Positions 1 through 64,000 of a DNA stretch of 64,000 nt are shown piece by piece (the first letter of the stretch is position 1; each line of letters begins with the position of its first letter). The translations under genes were made by a program, and so were the position numbers. The notes beneath the pieces were generated by a model. That model was not told the origin of the DNA. It saw only the letters and a list, made by a program, of their open reading frames with translations, and searched no databases. The stretch comes from Dentipellis sp. KUC8613 (Eukaryota > Basidiomycota > Agaricomycetes > Russulales > Hericiaceae): positions 62,001 through 126,000 of the forward strand of contig NSJX01000037.1 of NCBI GenBank assembly GCA_002286715.1, given 5' to 3'.

Positions 1-68
1 TCTCTCCCTCTCCCCACCTCGTGCGCTATGGTAAGTATGTGTGTATAACGCCCGTAACTCTCTAGGGA

Positions 69-3000
69 CTACAGCAGCTTGCTCGACGCTGCGGGGGCTA
101 CTCTACTCTTGATGAGCTTGATAATGTACAGCGGGAGCGCGCTGATGGCGACGATGACAGCGACCTTCCACACGAAGCGCGGCGACATCACGAATCCGAG
201 ATCTGCGGAAACCCGTCAGGGGCGTTTCAGCTGAGGGGCTGAGAAATGGGACCCACCGAAGTATTCCGGGAGGAAGACGATGCTGACGGCGTAGATGAGC
301 AGGGTGACGATCTCCGAGATGACCATATAAATATGCCTGTGCGCACGACGCCCGTCAGTATCTGCCCCAGTCGTCACTTATGGAGGTAACGGTATTCCCG
401 ACGCACCAGATTGTGACCTCCAGGGCGACCATGATAAGTTCGTTAAGAATAAGAGACGTGAATGAGATGGCGACGATGTTGAGGAACTCGTTCTCGAAGA
501 GCACGAGCGAGAGAATCATGATCGCCGCGCCTGCGTGCCGGTCCCGGTCAGCGGCCGCTCCTGCGTCATTCATTCGTACCAACAAAGAGACATTACCTTG
601 ATAGACACTGATCATGAGCCAGACGAAGAACGTCTTGTACGAAAGCGCGCGACCCTGAACGGGAAATCACAGGTCAGCCGGCCGCATGGGCGCAAGGCAT
701 GCAGGAGAAGAAAAGGGAAAAGACATACCTTCGTGAGTTCCTTGTACAGTTCCGGGTATAAGAGCGCGAGGTCCTCGTTGACGTCGCGGTCGAGCACGAG
801 CGAGAAGACGGGCGCCATCGTGTAGAGCGTCGCGTAGCCGACCAGGAGCCAGCCCTGGTACAGCGCGATCGGCGCAAAGTAGAATATGGACGAGAAGACA
901 GCCTGCATGACGGAGATGATGAGGCCGCGGTGGATCACGAACTGCGCGAGCTTAGCCGAGCGGCGGTACGAGTTGCGGCCGTGCCAGAGGAGCAGCTTCG
1001 TGAGGTGGCTGAACTGTGTTACTGAGAAATCTGCTGCGAGGGAGGCTTGTCTGCCTTCCTTGCCCACGATACCGACACCTATTGCAGCATTAGCACTGGA
1101 CCGACCAGCTCAAACGAGAGTACTCACCAACGTCGGCAGCCTGAATCATGCTAACATCATTACCACCATCTCCGATACAACACACGCGCTTCTTGGTATA
1201 GCTACGAATCAGCCGCGCGACATCAGCTTTCTGCGTGGGCGAGCACCGGCAGGCCACCACCGCAGACAGCTTGGTTGTAATTTCGATGAACTCGTTCTTG
1301 AACAGATTGAGGCATAGCTGGAGCGACTCTCCGTCGATGACCAGACAGCAGTCCAGTTTGTTCTGCAAGAAATCAAGCTCATCGCGGACCTGGTCGGATG
1401 TCCTAACTGTTCCACGCAGTCAGCGCCAACCTACCAATCAAAACGAGTCGTATACGCACGCTTGGCCACCTGGTGGATGTACTGATTCCGCGCGACGAGC
1501 TTCGTAGAAATCGCAATGACCGTGGCCGTCTCGATCTTGTCGCCCGTCAGCATCCAAATCTTGATGCCCGCATTCCGGAGCAGCTCGAGCGTCGACTTGA
1601 CATCGTCCTGCAGTTTATCCTCCACACCCGTCAACCCAAGCAGCTCCAGCTCATGCTCTAGCGTCTCCGCGACGACCGCGGCCATCGCCTCGTTGCGACC
1701 CTCGAGCTTCACGCTCGCATCATGGTGGCGCGCCTTGAAGTCCGCATACGCCGCCTCGCTGAGCCGGCGGCGCGCCATGACGAGCGTGCGGAGGCCTTCG
1801 CGCGCCATGTTCGCCGTCTCCTCCTCAAGCCAGTCGTTGCGCTGCACGATGCGCGCCATGACGACATCCGCGCCCTTCTGCAGGAACGTGATCTCGCGCG
1901 TCTGCACGTCGCGCACGACGATACCCATGCGCTTCGACTCGGACGTGAACGGGAAGAGTTCGAGGATGTCGTATGCGAGCGTCGTGCCGCTCGGCGTCTG
2001 CAGCTCCATGCGCGTGCGGTCCCGGAAGGTGAGCGTCAGGCCGACGGACTCGGTCCATTTCACGATGGCGACTTCGTCGGGAGAGGAGGCCTGGTATGTT
2101 ATAGAGCCATCGTCATTCTTCACCGGGGTAACCTGCACTGCATGGTCAGTGAGGTCCAAAACCAGAGGCGAGACGCACTGACGTTGTGGCAAAGCGCAAG
2201 GCTGAGGACGACATCTCGCACACGAGACGACATATCTCTGCGTCCCCGAGTGGCAAGCTGCGCACCCGTCATCATGGAGGGCTGCCGCTTGTGGTCTACG
2301 CGTGCATCAGTACATGAGGTGATCAGAACTTGAGAGCTACGCACTCTGATCTCCTGAAGAGCCGAACGCCGTCGCGAGCTGCAGTGCGACCTCGTCCATC
2401 GAGTCGGAGCCGAAGGACATCGTCCCCATGTGAAGCTTCTTCATTTCCATTTCTGCCTCTGCATGAGAAACGCCCGGATCGACGCGCATATACCGCACAT
2501 ACCATTCTGCGTCAGAGTACCCGTCTTGTCGCTCAGCAGGTACTCAATGCGCCCGAGCTCTTCAGGCAGAGTGCTCGTCCGCACGATGGTGCCCGGAATC
2601 TCAGAGTCGGTCATGATCTGGTGCGCATATACCGTCTTGCCCATGTCCAGGTTGACACGCAAGCTGCAGAATCGGCGTCGGCGCAAAGGCATGCACCAAT
2701 TGGACAGAATCACGTACCTGATAGGGATGATGGAGGAGAACAGGATGAGGAAACGGAAGACGTAGATATACCATAGGCCGCGGAAGCCGTTCAACGCGAC
2801 CAGGGCCAGAGACAGAGCAAACGTTACCGCGCACAGGATCTATGTCCTACTGTTTGCAAAGCCCACACATACCTCAAATAAGGGCACACGTACCTTGGCC
2901 AACCTGTTGATCTCTTCATCGAGCAGACCGACCTTGGTCTTGGGATGACTGGTGTTCATCACTGCACGGGTTTCGGGCCCTGTGTAAGTGATGAAGCCGA

Positions 3001-4355
3001 CAGCGGTGCCCGCTGCAAGTACTGTGTTCGCCCACAGCACGTTCTCGGCGGACAGCGGCTCCACAGCAGGCACCTGCTGCATTGGGACGTCGTCCATCGA
3101 GTGCGATGGCGGCGAGTTGACGGTGAAGGTACCAATAAACGTGTGAATATCCTTGATCGGGGCGTCCGCTGTGATGCTTTCCTCAGTATCAGCCGTAATT
3201 TACACCAGACGTTACCCACCATAGATCTCAGCATCGAGCGACAACAGCTCCGCATCCGAGCGCAACTTCTGCGTGACGGGCACAGCCACGCGCAGCTTCC
3301 AGTCCGTCTCACCGTCAAGCTGGTCTGTCCGAATGAAACAGGTGCCTGACTGGTCTGACGTGCGCAGCAGCACGACATCTGCGGGAACACGCTGGTTCTT
3401 CTGCAGAATGATGAGGTCTCCAACGCGGAGGGAGGAAGAAGGCACAGCGCGGCTTGAGGGCACGTTGTCTTCGATGTCCTGTGGGTCGTACTCCAGGACG
3501 TGGTATTGCTGCGAATTGGCCTCTCGGTCGCGTAAATTGCGCTTGTAGTCGTCGTATGCTTCCTTGCCCATTGTCACGAGTAAGACGAAAGCCAACGGTG
3601 CGATATATGTCGCGAGGAAACCTGTGTTGGTGTTAGTTACAGACCACGCGAATGATGGAAGGAGGACACACCGATCTTGAGAGCGGGTATGAATTGGGAG
3701 AGGGCGACGAGGAGAAAGTATAGGTTGAAGAAGAATTTGAACTGCTCGTAGAATACGATGGGGAGGAAGGTGAGGACATTGTACTTTTGGTTGCGGACAA
3801 TGTTAGGAGGGAAGCGGGATCGCAGTTTATCTACATATCTCTATCAGCACTCCAAACCAATGCACAACAGCGTTCGGCATGTATGGCGGTTCCTTTCTTC
3901 CAGGTGCTTGCCGCAGAGGCCTTCAGAACGGACATAGCTCACCTGGAGGTCGGAATGGGACTGTGCGGGACTTGTCTTTCGACGAACGTCCACCCTTGCG
4001 TAGTATGGACGAGCGCTGCAGGCTATAAGCGTAAGCTCCAATACAGCCTGATGCTACTCACCTCTGATGCAGTACTCGGTTCCCTCCGCTCCCTCTCCTG
4101 CTCGGGAATCGGGTACTCGCCGTCCTGCTCGCCGCCGCCTAGCAGAGTAGCCTCTTCATCCGGCTCAACATCGTAAGTCTCTCTCCGCTTCCCCTTGCGG
4201 TAGTTCTTCCTCGACGAAACGGACGCAGCTACGTTCGCGACGGGGGGCATCGGGGTGCTCGTACCGCCGTCGTCTTGTTCGGAGTCGTTGATGCGTGCGT
4301 ATCCAGCCCTGGCGTTTCTGAGTTGTCCCAATTTGTGCAGGCGGATGTCAGACAT
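69..4355 (-). CDS. NEO1: P4-type phospholipid-transporting ATPase, Neo1/ATP9 class (flippase)
   Basis: This gene encodes a multi-pass P4-ATPase expected to flip phospholipids to the cytosolic leaflet of Golgi/endosomal membranes. It is spread over roughly a dozen exons. Visible landmarks, in order, are an acidic N-terminus (4355 to 4062, donor GTGAGT), the first membrane pair ([19 protein letters not shown]), the actuator-domain motif [11 protein letters not shown] near 3310, the phosphorylation site [14 protein letters not shown] near 2515, the nucleotide-binding segment [14 protein letters not shown] near 2070, the P-domain motif [13 protein letters not shown] near 1550, the hinge motif [11 protein letters not shown] near 1150, and six C-terminal membrane segments ending in the stop at 69-71. 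The DGETDWKLR variant, where other P4 classes have DGETNLK, and the sequence around DKTGT point to Neo1/ATP9A-B, which known members operate without a Cdc50 subunit. The start at 4355 is the first Met of an open acidic exon. All catalytic motifs are intact and the gene appears complete. Confidence 0.93.
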
Positions 4356-6194
4356 AGACGAGAGTTGTACGCAGAAAATGTGCCCCCTTTGCTCCGGGAG
4401 ACGGGGAGTAGGGAGGGAGATGAGAGATGAGGGAAGCGGTAAGGGGAGCTGAAGCAGGCAGACGCGTCAAGCCGAGCGCTGAGTGCTCTTCCACGTGGTC
4501 TCCCTCGCCTCACGCCAATTTCTCTTTACGACTTATTGCTCCTCCTCTCACTGAGCGTTGTATCGACATAGAAAGGCATTGTTATTTCAGGTGAGTGCTG
4601 CTCAAATCTATAGATATGTACCGCGCAGCTACATATTTCAACTCACAGCTAACCAATCCTCTCGCGTATAACACGAGCATGGCCTTCACAGCGGACACAA
4701 GCATTGAAAGAATCGATCGTCACGGCTCTTGTCCAGATTTCATTTCAATGTAATACATGGGATTCTGTGTCCTGTCCACTCTCTCTATAAATGTTCGCAT
4801 CCAAACTACAAGTGTGTGCTTTCCCGCACAAAATTGGTTCACAATGCTTCGGCATAGCTAATTCCTAGACAAACTACATCTCTTATCGCGCAGAAACCGT
4901 CACAGCGATAGCAAACACGAACATCAACACAGATGTCAACACAAACACAAGCATAAAACGAAACACAGCCAAGTCTCGCACAAGAATGATCCACGAAGAA
5001 TGTGACCAGTGATGCTCGTCTACACCGCACAGCCGCTGCTCGAATGAGTGCGGCAGGCGGGCGGAGACGTGCAGACCGGTCGCATCCCATGTGCAACACC
5101 CCTACACGATCGTTCTATACTCGAGAGGGTAGCGGGGCGCACCTAATGACCGTTAGTCCTCCGCGACGCTCGCAAGCCGACTCTCTTGACGGCCCCGGCG
5201 CAGGTTCCTTCGTATGCGGTCGCACTTCGACGTCGACGTTCATCTTCACGGTGTCGATTTCTCAAAGCACCGACAGGGAACTATACGCATAGTCAGCTTC
5301 TAAACATTGACATATCAAACGGCATACGCACCCTGTGAACCCAACCCAACACAGTCCAACCTCGACGTGCCACAAAGGCGTATCGAAGCCGTACAAGCCC
5401 CACGAAGGGGTGATCAAAAAATTGGTGCCCGAAGGCCAGACCCGTCACCCGAAGGATCAGAGCCGCCCGAAGGCACTCCAGCCGAAGAGGCCGGCCGTAA
5501 GGGTTGCGGTTTTCACCCACGCCGGGTAGGGGGGAAGACGCGCCAGCAGAACCCCGCATTGCCTACTTGGTCTCGTAGAGGTAACTGACTGACGGACATA
5601 CAGACCGTATTTCGGCGCGAGGTTCTCTGTGGACAGGATAATGCGTCTGAGACGGTCCGCTCAGAGAGGGGTTTCCGACTGGGGAGCTAGGTGAGCAGGA
5701 CGGGGGGTATTTATACGCGGTTGTGAACAAGGTTTGGGATTCAACAAAACTTTAAGTTTGGAATTCAATGAGAGTCACAGGGAGGACCGTTCGACGCGTC
5801 GACGCGTTTGCTGGTCAGGTGAAGTTTGGAACAGCTCACGTGCACTGTAGCAGCTTCTACACATCCTTCCAGCGACTACCACCAGCCCGCTGGCCCACTG
5901 TCTCTCGCTTTCCGCAATGTTAGTTGAGATGGACCTCCGGATAGAGGAATCACATCACCTATTTGACGTTCTGTCCGATACTTATGGCGTTTCGTCCAAA
6001 TTCACTGCATTCAGTCTTGGAGGATCATCCCCCTGGTCGTTCAACTTGCACCTCGAGTTTTATATCTAGTCAATTGCATCTACGATGTGAGTTCTACCTC
6101 ATGAACGGAGCTTTCATATCTCGTTTTCCTAGGAAAGTACTGATATCGACGGCAGAGAACAGGACGTCGAAGAGCTCCGCCGAAACTCCTCATG
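4356..6194. other. Intergenic region, possible unassigned minus-strand unit
   Basis: No ORF here has recognisable similarity. A good minus-strand TATA box (TATAAATA, read from 5715 to 5708) precedes a short ATG-led frame starting near 5600. Splicing attempts through 5600-5100 give hydrophobic and Trp-rich fragments that I could not join into a convincing protein. A small unannotated gene is possible. Otherwise this is promoter space for the flippase gene and spacer before the dehydrogenase pseudogene. Confidence 0.4.
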
Positions 6195-6665
6195 CTACGA
6201 GTTCGATGCCGTCTCCCTCTCTCCACACAACCAAAATATCTTCGCCGTATGCCTCCCAAGCACTTCACTCTCCTCCTTTGTCCCACAATGATCGTGCTTT
6301 CTCAGAACCTGATCCTTGCTCCCGATCCTCAATGTCCCCTGCGGCACTCCAATGCTGCCCGCCAACGGCTTCACTCCACGCATCACAGACCACATGTATG
6401 CAGCATAGCTCGTCCTGCGACTGCGTGAAGGCGTCGAAAGCGGCAGCTTGTAGTGCATCGCCCGGAAGAGCAGGGAGGGCGAGGAACGTCAAAGGTTTGT
6501 GCGTAAGCCCCCGTCCACTTCACGAACCCAAAGTTGTGATCTAATGTGCACCACCTCTAGGCTGTTCCCGCGCTAAATATCGTGAGCACCTTCCCGCCCG
6601 CCACGGCGCGCATTAGACGAGACGAATGTCTCGATGAACGCCCATCGTGCGCATGTGGTACTACA
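6195..6665 (-). pseudogene. Decayed 3' copy of the short-chain dehydrogenase gene
   Basis: The stretch matches the 3' half of the intact dehydrogenase at 9082-10146, on the same strand and with many substitutions. The protein fragments 'TKEESEVLGRHTAKI' here and 'TKEEREALWRHTAKV' in the intact gene align. So do the coding stretches around 6530-6660 and 9555-9690, which include 'TGTCTCGATGAACGCCCA'. The matching frame shifts between two minus-strand frames, and the 5' part with the Rossmann GGTSGIG motif is missing. The DNA between the two exons is also contracted. The simplest reading is an old tandem duplicate that lost its 5' end and decayed. It lies about 2.4 kb from the intact copy, with an unrelated plus-strand gene between them. 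Confidence 0.8.
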
Positions 6666-7618
6666 TTGCCAATTCGAGCTTTTTGTGAAGTTCTTCAGCT
6701 TCGCGCTGACTTCATTCTATTGATAAATTGGCAATAGAGCTGGATGAGAATGACGGGAGTGGTATTGGATCATGTTTATCACGCAGTGATCGCGATGTCG
6801 GGAAGGGAGGGGAAGGGAGCGGAGCACATTATGATCATGACCGTGCCATGACCTTATTCCCGCTACTGTGGATGTTTTTGCATGACCTTCATGCTTGTTT
6901 CTGATTTCACGGGGTTTCCAATACTATCAATATTGTGTTTCTTCTTTCCTTCCTTCTGACGCGCGGGAGACGGGGTTAGGCTTTTCCAACCGCGACCCTG
7001 GGTGGCCTTGCCAGTACTTGTTCGGCTCCTCCTCCTCCTCCGCTCAGATCTCAATCAGGACTCGGCTCCCCCAATCTGTTTATTTACTGCAAAGCATTCC
7101 GGATCCCATACCTATCATAACAAATATCATTCGAGCAAGCCATTCCTGGCCGACGCAGAGACAAGATCCCGACATGCTCCTGATCAGCGTGGGCTCCTCT
7201 TTCGACGTAACTTCCCAGAGTCGGTCACTATGGAATGAATGGAAGTACGTCGACTGATCACATTGATTGCATGTTCCGCTGCTCATACTTGCACCTGTCC
7301 AGGCTTTCCAGACGTCAGTAACCCCAAGGCCACGTCGGGTTTGTACCCCCGGGCCACTCCAGCGATCCCAGGCCACAAGTTTCTCAATTTTCTCTCGCTT
7401 AATCTCCGAAGCACCTCCTTCAAGTACGTCCTTGAATTACCGACAACAAAACACTTCGCCTATATTCAAGCACCCGCGACGACACTGCGCGCCGAGGCGG
7501 CAGGACCCGTTCGGGAAGACGCACGACGCGGCATCTTCTGAGACTGCGTCGGTCTCTCCTGTCCTGAGACGTTGCACACACGATCTGGTTCCAGACCACC
7601 AGACTACTCTCAAAGACC
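6666..7618. other. Intergenic region upstream of the NC-motif protein gene
   Basis: Nothing here reads as a convincing gene. The plus-strand ORF at 7267-7761 overlaps the start of the next gene in a different frame and is low in complexity, so it is most likely 5' leader or promoter sequence. Confidence 0.4.
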
Positions 7619-8867
7619 ATGTATTTCGATGCTATCTACGAGCTCTTCTCCCTCAAGAAGTACGGCACGTTGCGTTCACCATCTCTCCCATCTCGTGTCT
7701 ATCATACGGAATGGACACCCCTGAAGACTTTCGTCCAAGAAGTTCGGGACTGGTACTCTGATCCGAACTTCAACAGAGATATGGACAACCACGATCCTAC
7801 CGTACGGGCAGCATTCCATTGCAAAAAGACCGTGGGGCAGCTGCAGCACGAGCTCATTGCTTTGGTCTTCACCACGAATGTGAACACCCGAGGGGACACG
7901 CTGTGCGTTCTCGAACGTCAACCAGATACAATGGAGAAGTCCCCTTCCTTCATAGTGCCTGCGGCGGCAACTGCTCTTTCGATCGGCAAGGACAAATTGA
8001 GCAGCCTGGACGTGATGGCCAACGATAGGTTCTGGTGTCATGGCGATAGCAACTGGGAGGGCTCTGCTAGCAGTCTCGGACGGCGTATCGTGAAGGCCTT
8101 AAAGGATGACTCCAAGGTCAAAGACTCCCCAGACTACGGCATTGTAGGCTGCATTGACCTCTCTGCCACCCCTCTATCACTCTTTACTATTGCTGCCATC
8201 CTTGAGACCGCCTCAACCCATGAGTCCCACTATAACATCCTTCGGACAAACTGTGCATGGTTTGCAGCAGTTTGTATGGGTCTACTTCGAACTTTCCCAG
8301 GGGCTGTGGAAGTTCGGGACTGCCTCCATGGCACGCTGAAGCCTGGAGTTTCCATTGGCACACAATGGTCAGCCTTCTACTCCACCTGGCCAAAGGCAAC
8401 CATACTTCCGGTGCATGATCAGAACGTGATCCCTGCCCATGAGCTTTCTGAAGAGGACAGCCTGAGTTTCGACCAAGACATGCGCAGCTCTGCCGATCCC
8501 CCTCCGCTTGCTCCCAAAGTCACCAGCAACCTCTCCCAGGTGCCGAGTGCGTTGCATTGCTATGCTGTTCGGAATGCAAACCCGCGTTCCATCCAAGCCG
8601 CATATGATGAAATCCGTGAGCAGCTGAGAACATCTATCTTATGCAACAGAGATGTGAGTTTCTTGGTCGTGATGGTGCGGAGGGCACTCAACGCTGTGCT
8701 AACCAGTTACTTTACATCAGGACAGGCTTCCTGAAGTGGGGGGCCGTATTGGGGAAGTCGCTAGGGAGAGGGATGAATGGAAGACGAAATACTTGGAATT
8801 GGAGAAATCGGTTGCAATGGCTTCAGAGTCTTCAGATGGCCAGAGGTCCAGGAGCAAGCAGTTATAG
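7619..8867 (+). CDS. Protein of unknown function with an LRAT/NlpC-P60-like NC motif
   Basis: Two exons (7619-8653 and 8721-8867) are joined across a clean GTGAGT...ATCAG intron and give about 393 residues. I do not recognise a named family. The most telling stretch is HESHYNILRTNCAWFAAVC near residue 200. An NC-W/H-F-A motif after a histidine is reminiscent of the NC(E/W)HF catalytic-cysteine motif of LRAT and NlpC/P60-type circularly permuted papain folds. The hydrophobic segment VGCIDLSATPLSLFTIAAIL just before it could form the preceding strand and helix. The short second exon is charged and helical, ending in a basic, Ser-rich tail. There is no signal peptide. The start was chosen because the frame is open from ATG 7619. 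A cysteine-protease or acyltransferase-like activity is inference only. Confidence 0.6.
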
Positions 8868-9081
8868 TCACAATTTTTGTTCACCAGCAAGCATACTTTT
8901 TCAAATTTATCTCGCCCGTCGTCTGAGTTAATGTTCATTCAAATTTGCTGTGTTCAACTGTCGAAGGTCATCTCACTGGCTGTTTGACTTGTTCGATGAG
9001 CACAATATTTCGTTATTACAGAGCATCCATGAATGTGAGTCCAATAGAGTGAGTGGAGCCTCCAGACCAAGAGTCCTCAAT

Positions 9082-10146
9082 CTATGACACCGTCTCCCCC
9101 TCTCCGCCTAACCCAACCACTTTTGCCGTATGCCTCCAAAGCGCCTCCCTCTCCTCCTTTGTCCCATAATGAGCATGTTTCCTCAGATCCTGCCCCTTGC
9201 TCCCGAACCTCCATGCTCCCAGCACCCCGGCGCTCCCTGCCTCCGGCTTCGCCGCACGCAGCCCAGACCACATGTACGCGGCACACTCGTCCTGCGAATG
9301 CGTGAAGGGCGTCATGAGCGGCAGCGTGTACTGCATCGCGCGGAGGAGCAGGGAGGGTGAGGAGCGCAGGAGGTTCGTGCGCACGCCGCCGGGGTTGGCA
9401 TGCGCAAGGGTGACGCCGGGATTGCGTAGCGCGAAGGACTACAACGGGTGTCCATTAGCATCTACCTCGAGAGTGCAAACAACAAGGGAATTAAACGCAC
9501 TTCGCACATGAGATCATTGTACGTCGCACCGGCCTTCGCCACCGGCCCCGTCCGCTTCACAAACCCAAAGTCCTCAACGTCGACCGCCTCCCCGTTGCCC
9601 GCGCCGAACACAGTGAGCACCTTCCCGCTGCCCGCCGCGCGGAGAGACGGGATGAGTGTCTCGATGAACGCCCAGCGCGCGTAGTACTGTATCGCGAGTT
9701 TCTTGTCCAGGCCTTCGGGCGTCTGGGCGTCGCGCGAGGGGGACATGAAGCCCGCGGTGAGGATGAGGAAGTCGATCTTGGGGTACTGCGCGCGGAGCTG
9801 CGCGGCACAGGGCTTGACATGCGAGAGGAGCGACACGTCGCATTCCACGAAGGAGTATGAGCCTCCGTTGTCACTGTCTCAGCACGCCCGTCAATATTGT
9901 TGGGTGAACATTTACTCTTGACGTTCGAGCACAACGCAGTTCTCTGTGCACTCACCTCGACGGCTCGACAGCAGCCTTCATGTCCTTGATGATCACCTCT
10001 GCAGCCTCGCGATTCCTGCCTACGAGCACGATGTGCGCGCGGCCCTTAGTGTCTCGGTTGAGCGCCTCGGCCATGCCTTGTCCGATACCGGACGTGCCGC
10101 CGACGAAGATAGCTACAGGGTTCACGGTTTTTGAGGCGGAAGACAT
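9082..10146 (-). CDS. Short-chain dehydrogenase/reductase (NAD(P)-binding Rossmann protein)
   Basis: Three exons (about 10146-9956, 9850-9505 and 9440-9082) encode a classical SDR of about 300 residues. Exon 1 carries the cofactor-binding motif VGGTSGIGQGMAEAL. Exon 2 carries the KIDFLILTAGFMSP strand, the equivalent of the usual NNAG motif, and ends with the active-site region AGATYNDLMCE. In the usual YxxxK pair the tyrosine is present, but the position of the lysine is methionine. This has been seen in some fungal SDR subfamilies and may mean altered chemistry. Exon 3 has LAHANPGGVRTNL, the PG motif after strand 6. No targeting signal is visible, so the protein is probably cytosolic. The substrate cannot be predicted. 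A truncated, decayed paralogue lies at 6195-6665. Confidence 0.85.
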
Positions 10147-10739
10147 AAGTCAGATGATGGTGGTGAAGAGGGATAGGCTGTGGTTGAAAGGAAGCAAGAG
10201 GCGTCCGACGAGCACGGGACGCAGATCAATTAGACTTGACTTTGAAATGGAGGCAAGCCTCGACCTGTGCTCGTGTTCGCCAGATTGGGATGCGTCTGCA
10301 TTTCTGTACTCGGTGTGGGCTGGAAAGGTGGGTCGGGAAAGCGGTACGAATGGGCGTCGTTCTGTAGTGTACGATGTAGCAAATTCGCTGGAAGGTGTTT
10401 TCGTGTCGAGAAATCCTAGGCGCCCTGAGTAATTACCTTTTCCGGAAGGCCTACACTTGGTTCTCAAACGAACCAACACTTGGCGATCATGTTTTTCCAA
10501 CACCGTTCAATTACATGCAATCATGACAAGTACGTTGTATCCAATCTATGAACCTGTCACAAGATACCTGAAAAACAGAACCTCAATACCTGCAGGAGGT
10601 AAGTAGTCCACAACAGTACGTTGTGACGCGAGGCCGACCCGCGACGCGAACCATTATATGGCCGCTATGAACATAGGCAGAGGCCAGTAGCTGGAAGTCC
10701 CTGCATGTCTGAGCAGTCTAGAGGCCACCGCATAGGGTG
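10147..10739. other. Intergenic spacer
   Basis: This spacer lies upstream of the dehydrogenase and beyond the 3' end of the STAND gene. No coding frame, RNA gene or repeat stands out. Confidence 0.4.
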
Positions 10740-12576
10740 CTAGGCTGGTATGGTAGGACTCGCTATGGTCCGTGGCCTACAAAGAAACAAATTCGCAAGT
10801 TAGCCAGCCAATGCTCGACATGACGAACGGCCTCACGTCGGATCAAGCATAGACACGCCCTCAACCTCCCATCGCGCCCAAATCTGGGATGTCTCCTCTG
10901 ATTGTGCCAATCGTGCAAGTGCGTGAACATCGAGCGGGACACGTCCCACCGCCTGTACGAGCCTCGACGCGTCCTCGTCCCTTTTCCCCGAGATAACTTC
11001 AAAGGTCTGCAGCGCGGCCTCAAGCGGCAGCGGCGCCAACGGGTCCAAGAACGGAGTCCACCGTGTTTTCGCAGGCCGTTCCGTGCCGCGCATCGTCACG
11101 ATCACAGCGACAGACGGGATAGAGGCGATCTTCGCGAGCAGCTCCTCGACCTCTCTGGTCTGCGCGTCCTTCTCCCACGGCTTCTCGAGGCTGTCCAGAC
11201 AAAGGACGCACGAGTCCGCACTACGCAAGGACGCGAGGATCTTCTTCTCCAGAGGCAGCGCACCATCGTCGAATATCCCCAAGGCAGTGGCCATCTGCAA
11301 GAGCAGCTCTGCGATAGTCTCTGCGGAGCCGCAGTGCACGAAGTAGCGCGTATTTGGGAACTCCGATGCGATTTCCGAGTTGTGCAGCACGGAGAGCACG
11401 AGCGACGTCTTGCCAATACCACGAGGGCCAATGATTGCAATCCGTGCTGGCGGGTCGCGCTTCAGGATCCCATTCACGATTTTCCGCATTTCGGTATCGC
11501 GACCGAACAGGGTTTCTGGCGGAGGGCGCAGATCAGGTACTGTCCTGTGCAAAGATTGTGAGATGCCGTATGAGCCATGCGACCATACAGAATGCGCCTA
11601 CACTGTTTCTTCGGGAGGAAGAATCTTGACCTGGAGCGCAGCATTAGCATTGCATTTGGCAGTACTCGAAGGACCTACTTTTCTCGAGATTGCATCCCAG
11701 ATTCTAGCCGTGTCAGTGCGACTGCCGAAGTTCAACTTTGCCTAGATGCATACGTTCGTAGGCTAGGAATGGGATTGCGCCATGATGGGAGGGCATGCTT
11801 ACATTGAATAGTTGTAGCGCATTTTGCATACCACGTCCGCAGTCGTCGATGGCGGTCGTGAGCTTCACCCGGTTCAGGAAGATAAGGACATGATCGCGCT
11901 TCCGCTGTGGTTGACATTGTTTCAAGGTAACAAGCGTGGTCTGCAGAATCCTATGCAAAGTGCGCGATATGTATTAGAAACAGTACTCGGGAGATGTTGG
12001 AGAACACAACGTACTCTTCAAGAGCCTTGAAGGCCCTCTGTAGATCCTTCGGGACCTTCTGGTCCTGCGGCGGCGCGGCGGCGACCTGCTCATAGTAGTC
12101 GTCGATAAGTTCTCGAATTCTCTCCACATCTGCCATGACAATCTTCCATTTATCGCGAAAAAGATCGATTTCCTGCACAGAGCCATGAACCACCATGGCC
12201 AGCACCCAATTCAGCTTGTAGAAACCACAGAACATATTCGTAAAGCGTACCGACTTGATCTTCAATATCTGTATGCAAATGCCGGAAACGGCCTTGATGT
12301 ACGGGATGTTCTGCGTCATCTCGCCCGCCTCCTTCAGGATCGCGAGCGCGGTATCCGCCGTGCTGAACACGATATCCGATTTGCTCGACTTCGTGGATTT
12401 GGCAGCTGCAGGAAGCATGAACATTAGAACTCGATCGGGAAACCAGGTCACGAACGTCGAAACTTGATTTTCAACGCACAAACATTGGAGGACACAGGTC
12501 GCGCTGGTCTCGAGCCGGAGCTCGTTGAGGCCGCCGCGGTGGTGTGGGTTATTGAAGAGACTTCTGCCGAAGCCAT
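10740..12576 (-). CDS. NLR-like STAND ATPase: helical (MLKL/HeLo-like) N-terminus plus NB-ARC-type NTPase
   Basis: The gene starts at ATG 12576 and has about five exons. Exon 1 encodes a Ser/Thr/Ala-rich leader and splices at GTGCGT near 12480 into a helical domain (TADTALAILKEAGEMTQ, VSGICIQILKIK, RDKWKIVMADVERIRELID). That pattern resembles the four-helix MLKL_NTD/HeLo-like domains common in Agaricomycete NLR-like proteins. The large last exon carries LFGRDTEMRKIV, the P-loop IIGPRGIGKTSLV near 11425 and the Walker B-like SCVLCLDSLE near 11210. The main frame stops at 10833, directly on a GTGAGG donor. A good intron (branch GCTAAC, acceptor TTTGTAG) would extend it by about a dozen residues to the stop at 10740-10742. 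There is no C-terminal repeat sensor such as WD40, TPR or ankyrin, so the protein looks short for an NLR. A role in heterokaryon incompatibility or cell-death signalling is inferred from the architecture. Confidence 0.78.
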
Positions 12577-13421
12577 GTTGTTGCGCAAGTGCAAAAAATT
12601 GAGGGCAAGGGTATTAGGAGGGAGAAGACTCAGAAGAGCCTGATCAACGCAGGGATCCTCAACGCCTTACCGGCGCCGTTTCACCTGTCACGTCGGCCGC
12701 ACCATCACCGCAGCAGAAGGACATACGTATGGTGGGACAAGGTACTCGGGGAGTCGGGGCCTGAGAAGCCTTAGTAGGCATAATTGATCCTGGTCAAACG
12801 ACATGTGCGTGTCGTCTCAGTAAGCGCGACATGTCGCCCGGAGGTACCTGGTGGATTACCCGGAGCAGAAGCGCTCGAGTGAAAGGGCGTGAGTAGTGGT
12901 GGCAAGAGCTACAAGTCGCGAGTTGGCCCGTTCCGGTAAATCATGTTCAATAGTAGGCATCACTTTTCAAGAGGATCGTGCGCTGAATGATTTCCGACTT
13001 TTATAAGTAGCCTTACTGATTCCCTCAATCATAACGCTAACAACGTTCTAGATAAATAAGGATACAAATGTAGTGCGACCCTTGATATGATACAGCACAC
13101 AGAAATGATACATAGGCTACGCCAGTACGCAATAGCCAACAACTAACGCGAGCAAGAACACAAAATTTGACGGAGTTCAAGCAACACAGGAGGGCGGAAC
13201 CAGACAAGAGCACAGCAGAGACGTCGACAAGACCCAGACCAGAGACAGCGTCGAAAGCAGAAGCCACAGCGGTACGTTCGTGTCTTGATGCGAATGCTAA
13301 GATGAGACATTAAATATAATAAGGATAGACTGCAGTCCAACAGATGAGCACACACAAACAATTAAAGCAGGGGGAAAAGCTAACCTCGATTGGAGCAGGA
13401 CTTATCGCAGGCGGTGCAATC
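12577..13421. other. Intergenic spacer
   Basis: This region lies between the STAND gene start and the 3' end of coiled-coil gene copy 1. No supported gene was found. Short ORFs on both strands lack family features. Confidence 0.4.
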
Positions 13422-16400
13422 TCAGATATCCGAAGCGGACGCGAGCGAGCTCGAGGATCCCCACTGCCGAGGGACGGTGGCAGGCATGCTTGCAGGTGTC
13501 CACGAGGAGTTCTCGTCCGTCCGCTGCACGAGAAGATGGGCAATAGGCAGCTCTTCCACTGCAGGCTTCACGAGGTCGTACTCCGGGTCGCCCTTGGGGA
13601 CGGGGGCGTTGCAGGAGCGAAGGGCCTGGCGGACCAGGACGCCCGCTCGGAGGATCGAGATGTCGCGCATCTGCGGATACTCGTCGGAGGCGAGCGGTGT
13701 GGGAGGAGGGGTGAGCAGAAGAGGGTTGAGAGGCGAGGGACGCTTCGGTGAGAACGGGGTGGCCCGAGGCGGTGTGAAGACCTGCGGAGGCTCGACTGGA
13801 GGCGCGGAGAATTGGACGTCCTCTTGCTCCATCGAGTCACCCTCTCCATCTACTGCCTCCATCGAGTCGCCCTCTCCATCAACCACCTCCATCGAGTCGC
13901 CCTCCTCCGTCATGCTGAGCATCCCCTCGACCTCCTGCTCCTCCGCCTCCTCAAGCTCCAAGATCCCCGCGTCGCGCTGCATCTTGATCATAGCCAGCTC
14001 GACGCGGAGCTTCTTGAGCTCCTTCGCTTGTTCCTTGGACTCCTCTTCGCCCATGGCGATCGCAGTACGCTGCAGAGCGACCTGCATCTTCAGCTCGTCA
14101 CATTTCTTCTTGGTCGCCTTGAGCTCGAACTCCTTGCACTTGGCGGCAACGATCTTGGCCTCCGTCTCCTTCTTCAGCTTAGAGCGGGCCTCCTTCTATA
14201 AACAAATGAGCAACTAAACCGAATTAGAACGATGATAATGACGGCGTACCTGAGTCCGAAGAAGCCCCTCGAGCTCACCGACCTTTGCATCCAGCGCCGC
14301 CTCGCGCCCGCTGCGCTCCTCCGCCTCCTCATCGCGCTGCAGAAGCCGCATCATCGTCTCCTCGAGGAGCTCCTCCTGCTCCTCAAACTTGCCCTGGAGC
14401 GCCTCCTCGCGCTCACGGCAAGCTTTGACTTCCTCGCCGCACTGCATGAGCTCCATCATGGTCTCCTCGAGGAGGTCGGACTGGTCGTTGGCCTTGGACT
14501 CGAGCGCCTTCTTCTGCTCCTGGAGGGCTTCGATGGTGGAAGTCAGCTCGCCGATGGCGGCTTTGTGCTCGTTCTCCTGTTCATCGAATTAGCGAAATTC
14601 TAGAAGAAAAATTGAGTGGACACACCTTGACCACGAGCGGTTTCTCCAAGTCGCCACGAGCAGAGGCATCTCTAGGCTCATCACCGCACCGAGCAAGACG
14701 AACCTCAAGAGCGGCAGCCTTGCACCGCAGCTCAGCCTCCGAATGCGCAAGCGCGCAGATCCTATCCTTCGCCTCCTCGAGGTGGAACATAGAATCAGAC
14801 AAACGATCCTCCAACTCCGTCGTCCTCCCCTCAAGGTCGTCAACTTGCGCCCGACGCTCGTCAATGAGTACATTCGCTGCAGTGACCTGCGCGTCGAGCA
14901 ATCCCGCTGCGGCTTGGAGGTCGGTGATCTCCCAGCGCGCGCGCTCCAGCTGCTCCTGCTGGTCGGAAATGGTGGTGTCCTTGGCCGCGGATTGAGAGGC
15001 AAGATCCTGGATCTGCACCTCTGCGCGCTCCAGCTTCGATGTGACCTCCACATGTAGATAAGTGATACGGGCCTCGGAAATCTTGAGCTGGGAATTGTCC
15101 GACAGCGCGCGGTCGAGCTTGGAGTGGCACTCGGCGAGAAGGAGCGCAGAGTGGGTGACCTCGCCGTGGACGGCGTCGTGCTTGAGCTCCAACTCCGAGG
15201 CCTTCTTCCACGCGTCGCGCAATTCGCTTTCGCGGTCCGAAAGGATGCGAGTCTTCGACGCGAGGTGGTCCTCGAGAGCGGCCCTGGATGCGATGGAGTC
15301 CCGAAGCTGCGAACGCACCTCCTCAACTTCGCGGCTGCGGTCAGCGAGAAGGGTGTCCTTAGCTGCAAGTTCTCGCTTGAGGCTCTCCTCGTGTTCGGCA
15401 AATGACAAAGCCTGGTCCTTGGCGTGCTCGATGTTGAGCATGCATTGCAGCGTGAAGTCCTCGAGGTCCGAAACACGCGTCTTCAGGCTGCGGATCTCTT
15501 TGCGCTGGTCGGCGATGGTGGTACGATCCGCGGAAGACGCCTTGACTGCCTTTGACAAAGAGCAAGCGAGACTGACCACGTCCGAGCGAGCGCTGACGAG
15601 CTGGGCCTTGAGAGAAGTGCATTGCTGCTCAACAGTGTCCTTGGATTGAGTGAGCCCTGTGATGGTCGAGGTCAACTCCTGGATAGTGCTGTTCCCCTTG
15701 TCGACGGTCGTCTTCAGTTGTACGTTCTGAGCTCAGGCGGTTAGGTCAGATAAAAAAGGAGGCAAGAAAGGCGCACCTCAGCCTCTAGACGTTGATTCTT
15801 CTCCTGTTCGAGTCCGAGCGCTGGCTCGAGCGCCTCGAAGCGTGCACGAAGGTCATCGCGCTGCACGAGGAAAGATAGCAATTGACCATAAGCCACTGAA
15901 CCAAAAATCATCGAAGAAGACGCACCTCCAACTCGGCCTTGCGCTTACCAGCGCGGTCCCCGCGAGCGGCTTGCTCCAGGTCCTGAATTCTTTCCTGAAC
16001 GGCCTCCTCGCGAGCTGCAGCATCCATAGATTGGCCATCTAGTTTGGCCATCTGACGGATCAACGCAGTACTAGTATCGAGCGCACGCCGGCTCTGTTCG
16101 CTCATCTTCACTTCCAACACGGCGATTTGACCCGAAAGTGCCTCCTTGTCGACTAGCAATGCGCTAATGCGTTCGAGGTAGCCGGTTTTCTCGGCTTGAA
16201 GGGTCTTGTTGACGGCGGTCTGCTTGGTGCTGAGGGAGAATAGGATCCTCGTCCAGTAGGTATGTCGGCGTGCAGAGGCTTGGAGACTTGCGTGCGACTG
16301 GGTGAGGGTTTGAAGGCGGCTGGTGGTCGAGCGGAGGGCCTTCCGGGTTGAGATATTATAGTATATAAGATAGATGAAGAGCGACATAGCGGTGATATAG

Positions 16401-16816
16401 ATTGAGAAAATATATAGATCTGGTGTTGGAATTGGAATTGTTTGAGCAATGCTTGAGAGAGAAACCGAGACTTGAGACGAATTCGATAGGAGAGAAGAGA
16501 TGGACGAAATGTTTGCAGACGGAAGGACGTTCCCAAGGGAAGTATCCAGAACAAGGTGAATGGCGTTCATCGGGTTCCTCGTCGCAGGGTTCATATACGG
16601 CCAGGGTGGGGGCTTGCCGGGAACCAGCCTCTCAGGCGACGGTACGAAGACGAGGGCCCTTCCGATGTCGACCGAGGAAACGTTGACGAGAGCCGGTGAA
16701 GCTCCGGCGACCAGGGGGAGGGAAGAGAGAGTCCAGAATAGTTGAAAGAGAAAGAGAACGAGGAGGGGGTAGTGATTCATGATGATTGTGTGGTTGGATT
16801 GCTTGAGTGTATTCAT
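13422..16816 (-). CDS. Type I membrane coiled-coil protein, copy 1 (unknown function)
   Basis: About five exons encode roughly 1,000 residues. From the ATG at 16816 (MNTLK, with a second Met at 16780) there is a signal-peptide-like core ending in SSLPLVAGA. About 100 lumenal or extracellular residues follow, with several Asn-X-Ser/Thr sites. Next come one membrane segment (LYIFSIYITAMSLFIYLIYY) and a very long heptad-rich coiled coil through all later exons, including ELLEETMMRLLQRDEEAEE. The C-terminal Pro/Ser-rich tail contains DISILRAGVLVRQALRS. Nothing in the protein identifies an enzyme. Open frame also runs upstream of 16816 to a Met at 16963, and that part is conserved in copy 2, so an N-terminal extension cannot be excluded. 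Copy 2 lies in opposite orientation at 45561-49162. Pheromone gene 1 is the next gene upstream and is divergently transcribed. Family and function are unknown. Confidence 0.82.
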
Positions 16817-16963
16817 GGGGGAAAGGAAGGGCGGTCTGGGGAATTCGAGCAAGATATACCAGACGGATGTCAGCCTCCTCCTTCCGAAGTAGGCCAGGAG
16901 GCTGACCAGCCTGAGTCTCTCCAGGTCGAACCTCCCCACCAGCCGTCCCATCCTATGGTGCAA

Positions 16964-17814
16964 AAGACAGTCATTGGATTCGCAGTATAACTACTCACCG
17001 TAAGATCTCGCTATGACACATCAAACCCTCCACCTATTACAGTAGCCTGCTGAGAAGCATCGACGTTGGATTTGTGCTGTGAAAGCTTGAGTGTCATACG
17101 CGAAGCCTAGAGTCCGTTCAATATGATAGATACTACTTTTGCGTCCTGGGAGACAAAATCTTCCAATTAGCGGGAGCAAAACGATAATACGGTGGCGGCG
17201 GCGGCGGCGGCGGCGTCGTGGTCGGCGTCGTCGCGCACAACGCTGAGCCTGCGGCTGACGAGCTGTAGACGCCGGCCCGGCGTCCCGGAATGTGACGTCA
17301 CACGGTGATAGCCACGTTGACTTGCTTTGTTGGACCCACACAGCAACTTCCCCGACTCTAGCGCCTGCTTTGCGACAGAACACCACCAGTCTTGAATTTT
17401 CGGAAGGTGACGCACGCGATCCTGTCTCAGTCAAAGCGTACTTTGAGTCCAACATGCCACGATCATAGCTTCTACTTATGCATTTTCAGCTTGCATCCGA
17501 TGTGTTGTCCGATTTTCTGCGTCCAAGGAGGACCCGTCTCTGGCATGAGTCTCCGCAACTGATGGAATGTCTCGTCAAGTGAAAGCTCAATTTCTCTCAC
17601 GCAAACTCCATGTGAGTCTGCAATTGCTAATCCGATAGGTCTGGGTGGTATCCGGCCTATGTCGGATCCCTCTGAGACACATCTGCTTGTTCCTTCAAAT
17701 CAGAATACCTACGGATATTCACAGCCTCCTTAACATTATTCAGGCGCAGTGAGCTGCCTCTGCTAGACAAGCCTGTCCGAGCTGTCCGACTCTACTGGAG
17801 CATGTACAAATCCG
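16964..17814. other. Intergenic region between the coiled-coil gene and pheromone gene 1
   Basis: This is the shared upstream region of two divergent genes. A short GGC/GGT-type triplet run lies at about 17191-17216. No coding frame is convincing. Confidence 0.4.
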
Positions 17815-17982
17815 ACGACTTTCCCTCTGGAGGCGGGAGCACTAGTGCTACTACCGCTTTCATCTACAGCCTACCTGCCAAGATCTCCAGATGCATCCCC
17901 TCCCTCTGCATCACCGACGCTCTACCTAATCATCGATTAACCTTCTGCTCCGCGGCCCAATCTGGGCATCCCGTGCCGAGTC

Positions 17983-18259
17983 TTAATTGTCTCGTCAAAA
18001 TCATTTGACTCCCGGCGAAACAGGCAGGCACGGCGACTCACGTCTTCAGCCACCCTTATTGTCTTTGCAGGAACGAAGCTGCCTGCTCTCCCGCTCGGCA
18101 CGGTGCTCCGCCCGTGCTCCCCTTGAGCTTTGTCGCACCTTTATTGTGTTCGTGCAGATGCGGTTTCATAATGAGTAAGTGCCCAGGAACACGCACTCGA
18201 CGTCAGCTAGCCGTGCTGGCCGAAAACCCCTCCCCTATCCTTCCTTCGAAGGTATAAAA
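17983..18259 (+). promoter_or_regulatory. Pheromone gene 1 promoter: three ACAAT-type sites and TATA box
   Basis: Read on the minus strand, ACAATTAAG lies at 17990-17982, ACAATAAG at 18062-18055 and CACAATAA at 18148-18141. These are about 360, 290 and 205 bases before the ATG. A TATAAAA box lies at 18253-18259. The same three-site layout occurs before the other three pheromone genes. An ACAAT core is the kind of site bound by HMG-box factors, which control pheromone genes in other basidiomycetes (for example Prf1 in Ustilago). The binding factor here is inferred. Confidence 0.65.
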
Positions 18260-18350
18260 GCCCCCTGCAGTCGGCTGGATTTCTTCAGTTCACCATCGAC
18301 TCTTCCTTCGCCCTTTCGTCTTCTTCGCTCATCACCCATCCTCATCTCCA

Positions 18351-18473
18351 ATGGATTCTTTCACCAACACCTTCTTCACCACCTCCTCCGTCGAGAGCGA
18401 GCCCACCGTCAACGTCCCCGTCGACGCCGAGGACGGCGGCAGCGGCGGCCACTCGTACTGCATCGTTGCATGA
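18351..18473 (+). CDS. Lipopeptide mating-pheromone precursor 1
   Basis: This intronless gene encodes 40 residues. The precursor starts MDSFTNTFFTTSS and ends in PVDAEDGGSGGHSYCIVA. The C-terminal CIVA is a CaaX box, so the cysteine is expected to be farnesylated, the last three residues removed and the cysteine carboxymethylated. This gives a secreted a-factor-like peptide sensed by a STE3-type receptor on a compatible mate. N-terminal cleavage in mushroom precursors usually follows a charged pair; the ED before GGSGG is the best candidate, which would give GGSGGHSYC. It was chosen over overlapping longer ORFs because of the CaaX end, the TATA box about 95 bases upstream and the near-identical gene at 49976-50098. 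It is the only one of the four on the plus strand. Confidence 0.95.
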   Translation: MDSFTNTFFTTSSVESEPTVNVPVDAEDGGSGGHSYCIVA

Positions 18474-18906
18474 GTGCGCAACTACGGACCACCCACTGTA
18501 GGTTCCAATTTCCGTTCGTTCACGCTACAATAAAATAACCAATTCGTGTCGGTCAACAGCATATACCATCTCTACATCGCTATCAACTACCACCATTTCT
18601 CGGATGCATGACCACGCATACGGACTCGACGGAATAGAGATTGGGATGAGAGTTGGGGCTGGGACGGGAGAGCCAGGCTGTTTTATACTATAACATTATT
18701 GTGCAGGCCCGCGGGCGCACTTTCGTTCTTCAATGCACACACTAGTCACTTCATCACGCCTTTCTCAGATTCGAATTCAGATGTACAAGGCTCTCGAAAT
18801 TCCGTAAAATGAAACATACACGGTTACAGGCAACCGCGACTACAAGTATAAGTACAGCAAGGCCTAAAGAATCTTCGCAAACTCCACCGCAAAACCTAGA
18901 TCCCGC

Positions 18907-20558
18907 TTACTGCTTCGTCTGGGGCACGATCGGCAGCGGCAGCGGCCACGACTGGACCTGCGGCCCAATCGTCATCTTGAGCAGCATACCCTGCTCGATT
19001 CCGTTCCCCTGCAACCACCACGCACAGCACATCAGCTTCTCCCCTTTTTTTCGATGAGGCCAAGAGAGCACTCACAATGAGCCAGTACGGGAACCCAGGG
19101 TCGAACGGCAGCACGCTCTCGATGTACGCCAGCTGGTCCTTCGACAGCGCAATGCTGAGCGCCTCGATGTTCGCGTTCAGATGCTCGACCTTGCGGCCGC
19201 CCAGGATCGGGAACACATGCGTCGTCTTCTGCATCACATACGCAATCGCAACTGTGCCATCCCACCACCACAGCCATTAGCACCGCTCGCCCACCCCCAC
19301 CCATCAGGAAACTATGCAGACGCACCAGCCTGGATGCTCTTCGCGCCGACCTCGCGCGCGACCTTCTCGAGCGCCTGGCACATCTTGCGCTCGTCCGGCG
19401 TGCGCTCCCACTCGGGCCCAGTCCACGTGCGCCCATTCTCGCCCGTCTGGCGGCGCGCGTCCTCCTCCGCGTCCGTGCGGATCTTGCCGCCCGCGAGCAC
19501 GTCCCACGGCGCGAGCGCCAGTCCTACGTCAAGCAAACCGTCAGGTCAGCCACTGTGACTACAGGACATTGTCTAGGTGGGGGAGGGGATGCGTATGGAA
19601 TGCAGGCTGACCTTCGGCGCGCGCCATGGGCACGATCTCGCGCTCGAACGAGCGAGAGAGGACGTTCCACTGGCCTTGGTAGATGCAGAAGGGCGTCTTG
19701 CCGTGGTCGCGCGCGTACTGGTTCGCTTTGCTCACGATCCACGCCGGCGTGTCCTGCACGTCGCGAGCCCATAATTATCAGCGTCCGGTCTCCATAAACT
19801 TCCCGTTTATCGCACTCACCGAGATGCCCTAAGAATTGATAGCCGATGCGTTTCAGTCTCACTGGCAACACCCCGGAGAATTTGTGGGACGCACGAGGTA
19901 GAGCACCTTGCCGGACGCGACGAGGTTGTGGAGGCTGTTCATGATCTCCTCGACGCCGGTGTCCCAGTCCCACCAGTGCACGTACAGGATGTCGATGTAG
20001 TCCGTGCGCAGCTTCTTGAGCGACGCCTTCACGGAGAGCGTCATGTTCTTCGTGTTGTTCCCCGCGAAGCTGACGCGCTGCTTGAGCCCCGGCTCGTTGA
20101 CGTTGAAGAAGTGCGTGTACTGTTCGCGGTGCGCGGCGTGTCAGCGGCTGAGAAGAGGAAGGGTACGTGCATGCGCGCACCTTCGTAGCAAGCACGATCT
20201 GGTCCCGCACCCCGCGCGTCTCCATCCACTCCCCAAGGAACTTCTCCGACGCCTCGTCCTGGCTATCACAAGCAAACCAACACCGCTTCAGCAACACAGC
20301 CCAGCCTAGCACCCCATCAACGCACGCGCCGACTCACTAATTTGCCGACGTATCGATAAAGTTGCCGCCCGCCTGGTGGTACGCGTCGAGCAGCTTGAAG
20401 CTCTGCTCCTTGCTCATCGAGCCCAGGAAGCTCCACTTGTCGCCGATGGACATCGCGCCGAGCTGCAGCGGCGAGACGCGCACGCCCGCGAGGGGCGAGA
20501 GCGGGCGGTAGAGCCCCAGCGGCGTCGGGAGTGTGGGGACCGGGGGGAAGGCAGACAT
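18907..20558 (-). CDS. Aldo-keto reductase of the fungal aryl-alcohol dehydrogenase type
   Basis: About seven exons encode roughly 385 residues of an AKR. The start at 20558 ([19 protein letters not shown]) leads into [16 protein letters not shown] and then GNFIDTSAN, which carries the catalytic Asp region. Later exons give VLATK (the catalytic Lys strand), [19 protein letters not shown] (the active-site His), [19 protein letters not shown] (an NADPH-binding segment), and [21 protein letters not shown], typical of the AAD/AKR9-like group. The stop is at 18907-18909. These enzymes reduce aryl aldehydes or polyketide-type carbonyls with NADPH and are abundant in wood-decaying basidiomycetes. 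The protein is probably cytosolic. The gene sits between pheromone gene 1 and the acyl-CoA oxidase with no obvious functional link to either. Confidence 0.9.
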
Positions 20559-21724
20559 TGTGTTGATATCTTGTGGTGGGGGTGTTCAGGAAGTAGGAGT
20601 TCGAGTAGGATGGATAGTGATAACGCGAAAGCATGGCCCTTATATACCATACGGTGCGCTAGCTGCAGTCTGGGTCTCGGCTATAGCTAGGATTGTAAAT
20701 GCACGACGCATACGTCAGTCCCTCCTGCCGTGGTGGAGGACGCGGCACGATGAGAAATCGGGCTCTCTCAGGAACCCGCCCAGTGTTTAGTATCCGAGTC
20801 AGGAATGCATATTGAGTGTGCGACCCACGTCGACACCGTGGCGGTGCCGCAATAGGCTGCATTCGTGTTCAAAAGGTCAATGGGCATGCTCGCGGGCACC
20901 AAGACATTCGGCACCAGCGACGCGATGGAGGCCGGCTTGGAATATAACGGGGGTGTAGCGCACATACGCGCAGCACTCAGTGGGTCGCGCTATCAGACAC
21001 GCGCGTCAGTGAAAAGTGTCGCTGAAAACACAGAAATTCGGAGGAGAGGTGAAGGGAAGAGGAGAGAACTTACTGGTGTTCAGTAGCGTCAAGGAGCGCA
21101 AATTCCGCGTAGTGTTTATGTGTCGAGTGCGTGCGCGTCCTGGCCTGCCTGTTGAACTTCGCTAGACAAGCCCTGTTCATGCGCGGCGACAAACGCCCTG
21201 CAGCGCCAGCTGAGCATGACGCGTACATAGAGCAGTGCCCTAGCGCTACGCATGCCCAAAATACAGGCCGAAAGACCACGCGTTCTGCCCCCTTGCACGA
21301 TACTAGACTAGCAGTCCAATCCATCGTACCTACACGTCGCGTATGAACCCAATCATGGGAAAGCAAGAGTGAGTACGCTTGACTCGGAACGCCCTGAGTA
21401 TTTCCCTTTTTCGGCCGACCCATCGCAACCAAACACTGCTCTCCAGTCAATTCTTTCTACCCTAACCAGCATCTCGCATCCTCCATCTAGACCTCCTCGA
21501 TGCCCTCAGCACCATGACCAGCAATTCTCCTGGCATCATCCCTGGCCCATCTATAACGGCAGAGTTACCACCGCAGGGGGTCAGCTGGACGAAGCATCAC
21601 TGCGCGCTTTCCAGGCGCGACGGTCTCGGGAACCGCAATAGCCGACACTCTATAAACATGACCGCTGCTTGCCAGTGATCCAACACCACCGTGGACTATT
21701 CCTCCTCACAGTCGACTTCAAGAC
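20559..21724. other. Intergenic region with divergent promoters
   Basis: This spacer lies between the divergent aldo-keto reductase and acyl-CoA oxidase genes. No supported ORF or repeat was found. Confidence 0.4.
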
Positions 21725-24641
21725 ATGGCACAAACAGGCTCGAGACTGACGCCGGATGAGCAAACGCGGGAGGACATGAGGCGCGCGAGGGAGGGCGCAA
21801 GCATCGACGTCGCAGCCGTCCGGGACTACCTCTACGGTGCGTTCCCCCCGACGCAGCACGCAACGTACACATCTCGCTCACACTTCCAGCAGATGGTCGC
21901 GAGCAGTGGAACGAACACGCCCGCGTGGTGCAGATCATGTCGACGGACCCTGCATTCGACAAGAGCCGCAGGTGCGTGTCTGGGTACTATCCAACACGGA
22001 TATGACGTCAGTCGTAATGGGTATGCCGTATATGTAGACCCTTCATGAGCCGCGCAGAGATATACGAGCGCAGTCTCGCGATGACGCGGCGCGTGTACGA
22101 GCTCGAGGAGCAGCTGCAGTGGTCGCGCGCGGAGCGGCAGCGCGCCATCGGGCTCATCGACGACGGGTCCCCGCTCAACCTGCACGACGCCGGTGAGTCC
22201 CTCTCCCACCCGCACCACCCGCACCATCATCCCCTCAACTGCCTCTCATCCCTGCCCCCGCAGCATTCGAGCCGCTCCTCAACAGCCAAGCCTCACCAGA
22301 GCTGCTCGCGCAGTACGGCGCGCTCATCGCGCGGCGCGGGATCATCGGGTGCTACATGCAGACCGAGCTCGCGCACGGGTCGAACGTCGGCGCGCTCGAG
22401 ACGACCGCGACGTTCCTGCCCGCGAGCCAGCAGTTCGAGATCCACTCGCCGACGCTGACGAGTGCGAAGTGGTGGAACGGCGCGCTCGCGAAGACGGCGA
22501 CGCATGGCGTCGTGCAGGCGAAGCTGATCCTCGGCGGAAGGGATATGGGCCCGCATTTGTTCTTTGTGCAGCTGAGGTCGTTGGGTGCGTGGTCCAACTT
22601 GAGTTGCATTTATCTTGTCTGAAAATTGAATGTCTGGCAGAGGACCATAAGATCCTGCCAGGGATTGTCATCGGTGACATTGGTGCGCTACTCGAGTCTG
22701 CCTCACTCTGCAGTGTGTACTAAATGGGTAACAGGGCCCAAGGCTATGGGCGCATGGGGCGCTACGGACCATGGCTACGCCCGCTTCGACTACTACCGCA
22801 TTCCGAGAGGCAACATGCTTTCAAAGTTTGCTCAGGTCACGCAGGATGGGCAGTATGTCCGCCCACCCCATGCAAAGATCAGCTATGGAGGGGTGAGTAT
22901 TTGCCAGCCCATCTCAGTGTTCACCACTGACTGTTTCCAAGATGCTATACATACGCTCAACGTAAGTCCCCACCCGACCTTGCCTTGTTCGCTCACTTGA
23001 CACACGTACGGGCAGCATGGTCACTTCTGCTGGCTGGGTTCTCGCAAAGGGTATGCCCCATTCGTATTTTCCTCTTCCCCACTCACATTTTTCTCTCAAA
23101 AGCTGCCACAGCGTCCATCCGCTACGCGACCGTCCGTCGACAAGGCGGCGCCACCACCGGCGAGCTCGAGAACCAAATAATCACCTACCCCTCCGTGCAC
23201 TACCGGCTGCTGCCCATCCTCGCACGCGCCTACGTCTTCATCCAGCTCGGCCGCATCCTCGTACGTCCCGTGCCCCTGTCCCGTCCCCCTTCCTTCCCCA
23301 CACCCCGACCACCCAGTCAACCTAACCCAATTCCCAACTCCCTTTTTCCAGACCCGCACCTTCGCCTCGACCTCCGCGCGCCTCGCCGCGGGCGACACGT
23401 CCACGCTCGCAGAGACGCACGCGGCCGCGAGCGGGCTGAAGGTGTACGCGTCGACCGCGGCCGCGCGCGACATCGAGACGGCGCGCCGCGCGATGGGCGG
23501 GCACGGCTTCAGCGCGTTCGCGGGGCTCGGCGCGCTGTACGCGCAGTATGTCCCCGCCGCAACGTAAGTGTGTGTGGCGCGCTCCTCCCCTCTCCCCTCC
23601 CCTTCCCTTCCCCTCGCTCCTTTCGTCCACCCGTACAAGGGCACCAGTACCAGCGCAAGTGAACAAGAGACTGACACTGACGCCGCACGACAGGTACGAA
23701 GGCGACAACTTCGTGCTGGACCAGCAAGTCGTGCGCGCCGCGCTCAAAGCGTACGCCGCGCTCCAGGGCGCCGCGCACGCACCGAAAGCGAAAGACGCGC
23801 TCTCCCCGTCCGCGCGCTACCTGCGCGTCCTCGCCACCCCGCCGCCCGCGCTCTCAGCTGCGACATGGACGGACCCCGCGGCGCTCGTGCTCGCGCTGGA
23901 GTGGCGCGCGGCGCTCGTCGTGCGCGCGCATGCACGTGCGGACGGTGTACAGGGCGGGCGCGGGGCTGAGGCGGCGGGCGCGGCGCGGCGCGTGGCGGGC
24001 GCGGTGATGGATGCGTTCGTGGGTGCGAGGGTGGAGGAGATGAATGGTGAGCTCGGGAGTGCGGGTGCGGCGGTGGGGGAGAAGGGCAGGGAGGTGCTGG
24101 GGCGGGTGTATCATTTAGTGAGTCCTGCGTTGGCTGGGTGTATGCGCCGGTTTTGGCTGACACGGGCTGCAGTATCTGCTTGTCATGGTGGAAGAGGCCC
24201 TCGTCGATCTGCTCGCGTTTGGGCTGCTCCGCCCCGAGGAGCCGTGGCAGGGCGGCGACCCGACGGCGTCGTTGCGCGTTGCGATTGGCGAGCTGTGTCG
24301 GTCGCTGGTGCCGGAAGTTATTGGGCTGACGGATGCGTTTGGGTTTTCGGATTGGGAACTCGATAGGCGAGTGTTTACTCTCATGCATGGACTCTACAAG
24401 CAGATGATGCTGACGCGTGCGATTGGCGCAGCGCGTTGGGGGTGTACGATGGGAGGGTCTACAATGCGCTTTGGGAGCGTGCGCAAGGCGAGCCGTTGAA
24501 TGCGACAGAGGTTCCGGCAGCATACAAGGTGAGTCGTTCCGAAAATTGGGATGATGGTTATTGTTGATGGGGTACTCGCAGCATATCAAGGCGATCTTGG
24601 AACAAGGCCAGAGACGTGTCAAAGAGGGAGCAAAGCTGTAG
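21725..24641 (+). CDS. Peroxisomal acyl-CoA oxidase
   Basis: The gene encodes roughly 660-700 residues over about ten exons and catalyses the first, H2O2-forming step of peroxisomal beta-oxidation. The N-terminal acyl-CoA oxidase domain is visible as DPAFDKSRR and FMSRAEIYERSLAMTRRVYELEEQ. The FAD-binding core follows: GCYMQTELAHGSNVGALET and SPTLTSAKWWNG, then GAWGATDHGYARFDYYRIPR. The later segment RRAMGGHGFSAFAGLGALYAQY is the conserved glycine-rich stretch near the active site, and YEGDNFVLDQQVVRAALKAY is also typical. The C-terminal domain ends in KEGAKL before the TAG at 24639-24641, and AKL is a usable peroxisomal targeting signal (PTS1). The start at 21725 is the first Met of the open frame. 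The gene is convergent with the CHZ1-like gene, with only about 140 bases between stop codons. Confidence 0.93.
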
Positions 24642-24778
24642 TGGGACATCTGCAGATGGTGCTAGCCATCTATAACACTCGATACCTCGATAACATGTAT
24701 AACTGTACAATAAAGCAATGAGACAATGGAGACAAAAGACGTGGGACCTCGGTGAGAGTCGTGCAGCGTGACCGCGCA

Positions 24779-25390
24779 CTAGTCGTCGTCCTCTTCGTCC
24801 TCATCCTCGTCGCCCCCATGCTTCGTATCCTCCTTATCATCATCGTCCTCCTCCTCCTCTTCCTCCTCGCTCTCCTCCTGGACGGCTTTCTTCTTCTTCG
24901 GGGGCGGCTTAGCCGGCTCCTTCGCCTTGGATGACGAGGAGCTCGGCTTGCTTGATGTCTTGCCCTTACTCGCCGGCTTCGCCTTTTTCTTCGGCTTCTC
25001 CTCTTCCTCGTCGTCGTCATCGTCATCGTCATCGTCGCCCGGGATTGGCGCGACCTTGGTGTAGTCGATGCGGATACCGCGCGTCCTGCGGCCGCCCGTG
25101 ATGATATTCGACGTGTCAAGCCCGCCTAGCTCATCTGCGAACCACCATCTCGTCACACATCGTCCTTGCTAACATCCACGGCACAGAGCAGACTGCGCAC
25201 CTTCGTCGACGCCCGCGTCCGAGTCCTCCCCGTCAAAGTCGTCCTCATCTTCGACCTTGGCCCTGAAGTTCAATATGTCAGCTTTCTCAGCTCCAGCTCG
25301 TTCGCCTGGCCCACGAGGCGTGACGCACTTTTTGCGCTTCTTCGTCTTCAGCTCAGGCTCGTCGGCTCTGCGCTTGCTCTTGCTAGACAT
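24779..25390 (-). CDS. CHZ1: CHZ1-like histone chaperone (H2A.Z-H2B), acidic nuclear protein
   Basis: Three exons encode about 165 residues. Exon 1 is basic (MSSKSKRRADEPELKTKKRK), exon 2 is acidic (VEDEDDFDGEDSDAG), and exon 3 carries the diagnostic LDTSNIITGGRRTRGIRIDY, which matches the CHZ motif used by Chz1 to bind H2A.Z-H2B dimers. The rest of exon 3 alternates a run of Asp/Glu, a Lys/Pro/Ser-rich basic stretch that could serve as a nuclear localisation signal, and a long acidic tail ending in EDEDEEDDD. It is expected to deliver H2A.Z-H2B to chromatin in the nucleus. The low-complexity tail is encoded by near-repeats of GAC/GAG, so its length may vary between strains. The stop is 138 bases from the acyl-CoA oxidase stop. 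Confidence 0.82.
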
Positions 25391-28382
25391 GCTGTGCGCG
25401 GAATGCAGACGGGGTGCGGCGGTGCGGGGTTGCAGGCGCGCAAAGCGGGAGCACAGTTGGTTCCCAGCAGTGTTGGTGAACCGCCGGCGTTGGCCGCTGG
25501 CACGTTCGCTGGCAGCTGTCCTAGGACTGACTCTGCGTCCGCTTCCACAGGATCTCCATCAGCGCGAAGAGAAGACGAGAACACAAGTACACCGCGCTGC
25601 GTATTCTGGGCCAGGGACTCTGATCCTGCTGGACGCAGCATTAACGGGCACTGATAGACGCAGGCTGAGGACGAAATGCTCTGATCCTCGTGTCTGGCGT
25701 CCGCGCTGCGTGCACCCGCCAGGCAGCCCGCGCAATTATCATAATGGAACCGGAATCCCTCGAGCTCCGCACACGTTGCAACCCCACAGGCCATGTACAG
25801 CCGCAGATATCTCCACGCACCCAGACGTCCACTGACACCCTCTCAGCTGGCCCCCCCGGCCGGAGAAGCCATAGTAGCCGTCTCGAAAGCAGCCCGGAGG
25901 AGCCCTCCTGCCCTGGCCCCATGGATCAGGCATTCTATTCTAGAAGGCGCTCCCTAGACGCTTGTTCTGCAGATACACACCGAAACGTCGAGTCGCCCTC
26001 GGTCAGGAGGGGTGCGCTTCGAGGGCTGCATCGGGCCTGATGCGACGTTAGACCTCTCGTGCGCCGGGTCACATTCATGCAATCAAACGCCCCCTCCCGC
26101 GCTAGGTGATATTGGCGACGCCCCAACCGTCATCGGTGCTCGACGGGATACCAATGTCCCTGCCCTATGGGAGGAAATGAATTCCGAGCGTTCCGAGCTA
26201 CGGGGCCGTCGTTCAGCTGATAGCAGAGGACGCGGGCGCCGATCTACGTGCGATCTGCCTCGAGCAGCGTGCCTCCGAGGTAACGGATCGCCGCAGCGCC
26301 AGGGCTTTGCTCGCGTGCAGTTACTGTGCTACCGTGGCCACTCTGCCCATCTGGGGCAGGTATGTTTTCGCTCCTCCACGCCTACTCTGATGGCTGATGA
26401 AATCAGTGCGCCGCACGCGTCTTGTCTTTTCGTCGCTCACCTCATCTCCCGGCAGCGACAGCGACACGAACAGCGCAACACGGTCATACGAACTGCACAA
26501 CGTACGTACATGACGTCTTGTCCTCCCATTCTGTCCTGATGGACTCCCACACTGGCACCGAACGAACCCACCTGCGCATTCTATGTTATTCTATGACGGT
26601 GCATAGAATGCCAGCCGCAGAACACAGAACATACACTAGGACACGGAAATCGAGAAACAGAACACCGCACAAGCGAAGTGAAAGCCATGCATGCCTCTTA
26701 TCGCGCAGGCACCACTCTCACGTCCGCTTCTATTACTGTGCATTAGTCGTCCGCCGTCCCCCACCGCAGCTTCCTCGTCTCGCTGCCCCCTCCCCGGCCA
26801 CAACTGCACCCAGCCCATCACAGCCCAGCTGTCACCCGTGCGAGGACGCGTCGCGAAGCCGCAGCGCGCCCTCCCAGGCGCGCGCTACTCCTTGGTCGCC
26901 CGCCCTGTCGCCGTCGCCGTCGCCGTCACCACCCCCACCCGCGCGCGTCGCGAAGCACGACGCCTCCAAGAAGCAGGATCTGCCTCCGCGATCTTCCTTT
27001 TACCCTCTTCGCCAGAGGACCAGCTGACCTCGCCGTGAGCGGCCCCAGACGCAAGCTCCGCCTGTCGACTTATCTCTTCGAGTTCCGGGCCTCCTTTTCC
27101 CTTCGCTGCCCTGCCCTCCGCGCCCTCGGTCCAGCCATCCGAGCCCTTCCTTCCCTTCCTCGCGCCTCGCGTTCTGCTTCCCTCGATCTTCCCTGCACGC
27201 TTCCTGCTTCGATTCTTCTATGACATTCCACATTCCACATTCCACATCTCGCATCCCGCATTCCACAATCAACATACGCAGCCGCCTATGACGACGCGCT
27301 TAGCGACCCCCACCACGCCCACACCACCGCAGCTCCAGCTCCATCTCCGGGCAGCGGCGACGATACCTACACGTCCGCGCGGGCGCCTCTTACGTCTGAG
27401 CTATCATGGCCTGCCATGTCTGTCGTCCGGTGTCTCCATATGCACAACAGCCTACGCAACGTAGTACCACAGCGCAGCGCATAACAAATTCGTCCATCCG
27501 TGCGTCCTGTCGACGATCGCGTAACCTCCGGACGCATTGCATGACGCCACTGTAAGTGTAAGTGTGAGTGTAAGTGTAAGCAGCGTCCTCCGTTCATATC
27601 CAGCGCCATCACGCGTACCTCTGCTTCTCGTACGTCCGCCCTTTCATTCATTCATCCATCTATTCATTCATCTATCACCACCTTTACACTCTGTCGCGAT
27701 CGTTTTCCGCAGACGCGATACTGTATGTCATTGCCGTGATGGCGAACCGTGTCCCCGCCGCGAACCTCACAGGACTACATACAGGCTTACATGATATTCC
27801 GGATTACAGCACACGAGTACGAGTACGAGTACTACGTAGCGCCAAACTTCGAATTCCGAATACCACTTGCAACGCCTCGCCTCGCCGCGGGGATCGTCTG
27901 TGCGAACATAGACATAGACATAGACATATCTGCACGCACACGGGTCCGTTCGTTGATGTTGATAATTATCTCCCAATGATTAGCATTCACATCTCGGCGT
28001 CGTCTGCGCGACGTGCGATGTATCTACTGTATGGGCGTTCGCGTTCGCGTCCAGGGTGGGCACGGGCAAAGGTACAGGCACAAGCACACCGAAAGCACAG
28101 GCATTAATATTACGATCGGGCACTGGCACGATCCTTCGTTACCAACTGCACTGCGACTCCCACCTGTTATAGTAGGACACAGCCCAAACTAAAACACAAA
28201 ACATGACACCGACACCGACACCGACATTGCCTTGCCTTGCATTGCATTAGTATACGCATACGTAGTGTAAGCGAGCAGTAAGCGACACATTGTACATGTA
28301 CATGTATACGTATGTATATACTCTACTCGTACAAATAAGCAGACGAATCCGAATCCGAAGACGAAGCAGCAGACGTTGTTGA

Positions 28383-28419
<37 letters not shown>

Positions 28420-29681
28420 GGTGGGGATTGACAAGAAAAGAACCGGAGCGAGGGAAGTGGACGATTCTCGAAGCGTAAGTAGTACGTATACGTATCGATG
28501 TGCGAACCGAACAGAACGAGACCGGAAGACCAGTGATCATGATATGGACAACGAAGTGAAGTGAGAAATCCGAATCCGAATCCAAATCCGAATCCGAAGA
28601 CACATGCACAACGGAGATGAATGAATGAACGGTTCGCGGTTCGCAATCCGTAAACGAGTAAACAAGTATATGAAGAATAACACAAGGGAAGAACAGGATG
28701 AACGGCAAAAACTGAAAGAAAAAGGAAGGAGGAGGAAGAAGATAGAAACGCCAGCAACCGGTACCACCACACATATTCATAAATTACACTACAGGAGGGC
28801 ACGAGACAGAGAAAGGGAGAGTGAGAAAGACAGGTCAAGAAACAGCAAGTAAAAAAGGGAGAGAGAGAGAGCGAAAGAGCGAAAGAAATAACATAACGTT
28901 ATCAATAACGGCTACAAGACAAGACCATCGCTACGTCTACCGCGCGCGGCAAGAAATATATATTCGTGGGGCTTGAATCGCGAAGCCCTTCGCGCTACAT
29001 CGGGGTCGTACAGCAGCTGTCTCGCTCGGCGGGGTAACATTATATATGGCGGGCGCGGCGGAGGAGGCGAGTCGGGGTCGGAGGCGGAGGCGGGTAGAGA
29101 GGGAGAGGGAGACGAGAGAGCCGGACGGAAACTGGGACGGACAGACGGACGGGGTGAAGGATACAGAAGGATTCAATAATGGAAAAGAATAGAGAAGAAC
29201 GAGCACGGGGAAGGGACACGCAGCGGGGTGAAAGAAAGGGAAAGGGAAAGGGCAGATGGAAGACGGAATATGAAGACAGAAATGGAAGGTGTACGTAGCG
29301 AGAGATGCGCAGGAGCGGAAAAAGGGGTCACACAATCGAGATGATAGGAACAGGGAGGAATCGAGCGAGAGGAAAAGAGAGAGAATGGGAAAGATAGAGA
29401 GAAAGAGTCTTGTGCTGATTGCATGCATGCAGGTCATGACAGATGTTGCGAACCGGAACGTGCAGCGCCTCGAAAGCAATGACGACAGATGGGGGAGCAG
29501 CGAGATGGAATGGAGGGGGAGGGGATAGACCAAACACCGCGTGGCCCAGAGCCCAGAGCCCAGAGCAGAGCGACGACAACGGGAGGAGGAGGAAGAAAGG
29601 CATGGAGCGTGCGTGGCATGTGTGCTGTGGTGTGAGCAGAAGGAGAGGGGGGGGCATAGAGGTGCATAGATATCGCAGGGC
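25391..29681. other. Long gene-poor spacer (about 4.3 kb) rich in short tandem repeats
   Basis: No convincing protein gene was found. The region holds many short tandem arrays: CATTCCA-type repeats at 27226-27270, GTAAGT/GTGAGT-like hexamers at 27550-27581, GAGTAC repeats at 27797-27835, ACATAG repeats at 27905-27930, GACACC repeats near 28203, a GTT run at 28384-28420, and GAATCC/AATCCG repeats at 28566-28600. One frame at about 26180-26370 reads AVVQLIAEDAGADLRAICLE and looks protein-like, but I could not extend it into a gene. This spacer lies just downstream of the GATA factor gene. Confidence 0.45.
28384..28420 (+). repeat. GTT trinucleotide microsatellite
   Basis: About twelve uninterrupted GTT units are visible. 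The array is non-coding as far as can be seen and is likely polymorphic. Confidence 0.9.
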
Positions 29682-32580
29682 CTAGAACGCCGACATCGCG
29701 TTCTCTCCATACGCGCCATTATTGCCATTGCCGCTGCCGTTGCCGTTCCCATTGCCATTGCCGCCACTGCCGCCGCCGTTGTTCCAGTCGCTGGGCAGCA
29801 TGGGCGGGTGGAGCTGCTGGAGCGAGTTGAGGCCCGAGTCCTCGGGGAGGAGCATCGGCGGGTGGAGGTACGTCGCGAAGAGCGAGTCCGCGTCCTCGCT
29901 GTGGACCATGGGCGGGTGGAGGAAGTCCATGGGGGACTCCTCCGCGGGGGGCAGCATCGGCGGGTGGATGAACTGCGGCGAGTTGGTCTGGGGGAGCATC
30001 GGGGGGTGCCAGAACGTGTTGCCCGCGGAGCCGCGCATGAGCCCGTACGCGGAGTACGTGCCGAAGGGGAACTCCATCGAGCTGCGCTGCGAGCCGGACG
30101 TCGCGGACGTGCCCGCGCTCGAGAAGCCGTCGCCGAACGAGGAGAACGAGACGGCGGACGAGGGCGGGTCCGTCGCCGAGTCGCTGCTCATGCGGCGGCG
30201 CTTGCTGGCGCGCGTGTCCGCCGTGTCCATGTCCGAGGAATCGCCGCCAAAGACGACCGAGTCCTGTGCCTGTGTGAACATCTGGTTCAGGTAGTCGGGG
30301 TGATAGGGCCCGGGGTACGACGCCAGCTGCAGTGACGTGTAGCTGTCCTGATGATGGTAGCCCGAGTTCTGGCCGCCGCCCTCCATGCCGAGCGCGTTGG
30401 ACAGCTCCGACTGCGAGGGGCGGTAGTCGTACACGTTGTCGTTGCCGGTGCCGTCGTAGCCGATGGTGGTCGAGTCGGGGGCGAGGGTAGGCGAGGCGTC
30501 CGCATTGGGGGTCGCACGACGGCTGGCACCGGGGCTGGCAGAAGGGGTCTCTGAGACGCCGGCGCCGGCGCGGCGTGCGTCGTGGCGGGAGCGCTTCCTT
30601 ATGACGTCGGATTTCATGGAGATAGGCCGGGCAGAACCATGGAGTTTGAAACTGCGCAGAACCAATCAGCCGGGGCAGGCGCAGGGGAACAAGGGGCCGA
30701 CTTACTATAAACCGCAGCTGGAGGGCATCGAACGTTCGAAGCGCGCTGACTTAGCGTCCTGATCACGACAGCTGACTGGATGCACTCACGCATTGCACAC
30801 CGTCTTGCCCTCGTCGTCCTTCCTCCAGAGGGGCGTCGCAGTGGTGTGACAATTATAGCACTGCGCTGCAAAACGGAAGGCACACACACACATGAGAACG
30901 ATAACGAGGATGCCGGACCAGCGCGGAACGAACCCATGACTTCCGAGGTCTCTTGGCGGGGCGCCACCTGCGAGCGACCCTCGCCGTGATTGTTGCGCAT
31001 GCTCTTGGGGCGCGGGCGCTTGTGCTAGAACCGCACAGCTCAAGAGCATGAACAATCCATCAGGCGGATAAGGCACCTACCAATTTGCAATACAGGCCGC
31101 AGGCGTTGCAGTTGAGCTCGTCGTTGAGCCCGCGGCGCCAGAGGGGCGTGTGGGTCGCCCCGCAGTTGGAACACTCGGCCTTCACACCGCCTGGCGCACT
31201 GTTGTTACTAGGGTGTTGAGCGACAGCAGGGTTGGTGGCGGTCGCACCAGGTCCAGACGCGCGGGACGTCGCGCTCTGCGTGCGCACGCTCAGCGAGGGC
31301 CGGCTCGGAGGCGCGCTGGCAGACACGGGTCCGAGCTTGGATGGCGCGACCGTTTGCGGGAGCGCCTCCTGCTGCTGCTGCGCGGCCCGGGAGCGCGAAA
31401 AGGCGTAGGACGCCATGGCCTCGTTGTAGTCCATGGTGGGCTTCATGTCAATGTCCTGGTCACGGTCCGTCAGATCCTGCTGACGGGAGTCCGTGTTGCT
31501 GAGCGCGGTCGACCAGGGGCCGGGGCTATCGGAGGACTCGACGAGGAGCTCGTCGAGGGGGAGTTCGATGGTGGGGCGGATGATGCTGAAGTTGTCAGAG
31601 TTTGTGTTGTTGTTCCGAACGCCCTCGCCATAGCTCATGCCGTTGGTGAGGGAGGGAGAGGGGTATAAGAGCGCAGCAGGTCCAAAGTCATTAGAGAACA
31701 GAGAGGGAAAGCGAAGGGAGGCAAGGTCATTGGAGGCGTCAGGGGCAGGCAGCTCGGTCATCGAGACGGAGGGCTTGCGGCCCCTCTGGGTGAGGGGAGG
31801 GTCCTTCACCTTGGAGTCCTTTGGGGCGTCGGAGGTGGCGTCGGACTCGTCGTGGGCGGTAGAGCGGGTGGAGGGGCGGCCACGGCGGGTGGCATTGTCC
31901 TTGAACTCTGCGGAGGGTTTAAAGTCGGGCTTGGATACGGGGAGGGCGGAGGCGGGGGAGGTGGGCTGGTCGACGGAGAAGGTGAACTGCATGCGCTTGA
32001 TGGTGCCAGGGCGGGTGTTCTGGTTTGCCTCGCGGGTGCGCTCCTTCTCTGCAGCGCGCTGGCGGATGATGTCGGTGGAGTGGTTGCGCTTGAAGCCGGG
32101 AGCCTCGAGCTCCTCGATGCTCCTGGGGGGGAAGGTAATTTTTAGGGTTGAGGGTTAATAGCGGTGGTGGCGTCTGGACGTACCTGCCCTTCTCCTTGTC
32201 GAGCTTGTCGCTCATGCATTTGGAGAGCTTCTTGAACTCGCGCTTGGACTTGGCGTTGTCGGTGTCGACCATGAGGTTCTGGAGATGCCATAGCCGCCAG
32301 CTGAGGTTCTCGAGGCGCTGGCCCTGCTCAAGGAAGCCAGCGACCTTTGTGCAGACCTGGGGGGTGGTGAGTGTGGCGTCGACGACGACGACGAGAGCGA
32401 CTAACCTTCCATGTCTTTGTGAGAGAGTCAGCGTCACCAAGGTTGCTGAACGCGATGAAAGACTTGTTGCCCTGGAGAGAGTGGGAGAGAAAGGGGAGAA
32501 ATGGGGGTGAGTCAAACATGGCGGGAGGGGGGGGGCATAAAGGGACCGACTTTGAACTTGAGATTCAGGATCGAGGGCAT
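29682..32580 (-). CDS. GATA transcription factor with DUF1752 and two GATA zinc fingers (AreA/Gaf1-like)
   Basis: The gene starts at ATG 32580 and spans about eight exons. The N-terminus carries a DUF1752-like domain (IAFSNLGDADSLTKTWK, LENLSWRLWHLQNLM), typical of AreA/NIT2/Gaf1 nitrogen regulators. A long Ser/Pro-rich linker with a polyQ patch follows. Finger 1 is CSNCGATHTPLWRRGLNDEL followed by CNACGLYC, spaced C-x2-C-x17-C-x2-C. Finger 2 is CYNCHTTATPLWRKDDEGKT followed by a split VCNACGLYFKLHG, with basic tails HKRPRPKS and RKRSRHDARR. A 12-base microexon at 30706-30717 encodes part of finger 2. The C-terminal third repeats HPPM(L/V) five times at intervals of about 13-22 residues and ends in a Gly/Asn run. 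It is a nuclear DNA-binding protein for GATA sites. A role in nitrogen control is inferred from DUF1752. Iron-regulator GATA factors also have two fingers, but the Cys-rich linker typical of them is absent. Confidence 0.9.
30706..30717 (-). other. 12-nt microexon inside GATA finger 2
   Basis: The previous exon ends ...TGCAATGC at a GTGAGT donor and the next begins TTTCAAACTCCATGG. Only the 12 bases between an acceptor CAG (30720-30718) and a GTAAGT donor (30705-30700) restore the invariant finger sequence NACGLYFKLHG in frame. This is direct reading-frame evidence for a microexon. Confidence 0.85.
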
Positions 32581-35500
32581 TTAAAGAGGGAGGAGAGGCC
32601 GCGCAGAAAGCAGGAAAAGACAAGGAGGAGGAAGCGGCTGGGACGTTATAGCGCGTTATAGCTTGCATTTCCTCCAATTTTGCCCGTCGCCCCGCAGAAC
32701 GTCCCCGCCCTTTGCACTCCGCCTCACTCTCCGCCCGGCTTCGGCTTTCCGCCCCGGGCGACAGAAACGTTGATTTCCTCCATTATCTTGCCGAGCGTCC
32801 CTCTCTCGATCAAACCCTCCGCCCTGCCTCCCGCCCCATCACGGGTCACCGTCGACGCCTCGAGGTTGCTCGCTCCGGTCTTCAACATGCGGTCCTCCCC
32901 CCAATCGGGACATATGGATCTCCTCCATCAGCACTAACCAGCCCAGCTTCCCCATCCTTCCTTCCTTCCGGCCTCCCAGCGTCTGTCGTCCCCTAGTCTG
33001 TTTTCCCCTCCGAAATGAATTTTGCATCAGAACGGCACTTACATACAGCGCGCCCGCGACCACACTCGTCGCGCCGTGATGCACTCTTTCCATCGGACGC
33101 CTGCCCACGCGCCCCTTCCATCGAAGCACCCCGCCCGATCCCTTCTTCGACGCACCCTCAAGATCCACCCGCCGCGCCCACTCCCACATCACGACGCCAG
33201 CGCATGGATCACCCTCGCCGCCACCAGCGACACCAAGCACGCACGCACGCACGCACACACAGCCCGGCCCCCCGCGCACGTCCTCGAGGCGGGCGCCAGC
33301 GCCACCGCGGGCCCTGGCAGAATTAGCGTTGCCTTCGCCTGCTTCTCGCGGCGGCGCGTGTCGTCGCGCCATCGATAAACATACGCAGGGCCCCCATCGA
33401 TCGCCCCTTCTTCCATATCCGTCCGCAGGACCTGCCTTGTTTGTAACACGTGTGGGCGTCGTCCGCCCAGTCTATCCTGATGGTGGCGGCTGCGCGCGCG
33501 ATAACGCCCACAACGCGCACTTGCCCACTCACTCGCTTGCATCTCCCCGCCCGGATCCGTGCCTGCGTGATCGTATTGCCCGCAATCTAGCCGAGACAAG
33601 ATGACGCACAGGCAACAAGCACTCCGCGTCAACTCAACTGTAAGCGGGAGCAAACGTCCGCGTCCACCATAGCTCATACTTCATATCCGCACCGAAGCCC
33701 TTCGCATCCTCGCATCCTGATTCTTCGACCCCTCGTTGCACGCACGCACGCACGCACGCATTATCAGCACCACGATGCATGATCCGCCATGGTCACCCGG
33801 CATCTGAAATGCAAACTCCCCTCCGCGCCAGCTCCCATTTCAAAATGGGACCTGCGCCTGCAAGGAGCGAGAGGCTACATACAGCCTACAGTATTTCGCA
33901 CCCCGCGCTGCAGTCCTTACTGACCACTCGCCCATCCAAGCCGGCGTGCCCACGCCCACGATCACAGCTGGTGCATTCGTGCTAGTGCCAGTACCGGCCA
34001 ATCGCAGCGCGCGCCCAGCCTCCCGGGGACATCGACGCCACACGTGATCGCGACAAGGCACAGACCACAGACCACAGAGCTGAGATTCAGAACTCAGAAT
34101 CGGTCCGGGGGCGGGGTGCGGGTGCGGGTGTGCAGGCAGAACAGGGCGTGGCGTGGCGGCGCGCGATAGAGATAGATAGAACAGGCGGAGTCGCAAGTCG
34201 ACAAAGCGAGGCGAGGTATGGCGAGCTGACCGGATAGAATGGGATGGCCACGGGACGGCGGAGGTGGAAGGGAAGGGCACTATCGTCTGCATCATGATCA
34301 GCAGCAGCAGAAGTCCATCCGCCCATCCGCCCGTCCAGCAGTCGGGGTCGGAGTTGTCAATGCACGCCCAGTGCTCAGCTTCATATGCATATTCCGAATG
34401 ACCGCGTCGACGGGATCTGCGGCCCGCAGCACGACTCGGACTCTGGCTCTCGTTCTCGTTCTCGTTCTGTGTGCCGCACGTCACCGGTCACGTCTTGCAA
34501 AAATGGGCGGAACGAGGCGCACCTTCGCGAGCCGCCCTTACGAGAACATGAACGCGAGCCCGCGCGGGGGGTGCAGCCCAGCCGATGATGTCAAGCTTCA
34601 GCTTCAGCTGCACCTATCCATCTATCCGTTCATTCATTTGTTCGACGGAAATAGGCCAGCCAGCCAGCCTCACCTCCCTGCATCCATCCGAATCCGAGTC
34701 CAAGGGCTTCCAACACTGACCGCATCCCCGACTCCCGAGCCATACCACACCGCTACTTGTGCGGGTTAGGGTTCCCTCCTCCCCACCCGCATATCGCATA
34801 TCGCACAGACATGTACTTACGAGTAGAGCAGATCCGGATCCGGGCCAAGTCTAAGACGGACGCGCGCGCAAATATTGATGGCAGGGTTCCTCGGGGACTG
34901 GGACTGGGGGCGCCGCACTTGCAAGCTGGGTATGGTATGCTGACGCTGATTCTTGCACTGACAAGCCCTTCGCCGGATCGCACGCTAGGTGATATGGGGA
35001 ACGTGCGTGCGTGCGTGCGTGTCTGGCGCATGTGAATAGGAATAGCCCGGGCTTGGACGATAAGTACAGACGACGCGGATGCGGGGTACGGTGACGGCGG
35101 CGAATCGTCGAGGCATTGTCGCCCGGCGCACGATTACGGTCCACCGGGCCTGTCCGACGACGCATGCATAAGTAAGTAGACCTGCGCCGCCGCCGAGTGC
35201 GAGTGCGAATGCGGGTGCGCGAGTCAGCTGCAGTCTGCCCGCCTGGGATGACTGATCCGGGAGGCTGGCAGTGGCAGTGGCATCGGGACTCGGCGGGCGC
35301 GTGACCCGTACCCGTACCGGTACCCCTGCCGTGGGGGGGCTGCGCCACCGTGCACCATACCATACCATACACATCCACCATACGCCCTTCTCTCTCTCTC
35401 TGGGCGTACGCGTCGTCCTAGTGAATCGTGACCCCAGGCCCCAGACGCGCAGACCGACGTTCTCGCTGGAACGCCTAGGGGTACCGGTGGGGTGCATGCT

Positions 35501-36429
35501 GAACTGAACTGGGACTAGAGCGTTGCAGAGAGCTGGGCATGTGAAGAGTGCATACACAGATGCATTCGGGCGCGCGTCAGCGACGGGGTTATGGAGGCTG
35601 AGGAGAGATAAGGCGGCGCGCGGGAGAACGGGAGAACGGGGGTGACAAGATCTATCTGCGATCTGTCTGTCTGTGTATCTGTCTGCCTGTCTGTCTGTCT
35701 ATCAGGAACAGGACCGGGACCGGGCGTCGCTGGCGGAGTGGCGGAGAGTCGAGAGTCGAGAGTCGAGACGGGCTAGTACTGACTAGGGGCGCAGTTTCTG
35801 CACACGCGATTTCCAGAAGAAGAAGCAGAAGACGAAACAGATAGACCGACATAACAGACAAGACAGAACAGACGCTGTTGCGGAGTGGGAGCGACGGGGG
35901 TTCCGGAAGACGCTTGGGATCTAGGGGAGAGATCCCGGCTTCGAGAGGGCAGCTGTCTGGACTCTGTAGCACGAGCGGAATTTGAGCGACTTCGACTTGA
36001 AGGGGACACGCAGGCACAGCCACCCACAGCGCGTCGTACTTTCCCACCACGTGATCGCGTTTCCTCAAGTTCGTTCGCGTGCCTCGCGCTACTACTAGCG
36101 GCTGCGGCAGCCGAGGCGCTGGCTGCGCTTTGCGTCTTGACGTGGTGCTCGAAATGGCAGCCAAGGACAGGCCTCGGGATCGCGCCGCCCGCAGGAACGT
36201 GTGCACGAAGAAGGAACGAACGAACGAATGCAGGCAGGCAGGCGGTAGCAATATATTTCTAGAGCCGACGTAGCTGTATATATAGTAGTAGTACATTTGG
36301 TGTCGCGACTTGCGAGCTCGGGTGCGTAACCTACCGGCTACATGGGAGCGGGTTATAACGTGAGGCGTAAAAAACGGGAGCAGGGACATTCGACCTGGAA
36401 CTGGAACCGGGGCTGTGCGTAGCGGGCCG
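32581..36429. other. Long gene-poor region upstream of the GATA gene (about 3.8 kb)
   Basis: No coding frame is convincing. The longest ORF (35652-36524, minus) is an Arg/Ser-rich artefact of GC-rich sequence and overlaps the 3' end of the transporter gene. Features seen are CACG/ACGC runs at 33236-33262 and 33739-33760, GTGC repeats at 35004-35022, a CTGT repeat at 35665-35700, and a short telomere-like GGGTTAGGGTT at 34763-34773. The size suits a long regulatory region and 5' leader of the GATA factor. Confidence 0.45.
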
Positions 36430-38703
36430 TTACATGTCCTCCATCTTCTCCGCGCCGTCGACCTCGACGACCTCCTGCGCGATCGCATGGCGGAGGCGCG
36501 ACGTCTCCTCCTTGAGGCGCGCAAAGTTCGCCTCCTGGTCCCACGTGAACGGGCTCTTGCACGAGAACAGCAGGTCCATCTCCTCGAGCGTGCGGTTCGC
36601 CGTCTCGGGGTAGAACGCGTAGATGAGCGGGATGCTGAGGAAGTTGACCGCGCCGAAGATGTAGAGCGTCTTCTCGTGCACCGCGTTGAACATGACCGGG
36701 TTGAGCAGCGTCAGCCAGCCGTTGCCGATGCTCCACCCGACGACGCCCCACGCGTTGCCCTTCGCGCGCACGTGCAGCGGGAACGTCTCCGTCGGGTACA
36801 CCCACGGGATCGTCAGCCACGTCGCGCCGAACACGGCCGTGTACATGAAGATGAAGAACGCGGACGCGCCGCCGTACTGCGCCGCCTTCTCGGGGTGCTC
36901 CTTCAGCAGCGCGCCGAAGCCCCCCGCGAGGAACAGCGCGATGCCCTGCGCGATGGCGCCCCACCAGAGGCCGACGCGGCGGCCCCAGCGGTCGATGGTG
37001 ACCACGGCGAAGAGGGTGGCGATCATGTACGTGACCTGCGAGAAGGGGGAAAGGGGTGAGCACAAGGAAACAGAAAATGGATGAAAACGGTGCTAACGTC
37101 GTTAAGTCCGGAAAGCCATTGCGCCTTGCGGGCACCGTAGCCAGCCTCAGCGAAGATCGTGGGCGCGTAGACCGTGATAGCAGCAATTCCAACCCATCTG
37201 GTAGGCATGCGTTAGCGGACACTCCGAAGACACTCGGAAACTGACTCACTCCTGAACGATCTGGAGCCAGACAGAGAGTTGCACACGACGGGGGACGTTG
37301 AGCTTGCCACCCTCTGTGCGCCATATAAGCAAACGCCCGTACGAGATCGGTTGCAATTGGCTTACTCGTGCCGAAGAACATGGCCCAGTACGTGTTCTCG
37401 TTCTTGGCCTCCTCCTCGAGCTTGACAATGCCGACGATATCCTCGAATTCAGAAACAGCGCGCTCGTGGTTTGCGTCGCCTTCGCCACGCAGACGACCCA
37501 GGATCTCGCGCGCTTCTTCGAGACGGCCGGCACGGATAAGCCAACGCGGAGACTCGGGCATCCATCTGAGGCAGAGCTAGACACGTTGTGTAAGCATTGA
37601 TAATAGACACGTGCTGGAGTTAAGCCTACCAGGAAGGCAATGAGAGGGACCGCTTGGAAAGCGATGGGGAACTGGGGAGGAAGTCAGCATATACACGAAC
37701 AAACTTCATAAAACAGAACATACCCTCCAGCGAACTTGCGAAGAGCCATCTCCGACGAATCCGAGGCCAAACTCGAGCCAGTAGGCCACGACGACACCGA
37801 AGATGTTGAGCGTGAATTCCATAGCGATGAAGGCGCCTAGAAGCACCGTGCGGCCGCGTCAAGATAGGCAGTCACCATGCATGATCGAGAACACGTACCT
37901 CGAGAAGTATGCGAAGCGACCTCGGCACTCCATACAGGGACGATGGCGTTCAGGAAGCCGGTGCCAATTCCATTAATAACGCGGGCAGCGAGCATCCTAT
38001 GAACGCATGTTCAGAACCGCACCTCTCAATTCAGCCATGGGGCAAGCAAGCACTCACCATCCGAGGTTCTGTGCCGAAGACTGGAGCGCCGCGCCAATGA
38101 GAACCCAAACACCACCCTGAAACCCCACGGCGCGTCAGTCCGAAGCCCCTTCGCTGAAGAAAGAGCCAAGAGCCGCGACGTACGATAATCATAGTCTTGA
38201 TGCGTCCGAGCCTGTCACCGATGATGCCGGCGGGAATGCATCCAATCAGCGTGCCGAGGTAGTAGACTGGCGCGCCCGAATTAGCAGAGCTCCGCGGCGC
38301 GCACGCGCGAAGAAGACGTACTGCTGACAATGCCTCCCTGGCGCGTCGGCTGCGTGATAGTCGCGACCCACCCTTCGGACGGGCCTTGATATCTGCGGGG
38401 CAGAGCGTGGGGTCAGACGCGGTGCACACGGGCAAGCAGCGAGAGAAAGCCTCTCACGTCGAGTATCCCAATCCCATGGTCTGGACGTAGTCCGGCGACG
38501 TGTTCACGCCGCCCATCATGCCCTGGTCATAGCCGAAGCTGGCACGCGCAACGTGAGAATGTCGGACGCGGGACAGAACCGCGAAGGACGTACAAGAAGA
38601 TAGCGAGGCCCGCGACAAGGTTGATAATGTAGATGAGACGTCTCCCGGACGGCTTCGAAGAAGCCGGCGAGCTCTTCTCTGTCATGAGCGTCGGCGTGCT
38701 CAT
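36430..38703 (-). CDS. MFS sugar transporter
   Basis: Roughly ten exons encode about 530 residues with twelve expected membrane segments. Signature motifs are GTLIGCIPAGIIGDRLGR (the G-x3-D-R-x-GR loop), NGIGTGFLNAIVPVWSAEVA, the PESPRWLIRAGRLEEA motif after segment 6, QEWVGIAAITVYAPTIF at segment 7, DRWGRRVGLWWG, and the PETANRTLEEMDLLF signature near the C-terminus. These place it in the fungal hexose/polyol/lactose sugar-porter family of the plasma membrane. The start at 38703 gives MSTPTLMTEKSSPASS, a short cytosolic N-terminus. The stop is at 36430-36432. The substrate cannot be fixed from sequence alone. Its 5' end faces the pheromone cluster. Confidence 0.93.
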
Positions 38704-39875
38704 AATGTCGTGTGTGCGTGTCGTGTCGTGTGAGGGTGATGAGGTCGTGCCGTTGGGAGCGAGGCTATTGGGTGAGCAGGCTAGGGCAGGGTGGTCCCGA
38801 CTGGAGAGGGGAGCGCACGACCGGCTTTTATATGAGACAGGACGGGGAGGTGACGCGCAGGCGCGAGGGCTCGACCCGTCCGGGGCAAGGCCTTGCGATC
38901 AGGGAGGGCGGGGTGGGAGAGCCCTCCGCCTCCGAGTCGCATGACCGCGCGCTGGTTCGCGGGGATGCTCGAATCCCATGCGGCCCGGTGTGCCGAAGGC
39001 TATAGTGGGGACCCGTGGGGCAGAATAAACAATCTTCCCGCCCTTCCGCTGCTTTTTTAGCGGGTAAAATGACGGACTGTACCTGGACACGCACGGCTTG
39101 CGGGGTTAGTGTCGAGCGCGCTGCCGGCTGAAAATTTCGAGATGACATCGCGTGTACCTAGGGTGGACGACAAGAGGCAGTCGACAAGGGTTGCGCGGAT
39201 GAATCCGTCTGCGCCGCGGCACATGAAGAAGCAAATGGAGTTAGAAGCAGAAGAAGAGCATAACGTGCTTCATGGCGTGTAAATGTCGGTGTGCATCACA
39301 GAGCTTCGTGAGGGTTGGGTTGCACGCGTCTCTTTCGACGCCTTGGTGGCGGGACTCCAAAGTGGCGCGCCGATCGCCGGCCCGAAATAATTGACGCGCG
39401 GGCCGTCAATTGCTGCAGGAGCGCTCGACCTCGGCTTGCACCGCTCGAGGTCGATGGAGACCGAATGGAATGTTCCAAAATATTTGAAACAAGCATCCAG
39501 CACCGACTAGAAATCAAACCGTGCCGTGGCGTTTTTTCCTGCGCCTCGCTCCGACAACGACGACGACAAATAACTGTGACAGATTTGATTGTGGCTTCTC
39601 GATGCCCCACGAATCCCAAAAATACAGACTGCAATGAAGAACGAAAGGTTGATAAAAATATGCAGACTCCTTCAACTGACTCCCGCCCCCCATCATTTGC
39701 CCCTCCTCAGCAGTGCGGAATAAAATGATCAACGCATGCCGTAATATGAAATTCTGAAAAGCACGAAAAGAGATAGTCAGATCTCGCTTGTAGGCGCAAG
39801 GGGCAGGCGAAAAGACGCACGTATGATAGTCATGAAGGACATAAGCAGTGCGGGGTTGCGCGTGATGCGGGGCAT
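38704..39875. other. Intergenic spacer
   Basis: This lies upstream of the sugar transporter and downstream of pheromone gene 2. No supported gene or repeat is seen. Confidence 0.4.
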
Positions 39876-40001
39876 CTAGGCAACGACGCAGTAGGACTCG
39901 CCGCCGCTGCCGCCGTCCTCGGCATCAACGGGGGTGGTGTTGACGATCTCGCTCTCGGAGGTGGCGAAGAAGCCGGTGAGGGTGTTGACGAAGGAGTCCA
40001 T
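39876..40001 (-). CDS. Lipopeptide mating-pheromone precursor 2
   Basis: This intronless gene encodes 41 residues, starting MDSFVNTLTGFFATS and ending PVDAEDGGSGGESYCVVA. CVVA is the CaaX box. It has the same plan as the other three precursors, but the predicted mature peptide would be GGSGGESYC, with Glu where the others have His. It is therefore the one candidate for a different receptor specificity. Its flanks are the most diverged of the four. It has a weak TATA-like TATTTAAG about 110 bases before the ATG and three ACAAT-type sites further upstream. Stop TAG is at 39878-39876 and ATG at 40001. Confidence 0.94.
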   Translation of the reverse strand: MDSFVNTLTGFFATSESEIVNTTPVDAEDGGSGGESYCVVA

Positions 40002-40107
40002 TGAGAGATGAGGGTGGGTGAGGAGCAAAAGAGGAGTTGATGTGAGGGTGAATGCGAAGACTGGACTCGAATGAGAACCTGGCGTCTCCCAGCAAATTCC
40101 GTGCTGC

Positions 40108-40393
40108 TTAAATACCTCGACGGTGGCACAGTCGGCTCGTCCGTCCGAGACATTTGCGCCCCAGCATATGCTCGCCAGCTGCATTGCTCCCAAAGTCAGA
40201 CATCGCAGCGAGCTAGAAGCGAGATTTCAACCTGCGAAAAACAATTGCGAGCACCGGCGCAGGGGGGCGGCCGAGGCAGGACCGCACACGGGCGCCGCCG
40301 GACATCAAGCGTACCTGCACACAACAATAAGCTGGAAGCGCTGTGGATATTGCGGCGCGACATGTATGTTTCGCGCCGGTGCATAACAATAAG
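40108..40393 (-). promoter_or_regulatory. Pheromone gene 2 promoter: three ACAAT-type sites
   Basis: ACAATTG lies at 40241-40247, ACAATAAG at 40324-40331 and ACAATAAG at 40386-40393, about 240, 325 and 385 bases upstream of the ATG. A TATTTAAG element at about 40115-40108 is the likely TATA box. The layout matches the other pheromone promoters although the surrounding sequence is diverged. Confidence 0.6.
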
Positions 40394-43156
40394 CCCAACC
40401 ACGACGGTTGCCTATTTGGGACACGGTCAGTGCGCGGGCACATCATCTGCCCTGACGAAGCACACGTACCTCTGGGGCCAACGCGCAATGCTAAACCATA
40501 TCGCAGATTTGCGAGGAACAGATGACGACATTTGAAGAGAAAGCATCGGTCTCGTGGGTGGATGCAGGCCTGCGCGAGTCGGACATGTGAATGTGTCCAA
40601 TGTCAAAACGCTCTTCGTAAACCAGCGGGCTTCCGAGCTCGAAATAGACGCAATGAAGAATGCGAATCCTATGCGTGGATGCCTGGGGAAAGGAAGTAGC
40701 ATTGATAGCACGGAGCATGGTCAGAGGACAGGATGCTATTGGCTTAGCGCCGTTAACGCGCAGCGGATCATCCTATAGCTCGCGCAACCCTTCACCAACC
40801 ATGGGTACGCGTACCGCGCGTCCTGCCATACAAGAATCGGGGGTGGTTCGAATAGAGTGTGCGGAATGCATTCGGAAGTGCTCAGGTCCCCGCCTGCGCA
40901 CTTCGGATGGGAGACGACAATCGATATGACGGCGGCGAGCATCGTCGAAGACGACGTTGTGGAAGGGTTCGTGATACTTGAACCGCGTCTGTGTGTAATG
41001 TGCTATGTCAATAACGTCCGCCAGCCTTCGCGCACCGAATGAGAAGGTATGTGGATGAGAGAGCAGTGGCACGGAGGGGGATAGCGGACGAAGTAGAAAA
41101 TTTGCTGATGACGATAAGCCTGGATCCGAGGAGACTCGGGGATGCTGTCAACGACGACGGGCCATGCATGAGACACACCTCGTATCGTGCATCTCGCACC
41201 GCGCACCTCGCGAACAGTGGAGACGGTGGGGCAGGAAAAAGCAGTGGCGCGGGTTCGAGCCCTTCGCCAATACCGAAACCTTCACACTGCGGGCTGCCGC
41301 AGAAGACATGCGTGCAGCAGCAGGCGCCGCGCACATACGTACCGTTGGAGCATTCGTGGTAACCTGCCTTCATGCAACGATGAGTTCGACGAGCTACGCA
41401 CGACATGGAGCAGCTCGAGCTCGGATTCCTCGGAAGTCAGACATACGATGCCGTGTCGGCAACAGCGGCAAGTGCCGACGGCTTGCGGTCCCGAGAACAC
41501 CCGCCACACAGCCACCTCTGCCGCCGGCTCTGTCGTCATCGACACGAGGCCACTGTAAGAATGTTCAGATGAAGAATCTCGATGCGCGGGACGCCGAGTC
41601 CGAAGTTCGAACGCTCTCCCCCGACCCCACTTTTTTTTTTTTCGAGGACTCGCTGCCTGAAGGGACCAGTAGAGGAGAACAGGTTTCAGAGCGGTACGCC
41701 GTCTAGGCACGGCCTGGCACCCCATTTCTTTCCGATTCAATAGCTAACGTACACGGCTCGCTCATAGAGTACAACAACAGCGCTCAACCTAGTAAAGGAG
41801 CGACAAAGCGTATCTGGCGTTCGGCTGCTCGCATCGAGGTCATTAGCTGCATGCAATAATAGAATGGAGAGAATGCACGTACACCCAGTGATGTTGGGAC
41901 TAGCTCGGCGATAGCCATGTCTTGTGACAGTACACGGTTGCTCTTCTCCGCTGCGTCCGAGGATCTCGTATCCGTGACTGTCGCCTTCGACTTCGACAGT
42001 GGTGGATTGGTCGCCTTTGGCGACGTGAGGTTGCTGACCATGCCTGGCAGGCCTGGAGGGGCCCCCGAACGTTTCGCATCCAGAGCTTTCGCCTTCACAA
42101 CGGGCGAAGGCGGCGTCAACTTGATAACCGGCAACGAGGTGGTCGTGGAAGGCATGATTGCGAGTGGGGTGTTGCCCGCTACAGGGGGTATCTACTGGAA
42201 GAACGCGGAGCGAACGACCTACTTATATGTTACGCTGTGCGAACAAGCCCATTGTGTTGCAAAGCGCATTGACTACAACACTTTGTGGAGACAAAAGCGG
42301 CTGGGGGGCATAAAGACCGAAGCCACCATCCTTGTTTGCGACACACCTTGGAGACACTTTGCTGGGATCCTGTGCTTGACAATGGAGTATGCGAGTCAGG
42401 GAGCGCTAAAGAGGCGTACCAAGGCTCGGAAGCCAACCCAACCCAGTGGCGTGTGCTATGGTGGCTACAAGTCCAGGGGCAGGGTCAGTGGTGAACGAGG
42501 CCTCATCGATGATACAATCCGAAGCTGGGATATGAAACCCGTCCTCCGCGAAAGATTGTGTGTATGGCAGTACGACTGCAACGAGTAAGTATCGTCGCAG
42601 TGGCTCGTTTGAAACCCCCACCTCGCGGCGACCTGAACAAAGGTCAAGGTCATCGAAAAGTACAGCACTGCTGTTACGTCACGAGCCACAGGTAGCAGTC
42701 ATGGACTGACACTCCAGCGAGGATACTTCCAGCAGTCGAGGACATGATGGTAGGAGGGCAACGCGGGCGGCTCGGTGACCACCTCGAACTTGGACGCTTC
42801 GGGGATTCGGCGTTTGCCGAACGTCGAGCGCTGGTAAGTATCTCTTCGAACTCAGTGGAAAGACAGACACAATGTAGCTTCCTCAAGCTTATTGGGACAC
42901 GGTCGTCCGGCGCGACAATCATGAAAGGATAAATCTGACTGCATAATGGAACGAATATGCGCGTGCAGACGCGCGGCAATGTACTGCAAAGCGGCTACAT
43001 CTTCCCCACTCCCGTCCCTCCCAATCCTAATCACAACCCTCGATTAAGTTGACTCCAGAGATGGGGTAGACAAGCCGCTACTACATATCAAGACCCGTGG
43101 ATCAGCTCCCAAGCGCGTAGAGAGATGATTGTAAGAACATACGGATGCATGTGCAT
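40394..43156. other. Gene-poor stretch between pheromone genes 2 and 3
   Basis: I see no confident gene and no STE3-type receptor. A plus-strand frame at 41917-42588 is open for 223 codons, with a minus-strand frame opposite at 41784-42155, but neither shows family motifs. A T run lies at 41630-41642. The sequence may include decayed genes too diverged to recognise. Confidence 0.4.
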
Positions 43157-43288
43157 TTAAGCAATGACGCAGTACGAGTGGCCGCCGCTGCCGCCGTCCT
43201 CGGCGTCGACGGGCACGTTCGCGACGGGAGCCTCGCTCTGGACGGCAGAGGTGGTGAAGAAGGCGGCGGTGTTGGTGAAGGAGTCCAT
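43157..43288 (-). CDS. Lipopeptide mating-pheromone precursor 3
   Basis: This intronless gene encodes 43 residues, starting MDSFTNTAAFFTTSAV and ending PVDAEDGGSGGHSYCVIA with CaaX box CVIA. The predicted mature peptide, GGSGGHSYC, is the same as for precursors 1 and 4. The promoter has a TATA box (TATAAAA, 43396-43390) about 105 bases upstream and shares the stretch ATGAAACCTCGTCTGC with genes 1 and 4, though in gene 1 it is imperfect. It is divergently paired with coiled-coil gene copy 2, mirroring the pairing of precursor 1 with copy 1. Confidence 0.95.
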   Translation of the reverse strand: MDSFTNTAAFFTTSAVQSEAPVANVPVDAEDGGSGGHSYCVIA

Positions 43289-43389
43289 TGCAGCGGTGAG
43301 GATGGGTAAAGAGAAGAGGGTGAGAAGGCGAAGTGGTGTAGAGTCGAACGGAGTTAGATAACTGCAGAATCTCGGTGGAAGTGCAGTGA

Positions 43390-43648
43390 TTTTATACGCG
43401 CTCGAAGGTCGGTGTGAGGGGCACTTCACCGAGTCAAGGTCGGGCTCTGGTGGGTGCGAGTTCCTGGGTACTTACTCAACATGAAACCTCGTCTGCGCTA
43501 ACACAATAACGACGCCCGCGCAAACACGCGGAGACCAACACGAGCTACGAGCCCGCCCTGCAACAGACAATTAACGTGGCGAGGCATATAAGACACACGT
43601 GCCTGTGCATCCCGGCGAGACCCAAATCCTCCTGCGCAGACAATTAGG
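43390..43648 (-). promoter_or_regulatory. Pheromone gene 3 promoter: three ACAAT-type sites and TATA box
   Basis: ACAATAA lies at 43503-43509, ACAATTAA at 43567-43574 and ACAATTAGG at 43640-43648, about 215, 280 and 352 bases upstream of the ATG. The TATA box is at 43396-43390. Site order and spacing match pheromone genes 1 and 4. Confidence 0.65.
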
Positions 43649-43759
43649 ACTCGGAACGGTATTGCCAAAGTGAGCCGATTTGCAGCACGTCTATCAACGA
43701 TCAGAGACATCAGGAACGGCGGGGAGACACAAAGCAAGTGCGTAATTACTTACTTACTG

Positions 43760-44155
43760 TACTGTCCCGTTTCGACCACAAGTTCACGGGGTGTGACCTG
43801 TGACCTTAGTTCACCACCCGGGACGAAGTTCATTGGTGGCTGTGACCAGGGACCGAAGTTCATGGGACACAAGTTCACCGTATAGATGCAGGTTTCATGG
43901 CATTCTGAGGGCCCGAGTGGGTCAGGGATAACAGATTCAGAGGGGAAACGGCCAAATTGAGGCATTTGGAGGCCGGAAAGCGAGAATTCAGGAAAAAAAT
44001 CGAAATTTCGAGCGATTTTACGTAACGTTTTCGTATTTTGTGACGCTCCCGACCGAAGTTCACCGCGGCTGGTGACCCGTGACATGGGTCGAAATAGGTT
44101 CAAGTTCACAGGGTCTGTGACCCGTGACTGAACCTGTGGTCGAAACGAGACAGTA
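43760..44155. mobile_element. MITE-like non-autonomous DNA transposon (about 396 bp)
   Basis: The ends are imperfect terminal inverted repeats. The left end reads TACTGTCCCGTTTCGACCAC and the reverse complement of the right end reads TACTGTCTCGTTTCGACCAC; the match continues less well for about 20 more bases. TA lies at both ends, consistent with a TA target duplication. The interior repeats the motif GACCGAAGTTCA(C/T) and related pieces with GTGACC(T/C)GTGAC several times in both halves. There is no coding capacity. It lies between pheromone gene 3 and coiled-coil copy 2, and no match was noticed elsewhere in the window. Confidence 0.8.
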
Positions 44156-45449
44156 TCTTGAGATCCCCTGTCCCTGTCCGTAAGAGTCAGCACACCGGAG
44201 TCAGTGGCGAGCATCGGCATCAGCATCAGCCGGATACTTGGGACTAAATGATACGTCCCGCTTCAGGGCAGCATGACGTAGAGCACTTGAGCATGCCGGA
44301 GTCTCTGGCCAGAGACATGGACCTACATGGACTTCCGGATCGTCCGAGGGCCCCATGCCAGGCAGATCAGACGTATTCGCGAAATGCCCGTACTTGTGCT
44401 TATCGATGGCGACAAAGTCAAATACTTACCGTACCGCGACGTTCGTCCGTTCCAGATGAATGCTGTAGAATAGACTTTTTAGACGTCCGGCAGGTTCCAG
44501 TGCTGATTTCGAGAGCAGAAAGCGAGAAGGCGATGGCTATCGCACGTTTGAAATTTCGTGTCGGCGTCCGGCGTAGACCGCATCCCTGGCCGCGCTGGCC
44601 GAGGAGGACATGCGCGACAGATGAGACAGTTTCATCAGAAGCCCGAGTCGTCCATCCGGCAAGTGCTGACAGGAGACGTTGAGAGGATGTCTGGAGGCCT
44701 AAACACAGTGCATCTAGCACAGCCTGGGTTCGTCAGGAAGCAGTTGAAAGTTCACAATTCACCGACTGAGATGGTATGCTATAGCTGACTTACAGAATCT
44801 GGAAGAGACGTATTGGCCAGAAGGTTCGGATGTAAATCTCCACGTCAAGGGCGGAACATGGTGACTCTGTGCCAAGAAACCTGCAGTGGAACAGTTGACA
44901 TCGGCCGAGTCACCGGAGTGCCGCAGGAGACGATGGAGTAGAAATGCTCCCGCGGCGGCATCCAAGCCTTCGTTTCCAAGAAACACAGCGCAGAACATCC
45001 CAGACCTGCAGACTATGTCTCTAGAAAAAAAGGGAAGACAATCATGGTTGAGAGAGAACGGTGAGTCTGTAATTCTGGAGTCCGCTGCCAGCTTGATGGA
45101 TCGGGCCGATGTGCCGGTCAAGGTTCATGCGCCGCTCAACACGACGTCGGGCGTCGCCGCCGCCGCCACTGACGACGACGGCCCTTTCTTTATGTCGACC
45201 ATGGTTCTCATCGCTGCATGGCAATCGCTTTTCACATTTTATGTCTATAATGACCTTCAGAACTCGAGATCTTGTCAGAACAACCCGGCGGGTACGTCGA
45301 CGACACTACGTATCGTTGAGGTACACCAGTAGACAACAGAGATAACGCCGCCTGCTGTATGTGCAGCGCGTTCATACGAGGTAAGTACCTTCTTTTTAGC
45401 TACTAACATTTATCCTCTGTGAGCAGAATGGCTGGCGGAAATTCTCGAC
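44156..45449. other. Intergenic region upstream of coiled-coil copy 2
   Basis: No supported gene. A plus-strand frame at 44886-45332 contains 'NTTSGVAAAATDDDGPFF', loosely like the body of a pheromone precursor, but it has no CaaX terminus. Confidence 0.35.
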
Positions 45450-45560
45450 TTGCAGAGACTCGGGCTGGTCAGCCTCCTGGCCCGCTTTGGAAGGAGGAGG
45501 AGGCTGACATCCGCCTGGTATATCTCGCTCGAATTCCCCGGACCGCCCTTCCTTTCCCCC

Positions 45561-48500
45561 ATGAATACACTCAAGCCATCCAAGCCTACAACCGTCATGA
45601 ACAACTACCACCTCCTCATTCTTCTTTTCCTTCAGCTCTTCTGCACTCTCTCTTCACTTCCCCTCGTCGCTGGAGCCTCACCAGACCTCGTCAACGTTTC
45701 CTCTGTCGACATCGGAAGGGCCCTCGTCTTCGTACCGTCGCCTGAGAGGCTGGTTCCCGGCAAGCCCCCACCCTGGCCGTATATGAACCCTGCGACGAGG
45801 AACCCGATGAACGCCATTCACCTTGTTCTGGATACTTCCCTCGGGAATGTCCTTCCGTCTGCAAACATTTCCTCTATTTCATCTCTCCCTTTGAACTCGT
45901 CTCAAGACTCGATTTCTCTCTCAAGCATTGCTCAAACGATTCCAATTCCAACACCAGATCTATATATTCTCTCAATTTATATCTCCGCTATGTCGCTCTT
46001 CATCTATCTTATATACTATAATATCTCAACTCGGAAGGCCCTCCGCTCGACCACCAGCCGCCTTCAAACCCTCACCCAGTCGCACGCAAATCTTCAAGAC
46101 TCTGCACGCCGACATGCCTACTGGACGAGGATCCTATTTTCCCTCAGCACCAAACAAGCTACCGCCAACAAGACCCTTCAAGCCGAGAAAACCGGCTACC
46201 TCGAACGCATTAGCGCATTGCTAGTCGACAAGGAGGCGCTCTCAGGTCAAGTTGGCGCGCTGCAAGTGAAGATGGGCGAACAGACCCGGCGTGCCCACGA
46301 CGCCAACGCTGCATTCTGTCGTCAGATCGCCATTCTCAACGGACAGGTGACGGATGCGGCGCTACGCGAGGATGCGCTGCTGGCCAGGATTCAGGACCTG
46401 GAGCAGGCCGCTCGCGAGGACCGCGCTATTAGGCGCAAGGTCGAGTCGGAGGTGCGTCTTCTTTGATGTCTTTGTATGCAGTGGCTCACGATCGATTCTT
46501 TCCTTCTTTCATGCAGCGCGATGACCTTCGTGCACGGTTTGAGGCTGTGGAGCGAGCGTTCCGACTTGAACAGGAGAAGAATGAACGTTTGGAAGTTGAG
46601 GTGCGCCTTGCTTCTTTTTCCCTGGTCTACCTGGACTTACGAATTGTTCCTAGAACTCGCAGCTGAAGACTACCCTCGACAAAGGGAACAGCACCATTCA
46701 AGAGCTGACCTCGACCGTCACGGAGCTCAAGTCTAACATCGCAGACCTCACAGTGTCCAAAGACGTCCTCGTCGCAGAGTGTACAGTCAAGGACGCTACC
46801 GTCACCGAGCAATACGACCAGCTTTCCCAGCGCGCCACCGAGATCCTGGAGCTCACTCAGTCGAAGGACACCCTCGCGCAGCAATGCACTTCGCTCAAGG
46901 CCCAGCTCATCGACGCTCGTTCGGACTTCGTCAATGTCGTCTGTGTTTTGTCTAGGACAGTCATCGCGTCTTCCGCGGATCGCACTACCATTGCCGACCA
47001 GCGCATGGTCATCCGCGAGCTGAAGACGCGCGTTGTGGACCTCGAGGACTTCACCCTTCAATGCTTGTTCAATATCGAACACGCCAAGGACCAGGTTTCA
47101 GCGCTCACCGAGTGCGAGGAGAGCCTCCAGCGCGAAGTCGTAGCCAAGGACGACCTTCTTGCTGACCGCAGCCGCGAGCTCGGGCAGGTGGATTCTCAAC
47201 TTCGTGATTCCATCGCTTCTCGCACCGCTCTCGAAGACCACCTCGCATCGAAGACTCGTCTTCTTTCCGAACGCGACAGCGAGTTGTGCGACGCGCGGAC
47301 GAGGATCTCGGAGCTAGAGGCCGCAGTCGACGCCGTCCATGGCGAGTCCACCGGTACTGCTATCCTTCTCGCCGAGTGCCACTCTAAGCTCGACCGCGCG
47401 CTATCGGACAATTCGGACATCAGGGCCTCTGAGGCTCGCATCACCCATCTGCATGCCGAGGCCGCGTCGAAGCTGGAGCGCGCAGAAGTGGAGATTCAGG
47501 ACCTTGTCTCGCATTCCGCGGCCAAGGATACTCTCATTTCCGACCAGCAAGAGCAGCTGGAGCGCGCGCGCTGGGAGATCACCGGCCTTCAAGCAACAGT
47601 GACATCGCTCGAGGAGCGCGCCTCTGCATCCGATGCCCTGCTCAACGAGCGTCGGGACCACATCGTCGCACTCGAGGAGAGGACGACGGAGCTGGAGGAC
47701 CTTCTCTCTGACTCCATGTTCAACTTCGAGGAGGCGAAGGACAAGATCTTCGAGCTCACCGATTCTGAGGCCGAGCTTCGGCGCAAGACGGCTGCTCTCG
47801 AGGGCCGTCTTGCTCAGTGCAGTGACGAGCTTCGGGACGCCTCTGCACATGGCGAGGAGCTCGAGGACTTGCTCACGATCAAGGTGCGCTCCTTCTTTGC
47901 TCCAGTTTGATCTATGCTGACCTGGTGTTCAGGAGGACGGGCACAAGACTGCTCTCGACGAGATGACTTCTAATATTGAAGCCCTCCAGAAGCAGAAGGA
48001 CGCCCTGGAGTCCAAGGCCAGCGACCAGTACGAGCTCCTCGAGGAGACCATGATGGAGCTCATGCAGTGCGGGGAGGAGGTAAAGGCCTGCCACGAGCGC
48101 GAAGCGGCTCTGCAGGGGAAGGTTGATGAACAGGATGATCTCCTGGAGGAGACGATGATGCGGCTCCTGCAGCGCGACGAGGAGGCGGATGAGCGCGATG
48201 CGGCGCTGGAGGAGAAGGTTGGAGAGCTCGAGGCGCTTCTTCAAGCTGAGGTGCGTTGCTGAAATTTTCTTCTTCGGACTTATTGCCTACTTTATCTGTA
48301 GGCTGAGGCGCGCACTACGCTGAAGCTCGAGGTGGAGGCGAAGACCGTTGATGTCAAGTGCAAGGAATTCGAGCTCGAGGCATGTGCCAAGAAGTGCGAG
48401 GAGCTCGAGATGGAGGTTGCTATGCAGCGCACTACGATCGCCCTGGGCGAAGAGGAACACAAGGCGCGGGCGGAGGAGCTCAAGAAGCTTCGCCTCGAGC

Positions 48501-49162
48501 TGGCTATGGTCAAGTTGCAGAGCGACGCGGGGGTTTTGGATCTCGATGATTATGAGGAGCAGGAGGTCGAGGGGATGCTCGACATGGGGGAGGAGGGTTA
48601 TTCTGTGGACGCACCCGAGGGGATGCTTACCATGGCGGAGGAATTCGCGTTGATGGAGGAGGTTGAGGGGGTGCTCGACATTGCGGAGGAGGAAGAACCT
48701 GTCGAGGCTACCGAGGAGCTCGAATTCGCAGAATCTGAAGAGCCCGCACAGTTCATTGCTCCAGCTCGCACCACATTCTCCCCGAGACGACCCTCGCCTC
48801 TCAATCCTCTTCCCCTCACTCCACCCGCCACGCCTCCCACCGACGAATCTCTGTACGATCGCGACATTTCCATCCTCCGCACAGGCATCCTCGTCCGTCA
48901 AGCACTGCGCTCCTTCAACGCGCCCGTCCCTCAGGGTGACCCGGAGCACGACGTTGTGAAGCCTCCAGTGGAAAAGCTGCCTCTCGTCCGTCTCCCCTCG
49001 AAGCGCAAGGACGAGAACTATCCGTGGTCCCCTTCGAGCATCCCCGCTTTCGTCCCTTATTGCTGGCGATCTTCGAACCTGCTTGAGCATCCTTCGGGTT
49101 CCAGGATTCCTTCGCCGTCTCGCCTTCGCTACAGGGCAAAGGAAAGTTTCGATGATCTCTAG
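45561..49162 (+). CDS. Type I membrane coiled-coil protein, copy 2 (unknown function)
   Basis: Five exons (45561-46451, 46517-46599, about 46654-47882, 47933-48249, 48303-49162) encode about 1,120 residues. Order of parts: signal peptide (HLLILLFLQLFCTLSSLPL), glycosylatable outer domain of about 110 residues, one membrane span (LYILSIYISAMSLFIYLIYY), about 800 residues of near-continuous coiled coil, then a Pro-rich tail with RRPSPLNPLPLTPPATPP and DISILRTGILVRQALRSFNA. The layout is that of copy 1, and both copies keep open frames and the same splice sites, which argues that both are functional. The outer domain and the C-terminal tail are the best conserved parts between copies. Conserved in-frame sequence upstream (from Met 45450) leaves the start uncertain. 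It could be a membrane tether or scaffold; nothing in the sequence proves a link to mating beyond position. Confidence 0.85.
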
Positions 49163-49730
49163 GTGCGTTTTCGCCTCGATCTCGTTTCTATCGCGCATGC
49201 TGATTGTGGGTATGCGGTAGCCTGCTTTGTTATCCGATCTAATGTGTAGCACTCCATTCCAGCGGCTGTATCTCGAACTCGTCTTGGCCTCTTGTGAACT
49301 CCGACGGCGCTATCTCTGGCATTCTCTGCTGTTTTGTCCTTCTCGTCTCTGGATCTCGTCGTCCTGTATTCTCGAGCATTGTTCTGTTCTCGAGCGCTCT
49401 GTCAACCTTTATCTGTGCGTCTGCTCCGCCCGACGTCCTGTATCAATTAGCACATCATGTGTATCTTTGCTTCATTATAATCAATATCCATTAATTCAAC
49501 CGGGCTCCTGTGTAACACTGGCGTTTGTCTATTCAAGATAACCTTTGGCAACAACAGATGCCGGGCTAGGCATGGTATCCGTATGTCGTGGTGAGCCGAC
49601 CCACATGCTTTGACTCGAGCTTCTCTACAGGTTCGCTACTATGATGCCACGGCGCATGACCATGAGCGGAGCGGAATAGAATTCACTCGTGATGACTCGC
49701 GGAAGGTATGTGTTTCCCGATATGAAGATT
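49163..49730. other. Intergenic spacer
   Basis: This is the 3' region of coiled-coil copy 2 up to the inverted duplication. It is AT-richer than the coding DNA, and no gene is seen. Confidence 0.4.
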
Positions 49731-49975
49731 GTGCATTGAAGAACGAAAGTGCGCCCGCAGGCCCGCACAATAAAGTTATAGTATATGATAGTCCGACCGT
49801 CCCGCCCCAATTCCAATCTCTAATCCCTCGAGCCCGTATGCGTGATCGTGCATTCGAGAAATGGTGGTAGTTCATAGCGATGCAGAGATGGTATATGCTG
49901 TCAACACGGCATGGGTTAGCTATCCACGCCAATGGATGGAAGCATGAACGTACTGTGGGCCGCTCAGCCGCGCAC

Positions 49976-50098
49976 TCATGCGACGATGCAGTACGAGTGG
50001 CCGCCGCTGCCGCCGTCCTCGGCGTCGACGGGGACAGACGCCGTGGGCTCACGCTCGGCAGAGGTGGTGGTGAAGAAGGTGGTGGTGAAGGAGTCCAT
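49976..50098 (-). CDS. Lipopeptide mating-pheromone precursor 4
   Basis: This intronless gene encodes 40 residues, starting MDSFTTTFFTTTSAE and ending PVDAEDGGSGGHSYCIVA. It is the closest paralogue of precursor 1: same length, same CIVA box, same last 18 residues, differing mainly in residues 6-22. The flanking DNA is also shared, so genes 1 and 4 descend from one duplication now in opposite orientation. It lies 3' of coiled-coil copy 2 and converges on it. A TATAAAA box at about 50206-50200 lies about 105 bases upstream of the ATG. Confidence 0.95.
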   Translation of the reverse strand: MDSFTTTFFTTTSAEREPTASVPVDAEDGGSGGHSYCIVA

Positions 50099-50199
50099 TG
50101 CAGATGAGGATGGATGGATGAGCGAAGAGAGGACTTCGAAGACGAAAGGACGAAGGAAGAGTCGAATGAACTGAGGAAAGTCGGCCGGATGCAGGGGGC

Positions 50200-50477
50200 T
50201 TTTATACTCTCGAAGGCAGGATAGGAGAGGGGTCCTCGGTCAGTACGGCTAAGTGACGTCGAGTGCACGTTCCTGAACACTTACTCATTATGAAACCTCG
50301 TCTGCACGAATACAATAACGACGCGACAAAGCATAAGAGGTGCGCGGGCGGACCACTATGCCGAGCGGAACAGTGTACGGGTTCGTTCCTGCAAAGACAA
50401 TAAGGGTAGCCGAAGACATGAGTCGTCGTGCCTGCCTGTCTCGCCGGGAATCAAATGTCTTTGAAAAGACAATTAAG
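50200..50477 (-). promoter_or_regulatory. Pheromone gene 4 promoter: three ACAAT-type sites and TATA box
   Basis: ACAATAA lies at 50312-50318, ACAATAAG at 50397-50404 and ACAATTAAG at 50469-50477, about 215, 300 and 371 bases upstream of the ATG. The TATA box is at about 50206-50200. The spacing is almost the same as in pheromone gene 1. Confidence 0.65.
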
Positions 50478-50632
50478 ACTCGGCACGAGATCGTCAAAAT
50501 GGGCCAGAGGGCAGAAGGTTAATCGATGATTAGGTGGGGGTCGTCGGTGATGCCGAGGAGTGTTCATCTTGAGATCTTGGCTGGTGCATTGTAGATGAAA
50601 GAGATCGCTACCGATACTGCTGCCGCCCGAGA

Positions 50633-51489
50633 ATGAAAGCTGCGGAATCACTTCAGCAAGAAGTTTCAGAGCTCAGGTTGGCCTGATCAACAGAGATGAT
50701 TGAACACATTTGAACGAAACATGGAGATTCAGGCTGCGCCTTCAGGGGACATGTGTCAATATCTTCTGATTCCAGCGTGCAAACGGATGGGACATGCCTC
50801 GAATATATCCAATAGAGGCCGAATGCCACTCATGCCAGGGTCCAGACCGATCTAATCGACCGGTATCCCCGCAGACACCTACAACTTGGATGGCAAGAGC
50901 TAGACTTTCGATTGACGGGACCGAGAGATATCTGCCGGATCCGGACGGCCTTGCACTGGCAGATCGTCGTCCGACGCAGGAAACGGACAGCACGCTGGGT
51001 ACGAGCTGGATGTGAGATGTCGGTGTGGCGTATTGGACTCAAAAGATGATTCTGGCTGGTGAGGTCGCCTCAAAACGTCACGAGGCAGCGTAGGTCCAAC
51101 CTGTGGCAATGGCTGTGCACTGACTGCGTCGCCATCAGCCGACGTTCTCTGGCAAGGTTGGTAGATGAGGGAACAGCCCTGTCTACGCATGATGCAAGCA
51201 TTCTTTTCGGTGTTGAATCACTTTCCTGGGAGGTTGATTGATGGATGCAGCAGAGTATGAAGCGCCTCATTCATGAAGATAGTTCAGTGCAACAGAGGCA
51301 TGAAGTGGAGGATACCTTCTATACAAAAAAATCTGTAAGTGAGCCTATTTTTTAATGTCTATAATTGCCATTACTTAGGTATTCTCCTGTCTACCCACAC
51401 ATGAATTTCAGTCTTTATATTACAGCTATGTATACAATTCACTTCTAAACTGCTTCACATGTGCTCTAAGTTATACAAATGATGCATAG
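50633..51489. other. Intergenic spacer, entering the CpG-depleted tract
   Basis: No gene is seen. CpG content is ordinary up to 51264 and then falls abruptly; the last 225 bases before the DDB1 stop contain none. Confidence 0.45.
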
Positions 51490-54449
51490 TCAATGTAAGG
51501 CCTGAAGATTCTCTAACACATGTCTGATATCCCCTTGTTTCATGTCCAGCTTCTCTGCCTCATTCCCACCTCCCATGATTTTCTGCATATCTGCTGAAGA
51601 GGATGCATATGTCAAGAACTGCTCCAAAAAGTCACCATCAAGGAAGCCATAAGCAGCTTCAGCATCAGTCTTCCCATATCCACCAACTGGTGCTCTCCAT
51701 CTGAAATTCAAATGAGTAAGGATAATCATGAGTGGCAAATGATTGGAAACCTACCTGATATGCTTTGTACCAGTGATGTCTTCTTTTATCCTGCTCAAAT
51801 TGCGCTGAAGTGCAGACATATGCAAGGCAAGCTCTTGCTCCATGTCAATAATGCAGCCAATCCTGCCTGAAGAAGTGAAGAAAAAGGTCTTGAGCCTCAA
51901 TTTGTTGTCCTGGGAAGGATCTTGTGCATGCCAGTCACCTTTATAATGTCAACACATGGTTCATCACAAATTTCACTAGAAAACACTTACTGAAGATGAA
52001 TTTGTTGATCAAGTCATCCAGGTGATAACTTCCATCCCTGTCAAGAATTCTCCTGGCCTCAACATTTTGGACTGTAAATGAGAAGAGGTTGCAGTCACTC
52101 TGATAAAATGCTCATCAGTAAGATATGATTAGAGGGGAAAATGGCACCTACAGTTGCACCAATAAGACTGGTATTGCTCCACATCTCAAGGGCAACAGGT
52201 CCCAAAGGGCCATAATCTCTTGCCACAGTCTCCAGCCCTTTCTCACCTCTTTCAGCCTTGAAGTCTAGGATTGACACAGAGCTGACAGCATCTCCAGTAG
52301 CCAGACTAGACCCATGAGATGACAGGCTTGTCACAAAGAAGTTGTGAGTCCATTTGGATAGCATCTCTACCTGCAGCTTGTCACCACTCTTCACCTGGTA
52401 AATGACAACCTACACCAAGTATCAATTATGCTTCTCAAAAATATATGGCCAGGTTCACTCACAGATGAATTGATAGCAACTGCCAGGTAGCCATCTAGAG
52501 AAGACATGGCATAGATGCAGCCAACAACAGAAGTGGATGCCACTTCCTCCAAGGTCATGAGCCCACTAGCAGGAGACTTGGTTGCAGCAACTGTGACAAG
52601 CCTGCCTTGAGAAGGCTCAGTCTCATCATTTTGATAAGTGACAGTGCCAAGGAAATAGTATGAAGCTGGTTTGTCTCCAATCTGCAAAGAATGGACAGCT
52701 GTGATTTCCTCATTGTCACTGCATTCAAACTGAGCCAGATCTGCATAGCTTTGAGAATATTGTGATTACATAAAAATACATAAGTACTCACTATCAAAGG
52801 TTGTGTCATCAAAAATAATAAATTTGCTCTTGACTTGCTCTTGTTCTCCAATACTGCTGGGCTCAGAATGTACACATGCCACCCCAAAAGTTCTACCAAT
52901 TGGATCATGTGCAATTCTCCTGGGATTATCCAGTCCTAGAGGTATCTAAATTATGATCAGTTTAAATGCATGAAATATAATATGCAGCACATACTGTTTG
53001 AATATGCATCTTGTCAAGATCCTGAACTGAGCCAATAACAAGACCATGCTGAGTCATAGTTGCAAGGCAGGAATTCCAGTAAGGAGTATGCAAGTGACAA
53101 CTAGATGATGAATCCTGCAAAAGAAAGAAAAAGGTCAGCAAAGGCTACCATCTCAAGTTAATATCATACCTTCAGCAAAACAGGTGAATTTTGGAACCTC
53201 CCATTATTCCAGAACAACACAGCTGCCCTACTCCCAGAAGCAAAGACCATTGGCTTGTCTTCAGACCCACAAGCAGTAAGTGTAACAGGAGCAGCACCCA
53301 AAGAAGTGACTCTGCAATCCTTCAGTTCTTGATTGAGGAAGGAGTAAGACAATACAGTCCCATCAGCAAGACCAACAAGGAGGTAGGGCTGGTACTCCAG
53401 AGGCTTGAGTTTCCGATCTGCACCCAGGTTGTGAAGCAAGACTGATCTTGGCAAGGCAGGGAGGGTGACACCCACACAGACAGGCATGAGATAGGAATCT
53501 GCACTGGTGAGAGAGAGAACCTCAACAGAGTTAGTGTCCCAGAATCCCACCACAGCATAAGGTGAGTATGGCTTGTTGTCAACAGGGCTGCAAGAAATCA
53601 CAGCAATCTCATGATCAAATTTCTTGCTCCTGAGATGATAGAATTAGATACAATCAGAAAATTTCCATGTAAGAGGCTTACCCAATTTCATGGAACTGAT
53701 AAGTATCATCTAGCCTCAAGACAACTAGCCTCCCTCCTTCAAATGCCAGCAAAATCTGACTTGGATTGATTGAAGCATGCAGGATAGAGCTCTCTCCAAC
53801 AGGATCCCACTTGCTGATGGTGGTATAAACTTGCAGGGCTTCATCAAACTCTAGAAGAATAACCTGAGTGGCAGTGACCTGAATAACATAACCAGAATCC
53901 TCATAAGAGGTAGTTGTGCTCCCTGGCTTCTTGGTACGCTTGGCAATGTTGCCTACAGTCAATGTGGGTGATACAGTAGAAAAGCCAGAAGTGGATGCAT
54001 CAGCATATGAGACAGTATCTGGACTGCTGAGATGGAAAAATGAGGCCTCAAATCCATCAGATGCCAATAAGAAAGCATCATCCCTGAATATTTGTTAGCT
54101 ACAATGCCAAAAGCCATGATAAGTGAGAGACTCACAGATCCACATATCTTCTTCTGAGAGGCCACATATGTGTGAAGTTGGCCAAGCCCTCAATCACAGC
54201 CTGCTCATGGAAGTCAGCACCATTTCTGATGACCCTCAGGCTCCCAGTGTTCTTCATGCCAGAGCAGGTGACAATGTGAGGCTAGAAAGATTGTCTGTCA
54301 AATGAGGGAAAAATAATACCCAGAAATATACATACCTGACCACTATCATCAGTATCAACAACTGCAGCATCCAAGATGGGTGCAATATTCTTCCATGTAT
54401 CCAGAACCTCCAGGTACTGTCCCTTGGCAGCAATGACACAGCCCTCACT
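51265..54449. other. CpG-depleted tract covering the 3' two thirds of DDB1
   Basis: Read base by base, this interval of about 3.2 kb contains only three CpG dinucleotides (51803, 53414, 53937), with TpG and CpA plentiful. Both edges are sharp: CpG at 51263 on one side and several from 54450 on the other. The right edge falls inside an exon. The coding frame is intact through the tract, and arginines in the part checked use AGA/AGG codons. Confidence 0.92.
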
Positions 54450-55981
54450 CGGCCTGATGTCGACTGTCCCTTTTCCTTTGCTGCTCGACATGAGGCTACT
54501 CGGGGGCATTGTTCGCACTTCAGGAGTAATCGCTAGTGTCGGTGCATCTATGCCAGACTGGGGAGACTGGAGCACGTGTAAAAGCTGCGAGTCCCCCGCG
54601 TGTGAACCGAGGAAAAGCATTTGCGCAGTGAGATAGGTCAACGACGTGGGAGCAGACACCTGGAAACATATTTCAGTAAGATTGCATCGACAGCAATAGA
54701 GACGCCTTACTTGACCAAGCGGAAGTAGGATGAGACCGTGCGTCGGTAACAGATCTAAAGACAGCAGTGCAAGTCGGCCGTACGCGTCACCTAGGAAATA
54801 GCGGGAACCCTCGTCATTCGCCGTACACCACCTTCAAAACTTCGTTAGCATGCGCGAGACGACAATACCGTAAAAACACCTACGCCGTCACCTCACTCCA
54901 TGGCCACTCCACCGATGCAGTAGCCTTTCTCCTCTTGACCTCCCTTTCCTTCTGCCTCTCCTTCGCTCCGGCCGACGTCTTGGGATCCTTCAACTGTTTG
55001 TCGAGTCTCTTCTGCTTGCCCCTGTACTTCTCCTGCCATTCTCGGGAAGCCAGTTCATACAGCAAGATCTTGCGCCCGCCGAGGATCAGCACGCCGCCGG
55101 AAAAGGAATCGTCGTCGTCTTCAGCATCGCTGGACTCGGGTTGCGTCGAAGGGAGCGCGGGAACAGTGATCAGCGCAGGAGGGAATTCACTGAGTGGGAA
55201 ACTCGAAGTCGATAATGACGTGGGAGCAAGTATGAGCGACGAGCTTCGGGATAGCTCGTACTGAGAAATGTGGAGGTCGTGAGCGACCAGCTGCATGCGC
55301 TGATGATGATCCACGTGTAGAACAGCGATGACATGATGATCAACGCTCTGGGATATGATTGCGAGCGAGAGGATGTTGAACTCGGATACTCTGAGTGGAA
55401 TGAGGATCGATTAGGAATTGACTCGGTAGCATATAGCGAGTTGGAAAGCATACGTGACATCGACCTCCTGCTTGAATTTCCCGTCATCGAACACGAGAAC
55501 CTTGAGTTTTCCCACGTAGCAGCTCGCTAGAGCGACGTCTCCTGAAGGCGAAACGACGACATCGTGGAAGAACTCGGCATGGCGGAGAGAACCACGCTCC
55601 TGGAGGTCGACGACTCGCAGTCTCGACAAAGCACCTTCACCACTAGGAGAGACACTGTAAGAGAGGATAGCAAGCTTGGGTTCCGGATGATCTGTCATGA
55701 CAATCACATTGTCTTTGCCGCTCTAGATATTCGAGGTGAGTATATGCTGAGAAGTCCATATGATCATGACATACGCCGGTGGGCAGAACTTTCAAAGATG
55801 CGACACGACCCCAAACTTCGGCCGTGCATTCGTGATGAAGCCCCTCCGGACGAGCGGAGTAGACCTCCAACCGATTGGTTTTGGCGACGACGAGGTGAAC
55901 CAGGGTCTTGTCCCCTGTAAGATGACATCTGACAGAGGCAGCGACGGATGAAGGCTGATGAAAGGTGGATACAACCTTCAT
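51490..55981 (-). CDS. DDB1: DDB1: damaged-DNA-binding protein 1, CUL4 ubiquitin-ligase adaptor
   Basis: The gene starts at 55981 (MKVVSTFHQPSSVAASVRCH) and ends at 51490 (VLENLQALH), in about 14 exons, giving roughly 1,100 residues, the usual size. The N-terminal propeller (MMS1_N) is recognisable in LVVAKTNRLEVYSARPEGL. QMLFLGSHAGDSQLLHVLQ, APILDAAVVDTDDSGQ and TCSG...GSLRVIRNG correspond to well-conserved DDB1 segments. The C-terminal CPSF_A part shows GLDNPRRIAHDPIGRTFGV, SKFIIFDDTTFD and GFLDGDFLEQFL. An insert of about 50 mostly basic residues (EWQEKYRGKQKRLDKQ onward, near 55040) interrupts the first propeller region. The protein links substrate receptors to CUL4 in the nucleus for DNA repair and chromatin control. 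In Neurospora its counterpart (DIM-8) acts in heterochromatin formation. From about 54450 to the stop the gene is almost free of CpG, unlike its 5' part. Confidence 0.92.
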
Positions 55982-56315
55982 GATGGGCGTTGATATGAAT
56001 AAGAACTCGGCTATAGAGATGTTGTTACAGGTGCAGTGAGCTGTTGCAGACCGCAGTCGTCGTCGCCGACGCTACCCCGGACTCGCAAACGGCGGCGGCG
56101 GAGGCTTTCCCGATGACATAGACGTCCCACGCCCGGGCCGTACGGTCCGACTACACTCTGGGACATATGCCAGTCACTATCCTCTCTGCCGATTGCCTTA
56201 CACCTCGGAAGACCATAAAGCTTTCCATTTGGCGCTCCTATAATCTATGTCACAATATCTGATCGCTTGTATATTACACCTGTACATAATTTCGGTATCA
56301 CGACATCGAACATCC
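55982..56315. other. Short intergenic spacer
   Basis: This separates the DDB1 start from the stop of the dioxygenase gene; both genes are on the minus strand. It contains a short GGC run near 56090 and nothing else of note. Confidence 0.5.
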
Positions 56316-57545
56316 TTACTGGAACTTGCGCTTGAGTTCTTCGACCTCCTCAATCGTCGGCAAGACAAAATTGTACGTCCACACCCACACACGACCAGTA
56401 CTGACTTCGCCATCCTTGAAGCCCATCTCGGCCCACTTCGCGGGATCGCGCTCTTCGGTGAGCTGACATACGAGGGACTTCTTCGTGGCGAAGACAGGAT
56501 CTGTGCCTAGGAAAGGCGAATGCGAGGGGTACAGTGCACTGGTCAAGCTGCAAATGGACTTAGCCAGCCTCAAAGACTCGGTGAAGAAGGAACGTACTCG
56601 TCATAGCCAGGGGCGGTGAGCATGAAGTGTATATGCGAGGAGCGGTGAGGGTGCCGCCCGAGCGCACGCAGCATGTCTCCTACCGGGCCATCATCGGGCT
56701 GTCCGACGTCAGATGGACGACAGTGCGCGAGTGTAATGAGACTTACAATGCCGTATGCAGTGGGCAACTTGCCGCGATAGCAGAAGTCGCCAGAGGGCTC
56801 TGCGACGATCCGGGCGCGATCATTCGCTGCCTCGCGTCCGGGATACTGGACATCATAAATGCCATCTCCGTCTGCTTGCCACTACAAAAGGCTCTATATA
56901 AGCAATAGTCAATCTGAATAAACGAAAGCACGTACAACTTCAGCTTTGGCTCCCTTGATGCCTTCACCTTTAGTATTCTTTATCGTCGCCTTGAAGAACA
57001 GCGGCTCTCCGATGGTATCCGGGCTGGCGATAGACGAGCCGGACGGCTTCTCGGGCGCATCTTTAGTCAGGAACGGGCCCTCCTCGCAGCTGTCCGTGCA
57101 CCCTGGTGGCTTGGGATGGTTCAGCTCATCAAGGAGCGCGCTGATGCCGAGACAGTCGCTGAGGAGCACGAACTCGTTCTTGAAGTCCGTGCTCTCCTTG
57201 CCCGCGCGCGTGAGGAACTCGACCGTGCGCACCCATTCATCGTGCGACGGACGCGTGTCACGGCAGAAGGCGTGCAGGTGCTTGACGAGCCCGGTGAAGA
57301 GCTGCAGCGTGCGTGGGTCCGGGCACAGTTGCTCATGCAGCTGGTTCACGTGGTCGGTAATGGTGTAGTCTGTGCCCTCCTGTGGGTGCGGACGTTAAGC
57401 GGACACACAGAGACAGTGTAGATGACGAGGGACGCACTCGGAAGTCACGCTCTAGCGGCAGGTCCTTCGGGATTTCGTGCTCGAGCTGCGCACGGATGGC
57501 TTTCCCGACAAGCAGGGGATCCTTCATCTGTGAAGCGGACGCCAT
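56316..57545 (-). CDS. Intradiol ring-cleavage dioxygenase (catechol/hydroxyquinol 1,2-dioxygenase)
   Basis: About five exons encode roughly 310-320 residues. The N-terminal helical domain typical of catechol 1,2-dioxygenases is present (LHEQLCPDPRTLQLFTGLVK, FLTRAGKESTDFKNEFVLLS). The catalytic domain follows with EGPFLTKDAPEKPSG, the segment QADGDGIYDVQY holding the first iron-ligand Tyr, LPTAYGI holding the second, and GDMLRALGRHPHRSSHIHFM holding the His-x-His ligands. The C-terminus ends EEVEELKRKFQ. The enzyme opens catechol or 1,2,4-trihydroxybenzene between the hydroxyls with Fe(III), feeding the 3-oxoadipate pathway of lignin-derived aromatics. No signal peptide is seen, so it is intracellular. 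The start at 57545 is the first Met of the open frame (MASASQMKDPLLVGKAIRAQ). The GRHPHR context suggests the hydroxyquinol type, but the substrate is not certain. Confidence 0.92.
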
Positions 57546-59114
57546 GGCTGTAGACTGGTTGGAGGCTGCTGGGTACCGATGGTGCTGAGATTACACGCTA
57601 TCTTAAGGGGTTTATATACGTTCAGCGCAAGAAGTCCCGGACCGCTTGTGATGGGTGGGTTCGAGTCGAGTCGAGGCGGCACGGCTTTCACACAGCGCGA
57701 GCAACTTGACTAACAGAATGGGAGATACTATCAGACGTCAAATCGCAGTGCGGCAAAGGGGAACACATACAGACGCGCTGTTGTTGTGTTTTGCCGGGTG
57801 CCAGCCCGTGTTGTCAGCTGGTCTCCTCCTGATCGTGGACTCAGGTGCGACGGGTCGGCGACATTCTTGGCCATTGCTTCACACGAACTCGAGGGCGTGA
57901 AGGCCACGCTCGGGGTTTGGGAGACTTGGGTGAACATTCATCATTCCAGTCACGAATTGACAGGCTAGTCGCGCTCATGCTGGCAATGTGGACGCTAAGC
58001 TCAACGCTGAGAAGACAGGCTCGATTTTAGTGAGGCTCGGCGGTTTATGTGGGTAGACACTAACGAGGCAACCTTGTTGCAATGCATTCACCGGGTAACA
58101 TCGCTTTGTCCTGAATATGCGTTAAGGGAACAGAGACTGGCAGAGTGTGTGCGGGCCATGACAGACACGAGGTGGTCGGAAGAGCAGAGTAAGTCGCGTT
58201 CTCTCCGGCTCTTGATTTGATTTGCCGTAAGCACTTTCCGTTCCGCCACCACCTCAAAGTGTCAAAATCAGCCCCATAGACAGACCACCGCTGCTCATTC
58301 TTTATCTATGAGGTCTATCAACTTTTGTTGAGACGAACTCCAGTGCTTTGATTAAGAGTATAACACTAACCACGCTGGAAGCGTATGTAGCCATAGCTAT
58401 AGATACTTGGTGAGTCGAACAACCTCATTTTGAACCTCTCCATCCAACTCTCCCGGGCATTTCGGCTAGATGGCAGCAGACCACTGGGAATACAGTCACT
58501 TGCATACTTTGCGTAGGCCAACTATGCGGCGATAACAACTCGAGCACCTAGATGGAGGACGGACTATCAGTAACTCCGTGGCACTGGGCCTTTCAGCCTC
58601 TATCGTTGCGGTATGTTTATTACCAAGGTGCACAAGCATCCTGTCGGACCTCCGATGCGACGACAACTTCGGGCAACAACGCTGGCAAGAGGCTCACGAG
58701 GACAGCTAGCACGCGGTCCTTATGTGGCGGTGGGTCACGGTGGGAGGGCGCCTTATCTGCATAAGTTAGTACCTCCTCGACTAATAGACTCCAGGGCGCC
58801 TCATGAATCGAGGTAAAGGAATGCCTCATGCTCTTGCTCATTCTTCGGACGAGCAGCCGTGCCAATTTTCATTCGTACTGATGACTGTTATCTCAGGCCT
58901 CTCGAAGACATATCTATCGCACTTCACGAGCAATTCATGAACTTCTATGACCGCTCCGCTCGACTGCTTCTTGAATTCTCGACCGCGTGATGTCCCCTGA
59001 GGGCCGCTTCGACCCTCATGATCACGATGAACAGTACCGTATTCTATACGGCTTCGAGGTCCTCCCTATATAGCCAGACGATCTCCAATGTAGCAACCTG
59101 AACACGGATCAGTC
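57546..59114. other. Intergenic region
   Basis: This is the divergent promoter space of the dioxygenase and glycosidase-like genes. No ORF shows family features, and no repeat was noticed. Confidence 0.4.
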
Positions 59115-61129
59115 ATGCGCGCTCAGGCTGCACGTCTCCTGGGGCTATTTACCTTCCTGCCAACGGCGTTCTCTCAGACATGGTATGATCTTCTCAGGTA
59201 CTATCAGCAGGTCCAACAGACGTTTCTTCCAGGTGCGGCAAGGTTTACATGGCTAATGAAACCGTCGTCCCGCCTGGCGGGCAGTTCACCTTCCCTCCAA
59301 CGTCAGTCAGCCCACTCCTCGCCCTCCGCTGCACGCCTGCTCTTCGCCCCTACCTGCCCGAAGACGCGTCATCTTCAGCCGAGATTCTGGTAGATGCACT
59401 CGTGCGCTACAGTCAGATTGACGGTGCAGTGCCCATCGCCATCCCTGGAAGAGGCTTGGACACCGATGCACCTCAGTTGCAAGTCACCGCGAGTATAAAC
59501 GGCCAGCGCCTTGCACACGGCACAGTAGCGCTCAACGGAAGCACGACGTTGTCCTTCTCGCTCTCGCACCCTTTGTCTCCTCGTCTAGAGCCCTATAACA
59601 TCACATGTTCTGCCACCCTTGGTGGTCAAACCTTTCAGTCTTCTGCGGAATTAAGCTTCCTCCCGTCGCCGCCGCCGCATATTGGGTCTGTGACGAAATT
59701 TGATTCACGGACTGGAGCATTGCTAGCGCGGCCTGTGGGACAGAAGTCCGGCGCGTACAAGCCGATTCTCCCTCTGGGATACTACACCGATTTCGATGGA
59801 TATTTGGCGGCGAATCTGTCCTCCATCAATGAGTTGAAGGAGCAAGGGTAAGCAGCTAAGTGTCTTCACTTGTAAGGTATTGAATACGGTTCCTCAGATT
59901 TAACATCGTGAGTGTCTTGTTATAGGACGGGAAATTGTCTGATTGTTTTCAATAGATTCATCCTGTGCCCACTTTCGATAACCTTACAGCACTCAATCTC
60001 GTGGTGGATAGGATGGAAGAACAGGGCCTGTACCTGATGTATGACATGCGATAGTGAGTTTCATCTCTCTGCTGCTGTTCCGACATTGACCTTCTTGCCC
60101 TCTAGCACGTACATGAACAGCAGCTCCGTCACCGAACAAGTCACCTCCCTCCGCAACCGCACCAACCTACTCCTATACTACACCGGCGACGAGCCCGACG
60201 GCACCTCCGACCGCCTGAACGCCACCACAACTGCCTACGACCTCATCAAATCTCTCGATCCATACCGTCCCACGTCGCTCGTGCTCAACTGCCAGGACTA
60301 TTTCTTCTCCGACTACGCGGCGGGCGCGGACATCGTCATGCAGGACGTGTACGAGATCGGGAACAACGTCACGTTCAGCAGCGAGTGGCACACGCCGTGC
60401 ACGCCCGAGAGGGGCGACTGCGGGTGCGACAACTGCAAGGGCCGCTTCGAGGACATAAGAGATCGGGTGACGGAGTTTCAGCAGCGGTTTGAGGTGCTCG
60501 GGTGGGAGCGCACGAAGCGGGTGTGGACGGTGCCGCAGGCATTTGGCGGTGGCGATGAGTGCGTCCAACGTCGCATTCCGAAATACTCAATGTCTGACTG
60601 ACCTTATGCCCCTCAGGTACTGGGTCCGCGCACCCACCGGAGCGGAATGGCTCGTCGAGGCAATCGTAGGAATCAACGCGGGGGCACTCGGTATGTCGAC
60701 GCATGGCTTCGCATAAAATCTTCTTACGATAATGTGCGATATCAAGGCGTCGTATCCTGGAACGACCCTACCACCCCAGACATCAAAGCCGCCTCGTCCA
60801 TGCTCGCGCTCGCGCTGCCGACCATCACACCCTTCATCTTGCCTGCGGCCCCATCCCCGCCATCAACATTCCGGCACGTCATCACACCGTCGCGCGTTGA
60901 CGTGGGTGTGTGGACGCTCGCCGGGGAGACGCGTAGTCTGGTGCTGGCTGTGAATCTGAATTATGCGAATGCAAGTATTGCGCTATCAGATATCTTTGGT
61001 GGAGGTGGAGCTGAACAGGCGGAGAAGGTTTTTGAGGCTGGTGCTGAGATTGCAGATAAAAACATAGTGTTCAGGAGCATTGGAAGTGGGGCATGGGTGG
61101 TTGAGGGCCCGGTGAGGAGTGCCGTCTAG
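59115..61129 (+). CDS. Secreted glycoside-hydrolase-like protein
   Basis: About six exons encode roughly 590-600 residues. Exon 1 is a signal peptide (MRAQAARLLGLFTFLPTAFS) joined through a GTATGA...CCAG intron to CGKVYMANETVVPPGGQF. An N-terminal beta-sandwich-like region with several N-glycosylation sites precedes a barrel-like domain: YKPILPLGYYTDFDGYL, INELKEQGFNIIHPVPTFDN, then LLLYYTGDEPDGTSDRLN, where an Asp-Glu pair in a strand-end GDEPDG context is a plausible catalytic site. Next are WHTPCTPERGDCGCDNCKG, with likely disulfides, and VWTVPQAFGGGDEYWVRAP. A final small beta domain ends GSGAWVVEGPVRSAV. The overall plan matches uncharacterised basidiomycete proteins annotated as glycosidase-superfamily. 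The substrate is unknown. The stop is at 61127-61129. Confidence 0.8.
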
Positions 61130-61400
61130 ATGTATACCGATCTCTGCGAATTTGTTTATCTGTCTACTCGTTAAAAGACTGCTTTTTCACATAGTCTATG
61201 TCATTTTCGCCATTGCAGACGACACATTTTGTGATCGAAGAATTCTTTCATAGGTTGTGTCGGCGAGGACCGAGTCGTCTGCGTCAAGACCGTGACGTAA
61301 GAAATCTCCCGCTTTCCAACCAGTTTATGACGGTGTCCCCAGCTCATTGAAAACAGTTTCCACCTCTACGCCTCTTGGTCCAGTTACATTCTCTATCGTT
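61130..61400. other. Short spacer between the glycosidase-like gene and the small candidate gene
   Basis: This is the probable 3' end of the glycosidase-like transcript and upstream region of what follows. Nothing specific is seen. Confidence 0.4.
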
Positions 61401-61731
61401 ATGTCTGCGTTCTTCAAATATAGTGCGGCCGCACACCTGAGTGGATTCGACATTGCAACGGTCGTGAGTTCACCTTGCCTCGTCGCTTACCTATGACATT
61501 GACTTAGTTTGCTTGGTTTGTTAGAGTCTTCATGCTGGGCAAGGCAATGGTTTTCTACTATAAGGTATGGGGTACCGCGCAAGTGGAGTCCTAGAAGGGC
61601 CAGTGCTAGGTCTGACAAAGGCGAATTCTGTACGTTATCTCCGTTCGCTATCTCGCAGCGTGACCGACCGACCCTGCGCGTCTGCAGGACTGCGCGTGTA
61701 CTGCAAACCTGTGGTCTCCTTCTCTTGTTGA
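61401..61731 (+). CDS. Candidate small hypothetical protein (about 75 residues)
   Basis: Splicing with good consensus sites (donor GTGAGT near 61465, acceptor TTAG near 61508; donor GTATGG near 61564, acceptor AAAG near 61619) gives a short protein. It starts MSAFFKYSAAAHLSGFDIAT, continues into the hydrophobic FAWFVRVFMLGKAMVFYYK, and ends in a basic segment. It has no known family. It may instead be part of the 5' leader of the adenosine kinase gene, whose ATG is only 66 bases further on. Confidence 0.28.
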
Positions 61732-61796
61732 GGATACTATATCCGCGCGGCACAGTCTGGCTTGGCTGAATTGCTATACGGCTATCTACGGACGAT

Positions 61797-63138
61797 ATGA
61801 CAAGCCATGTTCAGGGGACCGCCGCGCAGACGTACCCACTGCTCTGCATAGGCCACCCACTGCTTGACATCCAAGTCACAAACGGCGAAGAGCTCCTTCA
61901 GAAGTATGGGTTGAAGGACAACGATGCCATCCTTGCGCAGGAGAAGCATAAGCCTCTGTAAGTTTTCACCATCGGTCGTCTTCCCGCCGATCCCAACGCG
62001 AGGACAGATACGAAGAAATTATCCGCGATTACAATGTCACCTATGTTGCTGGTGGTGGGGCACAGAATGCTGCTAGAGGTGCTGCCGTACGTCTTCCGCG
62101 ATTCTCAACGAATTGAACACCACACGCTTACAGTAACCCACCAAGATAGTACATCCTGCCTCCAAATTCTGTCGTCTTCATCGGCTGTGTCGGTGAAGAC
62201 GAATTTGCTGAGCTCTTAAAGACAGCCAATAGACGCGAAGGACTCGCGGAGGCTTATTTTGTCAAGAAAGGCGAGCAGACTGGCGCGTGTGCTGTAATCA
62301 TCACTGGGCATCACAGGTACGCCGATTATTCCGAACGTTCTTCGTTTTGTTTACCTGGTGGCGATGTTTGACAGGTCTTTGGTCACATCGCTGCGCGCAG
62401 CTCGGATGTTCAACAAAACGCACCTCGCCGCACCGGATGTCGCCAGGCTCGTTGAGGCAGCACAGTTTTACTATGTTGAAGGATATTTTATCACACATGA
62501 TGTAGAATCCGCCCTTGAAGTCGCAAAGAAGGCCTCCGATGTTTCAAAGGTATGCATTCCTCCATTTTGTCCTATCTTCTGCTTCGCTCATTAGCAGCGT
62601 AGATCTTCGCACTCAACCTCTCCGCGCCATATGTCCCGGAGTTTTTCAAGGAACCGCTTGACCAGATAATTCCCTACGTCGATATTCTCATCGGCAACGA
62701 TGCAGAATGCAAGACGTGGGCGCGCACAGCAGGGCTTCCCCCGGGCTCCGACATCCCCTCAATCGCCACGGCGCTCGCTGCCCTGCCTAAAGTGAACACC
62801 TTCCGCCCACGCACAGTCGTGATCACGCAGGGCGCGGAAGCGACGGTGCTGGTTTCTGGTTCTGCCGCAGAGGCGAAGCCAAGGTTCTTCCCCGTGCATG
62901 CGCTCGGCGAGGACGAGATTGTCGACACGAACGGGGCGGGAGACGCATTTGCTGGCGGGTTCCTGGGCGCGCTCGTTGCTGGGAAGAGTCTGGAGGAATG
63001 CGTCGCTGTGGGTCACGCACTCGGAACGATGTGCGTGCAGTTAGTGCGTTCTGCTGCTTTTCATGTGGTTTCATCTTTGCTAATTTGGTTATGTAGGTCG
63101 GGCCACAGTACAAGTGGCCGAAAGTTGAAGTCATGTAA
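61797..63138 (+). CDS. ADO1: Adenosine kinase (PfkB family)
   Basis: Six or seven exons encode about 350 residues. The N-terminus reads LLCIGHPLLDIQVTNGEELL, as in adenosine kinases. VTYVAGGGAQNAARGAA is PfkB signature 1 with the substrate-binding Gly/Asn segment, followed by FIGCVGEDEFAELL. RFFPVHALGEDEIVDTNGAG and DAFAGGFLGALVAGKSL form PfkB signature 2, with the catalytic Asp in GAGDAF and the anion hole. The protein ends YKWPKVEVM at the TAA at 63136-63138. It phosphorylates adenosine to AMP with ATP in the cytosol and supports the methylation cycle by removing adenosine formed from S-adenosylhomocysteine. The start at 61797 gives a short hydrophilic leader before the first strand. Confidence 0.95.
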
Positions 63139-63515
63139 CAATCTAGATCTCTGCTATTTTTGAGGGTCTGGGTCATTTGTTTCCTTCGACTGCGGTCAAC
63201 AGTCGGCTCTCCTGGCGTGCGGAAGTAGGCTTGTTGCAATGTTCAGGCTGTCTTCATGAACTTACAACTATGATCCCTGCCTGCAGCCCCGGGGCGCATG
63301 AGCGCTTATAGCGAGATCAGATGATGCTAAGGGCTCCCCCACATATCTGCGCGCTAGCATTCGTTCTCATGTCACTGACGTCCAGATCTTATGGCACAGA
63401 CACTGACAGCCGGGCGCCCAGCGTCTGTAGCCTCCTCATATAGCTCAGCCTTTTCCATCCCATGTCGCTTTGATCCGTGCCAAGTATTCCAACAGCCGAT
63501 CATCTGCACCCAAAG
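63139..63515. other. Intergenic spacer
   Basis: This is the terminator region of adenosine kinase and promoter of the next plus-strand gene. No other feature is seen. Confidence 0.4.
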
Positions 63516-64000
63516 ATGGCGCCGTTCATCCTCTTTACGCTCGCGGTCTTTCCTTTCTTCCCGGCTTTTGGAGGGGCACAAACCACTTTCCAACCCTACG
63601 GACGTCCCTTCGCGTCTCCTGTAACCGTAGCGCCAGGTCTCTACGCCCGCATCCTATTCTCCAACCTCACTCTTCCTCGCGGCGTTGCTTTCGACTCTCA
63701 CGGGAACTTGCTCGTCATCGAGCGCGGGCTCGGCGTCAGCGCCTTCACCCCAGCGACAAACGGCTCTGGCACCCTGCGGAAAGTCGTGTTGAACAACACG
63801 GGGGTGACGCACGGTATACAGGTCGATGGGGACAAGCTTTATATCAGCACCGCGACCGAGGCCGTGCTCTATAAGTACGATGCTGCAGCTAAGACGGTTG
63901 TGGGAGAAGGGAAGACTCTAGTGACAGGCTTCAATGCCGGTGGAGGTGAGTCTGAGCACTGCTAAATGGACCTCAATTGACGAACGCACGTGCAGAGTTG
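63516..64000 (+). CDS. Secreted sorbosone/pyranose-dehydrogenase-like protein (5' part only)
   Basis: The gene starts at ATG 63516 with a signal peptide (MAPFILFTLAVFPFFPAFGG) and is cut by the window end. The mature part reads PFASPVTVAPGLYARILFSN, then LTLPRGVAFDSHGNLLVIER, GVTHGIQVDGDKLYISTATE and VLYKYDAAAKTVVGEGKTLV. These are repeating propeller blades of the soluble quinoprotein glucose/sorbosone dehydrogenase fold, similar to the PQQ domain of basidiomycete pyranose dehydrogenases (AA12). Such enzymes are extracellular sugar oxidoreductases. Exon 1 probably ends at 63955 (GTGAGT), with an acceptor at about 63995. An in-frame Met at 63477 also exists, but the downstream start gives the cleaner signal peptide. 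A cytochrome b or CBM1 partner domain would lie outside the window. Confidence 0.78.

Follow-up and report, generated by a model that had tools for sequence, protein, structure and literature searches.

Codons 439 to the end of the DDB1 gene of Dentipellis sp. KUC8613, together with the intervening introns and some 225 b beyond the stop codon, form a desert of CpG dinucleotides, which is probably a scar left by mutation where a fixed domain of the gene was heritably methylated at CpG for a long time. The loss is specific to CpG and has a definite mutation spectrum, the edges are sharp, the frames remain open, and the same picture recurs in four genes, with the surviving CpGs mostly in arginine codons; 5-methylcytosine, acting over a long time, is the cause that we infer. 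Since the other three deserts are in two genes of the DNMT1 class (referred to as C22 and C128) and one SNF2 gene, the pattern suggests that genes of the methylation machinery have themselves long been methylated and mutated. The window, which is the whole stretch of 64,000 nucleotides analysed here, is part of contig C103 (275,860 b) of a 34 Mb genome, and it has the following features:

51490..55981, minus strand: DDB1 gene (CPSF-A/MMS1 family), 15 exons and 14 introns, 1244 aa in the model
54450..55981, minus strand: CpG-normal 5' part of DDB1, codons 1-438, CpG o/e 1.07
51265..54449, no strand: CpG desert, 3 CpG, GC 0.43
54336..54659, minus strand: exon with the right (5'-ward) desert edge, from the exon list and the CpG positions
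53937..53938, no strand: surviving CpG in the arginine codon CGT of residue 574, a position with R in 70% or more of homologues
53414..53415, no strand: surviving CpG, arginine codon CGG
51803..51804, no strand: surviving CpG in the arginine codon CGC of residue 1159, a position with R in 70% or more of homologues
51265..51489, minus strand: desert past the DDB1 stop codon (3' UTR or flank), about 225 b, 0 CpG, then ends

The gene was assigned to DDB1 by MMS1/CPSF-A domains along the whole length of a protein of about 1200 aa: the precomputed domains of the deposited protein P0001 are PF23726, PF10433 and PF03178, and several homologues bear the name DNA damage-binding protein 1. The product is a 100% match to a protein of Dentipellis sp. 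KUC8613 and is 89% identical to that of D. fragilis, the next homologues being at about 50%. P0001 has 1249 aa, that is, five residues more than our model, whose frame is open for 1244 codons; the gene is thus intact and its 5' third CpG-rich, as a preliminary description of this DNA had it.

Only 3 CpGs are found in the 3185 b of the desert (o/e 0.02), at 51803, 53414 and 53937, whereas its base composition predicts 148 and the CpG density elsewhere in the window predicts 277; outside the desert, the longest CpG-free gap in the window is 104 b. The same description had reported about 3.2 kb with three CpGs in place of more than a hundred, and its coordinates proved exact. The nearest CpGs outside are at 51263 and 54450. 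Rightward from 54450, successive bins of 100 b hold 7, 8, 6, 9 and 7 CpGs, such that normal density is reached at once; leftward from 51263 the bins hold 2, 8, 9, 7 and 7, with normal density back within about 100 b. Position 54450 is inside the exon 54659-54336, where the right edge had already been placed. Inspection by eye of 40 b on each side, with no statistical test, showed no motif common to the edges. A mild CpG dip (o/e 0.49-0.68) is also present at positions 8001-9000 of the window, outside the desert.

When the 807 codons of the desert were recoded with the codon usage of the upstream part of DDB1, 177 +/- 10 coding CpGs were obtained (500 draws, minimum 142), against the 3 observed. 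The desert does not reflect codon choice alone, because CpG is missing just as completely from its introns (0 in 539 b, against 11 in 218 b of the four normal introns of DDB1) and from the 3' flank (51264-51489, 0 in 226 b).

The loss is CpG-specific and transition-like. At third codon positions followed by G, C is absent from the desert (0/275) and T takes 164 of 275 positions (60%), whereas upstream in DDB1 the shares are 53/148 for C (36%) and 37/148 for T (25%), together 61%; the gain of T therefore equals the loss of C. Third-position C followed by other bases shows no loss (178/532 in the desert, 33%, vs 85/290 upstream, 29%). The earlier reading of deamination-like transitions fits these counts, and the abundance of TpG and CpA that went with it is seen on the + strand, at 81.3 and 102.4 per kb vs 62.9 and 67.8 in positions 1-51200 of the window. 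NCG codons are absent from the DDB1 desert and NCA codons go from 17/119 to 61/200, but this rise accounts for only about half of the lost NCG, which we count against the reading as a methylation scar. A strand asymmetry of the transitions was considered and rejected, the excess of TG versus CA being inconsistent among the four deserts (per kb of coding strand, TG/CA are 102/81 in DDB1, 79/86 in C22, 84/91 in C128 and 103/79 in SNF2).

All three CpGs that survive in the DDB1 desert are in arginine codons. In the four deserts taken together, CGN arginine codons account for 16 of the 20 coding CpGs that survive (CpGs outside the coding models, two in C22 and one in SNF2, are left out), compared with 13 of 104 hand-counted coding CpGs upstream in DDB1 (Fisher p 4e-9). 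The remaining arginines are mostly encoded by AGA or AGG: 26 of 29 in the DDB1 desert and 100 of 116 in the pooled deserts, vs 9 of 22 upstream in DDB1. Time is needed for the change from CGR to AGR, a transversion, and slow decay of CpG under purifying selection would be expected to leave such survivors and such arginine codons. It is also favoured over a burst, because a single burst is expected to break these proteins.

The genome has ten matches to PF00145, at six loci, and a desert is present at the two where a BAH domain was found. The DNMT1 class is marked by BAH plus DNA_methylase, with RFD (replication-foci) in the N part; C128 (P0121) carries all three, and C22, placed in the same class, has BAH and DNA_methylase, no RFD being seen in the part fetched. 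The two proteins are 30% identical over the compared stretch, and the C128 query is 77% identical to a D. fragilis protein. The C22 desert contains 8 CpGs in 3551 b and both of its edges were observed, while that of C128 contains 5 in at least 3189 b and has its 3' edge within the coding region, the 3' end of the gene being CpG-rich and the 5' end lying outside the sequence fetched. The C22 gene model comes from a crude splice search, and as the frame of its CpG-rich 5' part is unreliable, its upstream counts were not used. An ORF within the C128 gene (L044:2257-2628), carrying what we take to be a methylase-like motif, VRECARAQGFPD, is missing from the deposited P0121, whose gene model may skip an exon. 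Also on C128, two RdRP-type genes (46877-49052 and 53559-55899) lie in inverted orientation within 9 kb.

The other four PF00145 loci are CpG-normal (o/e 0.94-1.18). One, on C150, has a SNF2 match 3 kb away and is, by its features, presumably DNMT5; another, on C100, which we take to be DNMT2 from its motifs, had no Pfam match in the ORF scanned. Two divergent DNA-methylase matches, C92:22317 and C92:80975, cover the first profile positions only. A Pfam scan of one ORF piece each revealed no BAH in the C150, C100 and C92:80975 loci.

The fourth desert is in a SNF2 gene, modelled by a crude splice search; the 5' side is rich in CpG, and the edge, at L105:2131, is sharp. Homologues of the gene reach about 50% identity, are many in Agaricomycetes and mostly bear no telling name, and we know of no tie of this gene to methylation. 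CpG o/e across the four deserts is 0.02-0.07. The preliminary description is supported as to the deamination-like decay of CpG, the intact gene, the edge in an exon and the absence of a transfer, but not in taking DDB1 for the single gene reshaped.

The frequency of deserts was estimated at sampled points of 300 b, 60 matches in all. An o/e below 0.3 was found at 1 of 20 SNF2 points (of 47 matches, one per gene) and at none of 12 SET (of 12), 3 cullin (one point for each of three genes, 13 matches), 5 RdRP (of 18) and 20 reverse-transcriptase points (RVT_1, of 24). These rates led us to reject the desert as a trait of chromatin genes generally, and also as a trait of retrotransposons, whose 20 points have o/e 0.45-1.33. 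Twenty arbitrary stretches, 192 kb in total and seven of them on C103, were read as well, and 19 have no CpG-free gap above 213 b; the exception, L023, is a contig end where two pieces poor in CpG, 0.8-0.9 kb long, lie within repeat DNA or next to it. L023:1-3438, at the start of C103, is rich in repeats, alternates between CpG-poor and CpG-normal DNA and has 64 matches in the genome including itself. Many genes with the same profile, a finding that would have spoken against the preliminary description, were not encountered in this sample of about 1% of the genome. Beside the sampled rates, it is striking that both genes with BAH and methylase are deserts, a post hoc comparison with no formal test and with about 1% of the genome read. 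Our literature search, in which subscription journals are poorly covered, found no report of CpG deserts in DDB1 or DNMT1 genes of basidiomycetes.

Edges that ignore gene structure would also suit a RIP- or MIP-like episode, in which a gene segment was duplicated, the CpGs of both copies underwent mutation or methylation over exactly the length they shared, and the extra copy was then lost. CpG-targeted C-to-T change in repeats is known from three Basidiomycota, according to the accessible text of PMC4352252. However, when the genome was searched for another copy of the DDB1 desert (as DNA and as protein) and of the C128 desert (as DNA), none turned up, although a copy may have been lost earlier, and the two DNMT1-class proteins are just 30% identical over the compared stretch. 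Moreover, a burst hitting some 150-280 CpGs is expected to break the protein, whereas the frame is intact and the arginines are mostly AGR. Among repeats, the 20 sampled RVT_1 points are not deserts, and the two short CpG-poor pieces of L023 lie in repeat DNA or next to it. Classical RIP, with C-to-T chiefly at CpA and an inactivated gene, was discarded, since here the loss is at CpG, CpA is raised and the frame is kept. RIP and RIP-like mutation alike call for more than one copy of a sequence, and the searches found one each of the DDB1 and C128 deserts. A past repeat-induced episode is less likely than a methylation scar, and we hold it for a doubtful candidate.

Silencing-machinery genes could instead have shed CpG under selection, in order to escape methylation and shut-off, and that DDB1 and two DNMT1-class genes are deserts is in line with this. 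Such selection does not need C-to-T in particular, and it would be expected to act above all on the promoter and 5' part, yet in DDB1 these remain rich in CpG, as does the 5' side of the SNF2 gene. The low arginine content described below looks like a cost rather than like neutral recoding, and on the whole this explanation appears improbable to us.

Finally, part of the gene could have been replaced from a CpG-poor source by transfer, introgression or gene conversion. Sharp edges, one of them within an exon, are expected from a replacement, as is a step in GC such as that from 0.53-0.56 in the flanks to 0.43. But trees of the desert part and of the N part both join KUC8613 with D. fragilis and then with Hericium (support 100 and 99), identity to D. 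fragilis is 90.0% in the desert part and 87.9% in the N part, and the same anatomy is found in three genes at other loci, of which two share a contig and lie about 480 kb from each other. Foreign DNA is an unlikely source, the agreement of the trees being what the absence of an outside transfer, held from the beginning, would predict, and replacement in any of these forms merits very little credence.

The protein alignments bear on the age of the scar. Among 120 of 135 DDB1 homologues, those listed, D. fragilis has the least arginine in the desert part and KUC8613 the next least, and their N parts are ordinary (columns with less than 60 or 80% occupancy were removed; one arginine comparison used 31 hand-matched species). 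Low arginine in both Dentipellis proteins points to an origin before their split, and we infer, with caution, that the loss of CpG began before KUC8613 and D. fragilis separated. The contrast within the protein (arginine of the desert part minus that of the N part) is modest, 9 and 2 of the 120 proteins being lower (z -1.4 and -2.1). Loss of conserved arginines is not special to Dentipellis: at the 15 columns where 70% or more of homologues have R, KUC8613, D. fragilis and Hericium are each without R at 4, though total arginine in the Hericium DDB1 is high. A faster evolution of the desert part was not distinctive either, the branch-length ratio of the Dentipellis stem (1.47; overall 1.13) being exceeded in Hericium (1.71) and Bondarzewia (1.62). 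In DNMT1 (59 of the 66 proteins P0121-P0186, those of 900 aa or less removed), both Dentipellis proteins are fourth and fifth lowest in desert-part arginine. Pholiota (P0176), Neolentinus (P0169) and Ganoderma (P0172) are lower still, and hence low DNMT1 arginine is not specific to Dentipellis.

In the explanation that we prefer, heritable CpG methylation would have been confined over a long time to a fixed intragenic domain, where deamination of methylated C to T on either strand would turn CpG into TpG or CpA. Purifying selection would meanwhile keep the protein, leaving CpGs mostly where their decay would change an arginine and shifting most remaining arginines to AGA or AGG, and the same process would have acted on the two DNMT1-class genes and one SNF2 gene. 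Retrotransposons are the usual targets of methylation, and that their sampled points are not deserts was counted against this reading. The genome has the DNMT1-class genes and a putative DNMT5, and the basidiomycete toolkit consists of a CpG-preferring DNMT1-RFD plus DNMT5, as stated in the accessible parts of two reviews (PMC13297926, PMC7862722).

Feedback on the methylation pathway becomes more conceivable because two DNMT1-class genes are deserts as well. We would advance only tentatively, as a speculation with the odds against it, that the methylation system places marks on the bodies of the genes that serve it (two of the DNMT1 class, DDB1 and perhaps an SNF2 partner) as a standing feedback brake, in domains with borders fixed to tens of bases since before the two Dentipellis species split; the genes would then carry a mutational record of their own product. 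In a bolder form, the methylation would be a counter-defence: transposons or extra copies with pieces of these genes could have directed it, by homology, to the silencing genes of the host, and the ends of the pieces would be the edges of the domains. If the scar is what we propose, it is a readable record of what methylation costs in conserved genes, located, in our sample, on genes that make or possibly direct CpG methylation. Feedback of DNA methylation on its own writers would become testable in a mushroom-forming fungus, the sharp-bordered natural domains would be useful for finding what confines methylation, and the change of arginine from CGN to AGR could be a clock for the duration of gene methylation.

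Several known systems share elements with these deserts. CpG-targeted C-to-T mutation of repeats in Microbotryum, and weakly in two rusts, is linked to Masc2-type DNMT1 enzymes in the available text of PMC4352252. The CpG context is the same, but the Dentipellis deserts are coding genes with no repeat partner found, and there it is the repeats that are mutated whereas the sampled retrotransposon points of Dentipellis are not deserts. In Zymoseptoria, the dim2 methyltransferase gene was hit by RIP and exists in many copies, most of them non-functional (PMC8016269, as far as its accessible text goes). There too a methyltransferase gene is scarred by a mutation system linked to methylation; in Dentipellis, however, the search found a single copy, and the reading frames are open. 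DIM-8 of Neurospora is DDB1, a member of the DCDC complex. It is thus of the same family as the Dentipellis gene, and is needed in Neurospora for heterochromatin and DNA methylation. The latter depends there on DCDC, a complex of five components (PMC2973830, accessible text). The three cullin genes of Dentipellis, unlike DDB1, are CpG-normal at one point each.

A further comparison is with the gene-body CpG methylation and CpG erosion of animals and plants; for fungi, the accessible part of a review names Uncinocarpus reesii and Metarhizium robertsii. The Dentipellis deserts differ in that they occur in few of the sampled genes, two of the DNMT1 class included, with near-complete loss (o/e 0.02-0.07) and edges sharp to tens of bases. 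Like them, gene-body methylation leaves CpG-specific transitions in transcribed genes whose protein is kept, and its signature, CpG turned into TpG or CpA in introns as well as exons while the 5' end is spared, is found in DDB1, the 5' side of the SNF2 gene being spared as well.
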